Positions 1-64,000 of a DNA stretch of 64,000 bases are shown here, in pieces. A program made the position numbers and the translations under genes. Within the stretch, counting starts at the first letter, position 1; every line of letters begins with the position of its first letter. A model generated the notes under the pieces. It was not told the origin of the DNA and ran no database searches. It saw nothing but the letters and a program-made list of their open reading frames with translations. Source of the DNA: Rhodospirillaceae bacterium (lineage in GTDB: Bacteria > Pseudomonadota > Alphaproteobacteria > Dongiales > Dongiaceae); NCBI GenBank assembly GCA_008012315.1, contig SSEL01000003.1:124001-188000 (forward strand), read 5' to 3'.

Positions 1-2829
1 CGGATGGTCATGATCCTGGCCGACTTCCGGCAGCACCCGCCAGCAGCGCTCGCATTTATCGCCATCGGCCAAGGCGACCACCACGGCAAGACCCGGCACA
101 TCCGGCAAGGTGAAGGCATCGGCCGGCGCCGGCTCGGCGCTCAGCGTGATGCCGGAGGTGATGGCGATCTCGGCAAGGTCGAGGCCGTCCAGCAGATTGC
201 GATGTTCCTCGGTCAGATGGACGACCGGCATCGCCTGCAGGCTGGAGCCGATCTTCTTGTCCGCCCGGGCCAGTTCCAGGGCGCCGGTGACGACGCGTCG
301 CAGATCGCGCAGCTTCGCCCAGCGGGCCGCCAGGGCTTCGTCGCGCCAGGCAGCTTGCGCTTCCGGGAACAGGCGCAGATGGACGCTTTCGGCATCATCC
401 GCGTCTTTGCCTTGTCCGTCCTTCCACGGCCGATGGCGCCAGGCTTCCTCGGCCGTGAAACACAAGACGGGGGCAAGCCAGGCCGTCAGGGCATTGAACA
501 ACTCGAACAGCACCGTGCGCACGGCACGGCGGCTGATGGAGCTGGGCGCATCGCAATAGAGCGCGTCCTTGCGGATGTCGAAATAGAAGGCGCTGAGATC
601 GACGGCGCAGAAATTATGCAGTTCGGTGAACCAGGGATGGAAATCGAAGCTGTCGGCAGTCTGCCGCGTCTTTGCCGCCAGCTCGGCGATTCGGTGCAGC
701 ACCCAGCGATCCAGTTCCGGCATCTCAGCCGGCGGCAGGTATTCACTGTCTTGCCAGCCGGCGAGCGCGCCCAGCAGATAGCGCAGGGTATTGCGCAGGC
801 GGCGATAGGCCTCCGCCTGGTGCTTGATGATTTCCGGGCCGATGCGCTGATCGTCGGAATAATCGGTCGAGACCACCCAGAGGCGCAGGATATCGGCGCC
901 GTATTGCTTCATCACATCCTGGGGCGCCACCGTGTTGCCGAGGGATTTCGACATCTTGCGGCCCTGCTCGTCAAGCGTGAAGCCATGGGTCAGCACCGCT
1001 TTATAGGGCGCATGGCCGCGCGTGCCGCAGCTTTCCAGCAGCGAGGAATGGAACCAGCCGCGATGCTGGTCCGAGCCTTCGAGATAAAGATCTGCCGGCG
1101 AATGCAGGTCCCAGGCGGGATCGGCGCGGGTTTCGTGTTCCAGCACGAAGGCATGGGTCGATCCGGAATCGAACCAGACATCGACGATATCGGTGATCTG
1201 CTCGAAATCTTCCGCCTTATACTGGTTGCCAAGGAAGCGCGACGGCTCGCTGGCAAACCAGGCATCGGCGCCTTCCTTGGCGAAGGCATCGACGATGCGG
1301 TCGATCACCGCCTGGTCGCGCAGCAACTCGCCGGTCTTCCTGTTGACGAAGACGGCGATCGGCACGCCCCAGGCGCGCTGGCGCGAGATACACCAATCGG
1401 GCCGGTTGGCGATCATCGATTGCAGGCGGTTCTTGCCCTGCGGCGGCACGAAACGGGTTTCATCGATCGCCCGCAACGCCACCTGCCGCAGATCGTTCTT
1501 CTCCATCGAGATGAACCATTGCGGCGTGTTGCGGAAGATGAGCGGCGCCTTGGAACGCCAGGAATGCGGATAAGAGTGGGTGATGCGGCCGGATTTCAGC
1601 AAGTGGCCGGCCTGGTCGAGCGCCGCCATGACCGCGCCATTGGCATCGCCTTTCTTGCCCTGCGGCGTCAGCACGCGCTTGCCGGCAAAGAGGCCGACAT
1701 GTTCGTAGTAAGCACCGTCCGGTCCCACCGTCTGCGGCACTTCGATGCCGTTGGCGAGGCCGAGTTCATAGTCGTCGGCGCCATGGCCCGGCGCGATATG
1801 CACGAAACCGGTACCGGCATCGGTGGTGACGAAGCCGCCGGCATGGGCCGGCACCTCGAAACGGGCATAGAAGGGATCAAGCTCGGCCAAAGGATGGCGG
1901 CAGACCAGGCCGGACAGATCCTTGCCGGCGAAAGTCGCAAGATCGCGCGCCGCGACAATCCCGAGATCCTTGGCGAAATTCTCCTTGAGCGCGCCGGCGA
2001 CCAGCAGCCTGTCGCCAACCTTGACCTTCGCCTCGTCGGCGGCTTCGGTCACCTCGATCAGCGTATAGGCGATCTCCGCGCCATAGGCGACGGCGCGGTT
2101 GCCGGGGATGGTCCAGGGTGTGGTCGTCCAGATCACCACCGCAGCACCCGCCAGCTCCGGCTTCGGCGCCTTGACGATGGGGAAGCGTACCCAGATCGTA
2201 TCGGAGGTGTGATCGTCATATTCGACCTCGGCCTCGGCCAGAGCGGTCTTTTCGACGATCGACCACATGACCGGCTTCGAGCCGCGGAACAGACCGCCAT
2301 TCATGACGAACTTGCCGATCTCACGCACGATCTGCGCTTCGGCGGGAAAAGCCATCGTCGTATAGGGATGGTCCCAGTCGCCCTCGACGCCGAGGCGCTT
2401 GAATTCTTCGCGCTGAACATCGATCCATTTGGCGGCGAATTCGCGGCATTCCTGGCGGAATTCATTGATCGGCACCGCATCCTTGTCCTTGCCGGCCTTG
2501 CGGTACTTTTCCTCGATCTTCCATTCGATCGGCAGGCCATGGCAGTCCCAGCCCGGCACGTAGCAAGCATCCTTGCCCAGCATCTGCTGCGAGCGGTTGA
2601 TGACGTCCTTCAGGATCTTGTTGAGGGCATGGCCGATATGGATGTTGCCGTTGGCATAAGGCGGGCCGTCATGCAGGACGAATTTCTTGCGCCCTTTCGC
2701 GCTTTCCCGCAGCTTCTGGAAGAGGCCCATCTCCTGCCAGCTTTGCAGGATCGCCGGCTCCTTGTTGGGCAGATCGCCGCGCATGGGGAAATCGGTTTTC
2801 GGCAAAAAAACGGTCGTCTTGTAATCCAC
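1..2829 (-). CDS. ileS: Isoleucyl-tRNA synthetase (3' end cut by window)
   Basis: Class I aminoacyl-tRNA synthetase that charges tRNA-Ile in the cytoplasm. The reading frame shows the HIGH signature ([11 protein letters not shown]) about 55 residues from the start, the KMSKS loop ([10 protein letters not shown]) encoded near 950-960, and a C-terminal zinc-knuckle sequence KCERCW encoded at about 60-85. Some 943 codons are present, so only the last few tens of residues, including the second zinc Cys pair, lie left of base 1. A stop codon sits four codons upstream in frame and GTG at 2829 is the only start after it, giving [10 protein letters not shown]. This GTG start is inferred from the frame; no strong ribosome binding site is visible. 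Confidence 0.96.
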
Positions 2830-2965
2830 GTGTCGTCTCTATCACTAAAGGTCATCAATCGGGCGACAAGGCCCGGCGCACCGCAAGCCCGCACCCGTCA
2901 CCGGGCACGAGCGGCGCTAATTCGATTATCCAGAATTCGATTATCTGGCCCGCATCGTACCGCCA

Positions 2966-3964
2966 TCAGACGCTGCCTTCCGCCGGCAGATCGATCGCCG
3001 GATGCTGTCCAGGCTCCGGCCCGTCATAGTCCTTGAGCAGTCGCCGTGCCGTCGCGCAATCGGCGGCGATCTGCGCCTTCAACTGATCCAGGCCGGCGAA
3101 TTTCATCTCCGGCCGGATGAAACCGAGCAAGGCGACGCGCAGATGCTTGCCGTAGAGATCCTGCTTGGTATCGAAGAGATGCACTTCCAGCTGCACCCGG
3201 GTGCCGCCGATGGTGGGACGACGGCCGAGATTGGCGACGCCGTCGATCCAGACCGGCAACCCGCCGGTATCCACCGCCGCCCGCACCGCATAGACGCCGA
3301 GGCGCGGTTCCATATAGTCGCCGAGCGCGACATTGGCGGTGGGAAAGCCGAGCTGCCGGCCCCGCTGGTCGCCATGCTCGACCCGGCCCTCGATCTCCCA
3401 GGGGCGCCCCAGCGCCAAAGCGGCCGCCCGGGGATCGCCCGCCAGCAGGCGGTCGCGCACCAAAGTGGAGGAGTAGGTATTGCCGGCGGCGTCCTGCTGC
3501 GCCCCGACCGAGGTCACGCCGAAGCCGCATGTCTTGCCGGCTTCCGCCAGGACCTGGGCATTACCGCCCCGGTTCTTGCCGAAGCAGAAATCATAGCCGA
3601 CCACCACATGGGCAATATCGAGGCCGTCGACCAGGATTTCCTGAACGAAGGTCTCGGCGCTCTTGCTCGCCAGTTCCGCATCGAAGGGCAGGCTGAAGAC
3701 ATAATCGACGCCCAGTGCCTGCAAGTGCCGCATCTTGATGCGGAAGGGCGTCAGGCGAAACGGTGGCATATCCGGGCGAAAGAAGGCGCGCGGATGCGGC
3801 TCGAAGGTCATCACCGCAAGCGGCGCCTCCATCTCGCGGGCAAGACGCGCGGCTTCGCTGATGACGGCCTGGTGGCCGAGATGCACGCCGTCGAAGTTGC
3901 CCAGCGCCACCACAGCCCGGCGGGCTTCGGCGGGAACGCCTTCATGATGGCGGATCAGACGCAT
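2966..3964 (-). CDS. ribF: Bifunctional riboflavin kinase / FAD synthetase
   Basis: Converts riboflavin to FMN and FMN to FAD in the cytosol. The N-terminal FAD synthetase domain has the nucleotidyltransferase signature GNFDGVHLGHQ at about residues 24-34 and the VVGYDFCFGKNRGG segment. The C-terminal flavokinase domain has RGRQLGFPTANV and LGVYAV. The 332-residue length is normal for the family. The ATG at 3964 is preferred over an in-frame TTG nine bases upstream because a GGAGA lies at a workable distance. It lies 136 bp upstream of ileS on the same strand, a common arrangement in bacteria. Confidence 0.97.
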   Translation of the reverse strand: MRLIRHHEGVPAEARRAVVALGNFDGVHLGHQAVISEAARLAREMEAPLAVMTFEPHPRAFFRPDMPPFRLTPFRIKMRHLQALGVDYVFSLPFDAELASKSAETFVQEILVDGLDIAHVVVGYDFCFGKNRGGNAQVLAEAGKTCGFGVTSVGAQQDAAGNTYSSTLVRDRLLAGDPRAAALALGRPWEIEGRVEHGDQRGRQLGFPTANVALGDYMEPRLGVYAVRAAVDTGGLPVWIDGVANLGRRPTIGGTRVQLEVHLFDTKQDLYGKHLRVALLGFIRPEMKFAGLDQLKAQIAADCATARRLLKDYDGPEPGQHPAIDLPAEGSV

Positions 3965-4091
3965 GTTCTGCAATTCTCCGTCCGATGGCTACCGCGAGGC
4001 GGTCGACACCTGTCCTGTCGATACGTCACATGCGCCATCCATCACACTCTTCCAGGTCCGCCCATCATCGTCAAATCAGGCCAAGTCAAAA

Positions 4092-4523
4092 TCAAGCGGG
4101 GCGCTTCGGCACCAGAAGCTGCGCCTCGCCATCCATCACCAGGGTGGACCCGACATGGGCGGTGGTCGCAAAGGTCACCCGCCCCTTCTCGCGATCGATC
4201 GTTGTCGCCGTCACCCGGGCAATGACCGTATCACCGATACGGACCGGCGCCTTGAACTTCAGGCTCTGCGACAGATAGATACAGCCCGGCCCCGGCAGCT
4301 TGGTGCCGAACACGGCGGAAATGAAGCCAGCCGTCAGCATGCCATGGGCGATCCGGCCCTTGAACAGGGTTGGCTTGGCGAATTCCTCATCGAGATGCAC
4401 CGGATTGGTGTCGCCGGTGACGCCGGCGAACAGCACGATATCGGCCTCGGTCACGGTCTTGGAGAAGACCGCCGTCATGCCCTCGCTGATTTCATCGATG
4501 TATTTACCACGCAATTCATCCAT
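4092..4523 (-). CDS. MaoC-like (R)-specific enoyl-CoA hydratase
   Basis: A 143-residue single hot-dog-fold protein of the MaoC/PhaJ type, expected to hydrate trans-2-enoyl-CoA to (R)-3-hydroxyacyl-CoA. The hydratase signature is present: FAGVTGDTNPVHLDEEFA with the catalytic Asp and His, followed by the IAHGM stretch. The ATG at 4523 is chosen because GGGAG lies eight bases upstream; the frame is open for ten more codons but without a better site. PhaJ enzymes usually feed polyhydroxyalkanoate synthesis from beta-oxidation, but no PHA gene is in the window, so the physiological substrate is unknown. Confidence 0.88.
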   Translation of the reverse strand: MDELRGKYIDEISEGMTAVFSKTVTEADIVLFAGVTGDTNPVHLDEEFAKPTLFKGRIAHGMLTAGFISAVFGTKLPGPGCIYLSQSLKFKAPVRIGDTVIARVTATTIDREKGRVTFATTAHVGSTLVMDGEAQLLVPKRPA

Positions 4524-4641
4524 CGCAGTCGCTCCCGCAAAAAGCGGCCGCACTATAGCTTTCCGCTCCCCCCCTCACAAGCCGCCAGAACGGCCGGAAT
4601 TTACCCGATTTATCAAGACCTTCATCAGCTTACCAAGGCCC

Positions 4642-6063
4642 TCACCCCCGCCTGGGATCCAGCGGGACCTGGCCGGCCAGACCGAACAGGGCCTCAATGG
4701 CTGCCGCCGCCCCGAGCAGCGCCGCCTCGCCGCGCGGCCGCGCCACCAGCTGCAGGCCGACCGGACGGCCATCCGGCGTGAAGCCCGAGGGCAGCGCCAA
4801 AGCCGGGCAGGAGCTGACCGTGACGACCGAGGCGATTTTCAGCCAGTCGACGTAATTCTCCATCTCCACCCCGTCGACCTTGCGCATCCAGCGTTCCTTG
4901 ATGTCGCGCGGCGGGGTACAGGCGGCTGGCGCGATCAGCAGGTCGAATTCCTTGAAGAAAGCCACCATTTCCGCATAGAGCCGGCTGCGGCGGCGGGTCG
5001 CCTGGCCGATCTGCTCGACCGTCAGCTCAAGGCCCTTCTCGATGTTCCAGATGACATCGGGCTTCAAATGCTCCCGGTAGCGCTCCAGCAGCGGCCGCAT
5101 CGAGGCGGCGTAATCCACCGCCCGCAGGGTCTGGAAGGCGCTCGGCACGCCGGCAAAATCAGGACAGGCTTCCACCACCTCGACGCCGGCGGCACGCAGC
5201 TTATCCGCCGCCGCCGCCAGGACCGCCCGGGTCTCCGCCTCGACCGGGGTGATGCCGAGATCGGCGCTGATCGCCACGCGGCGCGGCAGCCGGCCGTTCT
5301 GCGCCGCCGCCAGGAAGCTCTCGGCCGGGGCCGGCAGCGAAATCGGATCAGCCTCGTCATAGCCGACCATGGCATCCAGCATCAGCGCCACATCGGCGAC
5401 ATTGCGCGCCATCGGCCCTTCAACCGACATGGTGTCGAAGCGGATCTCGCCGGGATTGCGGGCGACCCGGCCGGGGCTGGGGCGCAAGCCGACCACCGAG
5501 CAAAAACTGGCCGGGGTGCGCAGGCTGCCGCCAAGATCGGAACCGGTCGCCAGCCAGACCTGGCCGGCCGCCAGCGCCGCTGCGGCACCGCCCGACGAGC
5601 CGCCGGCATTGAGCGCGGTGTTCCAGGGATTGCGGGTCTCGCCGAAGACTTCGTTGAAGGTGTTGCCGCCGGCACCGAATTCCGGGGAATTCGACATGCC
5701 GATGACGATCGCGCCATTGCTTTCCAGCCGCTCCACCATCGGATCCGAGCGGTTCGGCACATGATCCTTGAAGATCGGCGAGCCGTAAGTGGTGCGGACG
5801 CCGGCGACATCGCTGAGATCCTTGACGGCCAGGGGCAGGCCGCAGAGCAGGCCGCGCGCCTCGATCGGCTTGGCCATCAGCTCGCGTGCCGCCGCGCGTG
5901 CGCGGTCCAGGCACAAGGTCACGATCGCATTGACGGCGCCGTTGGTGGCAGTGATCCGCGCTTCCGCCACATCGATGAGATCGAGCGGCGTCACCTCGCC
6001 ACGCCGCAATGCAGCAACCGCCGCCACAGCCGTCAGTCGATAAAGATCTAAAGCAATCGCCAT
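4642..6063 (-). CDS. Amidase signature family hydrolase
   Basis: A 473-residue amidase of the Ser-cisSer-Lys type. The catalytic Lys is in LPLAVKDLSD near residue 80. The glycine/serine-rich signature GGSSGGAAAALAAG is near 153-166, and the nucleophile serine is in GSDLGGSLRTP shortly after. The C-terminal part has ALALPSGFTPDGRPVGLQL, typical of the family. Members include GatA, aryl-acylamidases and 6-aminohexanoate-cyclic-dimer hydrolases; the absence of gatB and gatC nearby argues against a role in tRNA amidation. The substrate cannot be assigned. It is divergent from the MFS gene, 79 bp away. Confidence 0.9.
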   Translation of the reverse strand: MAIALDLYRLTAVAAVAALRRGEVTPLDLIDVAEARITATNGAVNAIVTLCLDRARAAARELMAKPIEARGLLCGLPLAVKDLSDVAGVRTTYGSPIFKDHVPNRSDPMVERLESNGAIVIGMSNSPEFGAGGNTFNEVFGETRNPWNTALNAGGSSGGAAAALAAGQVWLATGSDLGGSLRTPASFCSVVGLRPSPGRVARNPGEIRFDTMSVEGPMARNVADVALMLDAMVGYDEADPISLPAPAESFLAAAQNGRLPRRVAISADLGITPVEAETRAVLAAAADKLRAAGVEVVEACPDFAGVPSAFQTLRAVDYAASMRPLLERYREHLKPDVIWNIEKGLELTVEQIGQATRRRSRLYAEMVAFFKEFDLLIAPAACTPPRDIKERWMRKVDGVEMENYVDWLKIASVVTVSSCPALALPSGFTPDGRPVGLQLVARPRGEAALLGAAAAIEALFGLAGQVPLDPRRG

Positions 6064-6142
6064 TTTATGAAACCCATGTTACACAGTTCAGCCCGATCGG
6101 GATTGGCTCTCCGGGCGGAGTCGCATTCCACCCGTTGCGCCG

Positions 6143-7360
6143 ATGGACGTCAATCAACCACTTTTCATCCGCTCCCTGGCCAAGCCTGGCGCCGGGGTGT
6201 TCGCGATGCTGTTCACGCTCGACTCCATCGGCCGCGCCATCATCTCGACGGTGCTCTCGCTCCAGGCCTATGACCTGTACCAGGAAGCCTTTGGCGCGAC
6301 CGAATCGCGGCCCTGGGTCAGCGCCAGTTTCCTGCTGACCAGCTGCATCAGCCTGCTGTTCAACCTGGTCTCGCCCAGCTTCATCCAGACCTTCCGGCGC
6401 CGCTGGTTCTATCTCGGCGGCATTGTCCTCGGCATCATCGCCGTCTTCCTGCTCGCCACCGATACGATCCCGGGCCAGGTTTCCGGCATGATCTGCCGCG
6501 CCATCAGCGCCGCCGCCTGCCGCATCGCGCTGCTGCTCTACATCATGGATTACATCCCCCGGCATCAACTGGTGAAATCCGAGCCGCTGCGCCTGGCCTT
6601 GAGCTGCGTCGCCTGGGGGCTCGGTCCGTTGCTCGGCGTCGTGCTTTACAAGCAGCATGGCTCGATCGGGCCGGCGATGATTTCGGCCACCAGCTATGTC
6701 GTGCTGATCGTCTATTTCCTGTATCTGCGGCTGCGCGACGATCCCGCTTTGGTGCCGCCCGGCAACGCGCTCAAGCAATTCCGCAATCCGTTGCGCAATA
6801 TCCGGCATTTCATCGGCCAGAAGCGTCTGGTCCTCGCCTGGACCATCGCCTTCGGCCGTTCCGCCTGGTGGTCGATGTTCTTCGTCTATCCGGCGCTCTA
6901 TCTGACCGACCATCACATCGATCAATTCTATGCCGGCCTGGTGGTCGGCATCGGCAACGCATTGCTGATCACCGCGCCCGTCATCGGCATGGTCGCCCAG
7001 CGCATCGGCATCCGTGCGCCATTGGTCTATGGCCTGTTCTTCGGCGGCATCGTGACCCTGGCGATTCCGTTTTTCTATGGTTATCCGCTGATCGTCTCGA
7101 TCCTGCTGCTGTTCGGCGCCGCCGCCATCATCGTGCTGGATGCGCTCGGCAATATTCCGTTCATGCGGTTCGTCCGCGCCCGCGAACGCAACCAGATGTC
7201 GCCGATCTTCCAGACCTATATCGATTTCAGCGATCTCGCCCCGTCCACCCTCTACACATTGCTGCTCTGGCAATTCGATTTCCGCGCGGTTTTCCTGACC
7301 AGCGGATTGCTGACCATCCTCGCCGGCATCGTCGCCACCTATCTGCCGAAACGGCTTTAA
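6143..7360 (+). CDS. MFS transporter
   Basis: A 405-residue integral membrane protein with about twelve hydrophobic segments and the charged RLRDDPA-to-GQKR loop in the middle that separates the two six-helix halves of major facilitator proteins. The segment RFVRARERNQMSPIFQTY resembles the conserved cytoplasmic loop of the second half. No substrate signature is recognised. The ATG at 6143 has only a weak ribosome binding site, though the MDVNQPLFIRSL start and immediate hydrophobic segment fit a complete protein. It is divergently transcribed from the amidase, so uptake or export of an amidase substrate or product is possible but unproven. Confidence 0.82.
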   Translation: MDVNQPLFIRSLAKPGAGVFAMLFTLDSIGRAIISTVLSLQAYDLYQEAFGATESRPWVSASFLLTSCISLLFNLVSPSFIQTFRRRWFYLGGIVLGIIAVFLLATDTIPGQVSGMICRAISAAACRIALLLYIMDYIPRHQLVKSEPLRLALSCVAWGLGPLLGVVLYKQHGSIGPAMISATSYVVLIVYFLYLRLRDDPALVPPGNALKQFRNPLRNIRHFIGQKRLVLAWTIAFGRSAWWSMFFVYPALYLTDHHIDQFYAGLVVGIGNALLITAPVIGMVAQRIGIRAPLVYGLFFGGIVTLAIPFFYGYPLIVSILLLFGAAAIIVLDALGNIPFMRFVRARERNQMSPIFQTYIDFSDLAPSTLYTLLLWQFDFRAVFLTSGLLTILAGIVATYLPKRL

Positions 7361-7415
7361 CATAAGCCGACTTTAAGTTCGACGCCGCGAGAAAGGCTGT
7401 GCTAGACAGCCGGCG

Positions 7416-7868
7416 ATGAGCAAGCATGACGAAAATACTGGCGGCGATGACAATCGCGGCATGGCACAGACGCTTGCCCGCGCCCGGGCGGCGGTCGAAG
7501 CCTTGGCGCGCGACTACATCAACTGGGCACGCGCCGATATCGATGCCTGCCAGAAATGCCTCGATCAGGCAGTTGCGCAGCCGGACCAACGGGAAACGCA
7601 TATCCGCACCTTGTTCGCCGTTGCCCATAACATCAAGGGCCAGGGGACATCCTTCGGCTATCCCCTGATGACGCGGATCGGCCAGTCGCTCTGCCATTTG
7701 ACCCGCACCGGTCGTCCCTTTGCCGATGGCGATCTGTCACTGATCGCCGCGCATCTGGCGGCGCTGCGCCAGGTGCTGGAAAAGACCCGGCCCGGCGACG
7801 ATAATGCCGGCACCGAGGCACTGGCCGCCGAATTGGAAGAACGCGTCGCCCGCGCCGAAGCCGGCTGA
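7416..7868 (+). CDS. Hpt domain protein (histidine phosphotransfer)
   Basis: A 150-residue mostly helical protein with the phosphotransfer signature AHNIKGQGTSFG at about residues 70-81; the His is the predicted phosphoacceptor and the following Lys-Gly is the usual HxxKG motif. Free-standing Hpt proteins relay phosphate between hybrid kinases and response regulators. No kinase or regulator lies beside it, so its partners are unknown. A six-base-pair hairpin (ggctgt/acagcc, 7395-7411) sits immediately before the ATG where a ribosome binding site would be expected. Confidence 0.8.
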   Translation: MSKHDENTGGDDNRGMAQTLARARAAVEALARDYINWARADIDACQKCLDQAVAQPDQRETHIRTLFAVAHNIKGQGTSFGYPLMTRIGQSLCHLTRTGRPFADGDLSLIAAHLAALRQVLEKTRPGDDNAGTEALAAELEERVARAEAG

Positions 7869-7950
7869 TCCGCCACCGCCGACGCATCATTATAGGTCCG
7901 TGACAGTCGGTATCGTGCTGACTCGGCAGTATTTTTATCTGGCCGTCGCA

Positions 7951-7978
7951 CCCTGCATTGCCTATGATTCGTGCAGGG
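7951..7978 (+). repeat. Inverted repeat upstream of the SPOR-protein gene
   Basis: Seven-base arms ccctgca (7951-7957) and tgcaggg (7972-7978) surround a 14-base loop, 24 bases before the GTG start at 8002. It could be an operator or a leader hairpin; nothing else identifies it. Confidence 0.3.
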
Positions 7979-8001
7979 GCCATCAGGGTAAGGGGGAAGT
8001 C

Positions 8002-9051
8002 GTGGCAGTTGATCCGCGATGGACGGCAAAAGCACGTGTTTTGCTCATTGTCGGCCTCTTATCATCCGCAGCCTTCAGCCCGACCATCGCCGCCGCCGAT
8101 ATGGCCGATGCCCGGGCCGCCATCGCCGCGGGCGATTATGCCGCCGCCGCTGAGGCCTTGCGCCCGCTGGCCGCAGCCGGCCGGGCGGAGGCGCAATATC
8201 AACTGGCGAAGCTGGCACTCGACGGACGCGATGTCGGCCTGAAAGCGGACCAGGCCATGTCCCTGCTGGTTCAATCGGCCGCCCAAGGCAACGGCCAGGC
8301 CCAGGCGCGGCTCGGTCTCGCTTACGCCAAGGGCGAGAATGTCACGCAGAACGATCTTGCGGCCTATCAATGGCTGAGCCGGGCCAGTGTTTCGCCCGAT
8401 CTCAGCGGCATCGAGCGCAGCGTCGTCACCACCAACCGCACCGTTATCCTGAACCGGCTGGCGCCAACCCTTGCCGCCGGTGTCGATCTCCATAAAGTGG
8501 CAGCGGCACAGCCACCGCTGCCATCCAAGCCGGAGCTCTCCGGCAGCATTGCCGCCGTGCCATTGTTCAGTGAGGCGGCGCCGGTTACCAAAAAGCAGGC
8601 GGCCACCAAGAAGCCAACGGATGTCGAACCGGTTGCCGCCGAAAGCAATGCAGCAGGCAGCGCCAAGGACGAGAGCAGCAAAGCGGCGGCAGTTGAAGCC
8701 GCACCGGCCGAGGTGGCGGCAGAAACCGAGGCATCGAATACGCCGGCGAAACAGCCGGCCGCTCCTGTCGGGGGCAAATCATATCAACTGCAAATCGCCT
8801 CGCTGCCGGATGCGGCATCGGCCGAGGTGGAGCGGGAACGCCTGCTGCATCGCTACGCGACATTGCTCGGCGACCTCACCGTGGAAATCATGGCCGTCAA
8901 TGTCGCCGATATGGGCCAGCGGCACCGCATCGTGGCCGGACCGTTCGACGACAAGAACGCGGCCCAGCAGCGCTGCAAGCAACTGAAATCCGCCGGCCAG
9001 GACTGCTTCGTCGCACCCCTCGCCCAGGCGATGCAGTCACTAACTCAGTAA
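8002..9051 (+). CDS. Periplasmic Sel1-repeat / SPOR-domain protein
   Basis: Predicted 349-residue exported protein. The GTG at 8002 is preceded by AGGGGGAAG and gives a signal peptide with hydrophobic core VLLIVGLLSSAAF and cleavage near AAA. Residues about 35-130 carry Sel1-like helical repeats (AEAQYQLAKLALDG, GQAQARLGLAYAKGENV). A long Ala/Lys/Glu-rich linker follows, and the last 80 residues (SYQLQIASLPDAASAEVERERL to GPFDDKNAAQQRC) form a SPOR domain, which binds denuded peptidoglycan at division septa. A cell-envelope or division role is inferred from this domain pair. The next gene converges and overlaps its 3' end by seven bases. Confidence 0.85.
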   Translation: MAVDPRWTAKARVLLIVGLLSSAAFSPTIAAADMADARAAIAAGDYAAAAEALRPLAAAGRAEAQYQLAKLALDGRDVGLKADQAMSLLVQSAAQGNGQAQARLGLAYAKGENVTQNDLAAYQWLSRASVSPDLSGIERSVVTTNRTVILNRLAPTLAAGVDLHKVAAAQPPLPSKPELSGSIAAVPLFSEAAPVTKKQAATKKPTDVEPVAAESNAAGSAKDESSKAAAVEAAPAEVAAETEASNTPAKQPAAPVGGKSYQLQIASLPDAASAEVERERLLHRYATLLGDLTVEIMAVNVADMGQRHRIVAGPFDDKNAAQQRCKQLKSAGQDCFVAPLAQAMQSLTQ

Positions 9052-10613
9052 TCGCCGCGATTGATCTCGATCTTGCGCCGGGCGACATAATCGGCCAGGG
9101 CCTCGGCCACGGCCGGATCGAGCGCCGGTTGCTGGTAGCTCTTCAGCAGGTCCTTCCAGATCGCATTGGCCCGCTCGGTGCCGGTCTTTGCGCCATTTTC
9201 ACTCCAGGTCTCGAAATTGCGCCAATCGGACAGCATCGGTTCATAGAACGCATGTTCGAACCGGGCCAAGGTATGACCGGTGCCGAAGAAATGGCCGCCC
9301 GGCCCCACCTCGGCGATGGCCTCGACCGCCAGTTCCTCGGCATCGACCGCGATCGGCCGCAGGAATTCCCGCATCATCTGCAGCATCTCGGCATCGAGAA
9401 TGAGCTTCTCGAAAGAGGCCGTGAGGCCACCCTCCAGCCAGCCGGCGGCATGTTCGATCAGATTGACCCCGCCCATGATGGTGCCCCAGAGCGACATGCC
9501 AGATTCATAGGCCGCCTGCACATCGACACAGTTCGAGGCATTCACGTTGCTGGAGCGGAAGGGGACGCCATAGCGCCGCGCCAACTGGCCGCTCGCCAGC
9601 GCTGCCTTGGTATATTCCGGCGTGCCGAAGGCCGGCGAGCCGGTGCGCATATCGACATTCGACGTAAACCCGCCATAGAGCACCGGTGCGCCGGGCCGGA
9701 CGATCTGCGTCAAGGCCATCATCGCCAGGGCTTCGGCATTCTGCTGGACCAAAGCGCCGGCAATCGTCACCGGGCTCATGGCGCCGGACAAGGTGAAGGG
9801 CGTCAAGGCGATCGGCTGGCCCGCCGCCGACATCGCGGTCAAAGCCTCCCCCATCGGAATATCGAGCTTCAGCGGCGAATTGGAATTGATCACCGTCAGT
9901 GTCACCGGCCGCCCGGCCATCTGCTCGCGCGTCAGGCCATAGGCGATGCCGATCATGTTGAGCGCATCCTCGACACGGTAGCGGCCCAGCGCCCAGCATT
10001 GCCAGGTCTTGTCGGTCAGGGTCAGTGCCGCCTGATAGAAGTCGAGATGCCGCGTCTCGGCCGGCAGGTCGGTCGGCTCGACCGGGCAGCCGCCTTCCTG
10101 GTGGATGACATTGAGGCTTTGCACCAGGCGGATATAGTCGCACATATCGGCGTAATTACCGGGCCGCCGCCCGCGATCGAGATCATGGGCGAAGGCCGGG
10201 CCGCCGGTCGCGGCAAAGATCATCTGATGGCCGCCGACCTCGACATCATAAGCGCGGTTGCGCGCCTGCAGGCGGAAGCTGCCGGGAATGGTCTTGATCT
10301 TTTCCTCGATCAAAGCCGGATCGAACCGTACCCGATGTGTCGCCTCGTCGACCTCCGCACCGGCCGCTTTCAAGCGGCCGCGGCTCTCCTCATGCATGAC
10401 CTCGATGCCGGTCCCGGCCAGCACGTTCAGCGAGGCGGCATGAATCGCCTCGATCTGGTCGGCGCTCATCACCTCGATCGGCCGATAGCCGTTCGGCACC
10501 TGGGCGAAGGGCAATTGACGCTGTCCGCCGCCACGTATGGCCTGGGCGCGCCGCTCCCGCCGCCGGCCGCCACGCTCACCGCCACTCGCACCCTGCGCCA
10601 TGTCATCCGTCAT
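9045..10613 (-). CDS. MttB-family (non-pyrrolysine) methylamine methyltransferase
   Basis: A 522-residue member of the trimethylamine methyltransferase MttB family. Recognisable parts are QEGGCPVEPTDLP, LTVINSNSPL, ATGGPAFAHDLDRG and VLYGGFTSNVDMRTGSPAFGTPEY. The frame is uninterrupted, so there is no in-frame amber codon to be read as pyrrolysine; such homologues include the glycine betaine methyltransferase MtgB. The N-terminal 30 residues are Arg/Gly-rich and may be disordered. It lies 66 bp downstream of the TMADH-like gene on the same strand, suggesting joint catabolism of a methylated amine. No corrinoid protein or its activator is visible, so the methyl acceptor is unknown. Confidence 0.88.
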   Translation of the reverse strand: MTDDMAQGASGGERGGRRRERRAQAIRGGGQRQLPFAQVPNGYRPIEVMSADQIEAIHAASLNVLAGTGIEVMHEESRGRLKAAGAEVDEATHRVRFDPALIEEKIKTIPGSFRLQARNRAYDVEVGGHQMIFAATGGPAFAHDLDRGRRPGNYADMCDYIRLVQSLNVIHQEGGCPVEPTDLPAETRHLDFYQAALTLTDKTWQCWALGRYRVEDALNMIGIAYGLTREQMAGRPVTLTVINSNSPLKLDIPMGEALTAMSAAGQPIALTPFTLSGAMSPVTIAGALVQQNAEALAMMALTQIVRPGAPVLYGGFTSNVDMRTGSPAFGTPEYTKAALASGQLARRYGVPFRSSNVNASNCVDVQAAYESGMSLWGTIMGGVNLIEHAAGWLEGGLTASFEKLILDAEMLQMMREFLRPIAVDAEELAVEAIAEVGPGGHFFGTGHTLARFEHAFYEPMLSDWRNFETWSENGAKTGTERANAIWKDLLKSYQQPALDPAVAEALADYVARRKIEINRGDY

Positions 10614-10679
10614 GGCCGCCTCCCTCGATGTTTTTATCGATGTATGCCGGTTGTTCCGGCACGCTTCCGCATCACGCCG

Positions 10680-12746
10680 TCATTTCACGAAGACGAGCTC
10701 GCGCTTGAAGGGGAATTGATCGGGATCGATCGTCTCGCCGAATTCGCGTGCCGCGCGATGTCCGGCATAGGTCGCATGCACGATGGCGCCCGGCACATCG
10801 CAATCGCCGATTGCCCGCAAGGTAACGATATCCGCCGCCCCGCGCGCCGCCGCGTCTTCCTTCAGGGCGCGATAGAGCCCGTCATCGGCCTGGCGCGCCG
10901 TGACGCTCAGCAAGGTCTCGCCGGCAATGCGCCGGGTGACGCCGGTATAGATGCAGGCAACCTCCGCCGCATCGCCATGCCAGGCGTCCAGGCGATGGGC
11001 GAGGATCAGATTGACGCCCATCTTCATCAGCTTGGTCTGCACCTTGAACTGCTCGTCGGTGAACAAGGTCCAGGTCGAGACATCGAGCCCCGGCGTCACC
11101 AAGGTCACGTCATGGCCGGCGGCGCGGTAGCGTTCGGCCAGGGCACCCGCCATATAGAACTGGTCGTCGTCATAGATGACGATCGAGCCGGTGGGCTCTT
11201 TGCCGCCCATCACATCATCGGGCGTCAGGACATTGGCGGCATCGAGGCCGGGCAGCGGAAAATGGACGTTATGGCCGATACCGTCGCGCCGCCAGGTGGC
11301 GCCGGTCGCCAGGATCACATGGCGGTAGCCGGCTTCCAGGATGGTGTCCTTGTCCATCCGGCTTTCCAGGAAGATCTCGACATTGGGCAATTTGGCGATC
11401 TGGCCCAGGCGGTAATCGCGCACCCGCCCCCAGGTGCCGAGACCCGGCAGGCGGGATTCGCGGTTGACGCGGCCGCCAAGTTCGCGGCCGGCATCGGCCA
11501 GCGCCACCTGATAGCCGCGCTTGCCGAGAATCATCGCGCATTCGAGGCCGGCCGGGCCGCCGCCCACCACCAGCACCTGGTCCTCGGCGAAACCGCCTTT
11601 CGCCGTGACGATTTCCGGATGCCAGTCGCGGCGATATTCCTCGCCCATGGTCGGGTTCTGGGTGCAGCGGATCGGCACGCCCTGATTATTATGGGCGCGG
11701 CAGATATTGCAGCCGATGCATTCGCGGATATCCTCCTCGCGGCCTTCATCGATCTTGCGCGGCAGCCAGGGATCGGCGATCGAGGGCCGCGCCGCACCGA
11801 TGAAATCGCAGATGCCGCGCTTGATCATCGAGACCATGGTGTCGGGCGAGGTGAAGCGCCCCACCGAGACTACCGGCTTCGAGGTGAGCTTTTTCACGAA
11901 GCCGATATATTTCTCCTGATGGCCTTCCTCGCCGAAACGCGCCGACATGGAATCGTTTTCCACATAGGAGATATTGACGTCCCAGAGATCCGGCAGCTCG
12001 GCCAGATACTCGATCACCTCGCGGCCTTCATTCTCGGCAGTGACACCGGCCGGACCCATCAGCTCATCGACGGCGAGACGCACGGCGACGGCGCATTTAT
12101 GGCCGATTGCCTCCTTGGTCTCTTCGATCATTTCCTTGAGCAGCCGCGCGCGGTTCTCGATCGGCCCGCCATATTCGTCGGTGCGCTGGTTCCAGCGCTT
12201 GGTGATGAACTGGAACGGCAGATAGCCATGGCCGGCATAGCAATAGACGACATCGAAGCCGGCCTGCATGGCGCGCTTTGCCGCCTGGACCTGCCAGCGG
12301 CGCAGGTTGCGGATATCCTCGCGGTCCATCGCCCGGGTCTGCAGCGGGAAGACCGCATGCTGGGTCGAGCCAGAGGGCGAGATCGGCATTTCGCGACTGA
12401 ACTTGTTGGGCGAATGATTGCCGCCATGCCAAAGCTCGGTGCCGGCGAGCGCGCCATGGCGATGGATCTTCTCGGCGGTCAGCGACTGGATACGGATATC
12501 GTTGTCGTCCCACATGGCGCAAAGCCGGTAGGGCGCATCCTCGCTGGTCCAATGCAGCGAATTATATTCGGTGTTCACCACCGCCCACCCGCCTTCGGCC
12601 TTGACCTCGCGCATGCGCGAGACCGAATGCGGCAGGTAGTAACCCATGCCGGTGCAATGCGGCACCTGGTAGAAGCGGTTGCGCGCCGTCACCGGCCCGA
12701 TCCGGACCGGCTCGAACAAAATGTCATATCGCGGATTGCGCGCCAT
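10680..12746 (-). CDS. Trimethylamine/dimethylamine dehydrogenase-like iron-sulfur flavoprotein
   Basis: A 688-residue homologue of trimethylamine dehydrogenase. It has an N-terminal old-yellow-enzyme TIM barrel, a 4Fe-4S site (CIGCNIC then IRCTQN), and a C-terminal dinucleotide-binding half starting at VLVVGGGPAGLE. Cys31 in RNRFYQVPHC matches the Cys that covalently holds FMN in TMADH, and the Tyr-x-x-His-x-Tyr group (YAGHGY) is kept. The two tryptophans of the TMADH substrate bowl appear absent: the segment after CIGCNIC reads RAHN rather than ISRW. The substrate is therefore probably a different N-methyl compound. The ATG at 12746 follows GGGGAG and matches the TMADH N-terminus (MARxPxxDILFEP). 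Confidence 0.9.
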   Translation of the reverse strand: MARNPRYDILFEPVRIGPVTARNRFYQVPHCTGMGYYLPHSVSRMREVKAEGGWAVVNTEYNSLHWTSEDAPYRLCAMWDDNDIRIQSLTAEKIHRHGALAGTELWHGGNHSPNKFSREMPISPSGSTQHAVFPLQTRAMDREDIRNLRRWQVQAAKRAMQAGFDVVYCYAGHGYLPFQFITKRWNQRTDEYGGPIENRARLLKEMIEETKEAIGHKCAVAVRLAVDELMGPAGVTAENEGREVIEYLAELPDLWDVNISYVENDSMSARFGEEGHQEKYIGFVKKLTSKPVVSVGRFTSPDTMVSMIKRGICDFIGAARPSIADPWLPRKIDEGREEDIRECIGCNICRAHNNQGVPIRCTQNPTMGEEYRRDWHPEIVTAKGGFAEDQVLVVGGGPAGLECAMILGKRGYQVALADAGRELGGRVNRESRLPGLGTWGRVRDYRLGQIAKLPNVEIFLESRMDKDTILEAGYRHVILATGATWRRDGIGHNVHFPLPGLDAANVLTPDDVMGGKEPTGSIVIYDDDQFYMAGALAERYRAAGHDVTLVTPGLDVSTWTLFTDEQFKVQTKLMKMGVNLILAHRLDAWHGDAAEVACIYTGVTRRIAGETLLSVTARQADDGLYRALKEDAAARGAADIVTLRAIGDCDVPGAIVHATYAGHRAAREFGETIDPDQFPFKRELVFVK

Positions 12747-12856
12747 CTTCTCCCCATCCTCCCAGGTGAATCGTCCCAGGGTGACATCAGCGCGGCCTTG
12801 TAGCGTATGGCCCAGCCTCTCCGGCAATGTTTTCTGGCGCCGATCTTAATTCGTTG

Positions 12857-12870
12857 AGCTGTATACAGCT
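12857..12870. promoter_or_regulatory. Perfect 14-bp palindrome, GntR-type operator candidate
   Basis: AGCTGTATACAGCT is a perfect palindrome 110 bp upstream of the TMADH-like start, between it and the convergent-side end of the protease gene. Its TGTATACA core is the type of site bound by FadR/VanR-class GntR regulators. No gntR gene is in this window, so the cognate regulator would be elsewhere. Confidence 0.5.
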
Positions 12871-12882
12871 TGTGAAGCTTTG

Positions 12883-13695
12883 TCAATCGGCGCTGCTGAG
12901 CAGGAAGCGGTCCAACTGATGGGCAAAGGCGCCGGCGCTCACCCCCAGGCCGATCGGCGCCAGGCCGCCGCGCCGCTGGGCGAGGCTGGAGATGACGGCG
13001 AAAAGATGGGGCTTTCCCGCCGCATCGAGCAGCACCATGGGACCGCCGCTATCGCCCGGCCGGATGATGCAGGTGGTCACCGTGATGCCGCCGGGCAGAT
13101 CCAGGCCCAGGGCCCGGGGCTCGACCGGATCGCAGCCGTCATGCTGCCGCAGCATGGTTTTGTCACCGCCCCCGAAACCGGCGGAATAGAACTGGTCGCC
13201 GGCCGCCAAGCGTTGCGTCACCTGACCCGGCGACAATGCTTCGATCGGCAGCGGATGCAACTCGCCGGGAGCCCGCGCGATCCGCAGGAAAGCCCAATCA
13301 ACCGGCACATCGAGCGCATCGATATGACCTTCATGCACCTGTCCCCCCAGCATCTGCACGGCGCGGACGGGCAAGGCATCGAAGACCGGGGCGCGGCCCG
13401 CATTGGGACGGAAGACCAGTTGGTCGGGTGCGAGCGTGCGATTCGGCGGATAGAGGCAATGCGCTGCCGTCAGAATCAAATCAGGACGAATCAGGCTGGC
13501 GGTGCAGATATGCGAGGTACCCGGTTCCGTCAGGGATCCGATTGCCGCCGTCCAGGGCAAGGGTGCCGGCGGGTTGGGCGCCGGCCCTGGTTTGGTGGCC
13601 GGCGGTGTCGCGGCGCAACCGGCCAGCATGAGCAGCGCGAGACAGATGAGGGCCGCCTGGCTAGTCACCGCATTGAAGAACCCGGCCTTGGCCAT
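12883..13695 (-). CDS. Trypsin-like serine protease, predicted lipoprotein
   Basis: A 270-residue S1-family protease. All three catalytic positions are visible: His in LTAAHCLY, Asp in DVPVDWAFLRI, and Ser in PGDSGGPMVL. The N-terminus carries a lipoprotein signal (CLALLMLAGC), so it is predicted to be anchored in the envelope after lipidation of that Cys. A Pro-rich spacer separates the lipid Cys from the protease domain. The ATG at 13695 is preferred because it has an AGGATGG upstream and gives a normal signal length; two ATGs lie farther upstream. It reads away from the Rrf2 gene's promoter on the same strand. The target is unknown. Confidence 0.85.
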   Translation of the reverse strand: MAKAGFFNAVTSQAALICLALLMLAGCAATPPATKPGPAPNPPAPLPWTAAIGSLTEPGTSHICTASLIRPDLILTAAHCLYPPNRTLAPDQLVFRPNAGRAPVFDALPVRAVQMLGGQVHEGHIDALDVPVDWAFLRIARAPGELHPLPIEALSPGQVTQRLAAGDQFYSAGFGGGDKTMLRQHDGCDPVEPRALGLDLPGGITVTTCIIRPGDSGGPMVLLDAAGKPHLFAVISSLAQRRGGLAPIGLGVSAGAFAHQLDRFLLSSAD

Positions 13696-13867
13696 GCCGC
13701 CATCCTGCATCCCTGCCGCGCCGCCGCGCATCATTTCTTCCTTCTACTTCCCGTGGCCGGCTCGCACCGGCGGCCTGGCACTCAAGATCGCGGCAGATAG
13801 CGCGTTTCAGGCGATCTGGCCAGGAGGTTCGGAAATGCGGCGGGCAGGTTACGTGATCCGGATGCGT

Positions 13868-14341
13868 TTATTGAGCGGCTTTCGGCAAATGGGCCGAGGG
13901 TTCGGCTGGGGGTTGGCCGAGAAGCTGGCGCAACAGGGCCTGGTCCCGCATCAGATCGGCGAGGCTATAGCGGTCGAGGACGGCGAGAAAAGCCTGCAGC
14001 GCCTCCTGCAATATCCCCGTCATCTGGCAGTTCCCGGACAAAGGACAATCGCAGCCGCCGGATTGAAAACAATCGGCAAGCGCGAGATTGTCCTCGGTCT
14101 GGCGGAACAACCAGCCGGCGGAAATCTGGTCCGGCGCCATATGCAGGCGGAGCCCGCCACGGCGGCCGCGCAGGGTCTCGATCACGCCGATGCGGCCCAG
14201 CCGATGCACCACCTTGGTCAGGTGGCTGGCAGAAACATGCAGCCGCGCCGCGATTTCCTCGACCGTCGCCCGCCGGTCGGGCTGCAGGCAGAGGTAAATC
14301 AACGTTCGAACGGCATAATCGGTGAATTGCGTCACCTGCAT
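13868..14341 (-). CDS. Rrf2-family regulator, NsrR-like
   Basis: A 157-residue winged-helix regulator beginning MQVTQFTDYAVRTLIYL, the usual NsrR/Rrf2 opening, with the recognition helix near HVSASHLTKVVHRL and the wing RGRRGGL. Four cysteines follow in CFQSGGCDCPLSGNC; the last two keep the C-x5-C spacing of NsrR iron-sulfur ligands, while the first is farther away than in E. coli NsrR. An NO-sensing repressor is likely. The ATG at 14341 follows AGGTGA at five bases, better than a GTG three codons upstream. No NO-detoxifying gene such as hmp is adjacent. Confidence 0.85.
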   Translation of the reverse strand: MQVTQFTDYAVRTLIYLCLQPDRRATVEEIAARLHVSASHLTKVVHRLGRIGVIETLRGRRGGLRLHMAPDQISAGWLFRQTEDNLALADCFQSGGCDCPLSGNCQMTGILQEALQAFLAVLDRYSLADLMRDQALLRQLLGQPPAEPSAHLPKAAQ

Positions 14342-14745
14342 TTGGGTCACCTAAACTTGGGAATCCTGCGCCACAAAACGCACTGGAGTCGGTCGGATTG
14401 CGCCATACTGCCAGGCATCCGGCGGGTTGCGCGAAAGGCGGGAAAATGTCGCTCGATGGAGGACGACGGAAAGGCGATTAGGACGACAACATATTCAATC
14501 AAGAATAATCATCATTAATCAGAGGGTTAGCACATCCACCCCCAAGCGGGTCAAGTCCTTCTACATCCTCAGTTATGCAGCCACGTCCGGCGGACATAGC
14601 GGTGTCGCTGATGGCCCCGATGACGGGCTGGGGAAACTGGGATAGAAGCACCATGTGAATGGTGGTGCGTTTATTTAGGAATAAGATCTGATTTTACGAT
14701 CCGCATTTCCGCCGAAGGGCTGGAAACGCAGGGTGAGAGGCGGCA
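14342..14745. other. 404-bp intergenic region between nsrR-like gene and pyrF
   Basis: No convincing gene was found here. The right part has an AT-rich patch (about 14480-14520) and a small hairpin caccat-gtga-atggtg at 14649-14664 followed by a T/A-rich run, which could be a terminator or leader. It must contain the divergent promoters of the regulator and of the pyrF operon, but no clear -35/-10 pair stands out. Confidence 0.4.
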
Positions 14746-15540
14746 GTGACAACGGGGCGAGCGGAAATGGCGGCAAAGCAGGCAACTGAAGGACGGGACG
14801 CGCGAGCGGTGGCGCCGATCCTGGTCGCATTGGACACGACCGATCCGGCCCGGGCGGCGGGGCTGGCCGATGCCTTGCGCGGCCATGTCGGCGGGCTCAA
14901 GCTGGGCCTGGAATTCTTCATGGCCAATGGCGCGGCCGGGGTGGCCCGGATCAGCGAACTCGGCCAGCCGGTTTTCCTCGATCTCAAATTCCACGATATC
15001 CCCAATACGGTGGCGGGCGCCGTGCGTGCCGTGGCACCGTTGCGGCCCTTCATCCTGAATGTCCATGCCGGTGGCGGCCGCGCCATGATGCTGGCGGCCC
15101 GGGACGCCGCCCGTGACAGCGCGGCGAAACTGGGCATCGCCCCCCCCAAACTCATCGCCGTCACCGTTCTCACCAGTTTTGCCGGCAGCGATCTGGCGGA
15201 AGTGGGCGTGCCGGCCGGTCCGCAAGATCAGGTCCGTCGCCTCGCCGCCCTGACCCGCGATTGCGGCCTCGACGGCGTGGTCTGTTCAGCCAAGGAAATC
15301 GCCGTTTTGCGGCAGGATCTGGGAGCCGATTTCCTGCTGGTGACGCCGGGCATCCGCCCCGCCTGGGCGGCGAGCGGCGATCAGAAGCGCATCATGACAC
15401 CGGCCGAGGCGATGGAGGCGGGCGCGGATCATCTGGTGATCGGCCGCCCGATCACCGGCGCCGATGACCCGGTTGCGGCGGCAAAACGAATCGCGGATGA
15501 AATCGCCTGCCGCGCCGGCGATGACCGAACCCAAGCCTGA
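14746..15540 (+). CDS. pyrF: Orotidine 5'-phosphate decarboxylase
   Basis: Last step of UMP synthesis, decarboxylating OMP. The catalytic signature LDLKFHDIPNTV is at about residues 79-90, with the early Asp in VALDTTDP and the phosphate-binding end TPGIRPAWAASGDQKR and VIGRPITGADDP. Length 264 is slightly long because of an N-terminal extension; GTG at 14746 follows GAGAGG, while an ATG at 14767 is an alternative. It starts a plus-strand run with the following membrane-protein gene overlapping its 3' end, then trpF. Confidence 0.96.
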   Translation: MTTGRAEMAAKQATEGRDARAVAPILVALDTTDPARAAGLADALRGHVGGLKLGLEFFMANGAAGVARISELGQPVFLDLKFHDIPNTVAGAVRAVAPLRPFILNVHAGGGRAMMLAARDAARDSAAKLGIAPPKLIAVTVLTSFAGSDLAEVGVPAGPQDQVRRLAALTRDCGLDGVVCSAKEIAVLRQDLGADFLLVTPGIRPAWAASGDQKRIMTPAEAMEAGADHLVIGRPITGADDPVAAAKRIADEIACRAGDDRTQA

Positions 15541-16390
15541 CGTCGAGATCCGTATGTTCGATCGACCTAATTCACGTTCCCCGCAACAGAATCACGGTAC
15601 CGGCCCTAATGGCACCGGACCGAAGCGGCGCCTCGCCGTCATGCAATTGGTGCGAGTCAGCCTGCAGAGCCTGATGCTGTGCCGCGACGATGCCTTGCGG
15701 CTCGGCATCGTGCCCCTGGTCATCTATTTTCTTGGCTCGCTTTACGGCGCTCCGGCCTTCGAACAGATGTTCACCGGCGGGCTCGAAGACGGATCGGCCC
15801 AACTCAATCCCGGCGCCGCCGGACCGCTGATGGTGACGGCCATCATCATCGTCATCGGCCTCTCGCTGCTCTCGGTGAACTGGCTGCGCTTCCTGCTGCT
15901 CGGCCCCAGTGCGGTCGAGGAATTGGGATTGGCGCTGCGGCGCTTGCATGTGATCTTCCTGCTCGGCGCTTTGGCGCTAGGCTTCTGCGGCTCGATCGTG
16001 CTGGCACTGGTCTCCATCCCGATCGCTTTGCTGCTGGGCGCCGCGGCGCAGATCGGCGTCCTGGTTGCCGCTTTGCTGATCGGCGTGGTCGGCGTTCGCC
16101 TGGCGCTTGTCCTGGTCGCCATCGCCATCGGCCAACCGATCAGCCTGCGCCAGGCCTGGGACGCCTCGCAGGGGCAGGGCTGGATCCTGCTGCTGGCCTG
16201 CCTGCTCGTCGAGGCCCCTTTCCTGCTGCTGATGATCGTGATCCGGCTGATCGCCGAGGGCACCGGGCTGGCCGATGCGGCCCCCTATACCATGCTGCTG
16301 ATCGGCTGCCTGGCGCAGATCGCCGCCACCCTGGCGCAATGCGGCGTGGTCGCCGCCGGCTATCGCCGCCTGGTCGGCGTTCGGGTCTGA
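15521..16390 (+). CDS. Polytopic membrane protein of unknown function
   Basis: About 289 residues with a polar N-terminal 60 and then roughly six hydrophobic segments, including LVIYFLGSLYG, VTAIIIVIGLSLLSV, LLGALALGFCGSIVL and LLIGVVGVRLALVLVAI. I do not recognise the family. The start is uncertain: ATG at 15521 overlaps the end of pyrF by 20 bp, and ATG at 15554 has a GAG upstream. It lies between pyrF and trpF, with trpF starting 11 bp after its stop, so it is probably co-transcribed with them. Confidence 0.72.
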   Translation: MTEPKPDVEIRMFDRPNSRSPQQNHGTGPNGTGPKRRLAVMQLVRVSLQSLMLCRDDALRLGIVPLVIYFLGSLYGAPAFEQMFTGGLEDGSAQLNPGAAGPLMVTAIIIVIGLSLLSVNWLRFLLLGPSAVEELGLALRRLHVIFLLGALALGFCGSIVLALVSIPIALLLGAAAQIGVLVAALLIGVVGVRLALVLVAIAIGQPISLRQAWDASQGQGWILLLACLLVEAPFLLLMIVIRLIAEGTGLADAAPYTMLLIGCLAQIAATLAQCGVVAAGYRRLVGVRV

Positions 16391-16401
16391 GGGAGGCCGT
16401 T

Positions 16402-17049
16402 ATGGCAGTCGACGCCAAGATCTGCGGCTTGACGACACCCGAGGCGGTTGCCACGGCAATCGAGCATGGCGCCAGCCATATCGGCCTGGTTTTCTTCGCC
16501 AAGAGCCCCCGCAATATCGCGCCCCAGGCCGCCGGAAAATTGAGCAGCCTGGCCACCGGCAAGGTCATCCGCACCGGCCTGATCGTCGATGAAAGCGATG
16601 AGCGCATCGCCGCCATCCTGGCTGCCTGCCCGCTCGATCTGCTGCAATTGCATGGCCAGGAGACGCCGGAACGCGTAGCGGACATCCGCCGCCGCTTCGG
16701 CCTGCCGGTGATGAAAGCCCTGCAGATCGGCACGGCCGCGGACCTGGCGCGGGCCAGATCCTATGAAACCACCGCCGACCGGCTGCTTTTCGACGCCAAG
16801 CCGCCGGCCGGCAAGACCGATGCCCTGCCGGGCGGCAATGCCGTCAGTTTCGACTGGTCGCTGCTGGCCGGGCAGGATTTCCAAATACCCTGGATGCTGG
16901 CCGGCGGGTTGACGGCGGATAACCTGGCCGGGGCGGTCCGCGCCAGCGGCGCCCGGGCGGCAGACACATCGTCCGGGGTCGAAGACCGGCCGGGCCTGAA
17001 GAATCTGCAGAAAATCAAGGACTTCCTGCGAATTGCCGGAGAACTTTAG
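16402..17049 (+). CDS. trpF: Phosphoribosylanthranilate isomerase
   Basis: Third step of tryptophan synthesis, an Amadori rearrangement of phosphoribosylanthranilate. The 215-residue TIM barrel starts MAVDAKICGLTTPEA with the catalytic Cys and ends with the catalytic Asp in ADTSSGVED. Other family marks are GLVFFAKSPRN, LLQLHGQE and DAKPPAGKTDALPGG. ATG at 16402 has GGGAGG six bases upstream and is 11 bp after the previous stop, so translation is probably coupled. trpB and trpA follow after a 129-bp gap. Confidence 0.97.
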   Translation: MAVDAKICGLTTPEAVATAIEHGASHIGLVFFAKSPRNIAPQAAGKLSSLATGKVIRTGLIVDESDERIAAILAACPLDLLQLHGQETPERVADIRRRFGLPVMKALQIGTAADLARARSYETTADRLLFDAKPPAGKTDALPGGNAVSFDWSLLAGQDFQIPWMLAGGLTADNLAGAVRASGARAADTSSGVEDRPGLKNLQKIKDFLRIAGEL

Positions 17050-17178
17050 CCGCCGCCGGCCCCGGCCGGATACTGTGACCACCCTTTGACCTTTGCGCCG
17101 TGCTGTGGTTGATTGCGGCGCGACTCGCCCGCGTTTTATCGCGCGGTTTTCATCAGCCTGTCATTCTAGGATCGCAAC

Positions 17179-18404
<1,226 letters not shown>

Positions 18405-18408
<4 letters not shown>

Positions 18409-19283
18409 GTGCAAGCGTGGCAAGCATGACGGACGTGAAGACCACCCGGATCGAGCGCCGCTTCGCCGATCTCAAGGCGCAAGGCCGCGCCGGCCTCGTC
18501 ACCTTCATCACCGCCGGCGATCCTGATGGCGATCTGTCGCTGCAATTGCTTCGGGCCCTGCCGGCGGCCGGCGCCGATGTGGTCGAGCTCGGCATGCCCT
18601 TCACCGATCCGATGGCGGACGGCCCGGCGATCCAGGCGGCGGGCCTGCGCGCGCTGCAATCCGGCATGACGCTGAAACGCGTCTTGCAGATGGTGCGCGA
18701 CTTCCGCCAGGGTGATGGCAAAATACCGGGTGACAATGACACGCCCATCGTCCTCATGGGCTATTACAACCCGATCTATTCCTATGGCGTGGCGACCTTC
18801 CTGACCGATGCCCTCGCCGCCGGCGTCGATGGCCTGATCGTCGTCGACCTGCCGCCGGAAGAAGATGCCGAGCTTTGCCTGCCGGCCTTGAAGGCGGGCC
18901 TCAACTTCATCCGCCTGGCGACGCCGACCACCGACGACAAGCGCCTGCCGGCGGTGCTGAAGAACACCTCGGGCTTCGTCTATTACGTCTCGATCGCCGG
19001 CATCACCGGCACGCGCTCCGCCGCCGATGCCGATATCGCCGCTGCCGTGGCGCGGCTGAAGCGTCATACCGGCCTGCCGCTCGCTGTCGGCTTCGGCATC
19101 AAGACCGCCGACCAGGCCGCCGCAGTGGCCAAGGCGGCCGATGCGGCGGTGGTCGGCTCGGCCCTGATCCAACGCATCGCCGACAATCTCGACGCCAACG
19201 GCCGGCCGAAAGCCGGCCTGGTGGAAGCGGTGCTTTCCCTGGTACGCGACCTTGCCGCCGGTGTGCGGCGCGGGCGCGCTTGA
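18405..19283 (+). CDS. trpA: Tryptophan synthase alpha chain
   Basis: Cleaves indole-3-glycerol phosphate to indole and glyceraldehyde 3-phosphate. The signature [19 protein letters not shown] contains the catalytic Glu, the second catalytic Asp is in [13 protein letters not shown], and the phosphate site includes [11 protein letters not shown] and VVGSALIQ. Length 292 includes a short N-terminal extension; GTG at 18405 overlaps the trpB stop, and ATG at 18426 is an alternative. accD starts 31 bp downstream, a common trpFBA-accD-folC order. Confidence 0.97.
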
Positions 19284-19314
19284 TAACAACACGACCCGTA
19301 TAAGGGATGATTGA

Positions 19315-20217
19315 ATGAGCTGGTTGACCAATTTTGTCCGCCCCAAGATCCGCGCTTTGGTGCGCAAGGCGGAGGTGCCGGATAATCTCTGGGACAAATG
19401 CGGCGCCTGCGGCCAGATGATCTTCCACCGCGAACTGGAAGCCAATCTGCGGGTCTGCCCGCATTGCGGCCATCACATGCGGGTCGGCGTGAAGCGGCGC
19501 CTGGAACTGCTGTTCGATGGCGGCACCTATGAGCGCGCGGAATTGCCGGCGGTGCCGCTGGATCCTTTGCGTTTCCGCGACCGCAAGAAATATACCGAGC
19601 GCCTGAAGGAAGCCCAGGCCAAGACCGACGAACAGGATGCCATCGTCGTTGCCAGCGGTACGATCGGCGGGCTGAAGGTCGTCGCGGCCGCCTTCAATTT
19701 CGATTTCATGGGCGGCTCGATGGGTGTCGCGGTCGGCGAAGGCCTGGTCAAGGCGGCGGAGATCGCGGTGCGCGACCGCGCGGCGATGATCGCCATTCCC
19801 GCGTCCGGCGGCGCGCGCATGCAGGAAGGCATCCTCTCGCTGATGCAGATGCCGCGCTCCGTCATCGCCGTCGACCGGGTCAAGGAAGCCGGCCTGCCCT
19901 TCATCGTGCTGCTGACCGATCCCACCACCGGCGGCGTCAGCGCCTCCTTCGCCATGCTGGGTGATATTCATATCTCCGAACCCGGCGCGGTGATCGGCTT
20001 TGCCGGTGCGCGCGTCATCGAGGAGACGATCCGCGAGAAACTGCCGGAAGGCTTCCAGCGGGCGGAATATCTGCTGGATCACGGCATCGTCGATCTCGTC
20101 GTTGCCCGCAAGGACCTGCCGGCCGAGCTCGCGCGCATCATCGGCCTGCTGACCAGGCAGATGCCGGGCGCGGTGGTGCCGGCGCCGCTCGCCGGTGGCA
20201 ATAGCGGCGGCAAGTAA
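19315..20217 (+). CDS. accD: Acetyl-CoA carboxylase carboxyltransferase subunit beta
   Basis: Beta subunit of the carboxyltransferase that makes malonyl-CoA for fatty acid synthesis, working with AccA. The N-terminal zinc ribbon has Cys29, Cys32, Cys48 and Cys51 (KCGACGQ and VCPHCGHH). The crotonase-like core contains GGSMGVAVGEG, PASGGARMQEG and DPTTGGVSASFA. Length 300 is usual. ATG at 19315 is preceded by AGGGATGA. The accD-folC order after trpA is conserved in many proteobacteria. Confidence 0.98.
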   Translation: MSWLTNFVRPKIRALVRKAEVPDNLWDKCGACGQMIFHRELEANLRVCPHCGHHMRVGVKRRLELLFDGGTYERAELPAVPLDPLRFRDRKKYTERLKEAQAKTDEQDAIVVASGTIGGLKVVAAAFNFDFMGGSMGVAVGEGLVKAAEIAVRDRAAMIAIPASGGARMQEGILSLMQMPRSVIAVDRVKEAGLPFIVLLTDPTTGGVSASFAMLGDIHISEPGAVIGFAGARVIEETIREKLPEGFQRAEYLLDHGIVDLVVARKDLPAELARIIGLLTRQMPGAVVPAPLAGGNSGGK

Positions 20218-20266
20218 CGACAACCGCCGGTCAGATAAGCTCCCTTTCAGCAACGAGGCCGATCCC

Positions 20267-21580
20267 ATGGGCCAGGCGTCTTCCGCGCAAAATAGCGATA
20301 TCGTTCTCGAGCGGCTGAACCGGCTGCATCCCAAGATCATCGACCTCGAGCTCGACCGCGTGCTGCGCCTGCTGGCGGCGGTCGGCCATCCGGAAAAGCG
20401 CCTGCCGCCGGTCGTGCATGTCGCCGGCACCAACGGCAAGGGCTCGGTCATCGCCTATCTCCGCGCCATGCTGGAGGCGGCCGGCTATGGCGTGCATGTC
20501 TATACCTCGCCGCATCTCGTGCGCTTCCATGAGCGCATCCGCCTCAACGGCAAGCTGATCGAGGAAACCGCCCTCATCGAGCTGCTGGAGGAATGCGAGC
20601 GCGCCAATGGTGGCGTGCCGATCACCTTCTTCGAGATCACCACCGTCGCCGCCTTCCTCGCCTTCACCCGCGAGCCGGCGGATATCCTGCTGCTGGAAAC
20701 CGGGCTCGGCGGCGAATTCGATGCGACCAATGTGATCGACCAGCCGCTCGCCACCGTGCTGATGCCGATCTCGATGGATCACATGCAGTTCCTCGGCAAC
20801 AGCCTGGAAGAGATCGCCGCCGTAAAAGCCGGCATCATGAAGCAAGGCCGCCCCGTCATCATCGCCCCGCAGCCGCCGGAAGCCGCAAAAATCTTCGACG
20901 AGGCTGCGGCGCGCCTGAATGCGCCGCTCTGGCGCTTCGGCCAGGAATGGTCGATCACCCATATTCCCGGCGGTTTCCGCTATGAGGATTCACACAGCGG
21001 CTTCGAACTGCCGGCGCCGGCTTTGGTCGGCAAGCATCAGATCGGCAATGCCGCCACTGCCGTGGCGACGACGCGCTGGCTGGAGGGCTTCGATCTCGGC
21101 GAGGTGGCGATCGCCCGCGGCCTGACCGAGGCCGTCTGGCCGGCCCGCATGCAGCATCTGACGCATGGGCCGCTGGTCGATCAATTGCCGCCCGGTTGGG
21201 AACTCTGGCTGGATGGCGGCCATAACGAGGATGCCGGCCAGATCATCGCCGGCATGCTGCAGGAGTGGCAGGCGCAGGACGGCAAACAAGTCAGCCTGAT
21301 CTTTGGCATGCTCAACACCAAGGAGCCGGTCGCCTTCCTGAAGCACCTGGCGCCGCTCGCCGAGGATCTCAGCGCCGTCGCCATCCCCGGCGACCATGCC
21401 AGCCTCAGCGCCGAGGATTGCGTCGGCTTCGCCCGGCAGGTCGGACTCAATGCCGCCGGCTTCGAATCAGTCGACGCCGCCTTGAAATCGGTCCTCGCCA
21501 CCCACGGCACCGAACCCCGCCGCGTCCTGATCTGCGGCTCGCTCTATCTCGCGGGGACGGTGCTGGTGGAGAACGGGTGA
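20267..21580 (+). CDS. folC: Folylpolyglutamate synthase / dihydrofolate synthase
   Basis: Adds glutamate to dihydropteroate and to folates. The ATP-binding loop is HVAGTNGKGSVIAYL, followed by HVYTSPHLVRFHERI; the second substrate segment is LLLETGLGGEFDATN and the late signature is WLDGGHNEDAG. Length is 437 residues from ATG at 20267, which has a GAGG nine bases upstream; the frame extends further into the end of accD without a good start. It closes the trpFBA-accD-folC run. Confidence 0.97.
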   Translation: MGQASSAQNSDIVLERLNRLHPKIIDLELDRVLRLLAAVGHPEKRLPPVVHVAGTNGKGSVIAYLRAMLEAAGYGVHVYTSPHLVRFHERIRLNGKLIEETALIELLEECERANGGVPITFFEITTVAAFLAFTREPADILLLETGLGGEFDATNVIDQPLATVLMPISMDHMQFLGNSLEEIAAVKAGIMKQGRPVIIAPQPPEAAKIFDEAAARLNAPLWRFGQEWSITHIPGGFRYEDSHSGFELPAPALVGKHQIGNAATAVATTRWLEGFDLGEVAIARGLTEAVWPARMQHLTHGPLVDQLPPGWELWLDGGHNEDAGQIIAGMLQEWQAQDGKQVSLIFGMLNTKEPVAFLKHLAPLAEDLSAVAIPGDHASLSAEDCVGFARQVGLNAAGFESVDAALKSVLATHGTEPRRVLICGSLYLAGTVLVENG

Positions 21581-21681
21581 GGCCGGCAAGTCTCCACCCT
21601 CTTCAGGTCGGATTATCCAACCAGAGATTGCATAATCTCGGCTGAGTAGCTTATGATTTCATCATAAGTGTTGGGGGAAAT

Positions 21682-22437
21682 ATGTATCGTAAAACTTGGG
21701 CAGCCAACCAGCTGCCGCTATCGTTTGCCGCCGCAATTCTCGTGGTGGCGATCGCTGGATGTACCACAGCTGACTCGCAGAAACCTGTCCAGATCACCAG
21801 CCAGACCGAAAACTGGCTCAAGAATTATCTTGAGCGGATCGGCCCTGTCGGGAGCGGCGCCTTCGCGGTCAGCGAGGACGGCCGCTATGCATATTACACC
21901 TATTGTCTTGATACCATTTGCAACGGCGGCTGGATGATCCAGCATGCATTGCTCGGATGCGAGCGCGGGTCGAAGTCGGACTGCACCTTGCTGGCAAATA
22001 GCCGCAACATCCTGCGTCCCTATCGCGTCTTCGGACAGGAAAGCACGACGGCGACCGCCTCGACAGCCAAACCGGAGTCGCTTCCCATTGCCGCGACGCA
22101 TCCGAAAAAAGACGTCACCGCGCCGGCACTTTCAGGCGAGACACTGCGGGGCCATGTCGTCGGCAACACCTTCAGCGGCTACGACGACGAACGAAATCAT
22201 TGGATTGTTTACTTCGATATCAATCAGCAGGCTAAAGCCAAGGCCGGCGATCGTCCACTTGACGGCACCTGGCAGATATCGGGAGATCAACTCTGCCTCG
22301 ACTTCCCCGGCAGCCTGGATGACTGGTGCGCCGTCATTAAGGGCGACGACGAGGCTGTCGACGTCTATCGCGACGGCAAGCTTCGCTATGCGATGACACA
22401 CACCGCCACGATCCCCGGCAATCCCTGGAAGCTATAG
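21682..22437 (+). CDS. Predicted lipoprotein of unknown function
   Basis: A 251-residue exported protein with lipobox VVAIAGC near residue 27. The N-terminal half has four closely placed cysteines (CLDTIC, GCERGSKSDC) that may form disulfides in the periplasm. The C-terminal half from about residue 155 (RGHVVGNTFSGYDDER then WIVYFD, ISGDQLCLDF, DDWCAV) looks like a small beta-sandwich similar to domains found repeatedly in alphaproteobacterial secreted proteins, possibly DUF995-like. GGGGGAAAT precedes ATG 21682. No function can be given. The strong terminator at 22450-22479 ends this transcript. Confidence 0.75.
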   Translation: MYRKTWAANQLPLSFAAAILVVAIAGCTTADSQKPVQITSQTENWLKNYLERIGPVGSGAFAVSEDGRYAYYTYCLDTICNGGWMIQHALLGCERGSKSDCTLLANSRNILRPYRVFGQESTTATASTAKPESLPIAATHPKKDVTAPALSGETLRGHVVGNTFSGYDDERNHWIVYFDINQQAKAKAGDRPLDGTWQISGDQLCLDFPGSLDDWCAVIKGDDEAVDVYRDGKLRYAMTHTATIPGNPWKL

Positions 22438-22449
22438 ACCCATGCAAAC

Positions 22450-22479
22450 AAAAACCCCGCCGTCTCCGGCGGGGTTTTT
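22450..22479. terminator. Bidirectional Rho-independent terminator
   Basis: Perfect 13-base arms (aaaaaccccgccg / cggcggggttttt) around a TCTC loop. The T-runs at both ends make it work in both directions, between the convergent lipoprotein gene and trxA. Confidence 0.93.
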
Positions 22480-22500
22480 CAATCTCGTTATCGGATCGGT

Positions 22501-22824
22501 TTAGATGACCGATTCGACCCAGTCGACCAACTGGCGCTTCGGCATGTTGCCGATCTTGGTCGCCGCCACCTGGCCGTCCTTGAACAGCATCAGGGTGGGG
22601 ATGCCGCGCACGCCGTATTTCTTCGGCGTCTGCGGGTTGTGATCGATATTGATCTTGGCGATGGTCAGCTTGCCGTCGAGCTGCTGGGCGAGCTCTTCCA
22701 GGGCCGGGGCAATCATCTTGCAGGGCCCGCACCATTCGGCCCAGAAATCGACCAGGACCGGACCGTTCGCCTTCAGCACATCGTTTTCGAAGCTGGCGTC
22801 GCTGATATGTGTCGTCGTGCTCAT
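22501..22824 (-). CDS. trxA: Thioredoxin 1
   Basis: General cytoplasmic disulfide reductant, 107 residues. The active site WCGPCK has Cys32 and Cys35; Asp26 in VDFWAEW and the cis-Pro in GIPTLMLF are also kept. ATG at 22824 follows AGGGA at eight bases; the open frame extends upstream but into non-homologous sequence. It lies downstream of addB-addA on the same strand, with 135 bp between, the order seen in many alphaproteobacteria. Confidence 0.97.
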
Positions 22825-22959
22825 GCAGCATCCCTTTATGTTGCGCGCGACCCCATCCCCCTTATTCCGGTTCAGGTGCCCATATAGGCGCGCCTTGTTG
22901 CTGGAGGGGAATCTATGAACGGCCTCGGGCAACGTCAAGGCGGCGCATTGCCCACCGCG

Positions 22960-25900
22960 TCAGTCATGCAGATCGAGCATGTCGCCGGGAAGCTCCATCA
23001 AGCGCGGCCCGTCGCTCCAGAGCAGAAGGCAACGCACTGTTTTATCTGGGTAAATTTCCCGCACAGCGCGTCGATAGGCCGCCATTTGGCGCAGATACGG
23101 GGTTGGGACATGCGACGCCTGCATGGGTGGTGGGCGATTACTTTTATAGTCAACGATCAGGCAATCCTTCCCACGCACCACCAGCCGGTCGATCTGCCCG
23201 GCAAGGACGCGCCGGCGCCCCGCGCGATCGGCGAGATGGGCGACGACCGGCACCTCGGCCTGGCTGCCGGGCGCGAAGAGATCGGCGAAATCCGGGTGGC
23301 CCAGCACCGCCAGGACCTCAGCCGCGATTTCCGCCTGCTGGGCCGCCTCCAGCCCATGCACCGGCCGGGCGAGATAGGCCGACGCGGCGGCGGCGCGCGC
23401 CTCCGGCGGCAGGTCGGGCAGGGTTTCCAGCAGATGATGGGTGAGCCGCCCGCGCTTGAAGCGATAGCCCTGATCGGCCGCGAGCGGGCTGACCAAGGCC
23501 AGCTCGGCCGCTTCCTCCGAGTCGCTGGGGCGCGAGGGGGTGAGCGGCTGGGGCGGATCGGGCTCGTCCGGCGCCTTGGTCCCGGCCCAGTCCGGCAAGG
23601 GCAGATCCGCACCGGGCATAGCTGCCGCGCCGGGTCTGGCGCGGGTCGGCGTCGCGAGCTGCGCGCTGGCAACACGCCAGCCCTCGCCCTGCCAGCCGTC
23701 ACCCTCGAGGCCCGGCATGTCCAGCTTTTTCGCGCCCGGCATCTCGGCCAGCGCCCCGGCGACGTAATCATGCCAGCCGGGAGCCGCACTGGCGCTGCCG
23801 GAACCGGTGCCACAAACATAGAGACGATCCTCCGCCCGGGTCAGGGCCACATAGAGCAGGCGGTTCTCCTCCAGCGTCATGGCATTGGCGCGCCGCTCAC
23901 GTGCCGCCGCCGTGACCGCATGATCGGCTTGGCGGTTGGGTGACCAGAGCGGCAAGTCGGCACCACCGAGGGAGAGCCAGAACAGCCCGTCCTCATTGGG
24001 GCGGCGACGTTGCTGGTCGATCAGGAAGACGATCGGCGCCTGCAAGCCCTTGGCGCCATGCACCGTCATCACCCGCACTTGGTCGTTGCTGTCCTGCAAT
24101 TCGCGCTTCACCTCGACATCGGTAGTACGCAGCCAGTGGAGGAAGCCTTGCAGGCTGGGCGTATGGTGGCGTTCGTAATCCTGGGCCAAAGCGATGAATT
24201 CATCCACCGCATCGGCCGCTTCCGGCCCCAGCCGCGCATAGAGACGTCGCCGCCCGCCGGTCGCCTGCAGCAATTCGCCATACAGTGCGAAGGGCGAGAG
24301 GTAATCGACCCGCGCCTGGAAATCCGCCAGCAGGCGATGCGCGGCGGCAAAATCGGGACGTTCATCGCGGCGCTCGCTGAGGGCCGCCCAGAGGCTGCCC
24401 TTGCGGTCGAGGCAGAGCGCCATCAGCGCCTCTTCGTCGAGCCCGACCAGCGGGCTTTTCAGCAAGGTCGCCAAGGTGAGATCATCTTCCGGCAGCAGCA
24501 GGAAATCGCCGAAGGCCATGAGGTCGAGCACGGCGATCTGTTCCAGCAGATGCATGCGGTCGATACCGGCCACGGGAATGGCGCGCGTCTTCAGCGCCCG
24601 CACCACCGCTTCGAACACCGCGCTGCGGCTGCGGGCCAGGATCAGGATATCGCCGGCCGTCACCGGACGGCCGCGATCGGCCAATATCGCCTTGCCGATC
24701 AGGCGCTGGATCTCGCCGGCGATAGCTTCGGCCAGGCGCGGCACCGGTGCCGCCGCTTCATCGCGGATGCGCGGCGGCGACCAGGGATCGGGGGCGGCGA
24801 GATCGACCGGCACGGCGCGCGGCCAGAGCGTCACCATGCCCTCGGCGCCGGCGCGGCTGACGCGGTGGCGCAAAGCCGGCTCACCCGGCAGGACCACGCC
24901 CGGCGCCGCCGGCCCGGCGAAGACCCGGTCCACCAGATCGAGCACCTGGTCGGTCGAGCGGAAGGAAACGTTGAGGATCTCGTCGTTGAAGCGATCCGCA
25001 CCGGCGAGCGCGCTGAACTGCGCCCGCTTGGCGATGAATTCCAGCGGGTCGGCGCCCTGGAAGCTATAGATCGATTGCTTGACGTCACCGACCGCAAAGA
25101 CCGTGCGCGGCCGATCGACCGCGCCTTCGCCGACGAAGAACTCGCCGGCCAGAGCCTCGATCACCTGCCATTGCGCCGGATTGGTATCCTGCGCCTCGTC
25201 GATCAGGATGTGGTCGAGGCCGCCATCCAGCTTGAACAGCACCCAGGGTGCAATGCCGGGGCGGCGCAGCAGGTCGCGGGTCTTCAGGATGAGATCGTCG
25301 AAATCCAGTTTCGCCGTCGCCGCCTTGCGGCTTTCGTAGCGATCCAGCATGTCACTGGCGAGGGTCAAGAGCGCCATGGTGTCGGTGAGGATATCGACCG
25401 CCCGCAAGCGCTCGCCGATCCGCGCCACACGGTCGCGCTCGACCGTGAGCAGGCGTTCGATATCGGGATGCGCGCCGGCCAGGGCCTTGGTGAGAAAGCT
25501 GTTCTTCGGCGCGCCTTTGGAATCGTGAAACGCCGCCAGGTAATCCTCGAAGCCGGACAGCCGGTCCTCCAGCTCCGCCGCCAACCAGGGCGCCAGGCGG
25601 TCCGCCAGCTTGCCGTCGGTCGGCTTGCCCTGTTGCAGGATGGCGACCGCGGCGCGGAGGCCCTGGCAATCGAACAACGCCTCGTCGCAGGCGGCGAGCA
25701 GGATGTCGCGGCGGCTCTCCCCCGGCTGCAGGTCGAGATGGCGCGCCAGCACCAGAGCCACATCGTCGAGCGAGCCGCTGCGGCGGCGCAAGGCCAGCAG
25801 CCGGCCGCGTTCCCGCAGGAAGGCCGCCATGATTTTGTCGAGCCGGTCCTCGCCCAGCCGCACCACATGATCGAGCGCCAAAGCAAGCGGCGTCTCCCGC

Positions 25901-26460
25901 TGCTCGCGCGCAGCCAGCAGCATGGCGTCGCGGGCGGCGCGCAGCATTTCCGTCGCGTCGCGTTCCTCCATCGGCTCGAAATGCGGCGCGATCTCCGCTT
26001 CCAGCGGGAAGCGCCGCAGCAGCGACTGGCAGAAGGCATGGATGGTTTCGATCTTCATGCCGCCCGGCGCGTCGAGCACGCGGCTGAAAAGGCGCCGCGC
26101 CTCGTCCTGCATCTCGGCGCTGGGCCGCTGGCTGGTGAGATCGATCAAGGCCTGGCGCAGATCGGCGGCCGGCATCGCCGCCCATGTCGCCAGGGTCTCG
26201 GCGATGCGGTTGGCCATTTCCGCCGCCGCCGCCTTGGTGAAGGTGAGGCAGAGGATGCGTTCCGGCCGCGTGCCGTTGAGCAGCAGCCGCAACACGCGGT
26301 CGCCCAGCACCTTGGTCTTGCCCGAGCCCGCCGAGGCCGTCACCCAGGCGGATTTCAGCGGATCGGCGCCGCGCCGCTGACCGAGCGTCGCATCCTTGAT
26401 GGCGCTTTGCGCATCGCGCTCGATCGGCAAGGCCTGGGCGGAGGACCGTTCGATCGTCAT
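22960..26460 (-). CDS. addA: AddA-type double-strand break repair helicase-nuclease
   Basis: Large subunit (1166 residues) of the AddAB enzyme, the alphaproteobacterial counterpart of RecBCD. It is a UvrD-type helicase with Walker A TASAGSGKTKVL near residue 40, the DEAQDTNPAQ helicase motif, VSFRSTDQVLD, and VMTVHGAKGLQAPIVFL with LYVALTRAEDRLYV late in the helicase. The C-terminal RecB-like nuclease has GQIDRLVV, DCLIVDYKSNR and the YLRQMAAYR segment. ATG at 26460 overlaps the addB stop by four bases (ATGA), so the two are translationally coupled. Confidence 0.97.
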   Translation of the reverse strand: MTIERSSAQALPIERDAQSAIKDATLGQRRGADPLKSAWVTASAGSGKTKVLGDRVLRLLLNGTRPERILCLTFTKAAAAEMANRIAETLATWAAMPAADLRQALIDLTSQRPSAEMQDEARRLFSRVLDAPGGMKIETIHAFCQSLLRRFPLEAEIAPHFEPMEERDATEMLRAARDAMLLAAREQRETPLALALDHVVRLGEDRLDKIMAAFLRERGRLLALRRRSGSLDDVALVLARHLDLQPGESRRDILLAACDEALFDCQGLRAAVAILQQGKPTDGKLADRLAPWLAAELEDRLSGFEDYLAAFHDSKGAPKNSFLTKALAGAHPDIERLLTVERDRVARIGERLRAVDILTDTMALLTLASDMLDRYESRKAATAKLDFDDLILKTRDLLRRPGIAPWVLFKLDGGLDHILIDEAQDTNPAQWQVIEALAGEFFVGEGAVDRPRTVFAVGDVKQSIYSFQGADPLEFIAKRAQFSALAGADRFNDEILNVSFRSTDQVLDLVDRVFAGPAAPGVVLPGEPALRHRVSRAGAEGMVTLWPRAVPVDLAAPDPWSPPRIRDEAAAPVPRLAEAIAGEIQRLIGKAILADRGRPVTAGDILILARSRSAVFEAVVRALKTRAIPVAGIDRMHLLEQIAVLDLMAFGDFLLLPEDDLTLATLLKSPLVGLDEEALMALCLDRKGSLWAALSERRDERPDFAAAHRLLADFQARVDYLSPFALYGELLQATGGRRRLYARLGPEAADAVDEFIALAQDYERHHTPSLQGFLHWLRTTDVEVKRELQDSNDQVRVMTVHGAKGLQAPIVFLIDQQRRRPNEDGLFWLSLGGADLPLWSPNRQADHAVTAAARERRANAMTLEENRLLYVALTRAEDRLYVCGTGSGSASAAPGWHDYVAGALAEMPGAKKLDMPGLEGDGWQGEGWRVASAQLATPTRARPGAAAMPGADLPLPDWAGTKAPDEPDPPQPLTPSRPSDSEEAAELALVSPLAADQGYRFKRGRLTHHLLETLPDLPPEARAAAASAYLARPVHGLEAAQQAEIAAEVLAVLGHPDFADLFAPGSQAEVPVVAHLADRAGRRRVLAGQIDRLVVRGKDCLIVDYKSNRPPPMQASHVPTPYLRQMAAYRRAVREIYPDKTVRCLLLWSDGPRLMELPGDMLDLHD

Positions 26461-29400
26461 TCGCCCTCCTCGCCCGCCAGCGACCATTCGAGAACGCGGG
26501 CGAGATGGCCGTAATCGCTGTAGCGCGGCGCGTAACGTGGTGCCGGTTGCGCCGGATAAGCGGCGTCCTCTGCGGAGAAATCCTGCAGCAAGGCCAGCAG
26601 GCCGTCATAGGCAAGCTGCGCCAGCACCATGTAATCGGCATTGCCGCGCACGCCGCGCCCGGCTTCCTTGACCGGCTTCACCGCACCGCCGGCATCGCGA
26701 CCGTTCAATTGCCAGAAGGCGAGCTCGCTCACCGGCCCTCGCAACGATGTACCGGCAACGGACTGGAAGGCGCCGGCCTTGGCGAGTGCCGCCTCCAAGG
26801 GCAGTTGCGGCGCGAAGCCGAGATGGATTTCATCCATCGTCGGGATGCCGCCGGTCTTGTAATCGATGATCGCCAGGCTGCCGTCTTTCAGGCGGTCGAT
26901 GCGGTCGGCGACGGCGCTCAGGGTGAAAGGCGGATCGACCTCCGCGATCGCCAGGGTGCCGCGCAATTCGGTGAAGCTCTCGGCAATCGACGGCCGGCGC
27001 GCCTGTTCCTGCAGCACGATCCAGGCGGCGATGCGCTGGAAGCGCGGCCACCAGAAGGCCCAGACGGCGGGCCTTGCGAGAATGTCGCCGAAGGCTTCCT
27101 CGCCATAGCGCAGCAGGCGCGCCAGGGCATCCGGCGGCAGGCCGTCGCGGCAATCCTGCAGGAAGCGTTCGAGGGCGGCATGAATGACGGTGCCGAGATC
27201 GGCGAGGCTGGGATCGGCATCGATCGGATCGAGCGCCCGCAGGCGCAGGATATATTGCGCATAGATCGCATAGGGATCGCGCATCCAGGTTTCGATGCGC
27301 GTCACCGACAGGGCCTTCGGCCGATGCGCCCGGCCGGGACGCGGCGCCGGCCGGGAATAAGGCTGAACTTTCTCCGGCCGGTCGAGCGCCGCCTGCCAGG
27401 CGGTCCAGGAGACGCCGTCAATATTCTCTGCCTGCACCCCGAGGCAGTGGAGATAGGCTTCGAGCCGCAGCAGCCAGCGCGAGGGCACGGTGGGCGTCCC
27501 TTCGACCCGGAGCGCGCGGGTGAGATAGACCTGCGGCGCGCCCAGGGCCTGCTGGAAATCATGCGCCGAGAGGCCGATGCGGCGTTCCGGCTGCGGCAGG
27601 CCGAAAGCCTGGCGCATCGGCCGGTTGAGCCACGGATCGATGGTGGGATCGGCCGGCCAGGTACCGTCATTGAGGCCGCCGAGAATCATCACCTCGACCT
27701 GCTGCAAGCGCGCTTCCAAGGGGCCCCAGATGAAGAGGCGCGGATGGGCGCCATAGCGTGGCCGTACCTCGACGCTGCGCATCATCTCCGCCAGCAAGGC
27801 GGCATAATCCAGCGCCGACAGCGCCGGCTGGCCGCTTGCCGCCTCGCTGAGCCGATGCACGAAATCCGCCAGCGCCTCGCCGGCCTCGCCACGCCAGAGA
27901 TGCTCGGCGCCGCTCTGCCGCGCCGGATCACTGCCCCCCGCCGCTAGTGCCTCGGCAGCGGTGAGATGCGCCGCCAGGCGCGTCGACAGGTCGTGCTGTT
28001 CCTGCCAATCGGCCAGCGCGCCGAGACGCTGTTCGAGATCATCCAGCAAGGCGTTCAGACGGTCGGCCATGCCGGGGCGAAGGTCACCGCCGCTGATGGC
28101 GATCGCGACGGCCGGGCGCAACCCGGCCCAGCCGGGCGCCGGCCGGGGACCGCGCAGCACCGCCCTTTCGAGATCGCGCACCAGCGCCCGGAACGCGCTT
28201 GTCTCCCGCCCCGCTTTCGCCAAGGGATGTTTCAGCAAGGCGAGCAGCGGCACCGGCGCCCAATCCGTGGCGGCCGCCTCCGCCAGCAACAACAGGAAGG
28301 CGCCGGGCGGCGTCAGGTTGAGCGCGCGGCCGGCGGAATCGTCGATGACGATGTTCCAGCGGCGCAATTCCGCCGTCACCTGGGCGGCAAGCTGCCGGTC
28401 CGGCGTCACCAGGGCCGCGCGCCGCGCCCCCGGCGTTTCCACATGGCGGCGCAGGATGAGGGCAATGACGCCGGCCTCTTCCTGGCGGCTGCGGCAATCG
28501 ATGCGCTGCACCGGCTCCCAGGCTGCTGTCGCCTTCGCCACATCCAGCACGTCTGCAGCCATGGACCAACGATCCGTGCAATCGGCCGGCATCATTGCCT
28601 GGGCGATCAACCGGCGCCGCGTCTTCCTGGCCGCATCGGGCGCGATCACATCCGGCCAGTCATCGACCTGGCCGCGTTCGAGGCCGATACGCTTCAGCAG
28701 CAAAGCCAGGCCGAATTGCGGATGGCTGGGATCCTCGCTGATCTTCGCCCAGACATCGTCATCGACGCTGCGATCCAAACCCGGCAGCACCACGCAGCCT
28801 TGCGGCAGCCGGGCGACCGTGGCGATGAGATCGGCGCTGGCCGGGATCGAGCCGGTCGAACCGGCGGCGATCACCGGCCCGCTAGGCGGCTGGCGCAGCC
28901 ACAGCTCGCGCTGGCGTTGCAGCAGCAGGTTGCGGCGCCGTGCGGCATCGATCGCTCCTTCCTCGCGCAGGATCGCCGGCCAGGCATCGCGCAGGATGTC
29001 GAGGAAATTGACCGTCAACTGCCAATGTTGGGCGAGATCGCCGGTCACCAATTTGTCGAGATCGGCGAGATCGCAGCCTTCTGTCTCCACCTGATCGAGC
29101 AAGCGACCGAGATCGGCCGCGAGGCGCACGGCATCCTGCCAGCGCAGCGGCTCGCTCGCCATTGCACCCTGGGGCTGGAACCGCGGCCGGCCGGCCATGA
29201 CGAGCCGCGCCAGCAGCAATTGCCGGCGCAGGGGATCGATCGCCGGCGGCAAATCCAGGGCGCCGCCGGCCAGCACCGCGAGATCGTCTTCATCGACATC
29301 GCCGATCGGCTGCAGGCGCGGCAGCAACAGGGCACTTGCCGTCCGCTCGCGATCCGGCGCCAACTGCGCCTGACGCAAAAAGGCTTCCTGCAGCGCGCGG

Positions 29401-29561
29401 CAGGCGCGCCGGTTCGGCAGCAGCACCGTCATCGCCGCGAGTCGCAGTGGATCGCCGGCGGCCTGGCGCAGCAATCCCGCCGCCAGGGCATCGACGAAAG
29501 CGATACCGGTCGGAATATTGAAGACGCGCGGTGGCGACTCGCTGATCGACGTATCAGTCAT
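26457..29561 (-). CDS. addB: AddB-type double-strand break repair protein
   Basis: A 1034-residue partner of AddA. The N-terminal part is an inactivated helicase-like region (TVLLPNRRACRALQEAFL, without a good Walker A). The C-terminal nuclease domain has ADRIDRLKDGSLAIIDYKTG with the catalytic Asp-x-Lys, and begins with KALSVTRIETWMRDPYAIYA. Unlike many AddB proteins, the cysteines expected to hold an iron-sulfur cluster around the nuclease domain are not obvious here. SD CGGAG is five bases before ATG 29561. It is co-directional with amgK-murU upstream and overlaps addA. Confidence 0.95.
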   Translation of the reverse strand: MTDTSISESPPRVFNIPTGIAFVDALAAGLLRQAAGDPLRLAAMTVLLPNRRACRALQEAFLRQAQLAPDRERTASALLLPRLQPIGDVDEDDLAVLAGGALDLPPAIDPLRRQLLLARLVMAGRPRFQPQGAMASEPLRWQDAVRLAADLGRLLDQVETEGCDLADLDKLVTGDLAQHWQLTVNFLDILRDAWPAILREEGAIDAARRRNLLLQRQRELWLRQPPSGPVIAAGSTGSIPASADLIATVARLPQGCVVLPGLDRSVDDDVWAKISEDPSHPQFGLALLLKRIGLERGQVDDWPDVIAPDAARKTRRRLIAQAMMPADCTDRWSMAADVLDVAKATAAWEPVQRIDCRSRQEEAGVIALILRRHVETPGARRAALVTPDRQLAAQVTAELRRWNIVIDDSAGRALNLTPPGAFLLLLAEAAATDWAPVPLLALLKHPLAKAGRETSAFRALVRDLERAVLRGPRPAPGWAGLRPAVAIAISGGDLRPGMADRLNALLDDLEQRLGALADWQEQHDLSTRLAAHLTAAEALAAGGSDPARQSGAEHLWRGEAGEALADFVHRLSEAASGQPALSALDYAALLAEMMRSVEVRPRYGAHPRLFIWGPLEARLQQVEVMILGGLNDGTWPADPTIDPWLNRPMRQAFGLPQPERRIGLSAHDFQQALGAPQVYLTRALRVEGTPTVPSRWLLRLEAYLHCLGVQAENIDGVSWTAWQAALDRPEKVQPYSRPAPRPGRAHRPKALSVTRIETWMRDPYAIYAQYILRLRALDPIDADPSLADLGTVIHAALERFLQDCRDGLPPDALARLLRYGEEAFGDILARPAVWAFWWPRFQRIAAWIVLQEQARRPSIAESFTELRGTLAIAEVDPPFTLSAVADRIDRLKDGSLAIIDYKTGGIPTMDEIHLGFAPQLPLEAALAKAGAFQSVAGTSLRGPVSELAFWQLNGRDAGGAVKPVKEAGRGVRGNADYMVLAQLAYDGLLALLQDFSAEDAAYPAQPAPRYAPRYSDYGHLARVLEWSLAGEEGE

Positions 29562-29633
29562 CGCTCCGATACTGCGCGAGCCTGCCGCCGGTTCAAGCGA
29601 AATCGCAAGCTCGCCTGGAGCCGAACCGGCGAA

Positions 29634-30404
29634 TCAGAACCGGATGCCGTGATAGCTGAGATGCCGCTCGACTTCCTCGAGCTGAGCGGGCGTGCTGACA
29701 TGATACCACTCGCCGTCATGGCGGACGCCGTAAAGCCGCTCCTCTTCGATGGCACGGTCCCAGACGACATTGGTCGAGAAGGCGCCGACCGGCGAATCGC
29801 GGAACAGGCGCGGATGACAGATCTGGATGCCGGCATAGAGGAACGGCGCCACCTGCCAGCCCGGGCGACGGCGGATGAGGCCGGTCTGGTCCATCAGAAA
29901 ATCGCCCTGCCCGCCATAACCGACGGCGGTGACGGTCGGCTGCAACAGCAGCAGCGCATCCATCTTCGCCGGGTCCCATTGCTGCGCCATGCGCAACAGG
30001 GCATCGGTCTTGCCGTTGAGCCAGATGATCTTGGCATTGACGGTGAAGAAGGGCTCATCGCCCAGCAGCGGCAGAGCCTTGACGATACCGCCGCCGGTTT
30101 CGAGGATTTCCTCTTCCTCCGAGAAAATGATCTCCAGCGATTTGCGCGCCTTCAGATGGTTCCGGATTACGTGACCGAGATGATGCAGATTGACGATCGC
30201 GCGTTCGACGCCGACCGCTTCGAGACGATCCAGCACCACGTCGATCATCGGCCGTCCCAATACCCGCACCATCGGCTTCGGCGTCGTATCGGTCAGCGGC
30301 CGCAATCTTTTGCCGAAGCCCGCCGCCAGCACCATGGCCGTTTTCGGCACGGCTACGCTGGACATCGGCGATGAAGGCGCGAGGGAAGCTGTCGTTGCGG
30401 TCAC
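29634..30404 (-). CDS. murU: N-acetylmuramate alpha-1-phosphate uridylyltransferase, MurU-like
   Basis: Nucleotidyltransferase that makes UDP-MurNAc from MurNAc-1-phosphate in the cell-wall recycling route that bypasses MurA/MurB. The 256-residue protein has the signature VLAAGFGKRLRPLTDTTPKPMV near residues 25-46 and the LLEE/ETGGGIVKALPLLG segment. A GTG at 30404 follows AGGATAAG; an ATG at 30365 is an alternative. It lies 44 bp downstream of amgK, whose product supplies the substrate, so the pair forms the AmgK-MurU pathway. Confidence 0.92.
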   Translation of the reverse strand: MTATTASLAPSSPMSSVAVPKTAMVLAAGFGKRLRPLTDTTPKPMVRVLGRPMIDVVLDRLEAVGVERAIVNLHHLGHVIRNHLKARKSLEIIFSEEEEILETGGGIVKALPLLGDEPFFTVNAKIIWLNGKTDALLRMAQQWDPAKMDALLLLQPTVTAVGYGGQGDFLMDQTGLIRRRPGWQVAPFLYAGIQICHPRLFRDSPVGAFSTNVVWDRAIEEERLYGVRHDGEWYHVSTPAQLEEVERHLSYHGIRF

Positions 30405-30448
30405 AATCTTATCCTGTATAGCGGCAAAGCTTCGACGATCGGATGAGG

Positions 30449-31468
30449 TCAGGCAAAGACCTTGCGGTCAGGCGGCGGGAGGTATTTTGCATACCAGGCG
30501 GCGACCGGCGCCAAGGCCGGATGCGAAATGTCATGCGCAATCAATTCCCAGACGCGCGGCATGTAACGCTGATAGCCCGGCTTGCCGTCACGCCGCAAGA
30601 GCCTGGTGAAGGTGCCGGCGATCCGCGTGTTGCGCTGCGCGCCGCTGACCGCATAGACGGTCATGAAATCGTCACGGTCCAATTGCGGATTGGCAGCGAG
30701 ATAACGTGCGATCATCGCCTGCATCAGCGGCATCGGTACATTGCGGCGCACATCTTCCAGCAAGGAGACGAGATCGAAAGCCAGCGGGCCTGACAAGGCG
30801 TCCTGGAAATCGAGCAGGCCGCAGGCCTGGACACCGGCGCGCCCAGGCAGCAGCAGCAGATTATCGATGTGGAAATCGAACAGCACGATCGTCTCGGGCA
30901 GGCGATGCCAGCGCGGCAGAACCTGTCGCCAGGCCGCGTCGAATTCGGCGCGCACATCAGCCGGCGCCGGCGCGCCGCGCAGTTCCGGCCAATACCAGTC
31001 GAGCAGCAGCGAGACCTGGCGCAACGCGCTGTCGAGATCGAATTTGCGCAAGCCGGCCAATGCCGCCTGCGGCAGGCGCTGATGCAGGGCGACCAGCGCA
31101 TCGGTTGCCAGCTCGTAGAGCGCGGTTTCGTCATGGCCGCGCGCCAGCAGGCGCGTATAGGTGTCGTCGCCGAAATCTTCCAGCAGCAGCAGGCCGTTCG
31201 CCGCGTCCTCGCCCATGATGCGTGGCACGCTGAGGCCGAGATCATAGAGCAGGCGGTCGATGGCGATGAAGGGACGCACATCCTCCATCGGCGGCGGCGC
31301 ATCCATCAGCACGGCGCGATTGCCGGCCGCATCGGTCAGACGGTCATAACGCCGGAAGGAGGCATCGCCCGCCAGCAACCGGCGCTCCGCCTTGTCCCAG
31401 CCGCGATCCACCAGAAAGGTGGCGATCGCCGCTTCCCGTGCGACGCGATCGATCCCGTTGGTCATCAT
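30449..31468 (-). CDS. amgK: N-acetylmuramate/N-acetylglucosamine anomeric kinase, AmgK-like
   Basis: A 339-residue aminoglycoside-phosphotransferase-fold kinase. It shows the LAGDASFRRYDRL loop, LLLLEDFGDDTYTRLL, the catalytic Brenner-type segment LFDFHIDNLLLLPG, and the metal-binding LLDFQDALSGPLAFDL. AmgK phosphorylates the anomeric carbon of MurNAc and GlcNAc in peptidoglycan recycling. ATG at 31468 overlaps the tsaE stop by four bases with a GGGGGAAG upstream, showing coupling. murU follows downstream. Confidence 0.93.
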   Translation of the reverse strand: MMTNGIDRVAREAAIATFLVDRGWDKAERRLLAGDASFRRYDRLTDAAGNRAVLMDAPPPMEDVRPFIAIDRLLYDLGLSVPRIMGEDAANGLLLLEDFGDDTYTRLLARGHDETALYELATDALVALHQRLPQAALAGLRKFDLDSALRQVSLLLDWYWPELRGAPAPADVRAEFDAAWRQVLPRWHRLPETIVLFDFHIDNLLLLPGRAGVQACGLLDFQDALSGPLAFDLVSLLEDVRRNVPMPLMQAMIARYLAANPQLDRDDFMTVYAVSGAQRNTRIAGTFTRLLRRDGKPGYQRYMPRVWELIAHDISHPALAPVAAWYAKYLPPPDRKVFA

Positions 31469-31977
31469 GCTTCCCCCGTCATCAGCGACGCCAAACGGCG
31501 ATGCCAAACGTCATTGCCGGCGATTTCCGCCCGCCGCCGCCCGACTTCGTCCGTCAACGTCAACGTAAGATCGAGCCGCTTGGCCGGCAGCAGATAGCCG
31601 AGCCGCACCGGCCATTCGATCAGCGAGATGCCGCCCTCGAAAGCTTCCTCGATCGCCAGGTCATAGGCCTGTTCCGGCGCCGTCAGGCGATAGAGATCGA
31701 AATGCCACAGCTCGACCGGCTCGCGTGCCTCCCCGATCCGGCCCGGATAGGTCTGGACCAGGGTGAAGGTCGGGCTTGGCACATCCTCCGCCGCGGCCGA
31801 GAGATAGGTGATCAGCGCCCGGGCGAAGCTGGTCTTGCCGGCGCCGAGATCGCCCCAGAGCGCCAGCACATCGCCGCGCCGAAGAAAGGGCGCGAGATCC
31901 CGGGCAAGCGCCGCGGTCGCCGCCTCATCCGGCAGCGTGCGCGCAAACAGAACGGAGATATCCTCGGCCGGCTCCAT
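31465..31977 (-). CDS. tsaE: tRNA threonylcarbamoyladenosine biosynthesis ATPase TsaE
   Basis: ATPase partner of TsaB/TsaD in making t6A37 on ANN-decoding tRNAs. The 170-residue protein has P-loop LWGDLGAGKTSFAR near residues 42-55 and the family marks VPSPTFTLVQTY, HFDLYRL and LIEWPVRLGYLLP. It heads the tsaE-amgK-murU-addB-addA operon and is divergent from fnr. In related genomes it usually sits next to the DivL-type kinase; here fnr lies between them. Confidence 0.96.
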   Translation of the reverse strand: MEPAEDISVLFARTLPDEAATAALARDLAPFLRRGDVLALWGDLGAGKTSFARALITYLSAAAEDVPSPTFTLVQTYPGRIGEAREPVELWHFDLYRLTAPEQAYDLAIEEAFEGGISLIEWPVRLGYLLPAKRLDLTLTLTDEVGRRRAEIAGNDVWHRRLASLMTGEA

Positions 31978-32181
31978 GCCAGCAGCTTTTACCGGTCGCC
32001 CGGCGCAAGATCAATCCGGCCGGCCGTGACATCCGGCTCTATTCATCGCGCTCTAGGCGTAAATCCCTGATACCTTATATGGTTTTAGACCTGTCGGGGG
32101 TGATCGGCGATTGATTTGCCGGGACTGCCACGGCAGGATGCCGCCACAAGTGGCAGGATGAGAGAAGGATTACGGACGGAT

Positions 32182-33198
32182 ATGTCAGGACAGACTCACC
32201 AGACCGATGTTGCGGTCATCGGTGCCGGGCCGGTCGGCCTGTTTGCGGTTTTCGAATGCGGCATGCTGAAAATGCGCTGCCATGTGATCGACGCCCTGGA
32301 AAGCACCGGCGGCCAATGCGCCGCGCTCTATCCCGAAAAGCCGATCTACGACATTCCCGGCCATCCGGCGATCGATGCTGCCGATCTGGTGCAGAAGCTG
32401 GAAACCCAGGCGGCGCCCTTCAAGCCGGTCTATCATCTCGGCGAACAGGTCGAGAAGCTGACCGCCAATGGCGAGCGCTGGCTGCTGGAAACCAATAAGG
32501 GCGCGCGGATCGATGCCCGCGCCGTCATCGTCGCCGCCGGCGTCGGCGCCTTCGGCCCAAACCGGCCGCCGATGGAGAATCTCGAGCATTATGAAGGCAA
32601 GAGCGTCTTCTATCTGGTGAAGCGGAAGGAAGATTTCCGCGGCAAGCGCGTGGTGATCGCCGGCGGCGGCGATTCCGCCGTCGATTGGGCGATTGCCTTG
32701 CATGGCATCGCCGCCAGCATCCAGGTGGTGCATCGCCGGCCGAAATTCCGCGCCGCGCCGGAAAGCGCCGCGCGGCTCGAACAATTGTCGAAGGGTGGCG
32801 GGATCGAGCTGGTCACGCCCTATCAGTTGCACAGCCTGGAAGGCCAGGACGGTCAATTGACGGTGGTTAATGTCGCCACTCTGGAAGGCGAGGTGCGGCG
32901 GCTCGAAGCCGATGTGCTGCTGCCTTTCTTCGGCCTGGCGATGAATCTCGGCCCGATCGCGCAATGGGGCTTCAATCTGGAGCGCAACCATATCGCGGTG
33001 ACGCCGAAGGATTGCGCCACCAGCACGCCGGGGATTTTCGCCATCGGCGATATCGCCACCTATCCCGGCAAGCTGAAACTCATTCTCTGCGGCTTTTCGG
33101 AGGCGGCGATGGCGGCCCATGCCATCCATCCTTTGGTCCATCCGGGCGAAGTGCTGCATTTCGAATATTCGACGACACAGGGCGTGCCGGCGGCCTGA
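32182..33198 (+). CDS. Ferredoxin/flavodoxin-NADP+ reductase, thioredoxin-reductase-like
   Basis: A 338-residue FAD protein of the TrxR-like ferredoxin-NADP reductase class. It has the FAD motif VIGAGPVGLFAVFE, the GGQCAALYPEKPIYDIPG segment, the NADPH motif VVIAGGGDSAVDWA, and FAIGDIATYPGKLKLIL near the end. It lacks the CxxC redox pair of true thioredoxin reductase, as expected for this class. ATG at 32182 is chosen by homology; two upstream ATGs are in frame at 32116 and 32158. It is convergent with the DivL-like gene, stop codons only eight bases apart. Confidence 0.93.
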   Translation: MSGQTHQTDVAVIGAGPVGLFAVFECGMLKMRCHVIDALESTGGQCAALYPEKPIYDIPGHPAIDAADLVQKLETQAAPFKPVYHLGEQVEKLTANGERWLLETNKGARIDARAVIVAAGVGAFGPNRPPMENLEHYEGKSVFYLVKRKEDFRGKRVVIAGGGDSAVDWAIALHGIAASIQVVHRRPKFRAAPESAARLEQLSKGGGIELVTPYQLHSLEGQDGQLTVVNVATLEGEVRRLEADVLLPFFGLAMNLGPIAQWGFNLERNHIAVTPKDCATSTPGIFAIGDIATYPGKLKLILCGFSEAAMAAHAIHPLVHPGEVLHFEYSTTQGVPAA

Positions 33199-33206
33199 AT
33201 CGCGCT

Positions 33207-35675
33207 CTAGCTGGTGGATGCCATCTCTGTGGCGGCGGCGTTCAGCGGGATGACGCAGGTGACGCGGCGGTAGCCGGGACCGATATCGGTTTCGATACCG
33301 CCGCCATGCAGGCCGATCAGTGTCTTCACCAGGGCAATGCCGAGGCCGCCGGTGGCGCTGCGACCGACGCTGGTCGAATCCGCCATATTGGGCTGCACCG
33401 GCTCGCTGCCATACGGGATGTCGCCGACCCCGTCGGTGAGGCCGGAAAGCGCAACGCTGAGATAAAGATTGACGGCGTCGCGTTGCGCGGCGACCACGAC
33501 GGCGGTGCCGAACGGCGCCACGGCGATAGCGTTGCTGATCAAATTGCTGAGCGCCTGTTTCAGGCGCTGTTCGTCGGCAAAGACGGTGCCGATCTCCATC
33601 TCGCAATCGATGCGCAATTCCAGGTCGCGGCTGCGCACGCGCTGCTGGAACAGGCGCTGGATCGAATCGACCAGGGCCAGCACATCGATCTCGCGGCGTT
33701 CCAGGCGGATATAGCCGGCTTCGATCGCCGCCACGTCGATCACGTCGCTGATTAACAGCAGCAGGCCCTGGGCGGCATCGAGGATGCTGTTGCTGTAATC
33801 GAGCTGGCGCGGATTGAGGCTGCCGAAATATTGCCGCGCCAGCAATTCCGCATAACCGATGATGACATTGAGCGGCGTGCGGAATTCGTAGGAGACATTG
33901 GCGATGAATTCCGATTTCAGGCGATCAGCGGCCACCAGCGCCTCGTTGCGCTCCATCAGCGCCCGTTCCATATTGATGCTGTCGGTGACATCCGTGTATT
34001 TGTAGAGCTTGCCGCCATCGGGCAGCGGGATCGAGGCGATATCGATGATGCGGCTGTCATTGCGCTCGATACGCAGGTTGCGCAGATCCCGGTCGGCAAT
34101 CGCGCCGATGATGCGCTGGCGCATGTCGCGCCAATCGTTGCGCGCCGGGAAGAACCCGACCACCTGATCGAGGATCTTCGAGACATGCGGTTGGCTGGCC
34201 AGCACTTCCTCGCTGAGGCGCCACATCCGCGCGAAGGCCGGATTGTGCAATTTCAGCCGACCATCCTCGCCATAGACCGCGATGCCTTCATGCAGATGGT
34301 CGAGCGTTTCCTTCTGCACTTCGATCAGCGTGTTGTAATTCGCTTCCAGGGCCAGTTCGTCGGTCACATCCTCAAAAGTCAGGATGACGCCGCCCAGGGG
34401 ATGCGGGCTCGCCACCATGCGGAAGGTGGCGCCACCAGGCGTGTGAATCAGTTCCTCGAGCGGCGCGATGGCGGTCATCAGATGGCGGGCGAATTCGCGC
34501 TTGAATGAGCGGAAATCCGCCTGCTCCGCCAGCCGCCGGCGCTCGCGCAAGGCCTCCAGCACTTCCTCGATGGTCGGTTCGCCGCGCAGGAAATGCGCAT
34601 CGAGGCCGAATTGATCGAGATAGGCCGTGTTGAAGAACTTGACCCGGCTATCGGGGCCGAAAATGACGATGCCGGTGCCGAGGCTCTGCAGCACATCGTC
34701 ATGCGCGGCCAGATGGCGCGACAATTCGGCATGGCTATCCTCCAGCGAGGTCTGGTCGAGCGCAAAGCCGATCAGGCTGCCATCGGGCAGCGGAATTTCG
34801 CTGAAGTCGAACAGCCGGCGCTGTCCGCCGACCACGAGCTGCTGGCTTTCCGCCTGCGCCACCGCCAGTTTCTGTGCCCGGCGCGCCAAAGCCCGGGCAC
34901 CGGCATTGACCTCGCGGCCCGGTGGCAATGAATCGCCATCCGGCAGATCGAGCAATGGGGCGAAGGCGCGGTTGCAATAAGTGATGCCGAGATGCGCATC
35001 CCGCCGCCAGACCGGATAGGGCAGCTGGTCCAGCGCCTCCGCCAGTCCCTCGGCGAGGCGCCGCTCCTTGGCCTGGCCGGTCGCCAGTGCCGTGACCTCG
35101 TCGACCCAGAGCGCCCAGCCGGGCCCCAGACGCTTGCCGCGCAGCCGCAGCCAGGCCGGATTGTCGGTCCGGCGCAGGACCAGGTCGACCGGAAAAGCGC
35201 TGGCGAGATCCATCATCGCCTTTTCCAGAGCCGGCCGATCCTCGTCGGCGATCAAGCCGAGGAAATCCGCCGCGTCGATCTCGCTGCGGTCGAGGCCGAG
35301 GAGGTCGCAGGCCGGCCGGTCCAGCGTAAGACGGCCGGTCTCCCACCAGTCGATGCGCCCGGTCGGCACCTGATCCAGCCGCAACTGCGCCAGCGTCAGC
35401 GACTGCTCGGCCATTTTCTTTTCATGCACGAGATCGCGCAGGCGGCGCGCCTGGCGGCGCGACAGCCACATGCCGACCAGGACGGCGCCGGTGGTTATGC
35501 CCAACAGCAGGGTGCCGATCAGCAGTTCAGCGAGATCCTTGGAGAGGGCGACCGGTTGTTGCAGGGGCGCGGTCTGCGCCTGCGCCGCCAGCGGCCAAAA
35601 CGCAAGGCTGCCGGCCAGGATCGCGACCCAGCTCACGGCACTCGTCAAGGCGGCTCGGCAGGAAGATACAACCAT
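33207..35675 (-). CDS. DivL-like PAS sensor kinase with Tyr at the phosphoacceptor site
   Basis: An 822-residue membrane-bound PAS/histidine-kinase-type protein. After a signal-like segment and a transmembrane helix (LLIGTLLLGITTGAVLVGMW) come several PAS domains (for example YLDQFGLDAHFLRGEPT and LHEGIAVYGEDGRLKLHNPAF). The HisKA region reads ANVSYEFRTPLN, so Tyr596 (codon 33888-33890) replaces the normal histidine. The ATPase domain keeps an N-box (LSNLISNAI) and GLGIALVKTL, but the DxGxG box is degenerate (DGVGDIPYG). This is the hallmark of Caulobacter DivL, a cell-cycle kinase controlling CckA. The neighbourhood (ahcY upstream, tsaE nearby) also fits. Kinase activity is doubtful. Confidence 0.83.
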   Translation of the reverse strand: MVVSSCRAALTSAVSWVAILAGSLAFWPLAAQAQTAPLQQPVALSKDLAELLIGTLLLGITTGAVLVGMWLSRRQARRLRDLVHEKKMAEQSLTLAQLRLDQVPTGRIDWWETGRLTLDRPACDLLGLDRSEIDAADFLGLIADEDRPALEKAMMDLASAFPVDLVLRRTDNPAWLRLRGKRLGPGWALWVDEVTALATGQAKERRLAEGLAEALDQLPYPVWRRDAHLGITYCNRAFAPLLDLPDGDSLPPGREVNAGARALARRAQKLAVAQAESQQLVVGGQRRLFDFSEIPLPDGSLIGFALDQTSLEDSHAELSRHLAAHDDVLQSLGTGIVIFGPDSRVKFFNTAYLDQFGLDAHFLRGEPTIEEVLEALRERRRLAEQADFRSFKREFARHLMTAIAPLEELIHTPGGATFRMVASPHPLGGVILTFEDVTDELALEANYNTLIEVQKETLDHLHEGIAVYGEDGRLKLHNPAFARMWRLSEEVLASQPHVSKILDQVVGFFPARNDWRDMRQRIIGAIADRDLRNLRIERNDSRIIDIASIPLPDGGKLYKYTDVTDSINMERALMERNEALVAADRLKSEFIANVSYEFRTPLNVIIGYAELLARQYFGSLNPRQLDYSNSILDAAQGLLLLISDVIDVAAIEAGYIRLERREIDVLALVDSIQRLFQQRVRSRDLELRIDCEMEIGTVFADEQRLKQALSNLISNAIAVAPFGTAVVVAAQRDAVNLYLSVALSGLTDGVGDIPYGSEPVQPNMADSTSVGRSATGGLGIALVKTLIGLHGGGIETDIGPGYRRVTCVIPLNAAATEMASTS

Positions 35676-35846
35676 TGCGGCGCGACTGTAGCAGGTTGCA
35701 ACCGCTCCCGCACGTTCCGCTTTGGATCGGGCCCCGCTCAGAAGCCAAGATGTCGGCCGGCATGCGCGCCGACGGCCGATATCAAGACGTCCGGATTTGG
35801 CGAGTCCGGGCTTGCTGCGGGGCGAAGCCCGGACCGTCATGACGAT

Positions 35847-37142
35847 TTAGTAGCGGTAATGTTCCGGCTTGAACGGCCCGGCCTGGGAAATCGACAGGTA
35901 TTGCGCTTGCTTTTCGCTGAGCTTGGTCAGCTTGGCGCCGATCTTGGCAAGATGCAGCGCCGCCACCTTCTCGTCGAGATGCTTCGGCAGGACATAGACC
36001 TTGCGTTCGTATTTCGCATGATGCTGCCACAGCTCGATCTGCGCCAGCACCTGGTTGGTGAAGGACGCCGACATGACGAAGCTGGGATGGCCGGTGGCGC
36101 AGCCGAGATTGACCAGACGGCCTTCCGCCAAGACGATCAGGCGCTTGCCGTCGGGGAATTCGACCTCGTCGACCTGCGGCTTCACATTGTCCCACTTGTA
36201 GTTCCGCAGGCCGGCGATCTGAATCTCGCTGTCGAAATGGCCGATATTGCAGACGATGGCGCGGTCCTTCATCTGCCGCATATGGTCTAGGGTGATGACA
36301 TCGACATTGCCGGTGGCAGTGACGAAGATATCGCCTTGCGGCGCGGCATCTTCCATGGTCACCACCTGATAGCCTTCCATCGCCGCCTGCAGCGCGCAGA
36401 TCGGATCGACTTCGGTCACCATCACGCGGGCGCCCTGGCTGCGCAGCGAGGCCGCCGAGCCCTTGCCTACATCGCCATAGCCGGCAACCACGGCAACCTT
36501 GCCGGCCACCATCACGTCGGTGGCGCGCTTGATGCCGTCGACCAGGCTTTCGCGGCAGCCATAGAGGTTGTCGAACTTCGACTTGGTGACGCTGTCATTG
36601 ACGTTGATCGCCGGGACCTTGAGCGTGCCGGCCTTGGCCATTTCATAGAGGCGATGAACGCCGGTCGTGGTCTCTTCCGAGATGCCCTTCACGTCCTTCA
36701 GCAGCTCGGGATATTTGTCGTGCATGATCTGGGTAAGATCGCCGCCGTCATCCAGGATCATATTGGGGGTCCAGCCATTCGGGCCCTTGATGGTGGCTTC
36801 GATGCACCACCAGAATTCCTCTTCCGTCAGGCCCTTCCAGGCGAAGACCGGGATCTTGGCGGCAGCGATCGCCGCCGCGGCCTGGTCCTGGGTCGAGAAG
36901 ATGTTGCAGGAGGACCAGCGTACTTCGGCGCCGAGCGCCGTCAGCGTCTCGATCAGCACGGCCGTCTGGATGGTCATATGCAGGCAGCCGGCAATGCGCG
37001 CGCCCTTCAGCGGCTGCGCCTTGCCGTATTCGGCCCGCAGCGCCATCAAGCCGGGCATTTCTGTTTCGGCGATGGCGATTTCCTTGCGGCCCCAGTCGGC
37101 GAGGCTCATGTCCTTGACTTTGTAATCGGTAAAGGCAGACAT
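35847..37142 (-). CDS. ahcY: Adenosylhomocysteinase
   Basis: NAD-dependent enzyme that splits S-adenosylhomocysteine into adenosine and homocysteine, relieving product inhibition of methyltransferases. The 431-residue protein has [23 protein letters not shown], the NAD fold [16 protein letters not shown], and [10 protein letters not shown]; it ends with the conserved [17 protein letters not shown] precedes ATG 37142. It lies between the PTS/zincin block and the DivL-like gene, all on the minus strand. No SAH riboswitch was recognised in the 158 bp upstream. Confidence 0.98.
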
Positions 37143-37300
37143 GCTGTTCTCCTAACGGCGATAAATCGCCCCGCTTCTAGCAGCCCGCCGACCCCGGGGC
37201 AAGCCGCAGCGCCGGACAATGTCGCGTGAACGCTCGCGCGATCCGTCCATCGCTCATAACCATTTTCAATCATAAGGATTATTGGAAGCGGGATAGGGGC

Positions 37301-37720
37301 TTATTCGGGATCCCAGGCGATGCCCTCGATCCGTTCCATATCGGCGTCGCTGAAGCCAAAATGATGGCCGATTTCGTGGATCAGCACATGGCGAATCAGC
37401 GTTTCCAGGTCCCTCTCCTCCTCGCACCACCAGTCGAGCAGCGGCCGGCGATAGAGGAAAATCATATCGATCGCCGGACGGGGATTGCTGATCTCCTGCT
37501 CGGTCAGCGGCACCCCTTGATAAAGCCCGGCAAGATCGAAGGGCGAATCGATTCCCATTTCGGTCAGGACCTCGTCATCGGGAAACTCCTCCACCCGGAT
37601 GACAAGATTGCGACAGAGGGCCGTGAAGGCTGGCGGCAACTCGGCATAGACCCGCGCCGCCATCTCCTCCATCTGCGCCAGACTGGGCGGCAGGCCGAAA
37701 GGGGTTTCCGCTGTGCTCAT
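37301..37720 (-). CDS. Zincin-like metallopeptidase family protein
   Basis: A 139-residue protein of the short zincin-like family found in bacteria. The metal-binding motif HEIGHHFGFSDADMERIE is near the C-terminus, with two His and a downstream Asp/Glu as likely zinc ligands. Other family features are RVEEFPDDEVL, LYQGVPL and IFLYRRPLLDWW. The substrate is unknown for the whole family. ATG at 37720 is preferred over a longer frame that runs into the ptsI 3' end. It is between the PTS genes and ahcY, 25 bp after ptsI. Confidence 0.85.
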   Translation of the reverse strand: MSTAETPFGLPPSLAQMEEMAARVYAELPPAFTALCRNLVIRVEEFPDDEVLTEMGIDSPFDLAGLYQGVPLTEQEISNPRPAIDMIFLYRRPLLDWWCEEERDLETLIRHVLIHEIGHHFGFSDADMERIEGIAWDPE

Positions 37721-37745
37721 CCGGGCCGCCTTTTCATGGGATGAA

Positions 37746-39668
37746 TTACACTGCAAGAGCGTTGAAATCATCCAGCAACATGGCGATCCGTCCCATATCG
37801 GACTGGTCCATGATCAACCGCGCGCAGCGTGTCGCCGCGACGAAATCGATATTGCGGATGCGTTGCTTCACGCGCGGCAGGGAGGTCGATGCCATGCTGA
37901 GATCCTGGATGCCGAGGCCGAGCAGCAAGGGCGTGTAACGCGGATCGCCGGCGATTTCGCCACAGACGCTGATCTGGATGCCGGAACGCAAGGCGGCCTC
38001 GGTGGCAAACTGAATGAGCCGCAACACCGCCGGATGCAGCGGGTTATAGAGATGCGCCACCTGCTCCTCGCCGCGATCGATCGCCAGGGTATACATGGTA
38101 AGATCGTTCGATCCGATGGCGAAGAAATCCGAGACCTGCGCCAGCGCATCGGCCGCCAAAGCGGCACCCGGCACTTCGATCATCACGCCGACCGACGGCA
38201 GCGGATCCGGCACCTTGGCGCCGCGCCGCTTCAAGCGCCGCGCCACCTGACCCAGGGCTTCGCGCACCTGCTTCACCTCGCCGACCGACGAGATCATCGG
38301 CAGCAGGATGCGCACCGGGCCATGTGCCGCCGCCCGCAGGATCGCCGCCAATTGCGTGTCGAGCAGATGCCGTTCGCGCAGGCTGAGGCGGATGGCCCGC
38401 AGGCCAAGTGCGGGATTGGCCGATTGACCCAGCCGGTCGCCCAGCGACACCGCCAGCTTGTCGCCGCCGACATCGAGCGTGCGGATGGTAACCGGCCGGC
38501 CGGCCATGCCTTCGATGATTTCCCGCAAGGCACGATACTGTTCGTCTTCGCTCGGCAGGTCCTCACGGTTCATGAACAGGAATTCCGTGCGCACGAGACC
38601 GATGCCCTCGGCGCCGGCCTGGGCCGCCATCGCCACTTCACGCGGCAATTCCAGATTGGCCAGCAGACCAACGCGCCGGCCGTCACGCGTCACCGCCGGC
38701 AGCTTGCGCAGACGGGCCAGTTGCTTGACGTCGCGTTCCAGCTCTCCCTGGCGGCGGCGGTAATCCGCCAGCAGGGCTTCGCCGGGATTGACGATGACCC
38801 GGCCCGCCGTGCCGTCGACGATGATGATATCGCCGGTCCGCGTGCGGCCGAGGAGATCGGGGATGCCCAGTACAGCCGGAATGCCGAGTGACCGCGCCAT
38901 GATGGCGGTATGGCTTTCCGCGCCGCCAAGCGCGGTGGCAAAGCCAAAAATACTTTTCGGGTCGAGCAGGGCCGTGTCCGAAGGCGTCAATTCCTCCGCC
39001 ACAACGATCGCGCCGGCCGGCAGATGCTTGAAGGCCTGATAGGGCGTCTTGGTCAGATTGCGCAGCAGACGCGCCCCGACCTCGCGCACATCGGTGGCAC
39101 GGGCCGCGAGATAGTCATCGCCGAGGCCGGCGAAGTCCTGCGCAACCTTCGAGATTTCCGCCTGCACCGCGGCTTCGGCATTCTGGTGATGCCGGATGCG
39201 TTGTTCGACGCCGCGCGTCACCCGCGAGCTGGAGAGCATCTGCAGGTGGGCATCGAGGAGAAAGCCCATTTCCTCGGCCGCGCGGCCATGCAGATCGAGC
39301 GACTTGGTTTTCAGCTTCTTGATCTGACGTTCGGCTTTTTCTCGCGCCGCCACGAAGCGGCCGAGTTCCGCTTCAACCTTCTCGGGCGGGATCTCATATT
39401 CCGGGACATGCACATCGCCGGCTTCCACCAGATGCACCTGGCCGATGCCGATGCCGCCGGAAACACCCAATCCTTCGAGAAGAGTATTATGCCGCTCCTG
39501 GCGGCCAAGCGGCTTTGCCATCGTCTTGAGCCGCTTCCGCGACGCTTCCGGCTTTCCACCTTCCGCCTTTCCCCCGTCCTCCACTTTTCCACCGCGTTGC
39601 ACCGCGGGCTTCTTGATGCCTGGTTCTTTTTTTCCGTCCGTGTCCTTGCGACCGGATTTCGCCATCAT
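37746..39668 (-). CDS. ptsI: PTS enzyme I (phosphoenolpyruvate-protein phosphotransferase)
   Basis: A 640-residue enzyme I that takes phosphate from PEP onto its own His and passes it to HPr. The phospho-His is in GGAESHTAIMARSLGIPAV, and the PEP-binding barrel shows GIGLVRTEFLFMNR, LDVGGDK, ALGLRAIRLSL and the catalytic Cys in ISVCGEIAGDP. No GAF domain is present, so it is not the PtsP type, and there is an unusual Lys/Gly-rich tail of about 50 residues at the N-terminus. It is four bases downstream of the HPr stop. No sugar permease is nearby, so the chain is likely regulatory. Confidence 0.95.
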   Translation of the reverse strand: MMAKSGRKDTDGKKEPGIKKPAVQRGGKVEDGGKAEGGKPEASRKRLKTMAKPLGRQERHNTLLEGLGVSGGIGIGQVHLVEAGDVHVPEYEIPPEKVEAELGRFVAAREKAERQIKKLKTKSLDLHGRAAEEMGFLLDAHLQMLSSSRVTRGVEQRIRHHQNAEAAVQAEISKVAQDFAGLGDDYLAARATDVREVGARLLRNLTKTPYQAFKHLPAGAIVVAEELTPSDTALLDPKSIFGFATALGGAESHTAIMARSLGIPAVLGIPDLLGRTRTGDIIIVDGTAGRVIVNPGEALLADYRRRQGELERDVKQLARLRKLPAVTRDGRRVGLLANLELPREVAMAAQAGAEGIGLVRTEFLFMNREDLPSEDEQYRALREIIEGMAGRPVTIRTLDVGGDKLAVSLGDRLGQSANPALGLRAIRLSLRERHLLDTQLAAILRAAAHGPVRILLPMISSVGEVKQVREALGQVARRLKRRGAKVPDPLPSVGVMIEVPGAALAADALAQVSDFFAIGSNDLTMYTLAIDRGEEQVAHLYNPLHPAVLRLIQFATEAALRSGIQISVCGEIAGDPRYTPLLLGLGIQDLSMASTSLPRVKQRIRNIDFVAATRCARLIMDQSDMGRIAMLLDDFNALAV

Positions 39669-39671
39669 CGA

Positions 39672-39980
39672 TTACTCTTCGTCAAACTTGCGGTCGATCA
39701 ATTCGGTTATCGCCTGCAGCGCGCCGGACGCCGCCGGCCCGCTGGCGCGCAATTCGATTTCGCAGCCGATTCCGGCGGCCAGCATCATCAGCCCCATGAT
39801 CGATTGACCGCTGACTTCGACCTCGCCTTTGATGACACGGATATCGGCGTCGAAGCCGCTCGCCACTTTGACGAATTTCGCCGCCGCCCGCGCATGCAGG
39901 CCGCGTTGGTTCTTGATCACGATTTTGATGGGGCCGCCGGTTGTGGCCGTACTGTCGCCATTGCTCATACGCGTTATCAT
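39672..39980 (-). CDS. ptsH: HPr phosphocarrier protein
   Basis: Phosphocarrier between enzyme I and the EIIA protein. The active His is His29 in NQRGLHARAAAKFVK (equivalent to His15), and the regulatory Ser is in VSGQSIMGLMMLAA, the site used by HprK. The protein is about 102 residues with a short polar N-terminal extension. The start at 39980 overlaps the EIIA stop by four bases (ATGA); an ATG at 39968 is equally possible. ptsI follows directly. Confidence 0.95.
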   Translation of the reverse strand: MITRMSNGDSTATTGGPIKIVIKNQRGLHARAAAKFVKVASGFDADIRVIKGEVEVSGQSIMGLMMLAAGIGCEIELRASGPAASGALQAITELIDRKFDEE

Positions 39981-40384
39981 TTCTCGCTGGCCGCCAAGAG
40001 TTGCGATGCGACATTGATATACTTGCGGCCGGCATCCTGGGCCGTGGTAACGGCTTCGGCCAGCTTCTGTGTCTTGCGCACCGAGGCGAGCTTAATCAGC
40101 AGCGGCAGATTGACGCCGGCAATGACCTCGACATTTGCCCGGTCCAGCATGGAAATTGCGAGATTGGATGGCGTGCCGCCAAACATATCCGTCGCCAGCA
40201 CGACGCCCTCGCCGCTATCGACCTCAGCGACGCGCTGGAAGATCTCCTGACGGCGCAGCTCCATATCGTCATCGGCACCGATACAAACCGTCGCCACCTG
40301 AGTCTGCTTGCCGACGACATGTTCCAGTGCCGAAAGGAATTCGGCGGCCAGATTGCCGTGGGTTACCAGGACCATTCCGATCAT
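39977..40384 (-). CDS. PTS mannose-type EIIA protein
   Basis: A 135-residue EIIA of the mannose/fructose family with phospho-His9 in MVLVTHGNLA and the typical segment GVVLATDMFGGTPSNLAISM. No EIIB or EIIC gene is present, so it is an orphan regulatory component, as in the alphaproteobacterial chvIG-hprK-ptsM arrangement. A GGGGGATGAGG precedes ATG 40384. It is separated from rapZ by 150 bp that contain an AT-rich stretch (about 40500-40530), a plausible place for an internal promoter. It overlaps HPr by four bases. Confidence 0.92.
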   Translation of the reverse strand: MIGMVLVTHGNLAAEFLSALEHVVGKQTQVATVCIGADDDMELRRQEIFQRVAEVDSGEGVVLATDMFGGTPSNLAISMLDRANVEVIAGVNLPLLIKLASVRKTQKLAEAVTTAQDAGRKYINVASQLLAASEK

Positions 40385-40534
40385 CGCCTCATCCCCCTCG
40401 CACGCACCGGCTCGATTGGCCTGCCGCTTCGTTATCGGCTCGGCCGATGCGGCCCCTGAAGGTCATCATGCGGAAGTCACCATGTAAAGCTTACCCTGCC
40501 TGAAAATGATGTTGTTTATATTTATCTTGTATCG

Positions 40535-41557
40535 TCACAACCGTTCCAAATCACGATGCGTCAAGGCAACGTCCTGTCCCCGCTGACGCAGCCATTCCGC
40601 CACCCGCCGAGCGACATAGACCGACCGATGCCGACCGCCGGTACAACCGATCGCGACGGTCAGATAGCTTTTGCCTTCGCGTTCATAACCCGGCAGCAGC
40701 GGCAGGAGCAAATCGGTCAAAGCGGGGAAAAAAGTGGCGAAGGCCGGATCGGCGGCGATCATCGCCCCGACTGCTTCGTCCTCACCAGTTAACGGCCGCA
40801 AGACAGGATCGTAATGCGGGTTGTCGAGGAAGCGCACATCGAAGACCAGATCGGCCTCGCGCGGCAGGCCGCGACGGAACGAAAACGAAACCACCGATAT
40901 GGCGACGCCCGACCGCCGGTCGAGCGCGAAGCGGCCGCTAAGCAGGCGTTTCAGATCACCGCTGGCCTGGTCGCTGGTATCGATGATGAGATCAGCCAGC
41001 AGGCGCAGCGGGGCGATCAACCGGCGCTCCTGCTGGATGCCATCCAGGACCGTGCCGTCAGGCGCCAAGGGATGGCGCCGGCGCGTCTCGGTAAACCGGC
41101 GCCGCAGGATCTCATCCTCGCAATCCATGAAGATCAGCGTCGAATCCAGCCAGCGGTCGCCGCGCAACTGGGCCACCAGATCGGTCACCGCCTGGGCGGT
41201 GAAATCGCGTGTCCGGGCGTCGATGCCGATGGCAATCGGCCGGTTGCGCTCGCCGGTTACATCGCTGCTGGCGGCCGACAGACCGCTTAGCAAATGCGGT
41301 GCCAGGGCCAAAGGCAGGTTATCGACCGCTTCGTAGCCGAGATCTTCCAGGCATTTCAGTGCCGTGCTTCGGCCCGCCCCGGCCATGCCGGTGACCAGAA
41401 TGATACGGCGGCCTTCTTCCTCATGACGGGATTGCGGACGCGTGGCCGATTGTCCCGATGAGGATGGGCCATGACCACTATCCTTGCCGGCCGTGTTGCC
41501 GGCTGACTTATCCGCGCCGGCTGATGGCGCTACCTGTGCAACTGGGTCGATGCTCAT
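40535..41557 (-). CDS. rapZ: RapZ-family nucleotide-binding protein
   Basis: A 340-residue member of the RapZ/YvcJ family, which in enterobacteria steers GlmZ sRNA decay and glucosamine-6-phosphate synthesis. The family signatures CLEDLGYEAVDNLPL, VFDVRFLDNPHY and the C-terminal GCTGGRHRSVYVARR are present. The P-loop reads TGMAGAGRSTAL, with Arg where Walker A normally has Lys, so nucleotide binding may be altered. A Ser/Gly-rich linker of about 50 residues precedes it. ATG at 41557 overlaps the hprK stop by four bases, showing coupling. Confidence 0.93.
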   Translation of the reverse strand: MSIDPVAQVAPSAGADKSAGNTAGKDSGHGPSSSGQSATRPQSRHEEEGRRIILVTGMAGAGRSTALKCLEDLGYEAVDNLPLALAPHLLSGLSAASSDVTGERNRPIAIGIDARTRDFTAQAVTDLVAQLRGDRWLDSTLIFMDCEDEILRRRFTETRRRHPLAPDGTVLDGIQQERRLIAPLRLLADLIIDTSDQASGDLKRLLSGRFALDRRSGVAISVVSFSFRRGLPREADLVFDVRFLDNPHYDPVLRPLTGEDEAVGAMIAADPAFATFFPALTDLLLPLLPGYEREGKSYLTVAIGCTGGRHRSVYVARRVAEWLRQRGQDVALTHRDLERL

Positions 41558-42042
41558 AAGGGCGTCATTATATGGCCGGCTGCGGCGGCGACCGCAAGCC
41601 GCAGTTTTGCCGGTGCCGAGGCTTCGAAAGCCGCCAGATGCAGGCATGGTACGGCGATGCCACCATAATGTCGCGTCGCCGGTTCCGGCATCCGCTCGAT
41701 CGGCGCCGTCAATTCGACGATCAGCCGCAGCGGCTGCGCCGTCGCAACGGCAGGAACCGGCATGATGCCGAGGCCCCGGACCTCCATGCAGCCGCGCAGA
41801 TCGGCCGGTGCCGCCGCCGGATACGACGCGGCAAGACCGTCACCCTGGCGATGCAATTCGGTGAGGTCATCGGCAATCAGCTTGGCGCCCCCGTCGATCA
41901 GGCGCAAGGCGAGGTCCGATTTGCCGGCGCCCGGCGGCCCGATCAGCAGCACCGCGGCCTCGCCGATCGCGATGCTGGTGCCGGCAACCAATTCATGCCA
42001 ATGCGCATCAAGACTGCTTGTCGAATGATCGGCGGGTTGCAT
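41554..42042 (-). CDS. hprK: Short alphaproteobacterial HPr kinase/phosphorylase
   Basis: A 162-residue HprK that has only the C-terminal kinase domain, the normal form in alphaproteobacteria, where it phosphorylates HPr on Ser and feeds ChvG/ChvI-type envelope signalling. The P-loop is LLIGPPGAGKSDLALRL near residue 37, the downstream acid pair is in LIADDLTEL, and the HprK signature is MEVRGLGIMPVP. It starts 23 bp after the chvG stop and overlaps rapZ, so it belongs to the chvI-chvG-hprK-rapZ transcription unit. Confidence 0.93.
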   Translation of the reverse strand: MQPADHSTSSLDAHWHELVAGTSIAIGEAAVLLIGPPGAGKSDLALRLIDGGAKLIADDLTELHRQGDGLAASYPAAAPADLRGCMEVRGLGIMPVPAVATAQPLRLIVELTAPIERMPEPATRHYGGIAVPCLHLAAFEASAPAKLRLAVAAAAGHIMTPL

Positions 42043-42064
42043 GACGTTTCGATGTCATCCTGGG

Positions 42065-44164
42065 TCAAATCGCCGGCAGCCGCAGCGTGAAGCGGGCGCC
42101 GAGGATGTTGTTCTCCTCATCGCGCAGATTTTCCGCCGTCAACGTGCCGCCATGCGCTTCGACGATCTGTTTCGAGATACTGAGGCCGAGGCCGGAATGC
42201 GTGCCGAATTTCTCGCCTTTCGGCCGCTCGCTGTAGAAGCGTTCGAAGATCGCTGTCAGCTTATCGGGCGGAATGCCGGGTCCTTCATCATCGACCATGA
42301 CCAGGACCGACCGGCCCTGGCGCCGCGCCCGCAGCACGATTTCTCCGGCAGGCGGGCTGAAGGAAATGGCATTGCTGACGAGATTGCGCAAGACCTGGCC
42401 GAGGCGGCCTTCCATGCCGAGCACAGTCAGATTGGCCCGTTCCGGCAGATCGAGCGAGAGATGCGGCGCGGTGTCATCGGCGGTCGTCGCATGAATATCG
42501 GCCATCGCCTGCAGGATGTCGCGCAGATCGACCGGCCCCGCTTCGGAGCGCGACATCTCGGCATCGACTCGCGAGGCATCGGAGATATCGCTGATCAGCC
42601 GGTTCAAGCGCTGCACATCATCGAGGATAATGCTCATCAGCTTCTTCTGCTGCAGCGGGTCTTCGATCCGCGCCACCGTCTCTACGGCGGATCGCAGCGA
42701 GGTGAGCGGGTTCTTGATCTCATGGGCGACATCGGCGGCGAAGCGCTCGATCGCATCCATGCGATTCCAGACCGATCGCGTCATGTCGCGCAACGAGCCC
42801 GAGAGATCGCCGATCTCGTCACGTCGCCGCGTGAGATCGGGGATGGTGATCTTGCGGCCCTTCGCCCGGCGCACCCGATCGGCCGCATCGGCGAGGCGAT
42901 GGATCGGCAAGGCGATGGTGCTCGACAGATAGAAGGACAGCAGCACCGTGACGGTGAGGGCGACACCGAAGACACCGAGAATGGTGAGCCGCGTATCGCG
43001 CAAGGTGTTCTCGATGCTCTCGCCATCCTTAGTGAGGAAGAGCGCGCCGAGGACCTGGCGATAGCGCTGCACCGGCACCGCGACGCTGAGCACCAGTGAT
43101 CCGTTGCCGGCATCGCGCACGAAGGTGCCGGTCTCGCCGCTAAGCGCCTTCTGCACCTCGGGATAGTCGCCCGCCGTCTGGATAGCGGATTCGCTATAGG
43201 GCGGCAGGCGCGTGCCATTCGGCAACAGCGCCAGGGCCCAGTTATAGGCCTGGATGACCGCCTGCCAGAGGAAGCCGTGATCGGGCTCCGGTGGCGGCAG
43301 CGGCTGGATTTCCACCACGCCACCCGGCCCGGAGAGCAGGAAACTGTCGGCCAGCAAAGCGCCGTCGGGTGCGAACAGCCGGGCCCGCGTCTTCGAGACA
43401 TCGACCAGACGGCGGACGGTCTGGCGTGTCGTTTCCGGCACCAGGCGTTCATCGCCCAGGGGGCCGGTGGCGACACCGCTGGCGGCCAGCGCGCCGGAGA
43501 ACAGCTTTCCTTCGGTCTGCAGCAATTCCAACTCGGATTGGATGAGGCTGCTGCGATAGGAATCGAGATAGAGCAAGCCGATAATCGGAATCGCCAAGGC
43601 CAGCATGTTGACGGCAAGAATTCGTCGCGTCAGCGGCGATTGCCATAACGGCCGGTGGCTGGCGCTGGTACGGGTCTTGTCGCGTCGCGCTTTCTGCGCG
43701 TCGTCCGCAACCTCACGGTCGGCTCCATCCCTGCCGCGTCCCGGCATCTCGGTGCGCGGCATCTCGGTGCGAAGCATTTCTGGCCGCGAAATCTCCGCTC
43801 GGGACACATCGCGGCGGTCACGCAAAGGCACCACTTTGCTGGGGACCTTGCTCGTATTCACATAATCGGCGGAAAGGGACTTTCGGCCACCGACCAGAAC
43901 GGGCTCCAGCCGTTCTTGATTTTGCCCATCCCGGTCATCCGCGGCTTGAGAGACCGATGGAGCCTCACCCGCAGATCTGCCCCAGTTGAACCAGCGCCGT
44001 CGCGGTTGTTTGGTGCCGGCATCGGATAAGGTCGAAGGCACGCCGGGCATGCCGAGACTGACCCGCTGGCTTACCCTTTCGCGCGACGTCTTGCTGTCGG
44101 ACGATCGCGAACGATTTTCGGGCCGATTTTCCGGCGAAAGATCGCCTGGCGCGAAATCGGTCAT
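42065..44164 (-). CDS. chvG: ChvG-type sensor histidine kinase
   Basis: A 699-residue inner-membrane kinase. The first 180 residues are a charged, repetitive cytoplasmic tail (including RDVSRAEISRPEMLRTEM), longer than in most relatives. Then come a transmembrane helix near 195-212, a periplasmic sensor domain, a second helix (ILGVFGVALTVTVLLSFYL), HAMP, and HisKA with DVAHEIKNPLTSLRSAVETV. The ATPase has LRNLVSNAISF, DDEGPGIPPDKL and GLGLSISKQIVEAHGG. ChvG senses acid or envelope conditions and phosphorylates ChvI; HprK and the PTS genes downstream connect it to metabolic state. Confidence 0.93.
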   Translation of the reverse strand: MTDFAPGDLSPENRPENRSRSSDSKTSRERVSQRVSLGMPGVPSTLSDAGTKQPRRRWFNWGRSAGEAPSVSQAADDRDGQNQERLEPVLVGGRKSLSADYVNTSKVPSKVVPLRDRRDVSRAEISRPEMLRTEMPRTEMPGRGRDGADREVADDAQKARRDKTRTSASHRPLWQSPLTRRILAVNMLALAIPIIGLLYLDSYRSSLIQSELELLQTEGKLFSGALAASGVATGPLGDERLVPETTRQTVRRLVDVSKTRARLFAPDGALLADSFLLSGPGGVVEIQPLPPPEPDHGFLWQAVIQAYNWALALLPNGTRLPPYSESAIQTAGDYPEVQKALSGETGTFVRDAGNGSLVLSVAVPVQRYRQVLGALFLTKDGESIENTLRDTRLTILGVFGVALTVTVLLSFYLSSTIALPIHRLADAADRVRRAKGRKITIPDLTRRRDEIGDLSGSLRDMTRSVWNRMDAIERFAADVAHEIKNPLTSLRSAVETVARIEDPLQQKKLMSIILDDVQRLNRLISDISDASRVDAEMSRSEAGPVDLRDILQAMADIHATTADDTAPHLSLDLPERANLTVLGMEGRLGQVLRNLVSNAISFSPPAGEIVLRARRQGRSVLVMVDDEGPGIPPDKLTAIFERFYSERPKGEKFGTHSGLGLSISKQIVEAHGGTLTAENLRDEENNILGARFTLRLPAI

Positions 44165-44224
44165 AACCGCAATCGCCCGCTATCGGCCAGGAGGTTGTTG
44201 GCCGGGTGATCCTTGGCCAAGTGG

Positions 44225-44923
44225 CTAGGCATCCTTGTAGCGATAGCCGACGCCATAGAGCGTTTCGATCTGGTTGAAACTGTCATCGACCGCCTTGAAT
44301 TTCTTGCGCAGCCGCTTGATATGGCTGTCGATCGTCCGGTCGTCGACATAGATATTCTCGCCATAAGCGGCATCCATCAACTGGTCGCGGCTTTTTACAT
44401 GTCCCGGCCGCTGCGCGAGCGCCTTCAGCAGCAGGAACTCCGTCACCGTCAGTTCCACCGGCACATTCTGCCAGGTGCAGAGATGACGGGTCGGATCAAG
44501 CATCAGGCTGCCGCGGATAAGCGCCGCTTCGCCAGGCTTCTCACCCGCGCCGCCGCGGCTGAGTTCCCGGCGCAGCAAGGTGCGAATGCGCTCGATCAGC
44601 AGGCGCTGCGAAAAGGGCTTCTTGATGTAATCGTCGGCCCCCATGCGCAGACCCATCAACTCATCCACCTCATCGTCTTTCGAGGTCAGGAAAATGACGG
44701 GCACATCGCTGCTGCGGCGGAGCTTTTCCAGCAACTCCATGCCATCCATGCGCGGCATCTTGATGTCGAGAACGGCGAGATCGACCGGCTGGCTGGACAG
44801 CGCCCGCAGCGCCTCCGCTCCATCCGTATAGGTTCGCACGGCGAATCCCTCGGCCTCCAACGTCATCGACACTGAGGTGAGGATATTGCGATCGTCGTCG
44901 ACAAGCGCAATGGTCTGCGGCAT
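44225..44923 (-). CDS. chvI: ChvI-type response regulator (OmpR family)
   Basis: A 232-residue two-domain regulator. The receiver has the acidic pocket ALVDDDRN, phospho-acceptor Asp53 in [11 protein letters not shown], and Lys in FLTSKDDEV. The C-terminal winged helix has [33 protein letters not shown] and [13 protein letters not shown]. It controls envelope, acid-response and metabolic genes in relatives. ATG at 44923 follows AAGGAG; the frame is open further upstream but without homology. chvG starts 60 bp downstream. The pckA gene that often flanks chvI is not in this window. Confidence 0.94.
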
Positions 44924-45081
44924 TGGCGCATACTCCTTCTTGGCCCAACTGATAGCGTTTCCGCCCCGTGCTGCCAAGATCGGCCCGCAGTATGACGGAA
45001 TTTGGGCGAAATTACAGTATTTAGCGGACGGCTTCGATAAGCGGCATTCCACCAACCATCTGATAACGAAGGAAAATCACG

Positions 45082-46068
45082 TTAAGCCGACAATCTGGCA
45101 TTGCGCCGGACGGTTTGTGGCGGCTGGCCGAAAGCCCGCAGAAAGGCCCGCCGCATCCGTTCCCGGTCGGCAAAACCGGTTTCATCGGCGATCACATCCA
45201 TCGACAGGCGGCCCTGTTCCATCAGCAAACGGGCCGTCTCGACCCGCAGATTCTCCACCGCCTTGGCGGGGGATTGGCCGGTTTCCGCCCGGAAGGCGCG
45301 GCTGAACTGGCGCGGACTGAGATGCGCGATTCCGGCCAGTTCTTCGACGCTGAGCGGGTTTTTCAGGTTTTTCTTGGCGTAATCCAAGGCCTGCTGGATG
45401 CGATCGGATTTCGGTTCCAGTTCCAGCAAAGCGGAGAACTGCGACTGGCCGCCGGCGCGGCGGTGATAGACCACGAGATTGCGGGCGACCGCCCGTGTCA
45501 CATCGGCACCGAGATCCTTTTCGATCATCGCCAGAGCGAGATCGAGGCCGGCGGTCATGCCGGCCGAGGTCCAGATCGGCCCGTCGACGATGAAGATCCG
45601 GTCTTCTTCGACCTTCAGGCGGGGAAAGCGGCTCTGCAGCTCGCGGGCATAAGCCCAATGGGTGGTTGCCCGGCGGCCGTCGAGCAAGCCCGCCTCGGCA
45701 AGGGTAAAAGCGCCGATACAGGGAGCGGCGACGCGCCGGGAGGTCCGCACCGAGCGCCGTGCGAAATCCAGGAGGGCGGGTGTCGTCGGCTCCACTTGCA
45801 TACCGGCACCGATAATGACGGTGTCGAAGGGGGTCTCCTCGACAGCCGGCGCAAGGAAAGCCTCGGTCTCGACCGAGAAGCCGGCCGAGGACTGGATCAG
45901 CCCGCCTTGCTCCGACAGCAGCCGCAGGTCATAGACGGCTTCCCTGGTCGCCGTATTGGCCACCTCGAAAGCAGCCATGACGGCCAAGCCCAGCACCTGG
46001 AATTTCGGAAAGATAACGAGGCCAATGGTTTGCATATTGCCGACCCGCACTTGCTTCGACGACGACAT
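45082..46068 (-). CDS. GlxA-family AraC-type regulator with DJ-1/PfpI domain
   Basis: A 328-residue regulator. Residues about 13-185 form a DJ-1/PfpI-like sensor domain with the Cys segment RRVAAPCIGAFTLAEAGLLDGRRATTHW. The C-terminal part is an AraC DNA-binding domain with two helix-turn-helix units (LSVEELAGIAHLSPRQFSRAFRAETG and DVIADETGFADRERMRRAF). GlxA regulators often control amine or amino acid catabolism or aldehyde responses. It is divergent from the SDR gene 97 bp away, which is its most likely target. An ATG at codon 12 is an alternative start. Confidence 0.9.
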   Translation of the reverse strand: MSSSKQVRVGNMQTIGLVIFPKFQVLGLAVMAAFEVANTATREAVYDLRLLSEQGGLIQSSAGFSVETEAFLAPAVEETPFDTVIIGAGMQVEPTTPALLDFARRSVRTSRRVAAPCIGAFTLAEAGLLDGRRATTHWAYARELQSRFPRLKVEEDRIFIVDGPIWTSAGMTAGLDLALAMIEKDLGADVTRAVARNLVVYHRRAGGQSQFSALLELEPKSDRIQQALDYAKKNLKNPLSVEELAGIAHLSPRQFSRAFRAETGQSPAKAVENLRVETARLLMEQGRLSMDVIADETGFADRERMRRAFLRAFGQPPQTVRRNARLSA

Positions 46069-46089
46069 GTCTCAAAACGTTGTATATAT

Positions 46090-46104
46090 GACATTTAAGA
46101 CATT
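46090..46104. promoter_or_regulatory. Direct repeat between glxA-type gene and SDR gene
   Basis: GACATT occurs twice with a three-base spacer (46090-46095 and 46099-46104) in an AT-rich stretch of the 96-bp divergent intergenic region. It is a possible binding site for the AraC-type regulator; the short length makes this weak. Confidence 0.25.
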
Positions 46105-46164
46105 CGCCAGGATGCATAGGTTTTCCAGGAGCCACTTCCCCGCTCCGTCAACAGGAGAACCGAT

Positions 46165-46974
46165 ATGACCTCGCATTCCCAGAACGGCACTGCCCTGATC
46201 ACCGGCGCGTCCAGCGGCATTGGCGCGATCTATGCCGACCGGTTGGCGCGGCGTGGCTACAACCTCATCCTGGTGGCGCGCAACCGCCAGCGCCTCGATG
46301 ATCTGGCCCGCCGCCTGGCTGATGAAACCGGCCGCACGATCGAGGTAATGGCTGCCGATCTCAGTGACAAAGCGGGTCTGGCCGGGGTGCAACATGTGCT
46401 CCGCACCGATTCCAGCATCACCTTGCTGGTTAACAATGCCGGCTTCGGTGCGATGGCGCCGCTGCTCGATACCGATGTCGACAAGATGACCAATATGATC
46501 GACTTGAACGTGACGGCGCTGACCCGGCTGACCTATGCCGCGGTCCCCGGTTTCGTCGCCCGGGGCGGCGGCACGGTCGTCAACATCGCCTCAATCGTTG
46601 CCATCGCACCGGAACTGCTGAACGGCGTCTATGGCGCGTCGAAGGCCTTCGTTCTCGCGTTCAGCCGCTCGCTGAAGCATGAACTGGCAGATAAGAATAT
46701 CCGCGTCCAGGCCGTCGCGCCGGGCGCCACCGCGACCGAGTTCTGGGATATTCTCGGCAACCCGGTCGATCGCCTGCCAAGCGAGATGGTGATGCGAGCG
46801 GAGGACATGGTGGATGCCGCACTGGCCGGGCTCGATCAAGGCGAATTCCTGACCATCCCGGCGCTGCCCGACAGCGCCGATCTCGACGCCTATGAAGCAG
46901 CACGCCAGAAATTGATGCCGAACCTGTCGCGCAGCGAGCCGGCCGCCCGCTACCGGACAAGCAAGGCGGCCTGA
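46165..46974 (+). CDS. Short-chain dehydrogenase/reductase
   Basis: A 269-residue classical SDR. The cofactor motif is ITGASSGIGAIYADRLARRG, the NNAGFG motif follows, and the active site has VNIASIV and YGASKAFVLAFSR with the catalytic Tyr-x3-Lys. Arg residues after beta-2 (VARNRQRLDDLARR) suggest NADP. The substrate is unknown. SD AGGAGA precedes ATG 46165. It is divergent from the GlxA-type regulator, which may control it. A strong stem-loop lies 36 bp after its stop. Confidence 0.9.
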   Translation: MTSHSQNGTALITGASSGIGAIYADRLARRGYNLILVARNRQRLDDLARRLADETGRTIEVMAADLSDKAGLAGVQHVLRTDSSITLLVNNAGFGAMAPLLDTDVDKMTNMIDLNVTALTRLTYAAVPGFVARGGGTVVNIASIVAIAPELLNGVYGASKAFVLAFSRSLKHELADKNIRVQAVAPGATATEFWDILGNPVDRLPSEMVMRAEDMVDAALAGLDQGEFLTIPALPDSADLDAYEAARQKLMPNLSRSEPAARYRTSKAA

Positions 46975-47009
46975 GCGGTCGCCCGTTGATAAACCATCGT
47001 ACCAGGATG

Positions 47010-47044
47010 TCGCAAAAGCCTGGGAACATCACGGGCTTTTGCGA
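47010..47044. terminator. Long stem-loop after the SDR gene
   Basis: Perfect 11-base arms tcgcaaaagcc (47010-47020) and ggcttttgcga (47034-47044) around a 13-base loop, extendable outward with one mismatch. There is no T-run after the stem, so it may be a factor-dependent terminator or part of the leader of the next gene. Confidence 0.5.
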
Positions 47045-47108
47045 TATCGTCGGCGCTTCATTGTTTAAGCTTCACCCATCGCATTGATATTCGGCAGAAG
47101 GACTTTCG

Positions 47109-47588
47109 ATGAGCTCCGACATTCGACCGGCAACGATCAAGGATATTCCCAGCGAAATCCGCCAGCTGCTGCGCATGGCGGAGCGCGCTTATCTCGGAAC
47201 GCTGACATCGCGCCTCGATGTCGACTATCCTTTCGTCACCCTGGTGGTGCCGGCGCTCGGCAATGACGAGGCGCCCCTTTTGCTGTTGTCCGATCTGTCG
47301 GATCACGCCAGGAATCTGCAGCAGAACAAACATGTCTCGCTGCTGTTCGACGGCACGCTGGAGCTCGCCGAGCCCTTGACCGGACCGCGTGTCACCTTGC
47401 TCGGTACCTTGAGCGTAAGCGAGGCGGCGGAAGATCGCGATGCCTATCTCGCCCAGCACCCTGAGGCCGAACTCTATGCCGGCTTCGGCGATTTCCGCTT
47501 CTATCGCTTCAATCTCTTGGAAGCGCTCTATGTTGCCGGTTTCGGCCGCATCCATCGGCTGTCGGCGGCGGAGCTGCAAGCCGGCTGA
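47109..47588 (+). CDS. HugZ-like pyridoxamine 5'-phosphate oxidase-fold protein
   Basis: A 159-residue split-barrel FMN-binding-fold protein of the heme-utilisation HugZ type. It shows AYLGTLTSRLDVDYPFVTLVVPAL, LLSDLSDHARNLQQNKHVSLLFDG, and the late signature YAGFGDFRFYRFN. Related proteins bind heme or flavin, but the C-terminal heme-oxygenase extension of full-length HugZ is missing. AAGGA precedes ATG 47109. It is convergent with the DUF2182 gene, seven bases apart. Confidence 0.85.
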   Translation: MSSDIRPATIKDIPSEIRQLLRMAERAYLGTLTSRLDVDYPFVTLVVPALGNDEAPLLLLSDLSDHARNLQQNKHVSLLFDGTLELAEPLTGPRVTLLGTLSVSEAAEDRDAYLAQHPEAELYAGFGDFRFYRFNLLEALYVAGFGRIHRLSAAELQAG

Positions 47589-47595
47589 CGAAACG

Positions 47596-48474
47596 TCAGA
47601 GCCGCGTCGCCAGCACGGCGACACCGCAGAGCATCAGGATGACGCCAATTGCCTTTGCCAGGTTACGGCCGAAGGGCGCGATCTTTTCCAGCAGGACCAG
47701 GATCGTCAGCCCGGCAATCCACAACATGTTCATGACGCCGCCGACGAAGAGCAGGGCCATCAGCGCCCAGCAGCAGCCAACGCAATAAGCACCGTGATAG
47801 ATGCCGAGCTTCAGCGAGCCCGGAATATCCCGGCTGAAACCGCCATGCTGCTGAATGAACTGCACAGGCATGCGGCATTGCGTCAGGCAGGCATCCTTGA
47901 GCGACCCCCATTGGAACAGGCCGGCGGCGATCAACAGGAAGCCGGCGAACAGCCGGTTGCTGATCGCCATGTCGGGCGACAGAAAGGCATGACGCTGCAG
48001 CCAACTTTGCAACAGCGTCGCCACCAGCGAGAACGCAATCCAGACCAGCAGATATCCGGCGGCGAACCAACCGGTCGGCGCGAAGGGTTTGCCATGGGCG
48101 GCCGCCTTGCGGGCAACGCGGGCATAAAGCAGGATCATGGGGGCAGCGGCCGGAATCATCATGCCGATCATCATCGCGACCCACATCAGGAACAGGACGA
48201 TCTGATCGGCAAGATGCGGCGTTGCCAGCATATCCATGCCTGCCATCGCCACGCCCGACATGTCCATGCCAGACACATCCATCCCGGGCATGCCGGTCAT
48301 CGACATATCCGGTATTTTCATGTCCGGCATGTTCATCGTCGATGCGGCCGGGCCATGCATCTGCAATACCAGCGACAGGATATAGATCCAGGACAGCATG
48401 ACGATGACGGCCAGCGCCGCCACGACGACCCAACGATCGCGGCGCAGGACGTTTTCAAGCGTGAGCGTCGTCAT
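47596..48474 (-). CDS. DUF2182 membrane protein with Met-rich periplasmic tract
   Basis: A 292-residue integral membrane protein of the DUF2182 family, described as predicted metal-binding. After the first transmembrane helix comes a segment of about 36 residues with about a dozen methionines in Met-x-Met and Met-x2-Met spacings (around residues 47-82), typical of copper/silver-binding sequences. Conserved cysteines follow in KDACLTQCRMPVQ and AYCVGCCWALM within membrane segments. It is paired with the DUF1326 gene 19 bp upstream on the same strand, an arrangement seen elsewhere. Metal handling is inferred. Confidence 0.87.
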   Translation of the reverse strand: MTTLTLENVLRRDRWVVVAALAVIVMLSWIYILSLVLQMHGPAASTMNMPDMKIPDMSMTGMPGMDVSGMDMSGVAMAGMDMLATPHLADQIVLFLMWVAMMIGMMIPAAAPMILLYARVARKAAAHGKPFAPTGWFAAGYLLVWIAFSLVATLLQSWLQRHAFLSPDMAISNRLFAGFLLIAAGLFQWGSLKDACLTQCRMPVQFIQQHGGFSRDIPGSLKLGIYHGAYCVGCCWALMALLFVGGVMNMLWIAGLTILVLLEKIAPFGRNLAKAIGVILMLCGVAVLATRL

Positions 48475-48493
48475 CGTAGCTCGCCCCGTCTCA

Positions 48494-49129
48494 CTAACGC
48501 ATGACGCCGCTTTGCGTCAGGTTCAACTGGGCGAAATGGCTGTGGCTGTCGGCAATCGTCAATTTGATGGCGCCTTCGGTATTGCTCCAGCCACGCCCGA
48601 TCTCGGCCCGGATGAATTCGAAACCGTTCGGTAATTCGATCAGCGCGCGATGCGCCGCGCCCGTCACCGGATTGCGGATCGGCTCGCCACGTGACTCGAT
48701 CAATCCATCGACGAAAAGACGGGCGGTGCGCGCATCGATATCGACGGTGAATTCGATCTCCGCATCGATCGGCTCATGCACCGTGTCGAAGGTTGCGGAA
48801 AAGACCTGGAAGACCGTGGCGCCGGGTTCGGTATCGAGACCGGAAATGATCCGCAAGAGAGCGTCGCGCTGCGCCGGGCTGGCATGCCGGTCGATGATCG
48901 GTTGCACCGCCCCCCTGCCTTCGTGAATCGCACCCGGCCAGGAGAAGACGGCGGCGACACGCAGGCCGTCGAGCGGTGTGGCGCCGTGAAAGCCGTGATC
49001 AATTTCGAAGCCGAGAATCGCATGGCAATTGCCATGGGTCGGCCGGCCATTGAATTGGCAAGGACAACCGTAATCGCAATTGCAATGGATGAATTCCCGC
49101 GCCTGGATCGTCCACATGGTATCCGCCAT
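48494..49129 (-). CDS. DUF1326 domain protein
   Basis: A 211-residue cytoplasmic protein of the DUF1326 family. It has a cysteine cluster near the N-terminus, HCNCDYGCPCQFNG followed by THGNC, suitable for binding a metal, and the family segments GATPLDGLRVAAVFSWPGAIHEG and IDRHASPAQRDAL. Function is unknown; genomic pairing with DUF2182 suggests joint metal homeostasis. GGAGG precedes ATG 49129. The upstream 165 bp to the LysE gene contain no recognisable operator. Confidence 0.88.
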   Translation of the reverse strand: MADTMWTIQAREFIHCNCDYGCPCQFNGRPTHGNCHAILGFEIDHGFHGATPLDGLRVAAVFSWPGAIHEGRGAVQPIIDRHASPAQRDALLRIISGLDTEPGATVFQVFSATFDTVHEPIDAEIEFTVDIDARTARLFVDGLIESRGEPIRNPVTGAAHRALIELPNGFEFIRAEIGRGWSNTEGAIKLTIADSHSHFAQLNLTQSGVMR

Positions 49130-49294
49130 GGTTGCCTCCGTCGATTCCTCGAACGCAGCACGCTAGAGAAGAGAGCCTAGCATAGAGCAACAAAACGGGC
49201 GCGTGGATTCACCGATCGGTTCCGGAATCAGTGATCTGAAACACATCCAGTGCGAATAAAGTCTCAGCTTAGGAAAATGACAAGCAGCTTGCTG

Positions 49295-49924
49295 TTAGCT
49301 TGCGACGCGGCGCCACGTCACCGTGAACAGACCCGCCGCAATCAGGAGCGAGCCGCCGGTACGGTTGACGAGGCGCTGCACCATCGGCCGGCGAATGGTG
49401 CGCCGCGCCGCCGACGCCGTCAAACCGTAGGCCGTGGCATTGATGGTCGCGAGCACCAGGAAGGTCGCCATGAAGATCATCATCTGCGGCACGATCGGCG
49501 CATGCTGATCGATGAATTGCGGCAGGAAGGCGACGAAGAAGATGATGCTTTTCGGATTGAGCGCGGTCACTGCATAGGCATGCAGGAAAATCCGCCAGGG
49601 CTGCGCCGTCGCATCGGTTGCGGCCAGACCATCGGCGGCGACCGGTGCGCGCCACAATTTGATGCCGAGATAGATGAGATAGGCGGCGCCGATCCATTTC
49701 AGCACGGTGAAGAGCGTGGCCGTCGCCATCAGCAGGACACCGAGCCCCAGCATCGAGGCGGTCATCGCCGTGAAATCGCCGAGCGCCACACCGCCGACCG
49801 TCGCCAAAGCCGAGCGCCGGCCATGGCCGAGGGCATAGGAAATCACCAGCAGCACCGTCGGTCCCGGTATCGCCACCAGCACCGCGGAAGCCGCGGCGAA
49901 AGCCAGCCAATGTTCGAACGACAT
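49295..49924 (-). CDS. LysE/RhtB-family amino acid exporter
   Basis: A 209-residue protein with six predicted transmembrane helices and the LysE-family opening LVAIPGPTVLLVISYALGHGRRSALATVGGVALGD, plus the mid-protein ALNPKSIIFFVAFLPQF. It is expected to export an amino acid such as threonine or homoserine lactone; the substrate cannot be determined. ATG at 49924 follows GGGGAGG at five bases, better than an ATG six codons upstream. Confidence 0.9.
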   Translation of the reverse strand: MSFEHWLAFAAASAVLVAIPGPTVLLVISYALGHGRRSALATVGGVALGDFTAMTASMLGLGVLLMATATLFTVLKWIGAAYLIYLGIKLWRAPVAADGLAATDATAQPWRIFLHAYAVTALNPKSIIFFVAFLPQFIDQHAPIVPQMMIFMATFLVLATINATAYGLTASAARRTIRRPMVQRLVNRTGGSLLIAAGLFTVTWRRVAS

Positions 49925-50009
49925 CTCAACCTCCCCTGCCATGTATCAGCGAGTGATCCACGGGAAGCGGGGAAAGGCAAGATGCTTTGAAGCTCTTGCG
50001 GCCGGCAGG

Positions 50010-50258
50010 TTATTTCGGCTTGCGGGGCTGCTGCTGGACGGCGCTGAGCGGCGGCAGGTCCTCTTCCAGGATCGACATCTGGAAGGAATAGGAGACCTCG
50101 CCCTCATCCTCGTCGCGATACAGCACGCCGATGAATTCGTCGCCGAGGCGGACCTCGACCGTCGCCCCCTTCTTGACCGGCGGATCGACGAAAATCTTGG
50201 AATTGTCGAAGGTGCGCCGCAGGTAATCCTGCAACCGGGCAATTTCGTTGGGGGTCAT
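50010..50258 (-). CDS. DUF3126 family protein
   Basis: An 82-residue protein of the small, alphaproteobacteria-specific DUF3126 family: MTPNEIARLQDYLRRTF then VEVRLGDEFIGVLYRDEDEGEVSYSFQMSILEEDL. Function is unknown. The start at 50258 matches the family; the frame runs 27 codons further upstream without homology. It is the last clearly chromosomal gene before the AT-richer accessory region. Confidence 0.85.
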   Translation of the reverse strand: MTPNEIARLQDYLRRTFDNSKIFVDPPVKKGATVEVRLGDEFIGVLYRDEDEGEVSYSFQMSILEEDLPPLSAVQQQPRKPK

Positions 50259-50405
50259 GTCATCGATCCGTTGCTGTCGATCGCCGTTATCGAAATGGCA
50301 ATTCTTAATGAAAGAAATGGTGCCGTTGAAGGGACACACTCGGCATCACCCAATAGCCGCATGGTCTGTCCGGATCAAGCTTTAATAGATTCCGCCGAAT
50401 ATGTC

Positions 50406-51209
50406 TTAGAAATCGGGCGAAGCGGGCACTAGGTCAATTTCGAGTGCGTTGGCAAAAGTGGGGCCCTCTTCGTCAATTAACGCCAACCGGACGTAATAGG
50501 GATTTTTGCGATCGATGCGGTATGGCAGCAGCTTATCGCGATATTTTATTTCAATAATGGGCTTCCGCTGAGGCTCCTTAAACAGCACATAGCATTCTCG
50601 CCCAGAAAGCAAAGCAACCGTAATGGGAGAATTTGGATACTCTATTGTCTCGGCCTTACCACGCACTAGATCCGTCAAGACGTTTCTCAGGGCGACAGCA
50701 GCATTCCGATCCTCAAGGGGACTCTTCGGCTCAACACTTTCGATGAAGTGATACAGAACGTTGCTTAGGCCCGTTAAATCTACTGCATGAGCCTGAGCTG
50801 TATCTTGCGTTCGGATCCTCAGACTGCCCGCAAAGGCCGAGCCTACATCGGTGTCAATGTTAACTTTAATGCGACCCTCGGCGACGCATTGCAACCGAAG
50901 GCCAAATATCAAGCGAATTTCCCATGTTTGTGCATCTGACGGAGATTGTTCCTCCGGAAGCTGCTGAACTCCAACTTTGAAACTTTGCTCCGGCTGATCA
51001 GGAATTTGGATTCTTGCGGTCAGCTCTTCGGGCTGGGGATGCTGGAGCGGCGCACGCAACGTCACCACCAGCATCATCTTTTCAAAAGTAGCCGGCAGAG
51101 CTGGTACGATTAGGTCTCTATTATACACACCGATGTGAATTTGCTTGCCATTCGGCTCTTGGCGAATGTCGTCACAAAAGAAACACGCCGCATTGAGGCC
51201 ATCAGCCAT
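50406..51209 (-). CDS. Third gene of putative TA-like operon, unknown function
   Basis: A 267-residue soluble protein I do not securely recognise. The N-terminal 120 residues (FFCDDIRQEPNGKQIHIGVYNRDLIVP) resemble the beta-rich DUF6941-type domain; the C-terminal part (LLSGRECYVLFKEPQRKPIIEIKYRD) is also beta-rich. Its ATG directly follows the stop of the XRE gene (TAAATG), so translation is coupled to the two upstream genes. Composition is more AT-rich than the flanking genome. It could be an effector, sensor or accessory of the module. Confidence 0.65.
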   Translation of the reverse strand: MADGLNAACFFCDDIRQEPNGKQIHIGVYNRDLIVPALPATFEKMMLVVTLRAPLQHPQPEELTARIQIPDQPEQSFKVGVQQLPEEQSPSDAQTWEIRLIFGLRLQCVAEGRIKVNIDTDVGSAFAGSLRIRTQDTAQAHAVDLTGLSNVLYHFIESVEPKSPLEDRNAAVALRNVLTDLVRGKAETIEYPNSPITVALLSGRECYVLFKEPQRKPIIEIKYRDKLLPYRIDRKNPYYVRLALIDEEGPTFANALEIDLVPASPDF

Positions 51210-51779
51210 TTATGCAAATACCTCATTCCGAGCCCATGGCGATGATGTGCCGCGCGACAGCGGGACGCGGCGATCATTTACGCCTGTAATAATTACGTTG
51301 CCCGTGCGCTCAATAATGGATTCAGATGTGATGCTTACTAATTCAATTTTTGTATTTGTTACTGCGAGGCCGGGCATCTGCAGATCGAGGATGCGTGCCA
51401 TTTCGCACAGCACTTGAAAAGAAGCGGTCTGATTGTCCATCGCTTCCCATCGTTGAACCTGCTGCGGCTTCACGTTCAGTTCTCGCGCCATATCAGCTTG
51501 AGACATTCCTTTGGCTATCCGGTGCTGAATGAGCGCCTTAGGCAAATCGCTCCACTCTTTGAGACGGATGCAACTAATGTCACCTGAGGCCAAATGCTCA
51601 AACTCTCGGATCTCACGTGACAAAGACTCGACCGTGCTTTTGAGACCATCGATATAGGCCTGATGTAAACGCTGTGACATGTCATTCGTCGGCCCTGCAG
51701 CCTCAGCCGCAGCGATGGTTTGCTCAAACTTTGCGACGTGATCACGAGCGATCTTCAACTGCTTTGGTGTCTTGATCAT
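51210..51779 (-). CDS. XRE-family HTH protein, antitoxin-like
   Basis: A 189-residue protein. Residues 1-65 are helical and charged (IKTPKQLKIARDHVAKFEQTIAAAE). A helix-turn-helix of the XRE type follows at about 82-135 (HRIAKGMSQADMARELNVKPQQVQRWEA). The C-terminal 50 residues are beta-rich. This layout is typical of XRE antitoxins or repressors that pair with DUF6932-like proteins. It overlaps the upstream nucleotidyltransferase-like gene by four bases and is followed without gap by the unknown third gene, so it probably autoregulates the operon. Confidence 0.78.
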   Translation of the reverse strand: MIKTPKQLKIARDHVAKFEQTIAAAEAAGPTNDMSQRLHQAYIDGLKSTVESLSREIREFEHLASGDISCIRLKEWSDLPKALIQHRIAKGMSQADMARELNVKPQQVQRWEAMDNQTASFQVLCEMARILDLQMPGLAVTNTKIELVSITSESIIERTGNVIITGVNDRRVPLSRGTSSPWARNEVFA

Positions 51780-52216
51780 GGCAAAGTCCTTAAGTCGATT
51801 TCCACAATCCCCTTCGGATTACGGGTGCCTTTGATGAGCTGAAAGAAATCCAACATTGTCTCTCCGGCATACGGAGATGGCCAGATATCAAGCCAAGCCT
51901 CTCCTAGAAACTTGTCCTTCATGGCCTTGCGTTCATTCGAGTAATCAAGAAAGCATGGGTCGAGCATGTTCTCGTCGACCTCAGTCATGGGATAACAAAG
52001 ATCATAATCGCCGGGAGCCGGCTTAGCCGTGGCGAAGCTTCCATCCAGCCACACTTTGGTTGCACCCGCAGCTGCAAGATGACGGCACATGTTTTCCAAG
52101 CCAAGCAATAGATCCCTGCGACGCGCCGAAAAACCCAGAATACGCACAACGTCCTGCCACGTAGCATGGTGAATTCCGGGCTTCAGCGTACCATTGCTAC
52201 GAAATTTCGGGATCAT
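51776..52216 (-). CDS. DUF6932-like nucleotidyltransferase-fold protein
   Basis: A 146-residue protein starting MIPKFRSNGTLKPGIHHATW. The segment LDGSFATAKPAPGDYDLCYP contains a Gly-Ser followed by Asp-x-Asp, the layout of minimal nucleotidyltransferase active sites. The rest (LDPCFLDYSNERKAMKDKFLGE and NPKGIVEIDL) fits the DUF6932 family. As first gene of a coupled three-gene operon with an XRE partner it is a toxin or NTase-effector candidate. The start at 52216 matches the family; the frame continues 11 codons upstream through the inverted repeat. The activity is not established. Confidence 0.72.
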   Translation of the reverse strand: MIPKFRSNGTLKPGIHHATWQDVVRILGFSARRRDLLLGLENMCRHLAAAGATKVWLDGSFATAKPAPGDYDLCYPMTEVDENMLDPCFLDYSNERKAMKDKFLGEAWLDIWPSPYAGETMLDFFQLIKGTRNPKGIVEIDLRTLP

Positions 52217-52219
52217 TTG

Positions 52220-52235
52220 ACAACAAAAATGTTGT
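52220..52235. promoter_or_regulatory. Inverted repeat at the head of the TA-like operon
   Basis: acaac-N6-gttgt lies 4-19 bases upstream of the first start codon of the three-gene operon. It is a candidate operator for the XRE protein, or an mRNA hairpin over the ribosome binding site, since no other ribosome binding sequence is visible there. Confidence 0.4.
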
Positions 52236-52242
52236 GAAAGGG

Positions 52243-52270
52243 TTGACAAAATTCAAGAGTTAAACATAAT
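52243..52270 (+). promoter_or_regulatory. Sigma-70-like promoter pointing right
   Basis: TTGACA (52243-52248) and CATAAT (52265-52270) are separated by 16 bases. It points away from the TA-like operon toward the 3' end of the minus-strand methylase gene, where no plus-strand gene exists. Confidence 0.4.
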
Positions 52271-52276
52271 TTTTCC

Positions 52277-52371
52277 GCCACAAAACTGCTGCACAACTGT
52301 TCTTAGCGGTCGGGCGAGATTAGCAACGCTATATCGGGTATTCAAGGGCGGTAGTTGATCCACCGCCCTTG
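52277..52371 (+). ncRNA. Possible small RNA ending in a strong hairpin
   Basis: A transcript from the promoter at 52243-52270 would begin near 52277 and reach a hairpin with perfect 10-base arms (caagggcggt 52343-52352, accgcccttg 52362-52371) about 95 bases later. There is no T-run after the stem. The hairpin could instead terminate the minus-strand methylase transcript. This call rests only on promoter plus hairpin. Confidence 0.22.
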
Positions 52372-52380
52372 TACAAACAA

Positions 52381-53220
52381 TCAGAGCAGATATAGACCAC
52401 TCGTCGGTGGCGTAGCTGAAATGATTAATTCCAGAGCCCTTTGCCCAGCCCCTCTTTCTTTAGTCCCCATCGAGTAAGTCGTCTCCACCTCGATGAAGTG
52501 AAACCCGGCGAAGCACTCGCGAACGCCGTTCGCGTCGTTGAGGGATAGCAGGAATCGACCCTGCAGTTTCCGGAGCCGGGCGGCCAAGTCGTAGAAATCC
52601 GATCGCGTGAAATCCGAGCCGTAGTCCTTCTCACAGCCCCAATAAGGCGGGTCGAGATAGAACAGCGTGTCCGGACGATCATAGCGATCGATGAGATCGC
52701 GCCACGGTAAGCACTCGACAATGACGCCTTCAAGGCGCCGGCCGAGATCCTCGATGTGCCGGACAGCCGCCCTCGCCCGCAGGCGAGATCCGCCGGCGAC
52801 ATCAACGCCGAAGGATGGATTCTTGGCTTTCCCGCCGAAGGCTTGGCGCTGCAGATAGAGGAAACGCGCGGCACGCTCGATGTCGGTCAGGACATCCGGC
52901 GGCGTGCGCTTGAGGCGATCGAACTCGTCACGACTGGAGAAGCTCCAGCGATCGACGGCCTCGACGAAGGCCGCCCGATGCCGCTGCGCGACCCGGAACA
53001 TGGTGACCAGGTCACGATTGATATCGTTGATGACCTCGGCCGGCGGCGCGTAATGCCGGCGGAGGAAGACGCCGCCCATGCCGATAAAGGGCTCCACATA
53101 GGTCTTGTGCGGAATCTCGGCGATGAGGTCGACCAGGCGCTGCGCCAGGTGGCGTTTGCCGCCAAGCCACGGCGCGATCGGTTCGACCGGTGCGACCGGC
53201 CGTTGATGATTGGACTCCAT
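52381..53220 (-). CDS. Phage-type DNA adenine methyltransferase (D12 class)
   Basis: A 279-residue Dam-like N6-adenine methyltransferase. It has the AdoMet motif VEPFIGMGGVFLRR near residue 43, the target-strand segment VINDINRDLVTMFR, and the catalytic DPPY in LFYLDPPYWGCEKDYG. Such orphan methylases are common in prophages, where they protect DNA or alter expression. The recognised site is not predictable here; GATC is typical for relatives. It is isolated on the minus strand between the TA-like operon and hicAB. Confidence 0.88.
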   Translation of the reverse strand: MESNHQRPVAPVEPIAPWLGGKRHLAQRLVDLIAEIPHKTYVEPFIGMGGVFLRRHYAPPAEVINDINRDLVTMFRVAQRHRAAFVEAVDRWSFSSRDEFDRLKRTPPDVLTDIERAARFLYLQRQAFGGKAKNPSFGVDVAGGSRLRARAAVRHIEDLGRRLEGVIVECLPWRDLIDRYDRPDTLFYLDPPYWGCEKDYGSDFTRSDFYDLAARLRKLQGRFLLSLNDANGVRECFAGFHFIEVETTYSMGTKERGAGQRALELIISATPPTSGLYLL

Positions 53221-53366
53221 TAACTCTTTCCGTTAGTAAGCACCCGCCCCTGCAGGGGTGGCGGGACGGCCTGGGATCGGCCGGTTTCAGACGTGCGTGC
53301 GCTAACACGCGGTTAGGGGCGTTGCCTCGCCCCTTCCCCCGCCCGGCCGAGACCGAGTGGAATTTT

Positions 53367-53432
53367 TATGCGCAAATATTTGCGCATTCCATCTTGACGG
53401 TTTCGCTTGTTATGCGCATATATCTACGCATA
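53367..53432 (+). promoter_or_regulatory. hicAB promoter with two matched inverted-repeat operators
   Basis: Two inverted repeats have the same layout: TATGCG-N10-CGCATT at 53367-53388 (its central 20 bases are a perfect palindrome, 53368-53387) and TATGCG-N10-CGCATA at 53411-53432. A -35 TTGACG (53394-53399) and -10 CATATA (53417-53422) with 17-base spacing lie so that the second repeat covers the -10. This is the expected arrangement for HicB autorepression. Confidence 0.75.
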
Positions 53433-53451
53433 GACAGGGGGGGGGAACGAA

Positions 53452-53643
53452 ATGCCGAAAGCCTATAGCAGCCGCGAATTGATCAAGTTGATTGAGGCGG
53501 ACGGCTGGTATCTGGTCGGCACGGTCGGCAGCCACAATCAGTACAAGCACCCGACCAAGGCCGGCCGCGTGACGGTCCCTCATCCGAAGAAGGATTTACC
53601 CACCGGCACCGTCCGGTCGATCATGAAGCAAGCCGGGCTCTGA
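53452..53643 (+). CDS. hicA: HicA-family toxin (mRNA interferase)
   Basis: A 63-residue double-stranded-RNA-binding-fold mRNA interferase. The conserved catalytic His is His28 in VGSHNQYKHPTK, and the C-terminal HPKKDLPTGTVRSIMKQAGL is the usual HicA ending. A G-rich run ending in GGGGGAACGAA precedes the ATG. The antitoxin gene starts 28 bp downstream. Toxin activity stops translation until HicB binds it. Confidence 0.93.
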   Translation: MPKAYSSRELIKLIEADGWYLVGTVGSHNQYKHPTKAGRVTVPHPKKDLPTGTVRSIMKQAGL

Positions 53644-53671
53644 GAGCCCGGCGGCCGCCAAGGAGAGCGAG

Positions 53672-54142
53672 ATGCTGGATTACTACATTGCCCTGATCCA
53701 CAAGGAAGCCGGCTCGGATTACGGCGTCATGCTTCCGGACTTTCCCGGCTGCGTCTCGGCCGGCGCCACCTATGAGGAGGCGATCTCGATGGGCACCGAG
53801 GCGCTCGCGCTGCACGTCGCCGGCATGATCGCCGATGGCGCGGCCGCTCCCGCCCCGCGCGACCTGGAGGCGATCAAGGCGGCCGGCGAAGACTGGGTGG
53901 ATTGGGAGGGCGCGATCGTCACGGTCATCCCCCTGCTGCCGATCGCCCAGGGCAAGCCGCAGGCAACCAATCTCTCCCTCGATACCGGCCTGGTCGAAGC
54001 CGTCGACCAATACGCCCACCGCGCCGGCCTGACCCGCAGCGCCGCCTTCAGCGAGGGCGCCCGCCTGCTGATGCAGACCCGGCCGGCCGGCAAGGCCGAT
54101 CTACCTGTCCGGAACAAGAAGCCGGCCAAGCGGGCGAGCTAG
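53672..54142 (+). CDS. hicB: HicB-family antitoxin
   Basis: A 156-residue antitoxin. The N-terminal half is the degenerate RNase H-like fold (YYIALIHKEAGSDYGVMLPDFPGCVSAGATYEEAI) that neutralises HicA. The C-terminal part (ATNLSLDTGLVEAVDQYAHRAGLTRSAAFSEGARLLM) is a ribbon-helix-helix DNA-binding domain, which would bind the paired inverted repeats upstream of hicA. GGAGAG precedes the ATG. Confidence 0.93.
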   Translation: MLDYYIALIHKEAGSDYGVMLPDFPGCVSAGATYEEAISMGTEALALHVAGMIADGAAAPAPRDLEAIKAAGEDWVDWEGAIVTVIPLLPIAQGKPQATNLSLDTGLVEAVDQYAHRAGLTRSAAFSEGARLLMQTRPAGKADLPVRNKKPAKRAS

Positions 54143-54198
54143 GGCAATCCCTACAAGTCGCGGCCGATCGCCGACCTGAACCACCAGGAATAGGGCCG

Positions 54199-54234
54199 TT
54201 GACTCTGGCACGGAGATGAGAACATTTTAGGAAC
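54199..54234 (+). promoter_or_regulatory. LexA box and promoter of the zinc-ribbon/SRAP pair
   Basis: GAAC-N7-GAAC at 54220-54234 matches the alphaproteobacterial LexA consensus exactly. A TTGACT -35 at 54199-54204 puts the -10 at about 54222-54228, inside the box, so LexA binding would block RNA polymerase. Confidence 0.72.
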
Positions 54235-54306
54235 ACTTCAGACGCAATCATCCTCGGAGATGGGTCCTGAAATGGCCAGGATCAGACAGCGCAACAGAGA
54301 TTTGCC

Positions 54307-54690
54307 ATGACCCCGACCTACCGCGTCTATTGCCAAGGTCAGGTCTCGACCTTGGGCCAGGTCGGCAAATATAAGCTGGTCGCGACCTGCCAGAACTGTG
54401 AGCATCGAAGCTCACTGCAGGTCGAAGACCTGATCAGCAGACACGGTGAGAGTTGCACCTTGAGTGAGGTGCTGCGGCGGCTCAAATGCCAATATTGCCG
54501 GCATCGACGCAGCAAGGACGCTTATTCAGTCGTGTTGACGGTCGACGATGAGGATACGGTCAAGCGGATGGCTGGCGGCCGCAAAGGGTTTCTTCCAGGT
54601 AAATTCGGGCGCTTCGAGTGGCTGAGCGCAGATGATGAAAGAGTCCAGGTAGCACGCAGGCGACAGCGACAGCGCCTATTGGGATACTGA
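54307..54690 (+). CDS. SOS-linked four-Cys zinc-ribbon protein, unknown function
   Basis: A 127-residue basic protein. Two cysteine pairs, CQNC (about residue 29) and CQYC (about 61), form a likely zinc ribbon; between them is LQVEDLISRHGESCTLSEVLRRL. The C-terminal tail is Arg-rich (VARRRQRQRLLGY). No family is securely recognised. It lies 73 bp downstream of the LexA box and 18 bp upstream of the SRAP gene, so it is probably damage-inducible and co-transcribed with it. DNA or RNA binding is an inference from charge and zinc ribbon. Confidence 0.75.
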   Translation: MTPTYRVYCQGQVSTLGQVGKYKLVATCQNCEHRSSLQVEDLISRHGESCTLSEVLRRLKCQYCRHRRSKDAYSVVLTVDDEDTVKRMAGGRKGFLPGKFGRFEWLSADDERVQVARRRQRQRLLGY

Positions 54691-54707
54691 AGAGGCAGGA
54701 GAAATCC

Positions 54708-55379
54708 ATGTGCGGACGATACGTCTTTATCTCAAATGTCGATGCCATCAAGCAGCTGTTCCTGTTCGACAACCTGCCAAATCTAGCACCGCGCTATAAC
54801 ATCGCCCCCACACAGCAGATCCCGATCGTGCGATCAACAGGCGATGGCCGCGAGATGGTCAATGTCCGCTGGGGATTGCTGCCCTTCTGGCTGAAGGAAG
54901 CGCCCAAGGGACCGCCGGTCATCAATGCCAAGGCCGAAGGCATCGAGGCCAAGCCGATGTTCCGCGCGGCGATCGCCAAGCGCCGGTGCCTGGTGCCGGC
55001 CGACGGATTCTATGAATGGAAGGGTCCCAAGGACGACAAGCAACCCTATTTAATCAGATTGGCGACGCGAACGCCGTTCGCCTTTGCTGGCGTCTGGGAA
55101 CGCTGGAAATCGCCCGAGGGAGAAATCGATAGCGCCGCCATCCTGACCTGCGAGCCGAACAGCCTGATGGCTGAAATCCACAACCGCATGCCGGTCATCC
55201 TCGATCCCAGCGAGTTCGACGCCTGGCTTTCCGATAAGACGCCACAAGCCGAAATCGGAGGAATGATCGACCCGTTCCCAGCTGAGCAGATGCGCGCCGA
55301 GCCCGTCTCCAAAGCGGTCAACAGCGTCAAGAATGTCGGTCCGGAGTGCATCGAGCCGCTCGAAGCCGGCGCCGTCTAG
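54708..55379 (+). CDS. yedK: SOS response-associated peptidase (SRAP/YedK/HMCES)
   Basis: A 223-residue SRAP protein, which forms a covalent, protective thiazolidine crosslink to abasic sites in single-stranded DNA. The N-terminus MCGRY provides the catalytic Cys2 after Met removal. Other active-site marks are YNIAPTQ, INAKAE (Asn), DGFYEWK (Glu) and IHNRMPV (His). AGGAG precedes the ATG. Co-transcription with the zinc-ribbon gene from the LexA-box promoter agrees with SOS control. Copies are common in prophages as well as chromosomes. Confidence 0.94.
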   Translation: MCGRYVFISNVDAIKQLFLFDNLPNLAPRYNIAPTQQIPIVRSTGDGREMVNVRWGLLPFWLKEAPKGPPVINAKAEGIEAKPMFRAAIAKRRCLVPADGFYEWKGPKDDKQPYLIRLATRTPFAFAGVWERWKSPEGEIDSAAILTCEPNSLMAEIHNRMPVILDPSEFDAWLSDKTPQAEIGGMIDPFPAEQMRAEPVSKAVNSVKNVGPECIEPLEAGAV

Positions 55380-55471
55380 CTCCGCACGGCATCGCTCACG
55401 ACCTACTGCCCGCCATCTTGGCTTCGATCGCTTGGTGAGATAGGCTTCCTAAGCAAATTGGGGATATCCAC

Positions 55472-55912
55472 GTGACGAAGTTTATTTTTCTGGCGGCCTT
55501 TTGCGGCCTATTGAGTGGTTGCGTCAGCGCGAACATGCACACCTATGGTACACCCGACGCATCCGAGCATTCAGTTACCGTCCCGCCGGGCGGCGGATTG
55601 ACCGCCGAAATCAAGGAAGTATTCAAGAGGAACGGCTGGACCATGGTCGTCGACCGGGGACCGCAAGTAATGGAAGGATCCTCCGGGACGAATACGCACT
55701 TGGAGAAATACGACACCTTCAATACCAGATACCGATTGATGATGAATTACAGCCAGTTCGACATTTGCCTTGGCCACATGGACGGGGCCTATAATTACGA
55801 CATGTCGTTCGTCGACAATAAAACCGGCGAGGAGCTCATGGCCATGGGTGGTCGAGCCTGCCAAAGCCAGATCCTCGACAAACTCCAACAGTTCCTTAGC
55901 TCGTCAAAATAA
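55472..55912 (+). CDS. Small predicted lipoprotein, unknown function
   Basis: A 146-residue protein beginning with a lipoprotein signal (FLAAFCGLLSGC, Cys at about 17). The mature part has an alpha/beta pattern (LTAEIKEVFKRNGWTMVVDRG) like small outer-membrane lipoproteins with a sensory or structural role. No family is recognised. It begins with GTG at 55472 after a weak ribosome binding site, and is convergent with the PLD nuclease gene. Confidence 0.65.
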   Translation: MTKFIFLAAFCGLLSGCVSANMHTYGTPDASEHSVTVPPGGGLTAEIKEVFKRNGWTMVVDRGPQVMEGSSGTNTHLEKYDTFNTRYRLMMNYSQFDICLGHMDGAYNYDMSFVDNKTGEELMAMGGRACQSQILDKLQQFLSSSK

Positions 55913-55960
55913 CGCCAGACTTGCGGGCGTTGAGAGTAACCGGCGGCTCGCTTGCGGCGG

Positions 55961-56491
55961 CTACTTGCGCTTATACGGTTTTGAGACGGCCGCTCGGGAC
56001 TGCCAGTTGGCGAGGTATTGTCTTGCCAACTCGGCGTCGCGGATCACCAGCAGGTTTTCGGCGTTCCTTTCCTGCGCGGCCTTCGTGAAGTTGAAGCTGC
56101 CGGTGATCACCGTGCTGCCATCAATCACCATCACCTTATTATGCGCAATCGCGACCTTGTAGTCGATTGCCACCGGTACGCCGGCGTTTTGCAGGTACGT
56201 GGCGCCGGTGTATTTCGCGGTCGCCTGGCTCTTGTCGAGGATGACCTTGACATCGACGCCACGGCGATGCGCGTCGGCGAGAGCCTTGGCGATTGGCGCA
56301 GAGGTGAAGCTATAGGCTTGCACCCTGATGTCATGCTTCGCACTGCTAATCGCATTGACAATCAATTGAGTACAGGCACCGCCGGGTGTGAAGCATGGCG
56401 TGATGGCTTGAGTAGCGCCCGCCGAAACCGTCGAAGACCACGACGCGGCGACAGCCACAAATAATGCAAAAGCGAATCGGATAGTCAGCAT
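55961..56491 (-). CDS. Exported phospholipase D-family nuclease (Nuc-like)
   Basis: A 176-residue protein with an N-terminal signal peptide (MLTIRFAFALFVAVAASWSSTVSA) and one HKD motif, HNKVMVIDGSTVITGSFNFTKAA, at about residues 115-138. Single-HKD proteins of this size, such as plasmid Nuc, work as dimers and cut DNA non-specifically, often in the periplasm. FTPGGACTQLIVNAISSAKHDIRVQAYSFTS is the family's first conserved block. ATG at 56491 is preferred because it starts the signal peptide; the frame runs 12 codons further upstream. Confidence 0.88.
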   Translation of the reverse strand: MLTIRFAFALFVAVAASWSSTVSAGATQAITPCFTPGGACTQLIVNAISSAKHDIRVQAYSFTSAPIAKALADAHRRGVDVKVILDKSQATAKYTGATYLQNAGVPVAIDYKVAIAHNKVMVIDGSTVITGSFNFTKAAQERNAENLLVIRDAELARQYLANWQSRAAVSKPYKRK

Positions 56492-56864
56492 ACCCCACCA
56501 TAAGCACGACCCATCGGGCAAAGCCATCGAAAGAGCGTCACCGACTGAAACTTAACTTCAACCAGGTCATCAGCCAGCGTTCACAGAACTGATCGAGCCT
56601 GTTTTGATCCAAAAGTTTTCGATCTTTGTTTGAAATATCAAATTTTTCAGGATCATTTTCTTCGGTACCGACCCAAGACAAATATAACCGAATTAAACGG
56701 TCAACTCTTAAAATTATAACTGATCATTCTCTCCAATTAGGGCGTCCTCATACTATCGTATTACTCGCATATCTTTTCATCATATGCTTGTTTTCCTTCA
56801 TCACCATCCCGTAGATTCGGAGGGACCCTCACAGGTCACGGTGGGAGAATTGGGGTGAGGCCGA
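56492..56864. other. AT-rich intergenic region before the sulfotransferase gene
   Basis: A 373-bp stretch much richer in A and T than its surroundings. It has a 62-codon plus-strand frame (56626-56814) ending in a hydrophobic segment, but it lacks a ribosome binding site and convincing homology, so it is not called. The right end carries GGTGAGG before the sulfotransferase start. A promoter for that gene is expected here but no clear box pair was found. Confidence 0.4.
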
Positions 56865-57719
56865 ATGACACTCTACAAGCGCCTTTATCGCGCGATAGAG
56901 GCTGGTGATCGTTGGGTTTTGAATGCGTTGGAGCCGCGGGCCTTTCCGGCGCGCGGATTGAAACTGCCACCGATTTTCATCGTGGCGCTTCCTAAGACCG
57001 GCAGCGTCTATATCCAACGTGCGCTTCGCAGCACGCTGCAAATTCAGCGCGGCGAGATTCGCTTAGGTGGCATTGTTGATATCACGTTCGACTGGAACAG
57101 TCTCGTGAGGTTTTCTCGCGGCAATGCATTGACGCGCGTCCATTTGCCTCCACGCAGTCATCTTCTCTACGCCCTGAGGCAAGCCGGCGTCGCCAAAATC
57201 GTCCTGCACCTGCGCGATCCGCGAAGCCAGATCATCTCGTGGACCCGACATGTCGACCGGTCCATCGCGCAGCGCGGCTTAGCAAGCGGCATGCTGGACT
57301 GTCAGCAGGTGCTCCCCAGTGACTATGCGTCGTGGTCCTTCGAATCCCGCCTCAAGTGGCAGGTGGATAACCAGTTAGAGGGCTTTGTTAAATGGACGGA
57401 GAACTGGCTTGATCTGTCTCAACTACAACAGGGACCGGAAACCCTGGTCACGTCCTATGAAGACTTTTCGCGATCGCCGGCCGACTATGTAAGGAAGGTT
57501 TGCAGCTTTTATAATATTCCCTTGGGTCAGGGATGGCTCAGGCTGCCAGCGATGGCTATCGGGTCCAACAACATATTCCACAAGGAAGCGAAATCACCGG
57601 TGGAGATCATGGGGCCAGATCTTTACGAGCAAGCCAGCGCCGCGATTCCGGCGACCCTGGCCCAGCGATTCGGGTGGCTGACGTCAGCATCCGTCAAGTT
57701 AGACATGCAAGCGCCGTAG
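56865..57719 (+). CDS. Sulfotransferase-like protein
   Basis: A 284-residue protein with the PAPS-binding layout of sulfotransferases: the 5'-phosphosulfate loop FIVALPKTGSVYIQRAL near residues 37-53 and the 3'-phosphate segment VLHLRDPRSQIISW near 112-125. The rest (VTSYEDFSRSPADYVRKVCSFYNI) agrees with the late conserved region of the family. The acceptor is unknown; surface glycans or lipids are typical. It stands alone on the plus strand beside minus-strand phage genes, so it may be cargo that modifies the host surface. Confidence 0.78.
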   Translation: MTLYKRLYRAIEAGDRWVLNALEPRAFPARGLKLPPIFIVALPKTGSVYIQRALRSTLQIQRGEIRLGGIVDITFDWNSLVRFSRGNALTRVHLPPRSHLLYALRQAGVAKIVLHLRDPRSQIISWTRHVDRSIAQRGLASGMLDCQQVLPSDYASWSFESRLKWQVDNQLEGFVKWTENWLDLSQLQQGPETLVTSYEDFSRSPADYVRKVCSFYNIPLGQGWLRLPAMAIGSNNIFHKEAKSPVEIMGPDLYEQASAAIPATLAQRFGWLTSASVKLDMQAP

Positions 57720-57722
57720 GTA

Positions 57723-57745
57723 CGTCACCTTCACAAAAGGTGACG
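57723..57745. terminator. Stem-loop between convergent genes
   Basis: Perfect nine-base arms cgtcacctt and aaggtgacg around a five-base loop, lying across the stop codon of the minus-strand gene and four bases after the sulfotransferase stop. It has no T-run, but its position suggests a two-way terminator. Confidence 0.55.
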
Positions 57746-58237
57746 AAGGATCATCGAGATGACGGCCCCGATGCCGCAACCAAGCGCGAACAACCCGACG
57801 CTGACGAACGCCGCCGCCTTATAGGCACGCTGCGCATCAAGGCGAGCCCATTCCGATCCGATATTCTTGAGGCGATGATACCAAGCCTCCTTTCGCCACA
57901 CCGCCAGCAGCGACAGCCAGCCGTCATCAGTGACGGTCATCGGGCCAACTTCCGTCGCGCCGCCCGTCACGATCTTGACGTTGTCGCGGTCAGCGACGAT
58001 CAGCGGACGATCGAGAAACAGCCGGCACCAGTGCTCATCGAGGCTGGGATGAAACCAGCCCCAGAAGTGCTGCAGGCGTTCGACATTCTGCGGGTCTTTC
58101 GTGCCCAGCAGATACGAGCACCAGGACCAGGCGCCGCCGGCAAAGATCACCGGCAGCATCACCGCCTCGCGACAGGCATGCAGTGTGGTTTGGAGCCAGC
58201 CGATAGCGACCGCCCAGATATTGCGAATCCAGTTCAT
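57731..58237 (-). CDS. Phage membrane protein, unknown function
   Basis: A 168-residue protein with two likely hydrophobic regions: IWAVAIGWLQTT to MLPVIFAGGAWSW near the N-terminus and FVSVGLFALGCGIGAVISMIL near the C-terminus. No family is recognised. GAGGTAAG precedes the ATG, only nine bases after the Rz1 stop, so it belongs to the lysis transcript. It could help lysis or superinfection exclusion. Confidence 0.6.
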   Translation of the reverse strand: MNWIRNIWAVAIGWLQTTLHACREAVMLPVIFAGGAWSWCSYLLGTKDPQNVERLQHFWGWFHPSLDEHWCRLFLDRPLIVADRDNVKIVTGGATEVGPMTVTDDGWLSLLAVWRKEAWYHRLKNIGSEWARLDAQRAYKAAAFVSVGLFALGCGIGAVISMILRHLL

Positions 58238-58245
58238 GACTTACC

Positions 58246-58560
58246 TCAGGGATGATTGGCAGTGGCAGGCTGGCCCTGATACCAAAGGCGCAGCGCTTCG
58301 AGTTTTGCCCGGCAATCCCGGCCGGGGATGGCGATGTCGACGATCAGCGCAGCCTGCGTTTGATCGTCCATCGCCTGAATCGCCTCATCGGACGGGATCG
58401 GCGGTTCCGGCAGGCAGTTGAGGAGGCTTTGATCCGGCTTGACCTGCACCTCCTGGATTTTGGTCACCACGATCGGCGGCGCGGCCTTCGGCTGTATCTC
58501 GCAGCCGCTGCCAAGCATGAACGCTATAAGGGCCAATGGGATTGTTCGGGCCTTGCACAC
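58246..58560 (-). CDS. Rz1-like outer-membrane spanin lipoprotein, overlapping Rz
   Basis: A 104-residue lipoprotein read in a different frame from the end of the Rz gene and extending past it. The GTG at 58560 gives VCKARTIPLALIAFMLGSGC with lipobox Cys20. The mature part is Pro-rich (PKAAPP, CLPEPPIPSD), typical of Rz1. It joins Rz across the periplasm to fuse the membranes at the last step of phage lysis. The exact start is inferred from the signal length. Confidence 0.75.
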   Translation of the reverse strand: MCKARTIPLALIAFMLGSGCEIQPKAAPPIVVTKIQEVQVKPDQSLLNCLPEPPIPSDEAIQAMDDQTQAALIVDIAIPGRDCRAKLEALRLWYQGQPATANHP

Positions 58561-58927
58561 GGCGGATTTCCCCCTTGATGGTTGCGGCCGTCTCCTGGCG
58601 CCTGGCGGCCTGTTCGGCCGCACCTTGCGCGAGGCGGTCCATTGAATTGCGCAGATCATCGATCTTGCGCTGCAGGTCGGCATTGGCGGCGTTGACACGC
58701 TCGATCGTCTCCGCATTGGCCTGCCAGGCATCGCGCTCGGCTTCCGCCGCCTTTTGCTCGGTGACGGCCTTCGCCGTCGCCGCCTCCGCCACCCATCGGT
58801 TACCGCGCTCCCAGGCATAGAGCCCGGCCAGCGCCGCGATCACCAAGCCGACCGCGATCCAGGGCAGCAGCTTCTTGAGCATGCTCGCCCCGGCCGCGCC
58901 GGCCGCCTCCCCCAAAATCATCGTCAT
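58385..58927 (-). CDS. Rz-like inner-membrane spanin
   Basis: A 180-residue type II membrane protein: a single transmembrane segment (LLPWIAVGLVIAALAGLYAW) near residues 20-39 and then a long periplasmic coiled coil (TAKAVTEQKAAEAERDAWQANAET onward to about 110). GGGAGG precedes the ATG, which directly follows the transglycosylase stop (TAGATG). The 3' part shares 176 bases with the Rz1 gene in another frame. This is the standard nested spanin layout. Confidence 0.8.
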   Translation of the reverse strand: MTMILGEAAGAAGASMLKKLLPWIAVGLVIAALAGLYAWERGNRWVAEAATAKAVTEQKAAEAERDAWQANAETIERVNAANADLQRKIDDLRNSMDRLAQGAAEQAARRQETAATIKGEIRRVQGPNNPIGPYSVHAWQRLRDTAEGRAADRGDQNPGGAGQAGSKPPQLPAGTADPVR

Positions 58928-59374
58928 CTATTGGCCTCCCAACCGGCGCTGCCAGTCGGCAATGCGGTCGACATAGGTGATTGTTTCGCGCGCGTGTCGG
59001 CCGGTGACATCCGGCAGGCAACGCGCGACGACTGACCACGACTGGCCAGGGCAGAGCCGCAATGCCTTGCGGACGTTGCCGGGCCCGGCGTTGTAGCCGG
59101 CTTGAGACATGCGATGCCGCTCCGGATCCTGCCACCACCGCCAATCCGGGAAGCGCCGCATCTTGCCCATGTAATAGGCGCCGGCATCGATCGCGGACGA
59201 AGGGTCGAACGCCGTTCGCGTGCCGAGGCCGAGCTCGGCCGCAACCTCGCGCCAGGTGCCCGGCATGAATTGCGCCAGGCCCTTCGCGCCGACCGGCGAC
59301 ACGGCTTTCGGATCGAGACCCGATTCCTGGCAGAGCTGCGCCTTCCAGGCGAGCGCTGCGACCTGCAGCGACAT
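58928..59374 (-). CDS. Phage lytic transglycosylase (SLT domain), start uncertain
   Basis: Endolysin of the soluble lytic transglycosylase type, which cleaves peptidoglycan glycan strands. The catalytic Glu is in CQESGLDPKAVSPVGAKGLAQFMPGTW, followed by DPSSAIDAGAYYMGKM and MSQAGYNAGPGNV. The ATG at 59374 gives 148 residues, but the preceding in-frame codons (DLQIAAAAARWWQD) look like the normal start of this domain, so translation may begin upstream, for example at a GTG at 59488 inside the next gene. No clear signal peptide is seen, so export may rely on a holin. Confidence 0.8.
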   Translation of the reverse strand: MSLQVAALAWKAQLCQESGLDPKAVSPVGAKGLAQFMPGTWREVAAELGLGTRTAFDPSSAIDAGAYYMGKMRRFPDWRWWQDPERHRMSQAGYNAGPGNVRKALRLCPGQSWSVVARCLPDVTGRHARETITYVDRIADWQRRLGGQ

Positions 59375-59420
59375 GTCTTGCCACCAACGGGCGGCGGCAG
59401 CGGCGATCTGCAGGTCGTAG

Positions 59421-59756
59421 TCAGCTGAGAAGCATGACGCAGCCGCCGAAGGCGAAGATGGCCAGGATGCGCAGACCGAGATACACACTGACAGCCAGAT
59501 TACCCTTGCGAATCTCACTCCATTCCTCCCTGAAAGAGATGCCGGCGCGCCAATCCAGCCAGCGTGACGCCATGACGAGCCCATAGACGGTCGCCGCGGC
59601 CAATGTGAGCCGCAGGACGTTCCGATAGATGCTGGCATCGAGATAGCCGCTGGCTTCCGGCAGGTGCACGGCGGCGACCACAACGGCGACGAGCAAGGCC
59701 GGCAGGAATAGGAGCCGGACGAAGGCGGCGATCGCCGTCCCGATAAGTTTCCACAT
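59421..59756 (-). CDS. Small phage membrane protein, holin-like
   Basis: A 111-residue protein with three likely transmembrane segments (FVRLLFLPALLVAVVVAAVHL, LTLAAATVYGLVMA, VYLGLRILAIFAFGGCVMLL). Location next to the endolysin and spanin genes suggests a holin or pinholin role, but no family is certain. AAGGAC precedes the ATG at 59756; the frame runs 40 codons further upstream into the next gene and is not used. The next gene upstream ends two bases before this start. Confidence 0.65.
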   Translation of the reverse strand: MWKLIGTAIAAFVRLLFLPALLVAVVVAAVHLPEASGYLDASIYRNVLRLTLAAATVYGLVMASRWLDWRAGISFREEWSEIRKGNLAVSVYLGLRILAIFAFGGCVMLLS

Positions 59757-59757
59757 G

Positions 59758-59943
59758 TTACTTGTCCTTTGGGTTTGCTGATGACGGCCGGCGCGGCACG
59801 AAGCGCCGGATGTCTTCGGTGAGCTGCCAGGCCTGATCGGCCGGCAGGTTGAGGATTTCGGGGAACTGACCGTCATCGATGGTCAAAGCAACCCCGTCAT
59901 CGGTCGGCTTCACCGACCAATGTGCTTGTGTTCGGATTGGCAT
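59758..59943 (-). CDS. Small phage protein, unknown function
   Basis: A 61-residue soluble protein beginning MPIRTQAHWSVKPTDDG and ending in a basic tail. It lies without gaps between two membrane-protein genes of the lysis region, which supports it as a real gene. No homologue or function is recognised. Confidence 0.55.
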   Translation of the reverse strand: MPIRTQAHWSVKPTDDGVALTIDDGQFPEILNLPADQAWQLTEDIRRFVPRRPSSANPKDK

Positions 59944-59945
59944 GC

Positions 59946-60263
59946 TCAGCCTTTGTCGACGAAGCGATCGACCAGCCGCGTCAGCAGGGCCTGGATACCG
60001 GCCGGGCCGAGATAGGACACCATAATGACGACGGCGGTTGCCGGCTTGGGATCGAGATGGAAGTACTCACCGATGCCATCGGCGACGAAGCCGCTGGCCA
60101 AGGCCGTCGGTAGCTCCCAGAGCAGATGCGTCGACCAGAATTTCCGTTCGCGCTTCTGGACCTGCCGCACATGCCAGCCCAGCCGCCCCATGCAGGCGAA
60201 GGCCAGCGTCGTGACGAAGCTCCACACCGCCTGACGCAGGTCAGGCGGCAATAAATTGTCCAT
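59946..60263 (-). CDS. Putative phage holin
   Basis: A 105-residue protein with an N-terminal hydrophobic helix (AVWSFVTTLAFACMGRLGWHV), a central amphipathic stretch (LLWELPTALASGFVADGIGEYF) and a second hydrophobic helix (TAVVIMVSYLGPAGIQALL). The order and size resemble phage holins of proteobacterial prophages, which release endolysin by making inner-membrane holes. GGGGGA precedes ATG 60263. The position at the start of the lysis genes supports this. Confidence 0.68.
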   Translation of the reverse strand: MDNLLPPDLRQAVWSFVTTLAFACMGRLGWHVRQVQKRERKFWSTHLLWELPTALASGFVADGIGEYFHLDPKPATAVVIMVSYLGPAGIQALLTRLVDRFVDKG

Positions 60264-60330
60264 TATGTCCCCCAAGAGTCGATCAGACACGGCGGCGCTT
60301 AACAGCAACCCGCTCGATGGCGGTTTGATG

Positions 60331-60588
60331 TTACGAATTCACCACATAAGAGCCCGGATCGGTATCGTTCGGGCATCGGAGCATGAGTTCGGCGTGCCGG
60401 TCCGGTATGATATTGTAGGTATCCAAAAGCCGGTCGCACCAATATGCGTACGACGCCTGCGTCATGTTCGGAACGAGAATGATCGTTCTATCGAACGCGA
60501 TACTCTCGGTGCTGCTGCCCAATCTCAGGCTATAAAGCGACTGCAACTCAAGATCCGAAAGTGAAGAAAGAAACTCCGATGTCCTCAT
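60331..60588 (-). CDS. Small phage protein downstream of tail fibre, unknown
   Basis: An 85-residue protein (MRTSEFLSSLSDLELQSLYSLRLG) with no recognised family. Its ATG at 60588 lies one base after the tail-fibre stop, so the two are coupled. By position it could be a fibre-assembly or host-range accessory. Composition is less GC-rich than the neighbouring genes. Confidence 0.6.
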   Translation of the reverse strand: MRTSEFLSSLSDLELQSLYSLRLGSSTESIAFDRTIILVPNMTQASYAYWCDRLLDTYNIIPDRHAELMLRCPNDTDPGSYVVNS

Positions 60589-60589
60589 C

Positions 60590-62239
60590 TCAACCCCGCG
60601 AGAAATTAAAGCGGCGCTCAAGATAGACATAGTCTATCTCCATCGACCTATTTGTCGTTCCTGCGATCTTATTGATTCTTGCGACAATTGCCCGGCTTCC
60701 TGTTTGGATATTGGTGGTAATGGTTGCCGCCGGTACCCCATCGACAGTGAACCCGATAGAAGTTGCTCCCTCATTCAACGTGAACCCCAGGTTCTGATAT
60801 GCGGTCGTTACGGGAATGCCTGTAATAACTGTCGTTTCTACGGTACTCCTGACGGAACATGCCAACCAGTTAGGACTGACCGCAGAGTTGTATCGGAAGT
60901 AAATTCCGTTAAATGGCGACAGCGATGACACGAAATCAGAAAAGCCGATCAGGAGTTGATAATTGTCGGTCGCATCGGAGAGGGCCGACAATTTGAGGCG
61001 GCACTTGAATGTGATCGCGCCATTAGTTCCCAGGGAAAACGAGGCACCGCCTGTTGCGACAAACGCAGTGCCAGCATTTGTTGTGCCAGTTTCAAATAGC
61101 TTAGAACCGATCGTATTTGCATTGTTGCTGTTGCTGACCGTCGCACCTGTTCCACTCTGCGATGTTGCTAGCCCGAGCGGACCAATGTTTGACGAGGCCG
61201 TGCTCATGAAGTCTTCAAAAAAGATGCCATCAGCAATCGGGTCACTTCCGCCACCGGCGCTGGCCGGACCCCGGATGTCGACAGCATCCGCAATTGTGCT
61301 GGTGAACCCCGCCGATCCGACATACTTGCCGATCGCCGGCTTCGCGCCAGTGCCACCGGCCCAATCAATCACCTGCTGCACGCGCCGATCGCCGTCGGCA
61401 ATAACCGCGAAGACCGGCGACCAGCCATCGTCGCCATCGTCACCATCGGACCCAGGCTGACCCGGATCGCCGGGATCACCGGTCGCCCCACGGATATCGA
61501 CGGCATCGCCGATCGCATCAACCAGCCCAGCCACACCGACATACTTGCCGGTCGCCGGCTTCGCGCCGGTGCCGCCGGCCCAATCAATCACCTGCTGCAC
61601 GCGCCGATCGCCGTCGGCAATAACCGCGAAGACCGGCGACCAACCATCGTCGCCATCGTCACCATCGGACCCAGGCTGACCCGGATCGCCGGGATCACCG
61701 GTCGCCCCACGGATATCGACGGCATCGCCGATCGCATCAACCAGCCCAGCCACACCGACGTACTTGCCCGTCGCCGGCTTCACGCCGGTACCGCCGGTCC
61801 AGTCAGTCACTTGCAGGACCCGTCGATCATTATCCTCGGCAATAGCGAAGACCGGCGACCAGCCGTTTACGCCATCGGCGCCGTCGGCACCCGGCTGACC
61901 GTCTTCACCGTCGTCGCCAGCAGGACCGGGATCACCAGGATCGCCATCGGCGCCGGCTGTGCCACGGATGTCCACGGCGTCGCCGATCGCATCAACCAGC
62001 CCAGCCGCACCGACATACTTGCCGGTCGCCGGCTTCGCGCCGGTGCCACCGGCCCAATCAATCACCTGCTGGACCCGCCGACCGCCGTCGGCAATGAGGG
62101 CGAAGACCGGCGACCAGCCGTTCATGCCATCGGCACCCGGCTCGCCCGGATCACCATCTGCGCCCTTCGGTCCACGATTAACGACAACGGGTAGCGCAAC
62201 CAATTGCTTCACGACGGCGACCAAGTTGATGCTCGTCAT
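60590..62239 (-). CDS. Collagen-like phage tail fibre
   Basis: A 549-residue tail-fibre protein. The N-terminal part has four copies of a module: a collagen-like Gly-x-y run rich in GDPGDPG and GDDG, then GWSPVFAxIADGxRRVQQVIDW and TGKYVGxAGLVDAIGDAVDIRG. From about residue 300 the C-terminal domain (IFFEDFMSTASSN to YVYLERRFNF) has a jelly-roll-like sequence that resembles carbohydrate-binding domains of tail proteins. It should trimerise and bind the host surface. The next gene ends four bases from its start. Confidence 0.82.
   Translation of the reverse strand: MTSINLVAVVKQLVALPVVVNRGPKGADGDPGEPGADGMNGWSPVFALIADGGRRVQQVIDWAGGTGAKPATGKYVGAAGLVDAIGDAVDIRGTAGADGDPGDPGPAGDDGEDGQPGADGADGVNGWSPVFAIAEDNDRRVLQVTDWTGGTGVKPATGKYVGVAGLVDAIGDAVDIRGATGDPGDPGQPGSDGDDGDDGWSPVFAVIADGDRRVQQVIDWAGGTGAKPATGKYVGVAGLVDAIGDAVDIRGATGDPGDPGQPGSDGDDGDDGWSPVFAVIADGDRRVQQVIDWAGGTGAKPAIGKYVGSAGFTSTIADAVDIRGPASAGGGSDPIADGIFFEDFMSTASSNIGPLGLATSQSGTGATVSNSNNANTIGSKLFETGTTNAGTAFVATGGASFSLGTNGAITFKCRLKLSALSDATDNYQLLIGFSDFVSSLSPFNGIYFRYNSAVSPNWLACSVRSTVETTVITGIPVTTAYQNLGFTLNEGATSIGFTVDGVPAATITTNIQTGSRAIVARINKIAGTTNRSMEIDYVYLERRFNFSRG
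61371..62063. repeat. Tandem 219-bp repeats within the tail fibre gene
   Basis: Marker sequence acctgctgca recurs at 61371, 61590, 61809 (diverged) and 62064, so the unit is 219 bp (73 codons), with the last interval 255 bp because the collagen stretch is 12 codons longer. The first two units are nearly identical over about 170 bases, with one mismatch seen. Confidence 0.9.
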
Positions 62240-62622
62240 CGCGTGACCTCCGCAATTACCGTGAAATTGCCCATGATCAGCGTCGTCACGACGCCCTCAG
62301 GCGAGCGAATTTCAAGGTCATAGACATAGTTTTCAGTGATAGGGAAAACACCGCGATCACACGGCACCGGAATGTCCTTGGTCTGGGCCGGCAACAGCGA
62401 GATCGCGACGACACCGGCATCAGCATCGATCGTAATGCCGGTGCCCTCGGTCGAGAGATCCAGCACTGGCACCGGATCAGCGACGCGCTTACGCACCTGC
62501 ATGCGGGCCGAATAGCCGGCGAGCGGCAGCGGTGGACCGCTTTCGCTGTTCTGGTGCGTCTCGATCGACACATCCAGGCTGTCGCCCTGGCGGCATTCCA
62601 GGTTTGTCAGCAGCGCCGTCAT
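62236..62622 (-). CDS. Phage tail-associated protein, unknown function
   Basis: A 128-residue protein (MTALLTNLECRQGDSLDVSIET) with a beta-rich pattern (YSARMQVRKR, VVAISLLPAQTKDIP, NYVYDLEIRSPEGVVTTLIMGNFTV). It resembles small structural domains found beside tail fibres. The ATG at 62622 overlaps the DUF4376 gene stop by four bases. Its own stop codon overlaps the start of the fibre gene by four bases. The role is inferred from position only. Confidence 0.65.
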   Translation of the reverse strand: MTALLTNLECRQGDSLDVSIETHQNSESGPPLPLAGYSARMQVRKRVADPVPVLDLSTEGTGITIDADAGVVAISLLPAQTKDIPVPCDRGVFPITENYVYDLEIRSPEGVVTTLIMGNFTVIAEVTR

Positions 62623-63161
62623 GCCGAGCGACTCGCAATTTCCGCCAGCAACGCCGCGTCGACGGCCTCGACGGTGATTAGCTCGCCTGCCTCGATCCTG
62701 AGGCCGACAGCCTCCTCCGCCGCGAAGCAGGCTTGGATATGAGCGCCGAGCGCGTTGAAGATCGCGGTGATGGTGGCGAGATCGACCGCCAGCCAACCGG
62801 CCTCCGACTTGAACCGGACGGTCTCGGCCGGATTGGCGTCGAGATAGGCTTTAGTTCCGTTGATTAGGGATTTGGAACGGTCATCCGTCGCAATGCGAAC
62901 GCCGTTCACTTGCATGCCACCAGTTTCGATTTCCCAGCGCTGCGCCGCCAGATTTTCCAACAGATCAGCCTTGCTGGGCGGGACCACATCAACCGGCGGA
63001 TTGGAAAACGTGCCCGACGCTGCATCCCAAATCTGTCCGATGCTGGCGGTGTCGGATTGGACAACGAACAGGCCATCAGCGAGCGGAAAGTCATCCGGCT
63101 TTGCCAATTCGATGACATTCGCGACCACATTGGTGGCGGCAAGGATAAGGGCATGTCGCAT
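62619..63161 (-). CDS. DUF4376 phage tail protein
   Basis: A 180-residue protein. The first 55 residues carry the short beta-strand tail-protein start (ANVIELAKPDDFPLADGLFVV then GQIWDAASGTFSNPP). The C-terminal 110 residues, from LAAQRWEIETGGMQVNGVRIATDDRSKSLI to ALGAHIQACFAAEEA, match the DUF4376 domain common in phage tail genes, probably related to fibre assembly or attachment. It lies eight bases after the glycine-rich gene. Confidence 0.82.
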   Translation of the reverse strand: MRHALILAATNVVANVIELAKPDDFPLADGLFVVQSDTASIGQIWDAASGTFSNPPVDVVPPSKADLLENLAAQRWEIETGGMQVNGVRIATDDRSKSLINGTKAYLDANPAETVRFKSEAGWLAVDLATITAIFNALGAHIQACFAAEEAVGLRIEAGELITVEAVDAALLAEIASRSA

Positions 63162-63169
63162 GGTTGCTC

Positions 63170-64000
63170 CTAGGCGTCGTACTCTTCAATGATCAGGAAG
63201 CCGTCACTGCCGGCGGCACCGTTCGCAACTGCTGCTACCGTGTTGTAAACGGGATTCGCTCCAGTCGGGCCGGCACCGGAGTTGGGATCAGGTGCAACGC
63301 CCGCCATCGTGGCGGCGGTCAAGCGGCCCGGCGGCCCATAGCTCCCATAGGGCCCTGGCGAGGCGGCTCCCGGCAACACCTCGACAAATGTCGACCATTG
63401 CGGATTTGTGTATCCTGGCGAACCCGATTGGCCGCGCAGGTTGATGTCGCCGCCGATGCCGACGCCGCCGTCGCCCGTATTTGAACCGGGTGCACCTGAC
63501 GTGACCGACACGCCACCTTTGCCCCCGGTGGCCTGAAAATAGGGTGCGGTGCCGAAACTTGTGACACCACCATTGCCGCCATCGGTCGTTGATGTTCCAG
63601 CCGTGCCACCGGCGCCAACGAGATAGGGTTCGGTTGGATCCAGATCGGCAACCAGAAAGGACTTCATGGAAGCACCGCCGGCGCCGCCGCCGCCTCCAAC
63701 CGGAGACATCGAAGAGCCGCCCTTAACACCACCGGAGCCGCCGGAAGGACCATAGCACCAGACATCGATGCGCTTGGTCGCCGGCAGCAAGTCAGTCGCC
63801 TTGGTCAACGTGCCACTGGAGATAAGCTTCCGCCGGCGCAACAGCCGCCCCGTCGGCGCGCCTTGAATGATCTGCAGGATCGCTTGATACATCTGCGCGT
63901 CATTACCGGCATCAAGGGGTATTCCTGCGCCGAGGATTACATTGACGATTTCCTCCTGGACACGATTGTGCCAGTGGTGATCGAGGTCGGTGCCGAAAGT
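63170..64000 (-). CDS. Glycine-rich phage tail protein (5' end beyond window)
   Basis: The frame stays open to the right edge of the window, so the true start lies beyond base 64000; an internal ATG at 63892 is not the start. The upstream codons give HHWHNRVQEEIVNVILGAG then DAGNDAQMYQAILQII, a motif well known in phage tail-fibre/spike N-terminal parts. The C-terminal 200 residues are very glycine-rich (GGGGGAGGASMKSF, GGTAGTSTTDGGNGG), likely a receptor-binding tip built of glycine-rich loops. Confidence 0.8.
   Translation of the reverse strand, partial: TFGTDLDHHWHNRVQEEIVNVILGAGIPLDAGNDAQMYQAILQIIQGAPTGRLLRRRKLISSGTLTKATDLLPATKRIDVWCYGPSGGSGGVKGGSSMSPVGGGGGAGGASMKSFLVADLDPTEPYLVGAGGTAGTSTTDGGNGGVTSFGTAPYFQATGGKGGVSVTSGAPGSNTGDGGVGIGGDINLRGQSGSPGYTNPQWSTFVEVLPGAASPGPYGSYGPPGRLTAATMAGVAPDPNSGAGPTGANPVYNTVAAVANGAAGSDGFLIIEEYDA

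Follow-up and report, generated by a model that had tools for sequence, protein, structure and literature searches.

A LexA-boxed gene pair encoding a predicted zinc ribbon and SRAP, and the LexA linkage of the zinc-ribbon family in Alphaproteobacteria

Introduction

Little is known, to our knowledge, about the partners of the bacterial proteins of the SRAP/YedK/HMCES family (PF02586). In YedK, an Asn, a Glu and a His residue open the abasic site and form a thiazolidine crosslink (PMC9436759). Aravind et al. (2013) named SRAP and proposed its autoproteolysis, and the accessible part of their paper describes two uncharacterised Zn-chelating, Zn-ribbon-like domains found in SRAP-Ku neighbourhoods (PMC3765255). 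Another described system that is close to the one presented here is the LexA regulon of Caulobacter crescentus, which has the same operator, GTTC-N7-GTTC; the paper on this regulon names no member of the protein family studied here (PMC12700426).

In this work, a stretch of 64 kb of DNA from an alphaproteobacterial genome (the window) was analysed, in which a LexA box precedes the genes for a small CxxC protein, called ZnR below, and for an SRAP protein. A search of the open-access literature, with subscription papers mostly outside its reach, returned no description of a LexA-controlled zinc-ribbon family in Alphaproteobacteria.

Results

The features of the locus are listed in Table 1. The initial annotation had described a perfect GAAC-N7-GAAC box followed by a gene for a basic protein with CxxC pairs and an Arg-rich tail and then by an SRAP gene, and it was right about all three elements, including the coordinates of the locus and the 127 residues of the first protein. 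In ZnR, the two CxxC pairs are separated by 30 residues and the tail is basic; a gap of 17 bp separates its gene from that of SRAP. The SRAP protein matches PF02586 with an E value of 6.7e-71, covering positions 1-214 of the 214 of the profile, and the alignment shows that it retains Cys2 as well as the catalytic Asn, Glu and His (MCGRY, VINAK, DGFYEW, EIHNRMP). It is a full member of the SRAP/YedK/HMCES family and the gene itself shows no difference from it; what is unusual is the company of the partner gene and the LexA box. The box had also been placed within the promoter. It does lie upstream of the ZnR gene, but the promoter is not proved, as a consensus scan called none at threshold in this region and there is only the candidate TTGACT hexamer, which, with a spacer of 17-18 nt, would set the -10 region inside the LexA box. 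The 16-codon ORF found between the box and the ZnR gene ends in an ATGA that overlaps the ZnR start, an arrangement resembling translational coupling, and small ORFs are present after the LexA box in other ZnR operons too.

Table 1. Features of the ZnR-SRAP locus (positions within the window)
Feature	Position	Strand	Remarks
Candidate -35 hexamer, TTGACT	54199-54204	+	Inferred by reading the sequence
LexA box GAACATTTTAGGAAC, alphaproteobacterial GAAC-N7-GAAC type	54220-54234	+	Sole exact match within the 64-kb window
16-codon ORF MGPEMARIRQRNRDLP	54260-54310		Between the box and the ZnR gene
ZnR, 127-aa basic protein, C28xxC31 / C61xxC64, Arg-rich C-terminus	54307-54690	+	ORF
Shine-Dalgarno sequence of SRAP, AGGAG	54697-54701	+	6 bp 5' of the SRAP ATG
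SRAP/YedK gene, 223 aa, intact	54708-55379	+	PF02586

Taken singly, the box in the window is at chance level, because shuffled sequences lead to expect about 1.4 exact matches per 64-kb window (one was observed) and across the genome the bare motif shows no enrichment, with 107 matches compared to 158 for the reversed motif. Its position is unusual, however: by our own arithmetic, 107 sites in 5.72 Mb amount to a chance of about 0.2% that any one gene has a box in the ~110 bp ahead of it. In the same assembly, the motif is located 68 bp upstream of lexA and 15 bp upstream of imuA, and it also precedes the gene for a UvrD-like helicase and two radical-SAM genes of repair-linked type. Judged by its sequence context, GAAC-N7-GAAC is a working operator class in the source genome. 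The radical-SAM genes (L270 and L271) are of the TIGR03916 and PA0069 families, the former being linked to uracil-DNA glycosylase, and their LexA boxes lie 24-27 bp upstream.

Among 385 alphaproteobacterial genomes searched with a profile made from eight seeds, 66 contained ZnR relatives. The kinship of the window protein to this family is real though distant, since a model of the canonical members that excluded it still recovers it (E 2.4e-9 for 5000 sequences). The invariant core consists of two CxxC pairs about 29-33 residues apart, and the four cysteines are invariant in the three alignments A1, A3 and A4. One paralogue in the same genome (C23), which lacks both an exact box and an adjacent SRAP gene, is 58% identical to the window ZnR; with a dN of 0.36 and a dS near saturation, both are, by these estimates, under purifying selection. 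No close relative of the window ZnR was found by exact-peptide scans of viral contigs, GTDB contigs, plasmids and phages, and the subtype, with its only 58% paralogue in the same genome, is therefore rare.

Comparison of ZnR with Pfam, NCBIfam and PHROGs produced no match above cut-off. The HypA profile PF01155 gave weak matches in 17 of 68 relatives (best E 6e-4), the window ZnR being unmatched. The structural model of the family (pLDDT 84, and above 90 for residues 21-80) has strands around both CxxC pairs and forms a small ribbon that includes two short helices, while the model of the window protein itself is poorer (pLDDT 68). ZnR is accordingly modelled as a zinc ribbon, with the two CxxC pairs on ribbon-like hairpins, that is predicted to bind zinc. 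Sequence and fold searches of the PDB returned only sub-threshold zinc ribbons (best Foldseek E 0.026, best Z 3.8), and these nearest, non-significant shapes are ribbons of very different function. Because all fold matches were sub-threshold, no function was assigned to ZnR from its fold. Nearest in shape to the family model, at a non-significant level, are the HypA-type, MCM and archaeal Trf zinc ribbons, in which, likewise, short strands and helices connect two CxxC knuckles; no sequence family links them to ZnR above cut-off.

The upstream regions were inspected in two sets of ZnR loci. The first comprised 69 relatives with 200 bp of upstream sequence, gathered by protein similarity and blind to the boxes. 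An exact box was present within these 200 bp in 32 of the 69, and the reversed motif in none; the other controls gave two matches downstream, 1/65 at 1 kb upstream and an average of 0.4 in letter shuffles. The second set, which partly overlaps the first, comprised 80 loci from GTDB genomes representing closer and named relatives. Here, 75 loci had an exact box within 250 bp upstream, compared to two with the reversed motif, 0/75 far upstream and none downstream, and each of the five loci without an exact box had a box with one mismatch. The orientation was GTTC in 57 cases and GAAC in 18, and the boxes were mostly located 30-130 bp before the match. A divergent neighbour does not account for them, because one upstream gene on the same strand is common to 62 of the 80 loci. 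The commonest box, GTTCTTGTTATGTTC, found at 22 of these loci, is identical to the LexA box at two mitomycin-C-induced promoters of Caulobacter (PMC12700426), and the 15-mer of the window, GAACATTTTAGGAAC, is found unchanged before ZnR-SRAP operons on plasmids of Sinorhizobium medicae and Ensifer adhaerens. Given these counts, we are nearly certain that the ZnR family is under SOS control. Linkage of the zinc-ribbon gene to LexA boxes in other genomes, which had been anticipated, was thus borne out in both sets (controls 0 and 2). The proposal of a new SOS component is likewise well supported by the family-wide boxes, with the amendment that ZnR counts as an independent SOS gene, usually standing alone and not as half of a pair.

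In the Mesorhizobium-type ZnR genes, the box is farther off, and what follows it is either an ORF of 70 codons or an extended N-terminal part ahead of the ribbon. Seven such loci (L307, L308, L310, L311, L317, L320 and L321) share a near-identical stretch around GGAATATGTTCCTTATT, with one variable base, that sits downstream of a LexA box or a box remnant. The conjugative plasmid pMLb of Mesorhizobium japonicum (L344:1201-1962) has the arrangement box–70-codon ORF–ZnR, without SRAP, and the same ZnR gene is found on 12 Mesorhizobium plasmid records, in up to three places each. Another genome (G132) has three near-identical ZnR copies without LexA boxes (L085, L086 and L087), whose surroundings are repeated as if they had spread with a mobile element.

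The source genome includes four SRAP genes, three of which follow ZnR genes behind a box: the one in the window and those on two further contigs, C58 and C12. At C58 (L047:3131-4091), the box is followed by ZnR and SRAP in one open frame, with an internal Shine-Dalgarno sequence and an ATG before Cys2. The arrangement at C12 is box–ZnR–ZnR–two small ORFs–SRAP, one of the small ORFs having two further CxxC motifs. The fourth SRAP gene (C79) has neither ZnR nor box. An in-frame ZnR-SRAP gene is also present in genome G189 (L136, reverse strand 3239-2346), with AAGGAGG before a GTG at Cys2, and ZnR is adjacent to SRAP in genomes G023 and G110. Adjacency was seen in four genomes, while a rough estimate of the expected number is about 0.04. 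One more stopless frame spanning ZnR and SRAP was noted in L335 (about 1425-2298); its SRAP part starts M-T-N-R and looks shortened.

The pairs found in PLSDB are on plasmids, several of them conjugative. Plasmids of S. medicae, E. adhaerens, Sinorhizobium CCBAU 05631 and S. fredii have the order box–small ORFs–two ZnRs–SRAP, and those of Tardiphaga and Agrobacterium salinitolerans the same order with one ZnR. The A. salinitolerans operon has ligD close by, comparable to the SRAP-Ku operons in the accessible part of PMC3765255. Bradyrhizobium septentrionale has a ZnR-SRAP pair without an exact box, Bradyrhizobium sp. 195 one with a single distant box match, and Paracoccus tegillarcae a box followed by a two-CxxC gene, a candidate ZnR, and SRAP. 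In the main chromosomal lineage of ZnR, SRAP is next door in only 1 of 80 loci, so ZnR does not depend on an operon with SRAP. By these arrangements, the ZnR-SRAP pairing is real but not general: the expectation of the same gene pair in other alphaproteobacteria held for several lineages and failed for the main one. SRAP was present somewhere in the genome in 51 of 52 genomes with ZnR and in 108 of 237 without it. This is weak evidence, because genome size is a confounder: most of the SRAP-less genomes listed are small.

Two broader ideas about SRAP were discarded. A LexA box was present at 3/30 and 2/42 alphaproteobacterial SRAP genes in two samples, and the notion that SRAP is generally SOS-boxed in Alphaproteobacteria was rejected on these numbers. 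The notion that phages carry the ZnR-SRAP pair was not borne out in 11 viral SRAP loci, where neither ZnR nor box was seen.

The SRAP of the C12 operon (L046:4064-4729), which is behind a LexA box, has Pro in place of Cys at position 2 and keeps the Asn, Glu and His; Cys2 is kept in all 69 other SRAPs checked. The N-terminal Pro is reminiscent of the Fpg/Nei AP-lyases. The C2A mutant of YedK has lyase activity (PMC9436759). By analogy, the C12 protein may act on abasic sites as a lyase instead of protecting them.

Within window positions 50406-64000, the ZnR-SRAP pair lies between HicAB plus a D12 DNA methyltransferase on one side and phage-type genes on the other, the latter encoding an Rz-like spanin, an SLT transglycosylase, and collagen-like and glycine-rich proteins. 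This content suggests that the region is a prophage or a prophage remnant. The C12 locus adjoins a phage baseplate-V gene.

Discussion

The gene content, the LexA box, the family-wide SOS linkage and the recurrent linkage to SRAP are supported by the sequences analysed. The explanation that best accounts for them as a whole, to which we give a probability of roughly 55%, is a LexA-repressed ZnR-SRAP operon in which ZnR is an accessory at the lesions handled by SRAP. RecA on single-stranded DNA would induce the self-cleavage of LexA, freeing the box, and one mRNA would then yield ZnR and SRAP. SRAP would open abasic sites in single-stranded DNA and crosslink to them via Cys2. ZnR, a small basic ribbon holding one zinc, would most likely bind single-stranded or gapped DNA and serve at the same lesions, e.g., by recruiting SRAP to the DNA or by keeping hold of the site until it is repaired. 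ZnR would be a separate SOS gene in most alphaproteobacteria, acting with an SRAP encoded elsewhere, and mobile DNA would have brought the two together in one operon. We infer the zinc binding, the DNA binding, the contact with SRAP and the accessory role. Since ZnR is a small basic ribbon, should be induced with repair genes and is recurrently joined to SRAP, it most likely binds single-stranded or damaged DNA and helps SRAP. The idea of the initial annotation that both proteins work together on damaged DNA is plausible on this basis; joint action on DNA lesions is a tentative proposal that we hold at somewhat less than even odds.

The ZnR family may include the Zn-ribbon-like domains of Aravind et al. 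(2013), which are also encoded beside SRAP in DNA-repair operons. In the accessible part of that paper, these domains are tied to Ku operons, and neither LexA boxes nor a stand-alone family is reported (PMC3765255).

The bare motif being at chance level in window and genome, the box could be a chance match and the two genes merely adjacent; this is barely credible, as the box is conserved family-wide against null controls and homologous plasmid operons are preceded by the same 15-mer. ZnR could also be an SOS-induced factor acting on the transcription or translation machinery, e.g., a ribbon that binds to the ribosome or to RNA polymerase and slows growth while repair proceeds, in which case its joining to SRAP would reflect shared regulation only. 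ZnR usually stands alone, as such a factor might, and a translation recovery factor and a release-factor ribbon are among the structures that match the shape of the family model best, albeit at a non-significant level. Caulobacter offers a precedent, as its small-protein SOS checkpoints of growth and division (SidA, DidA) are known. However, MCM zinc-finger folds, which are seated on DNA, match the model about equally, and the recurrent SRAP adjacency in unrelated lineages, together with two shared frames, argues for a functional link with SRAP. We consider a role on this machinery unlikely, if worth keeping in view.

The genomic setting raises the question of whether the operon is cargo of mobile elements that shields incoming or replicating single-stranded element DNA, during conjugation or prophage replication, instead of serving cellular repair. 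The location of the window pair, with the HicAB/DNA-methyltransferase region on one side and lysis and tail-like genes of phage type on the other, the phage gene adjoining C12 and the plasmid pairs from PLSDB fit this idea. Nonetheless, the main ZnR lineage resides on chromosomes and its gene neighbourhood is conserved (the upstream gene shared by 62/80 loci), it has the strongest LexA linkage of all (75/80), and no ZnR lies beside the 11 viral SRAPs, all of which makes a cargo function distinctly improbable. We give very little credence to a stricter version of the partnership, in which ZnR is a dedicated SRAP partner and the in-frame genes (C58, G189) also yield a ZnR-SRAP polypeptide activated by an SRAP peptidase cut before Cys2. 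If true, it would provide the disputed SRAP "peptidase" with a natural substrate and a damage-gated switch.

ZnR is a conserved, uncharacterised family, and in a broad chromosomal lineage, which includes the cultured Nisaea, Thalassobaculum, Tistlia and Rhodovibrio, almost all of its members have a LexA operator. This makes ZnR a strong candidate for an SOS gene that has been missed, and it probably belongs to the SOS response as a component so far overlooked. The recurrent joining to SRAP points to where its job may be, the tolerance of abasic sites in single-stranded DNA, and also gives a lead to the partners of bacterial SRAP. The in-frame ZnR-SRAP genes, in turn, open the long-standing question of SRAP autoproteolysis to testing.
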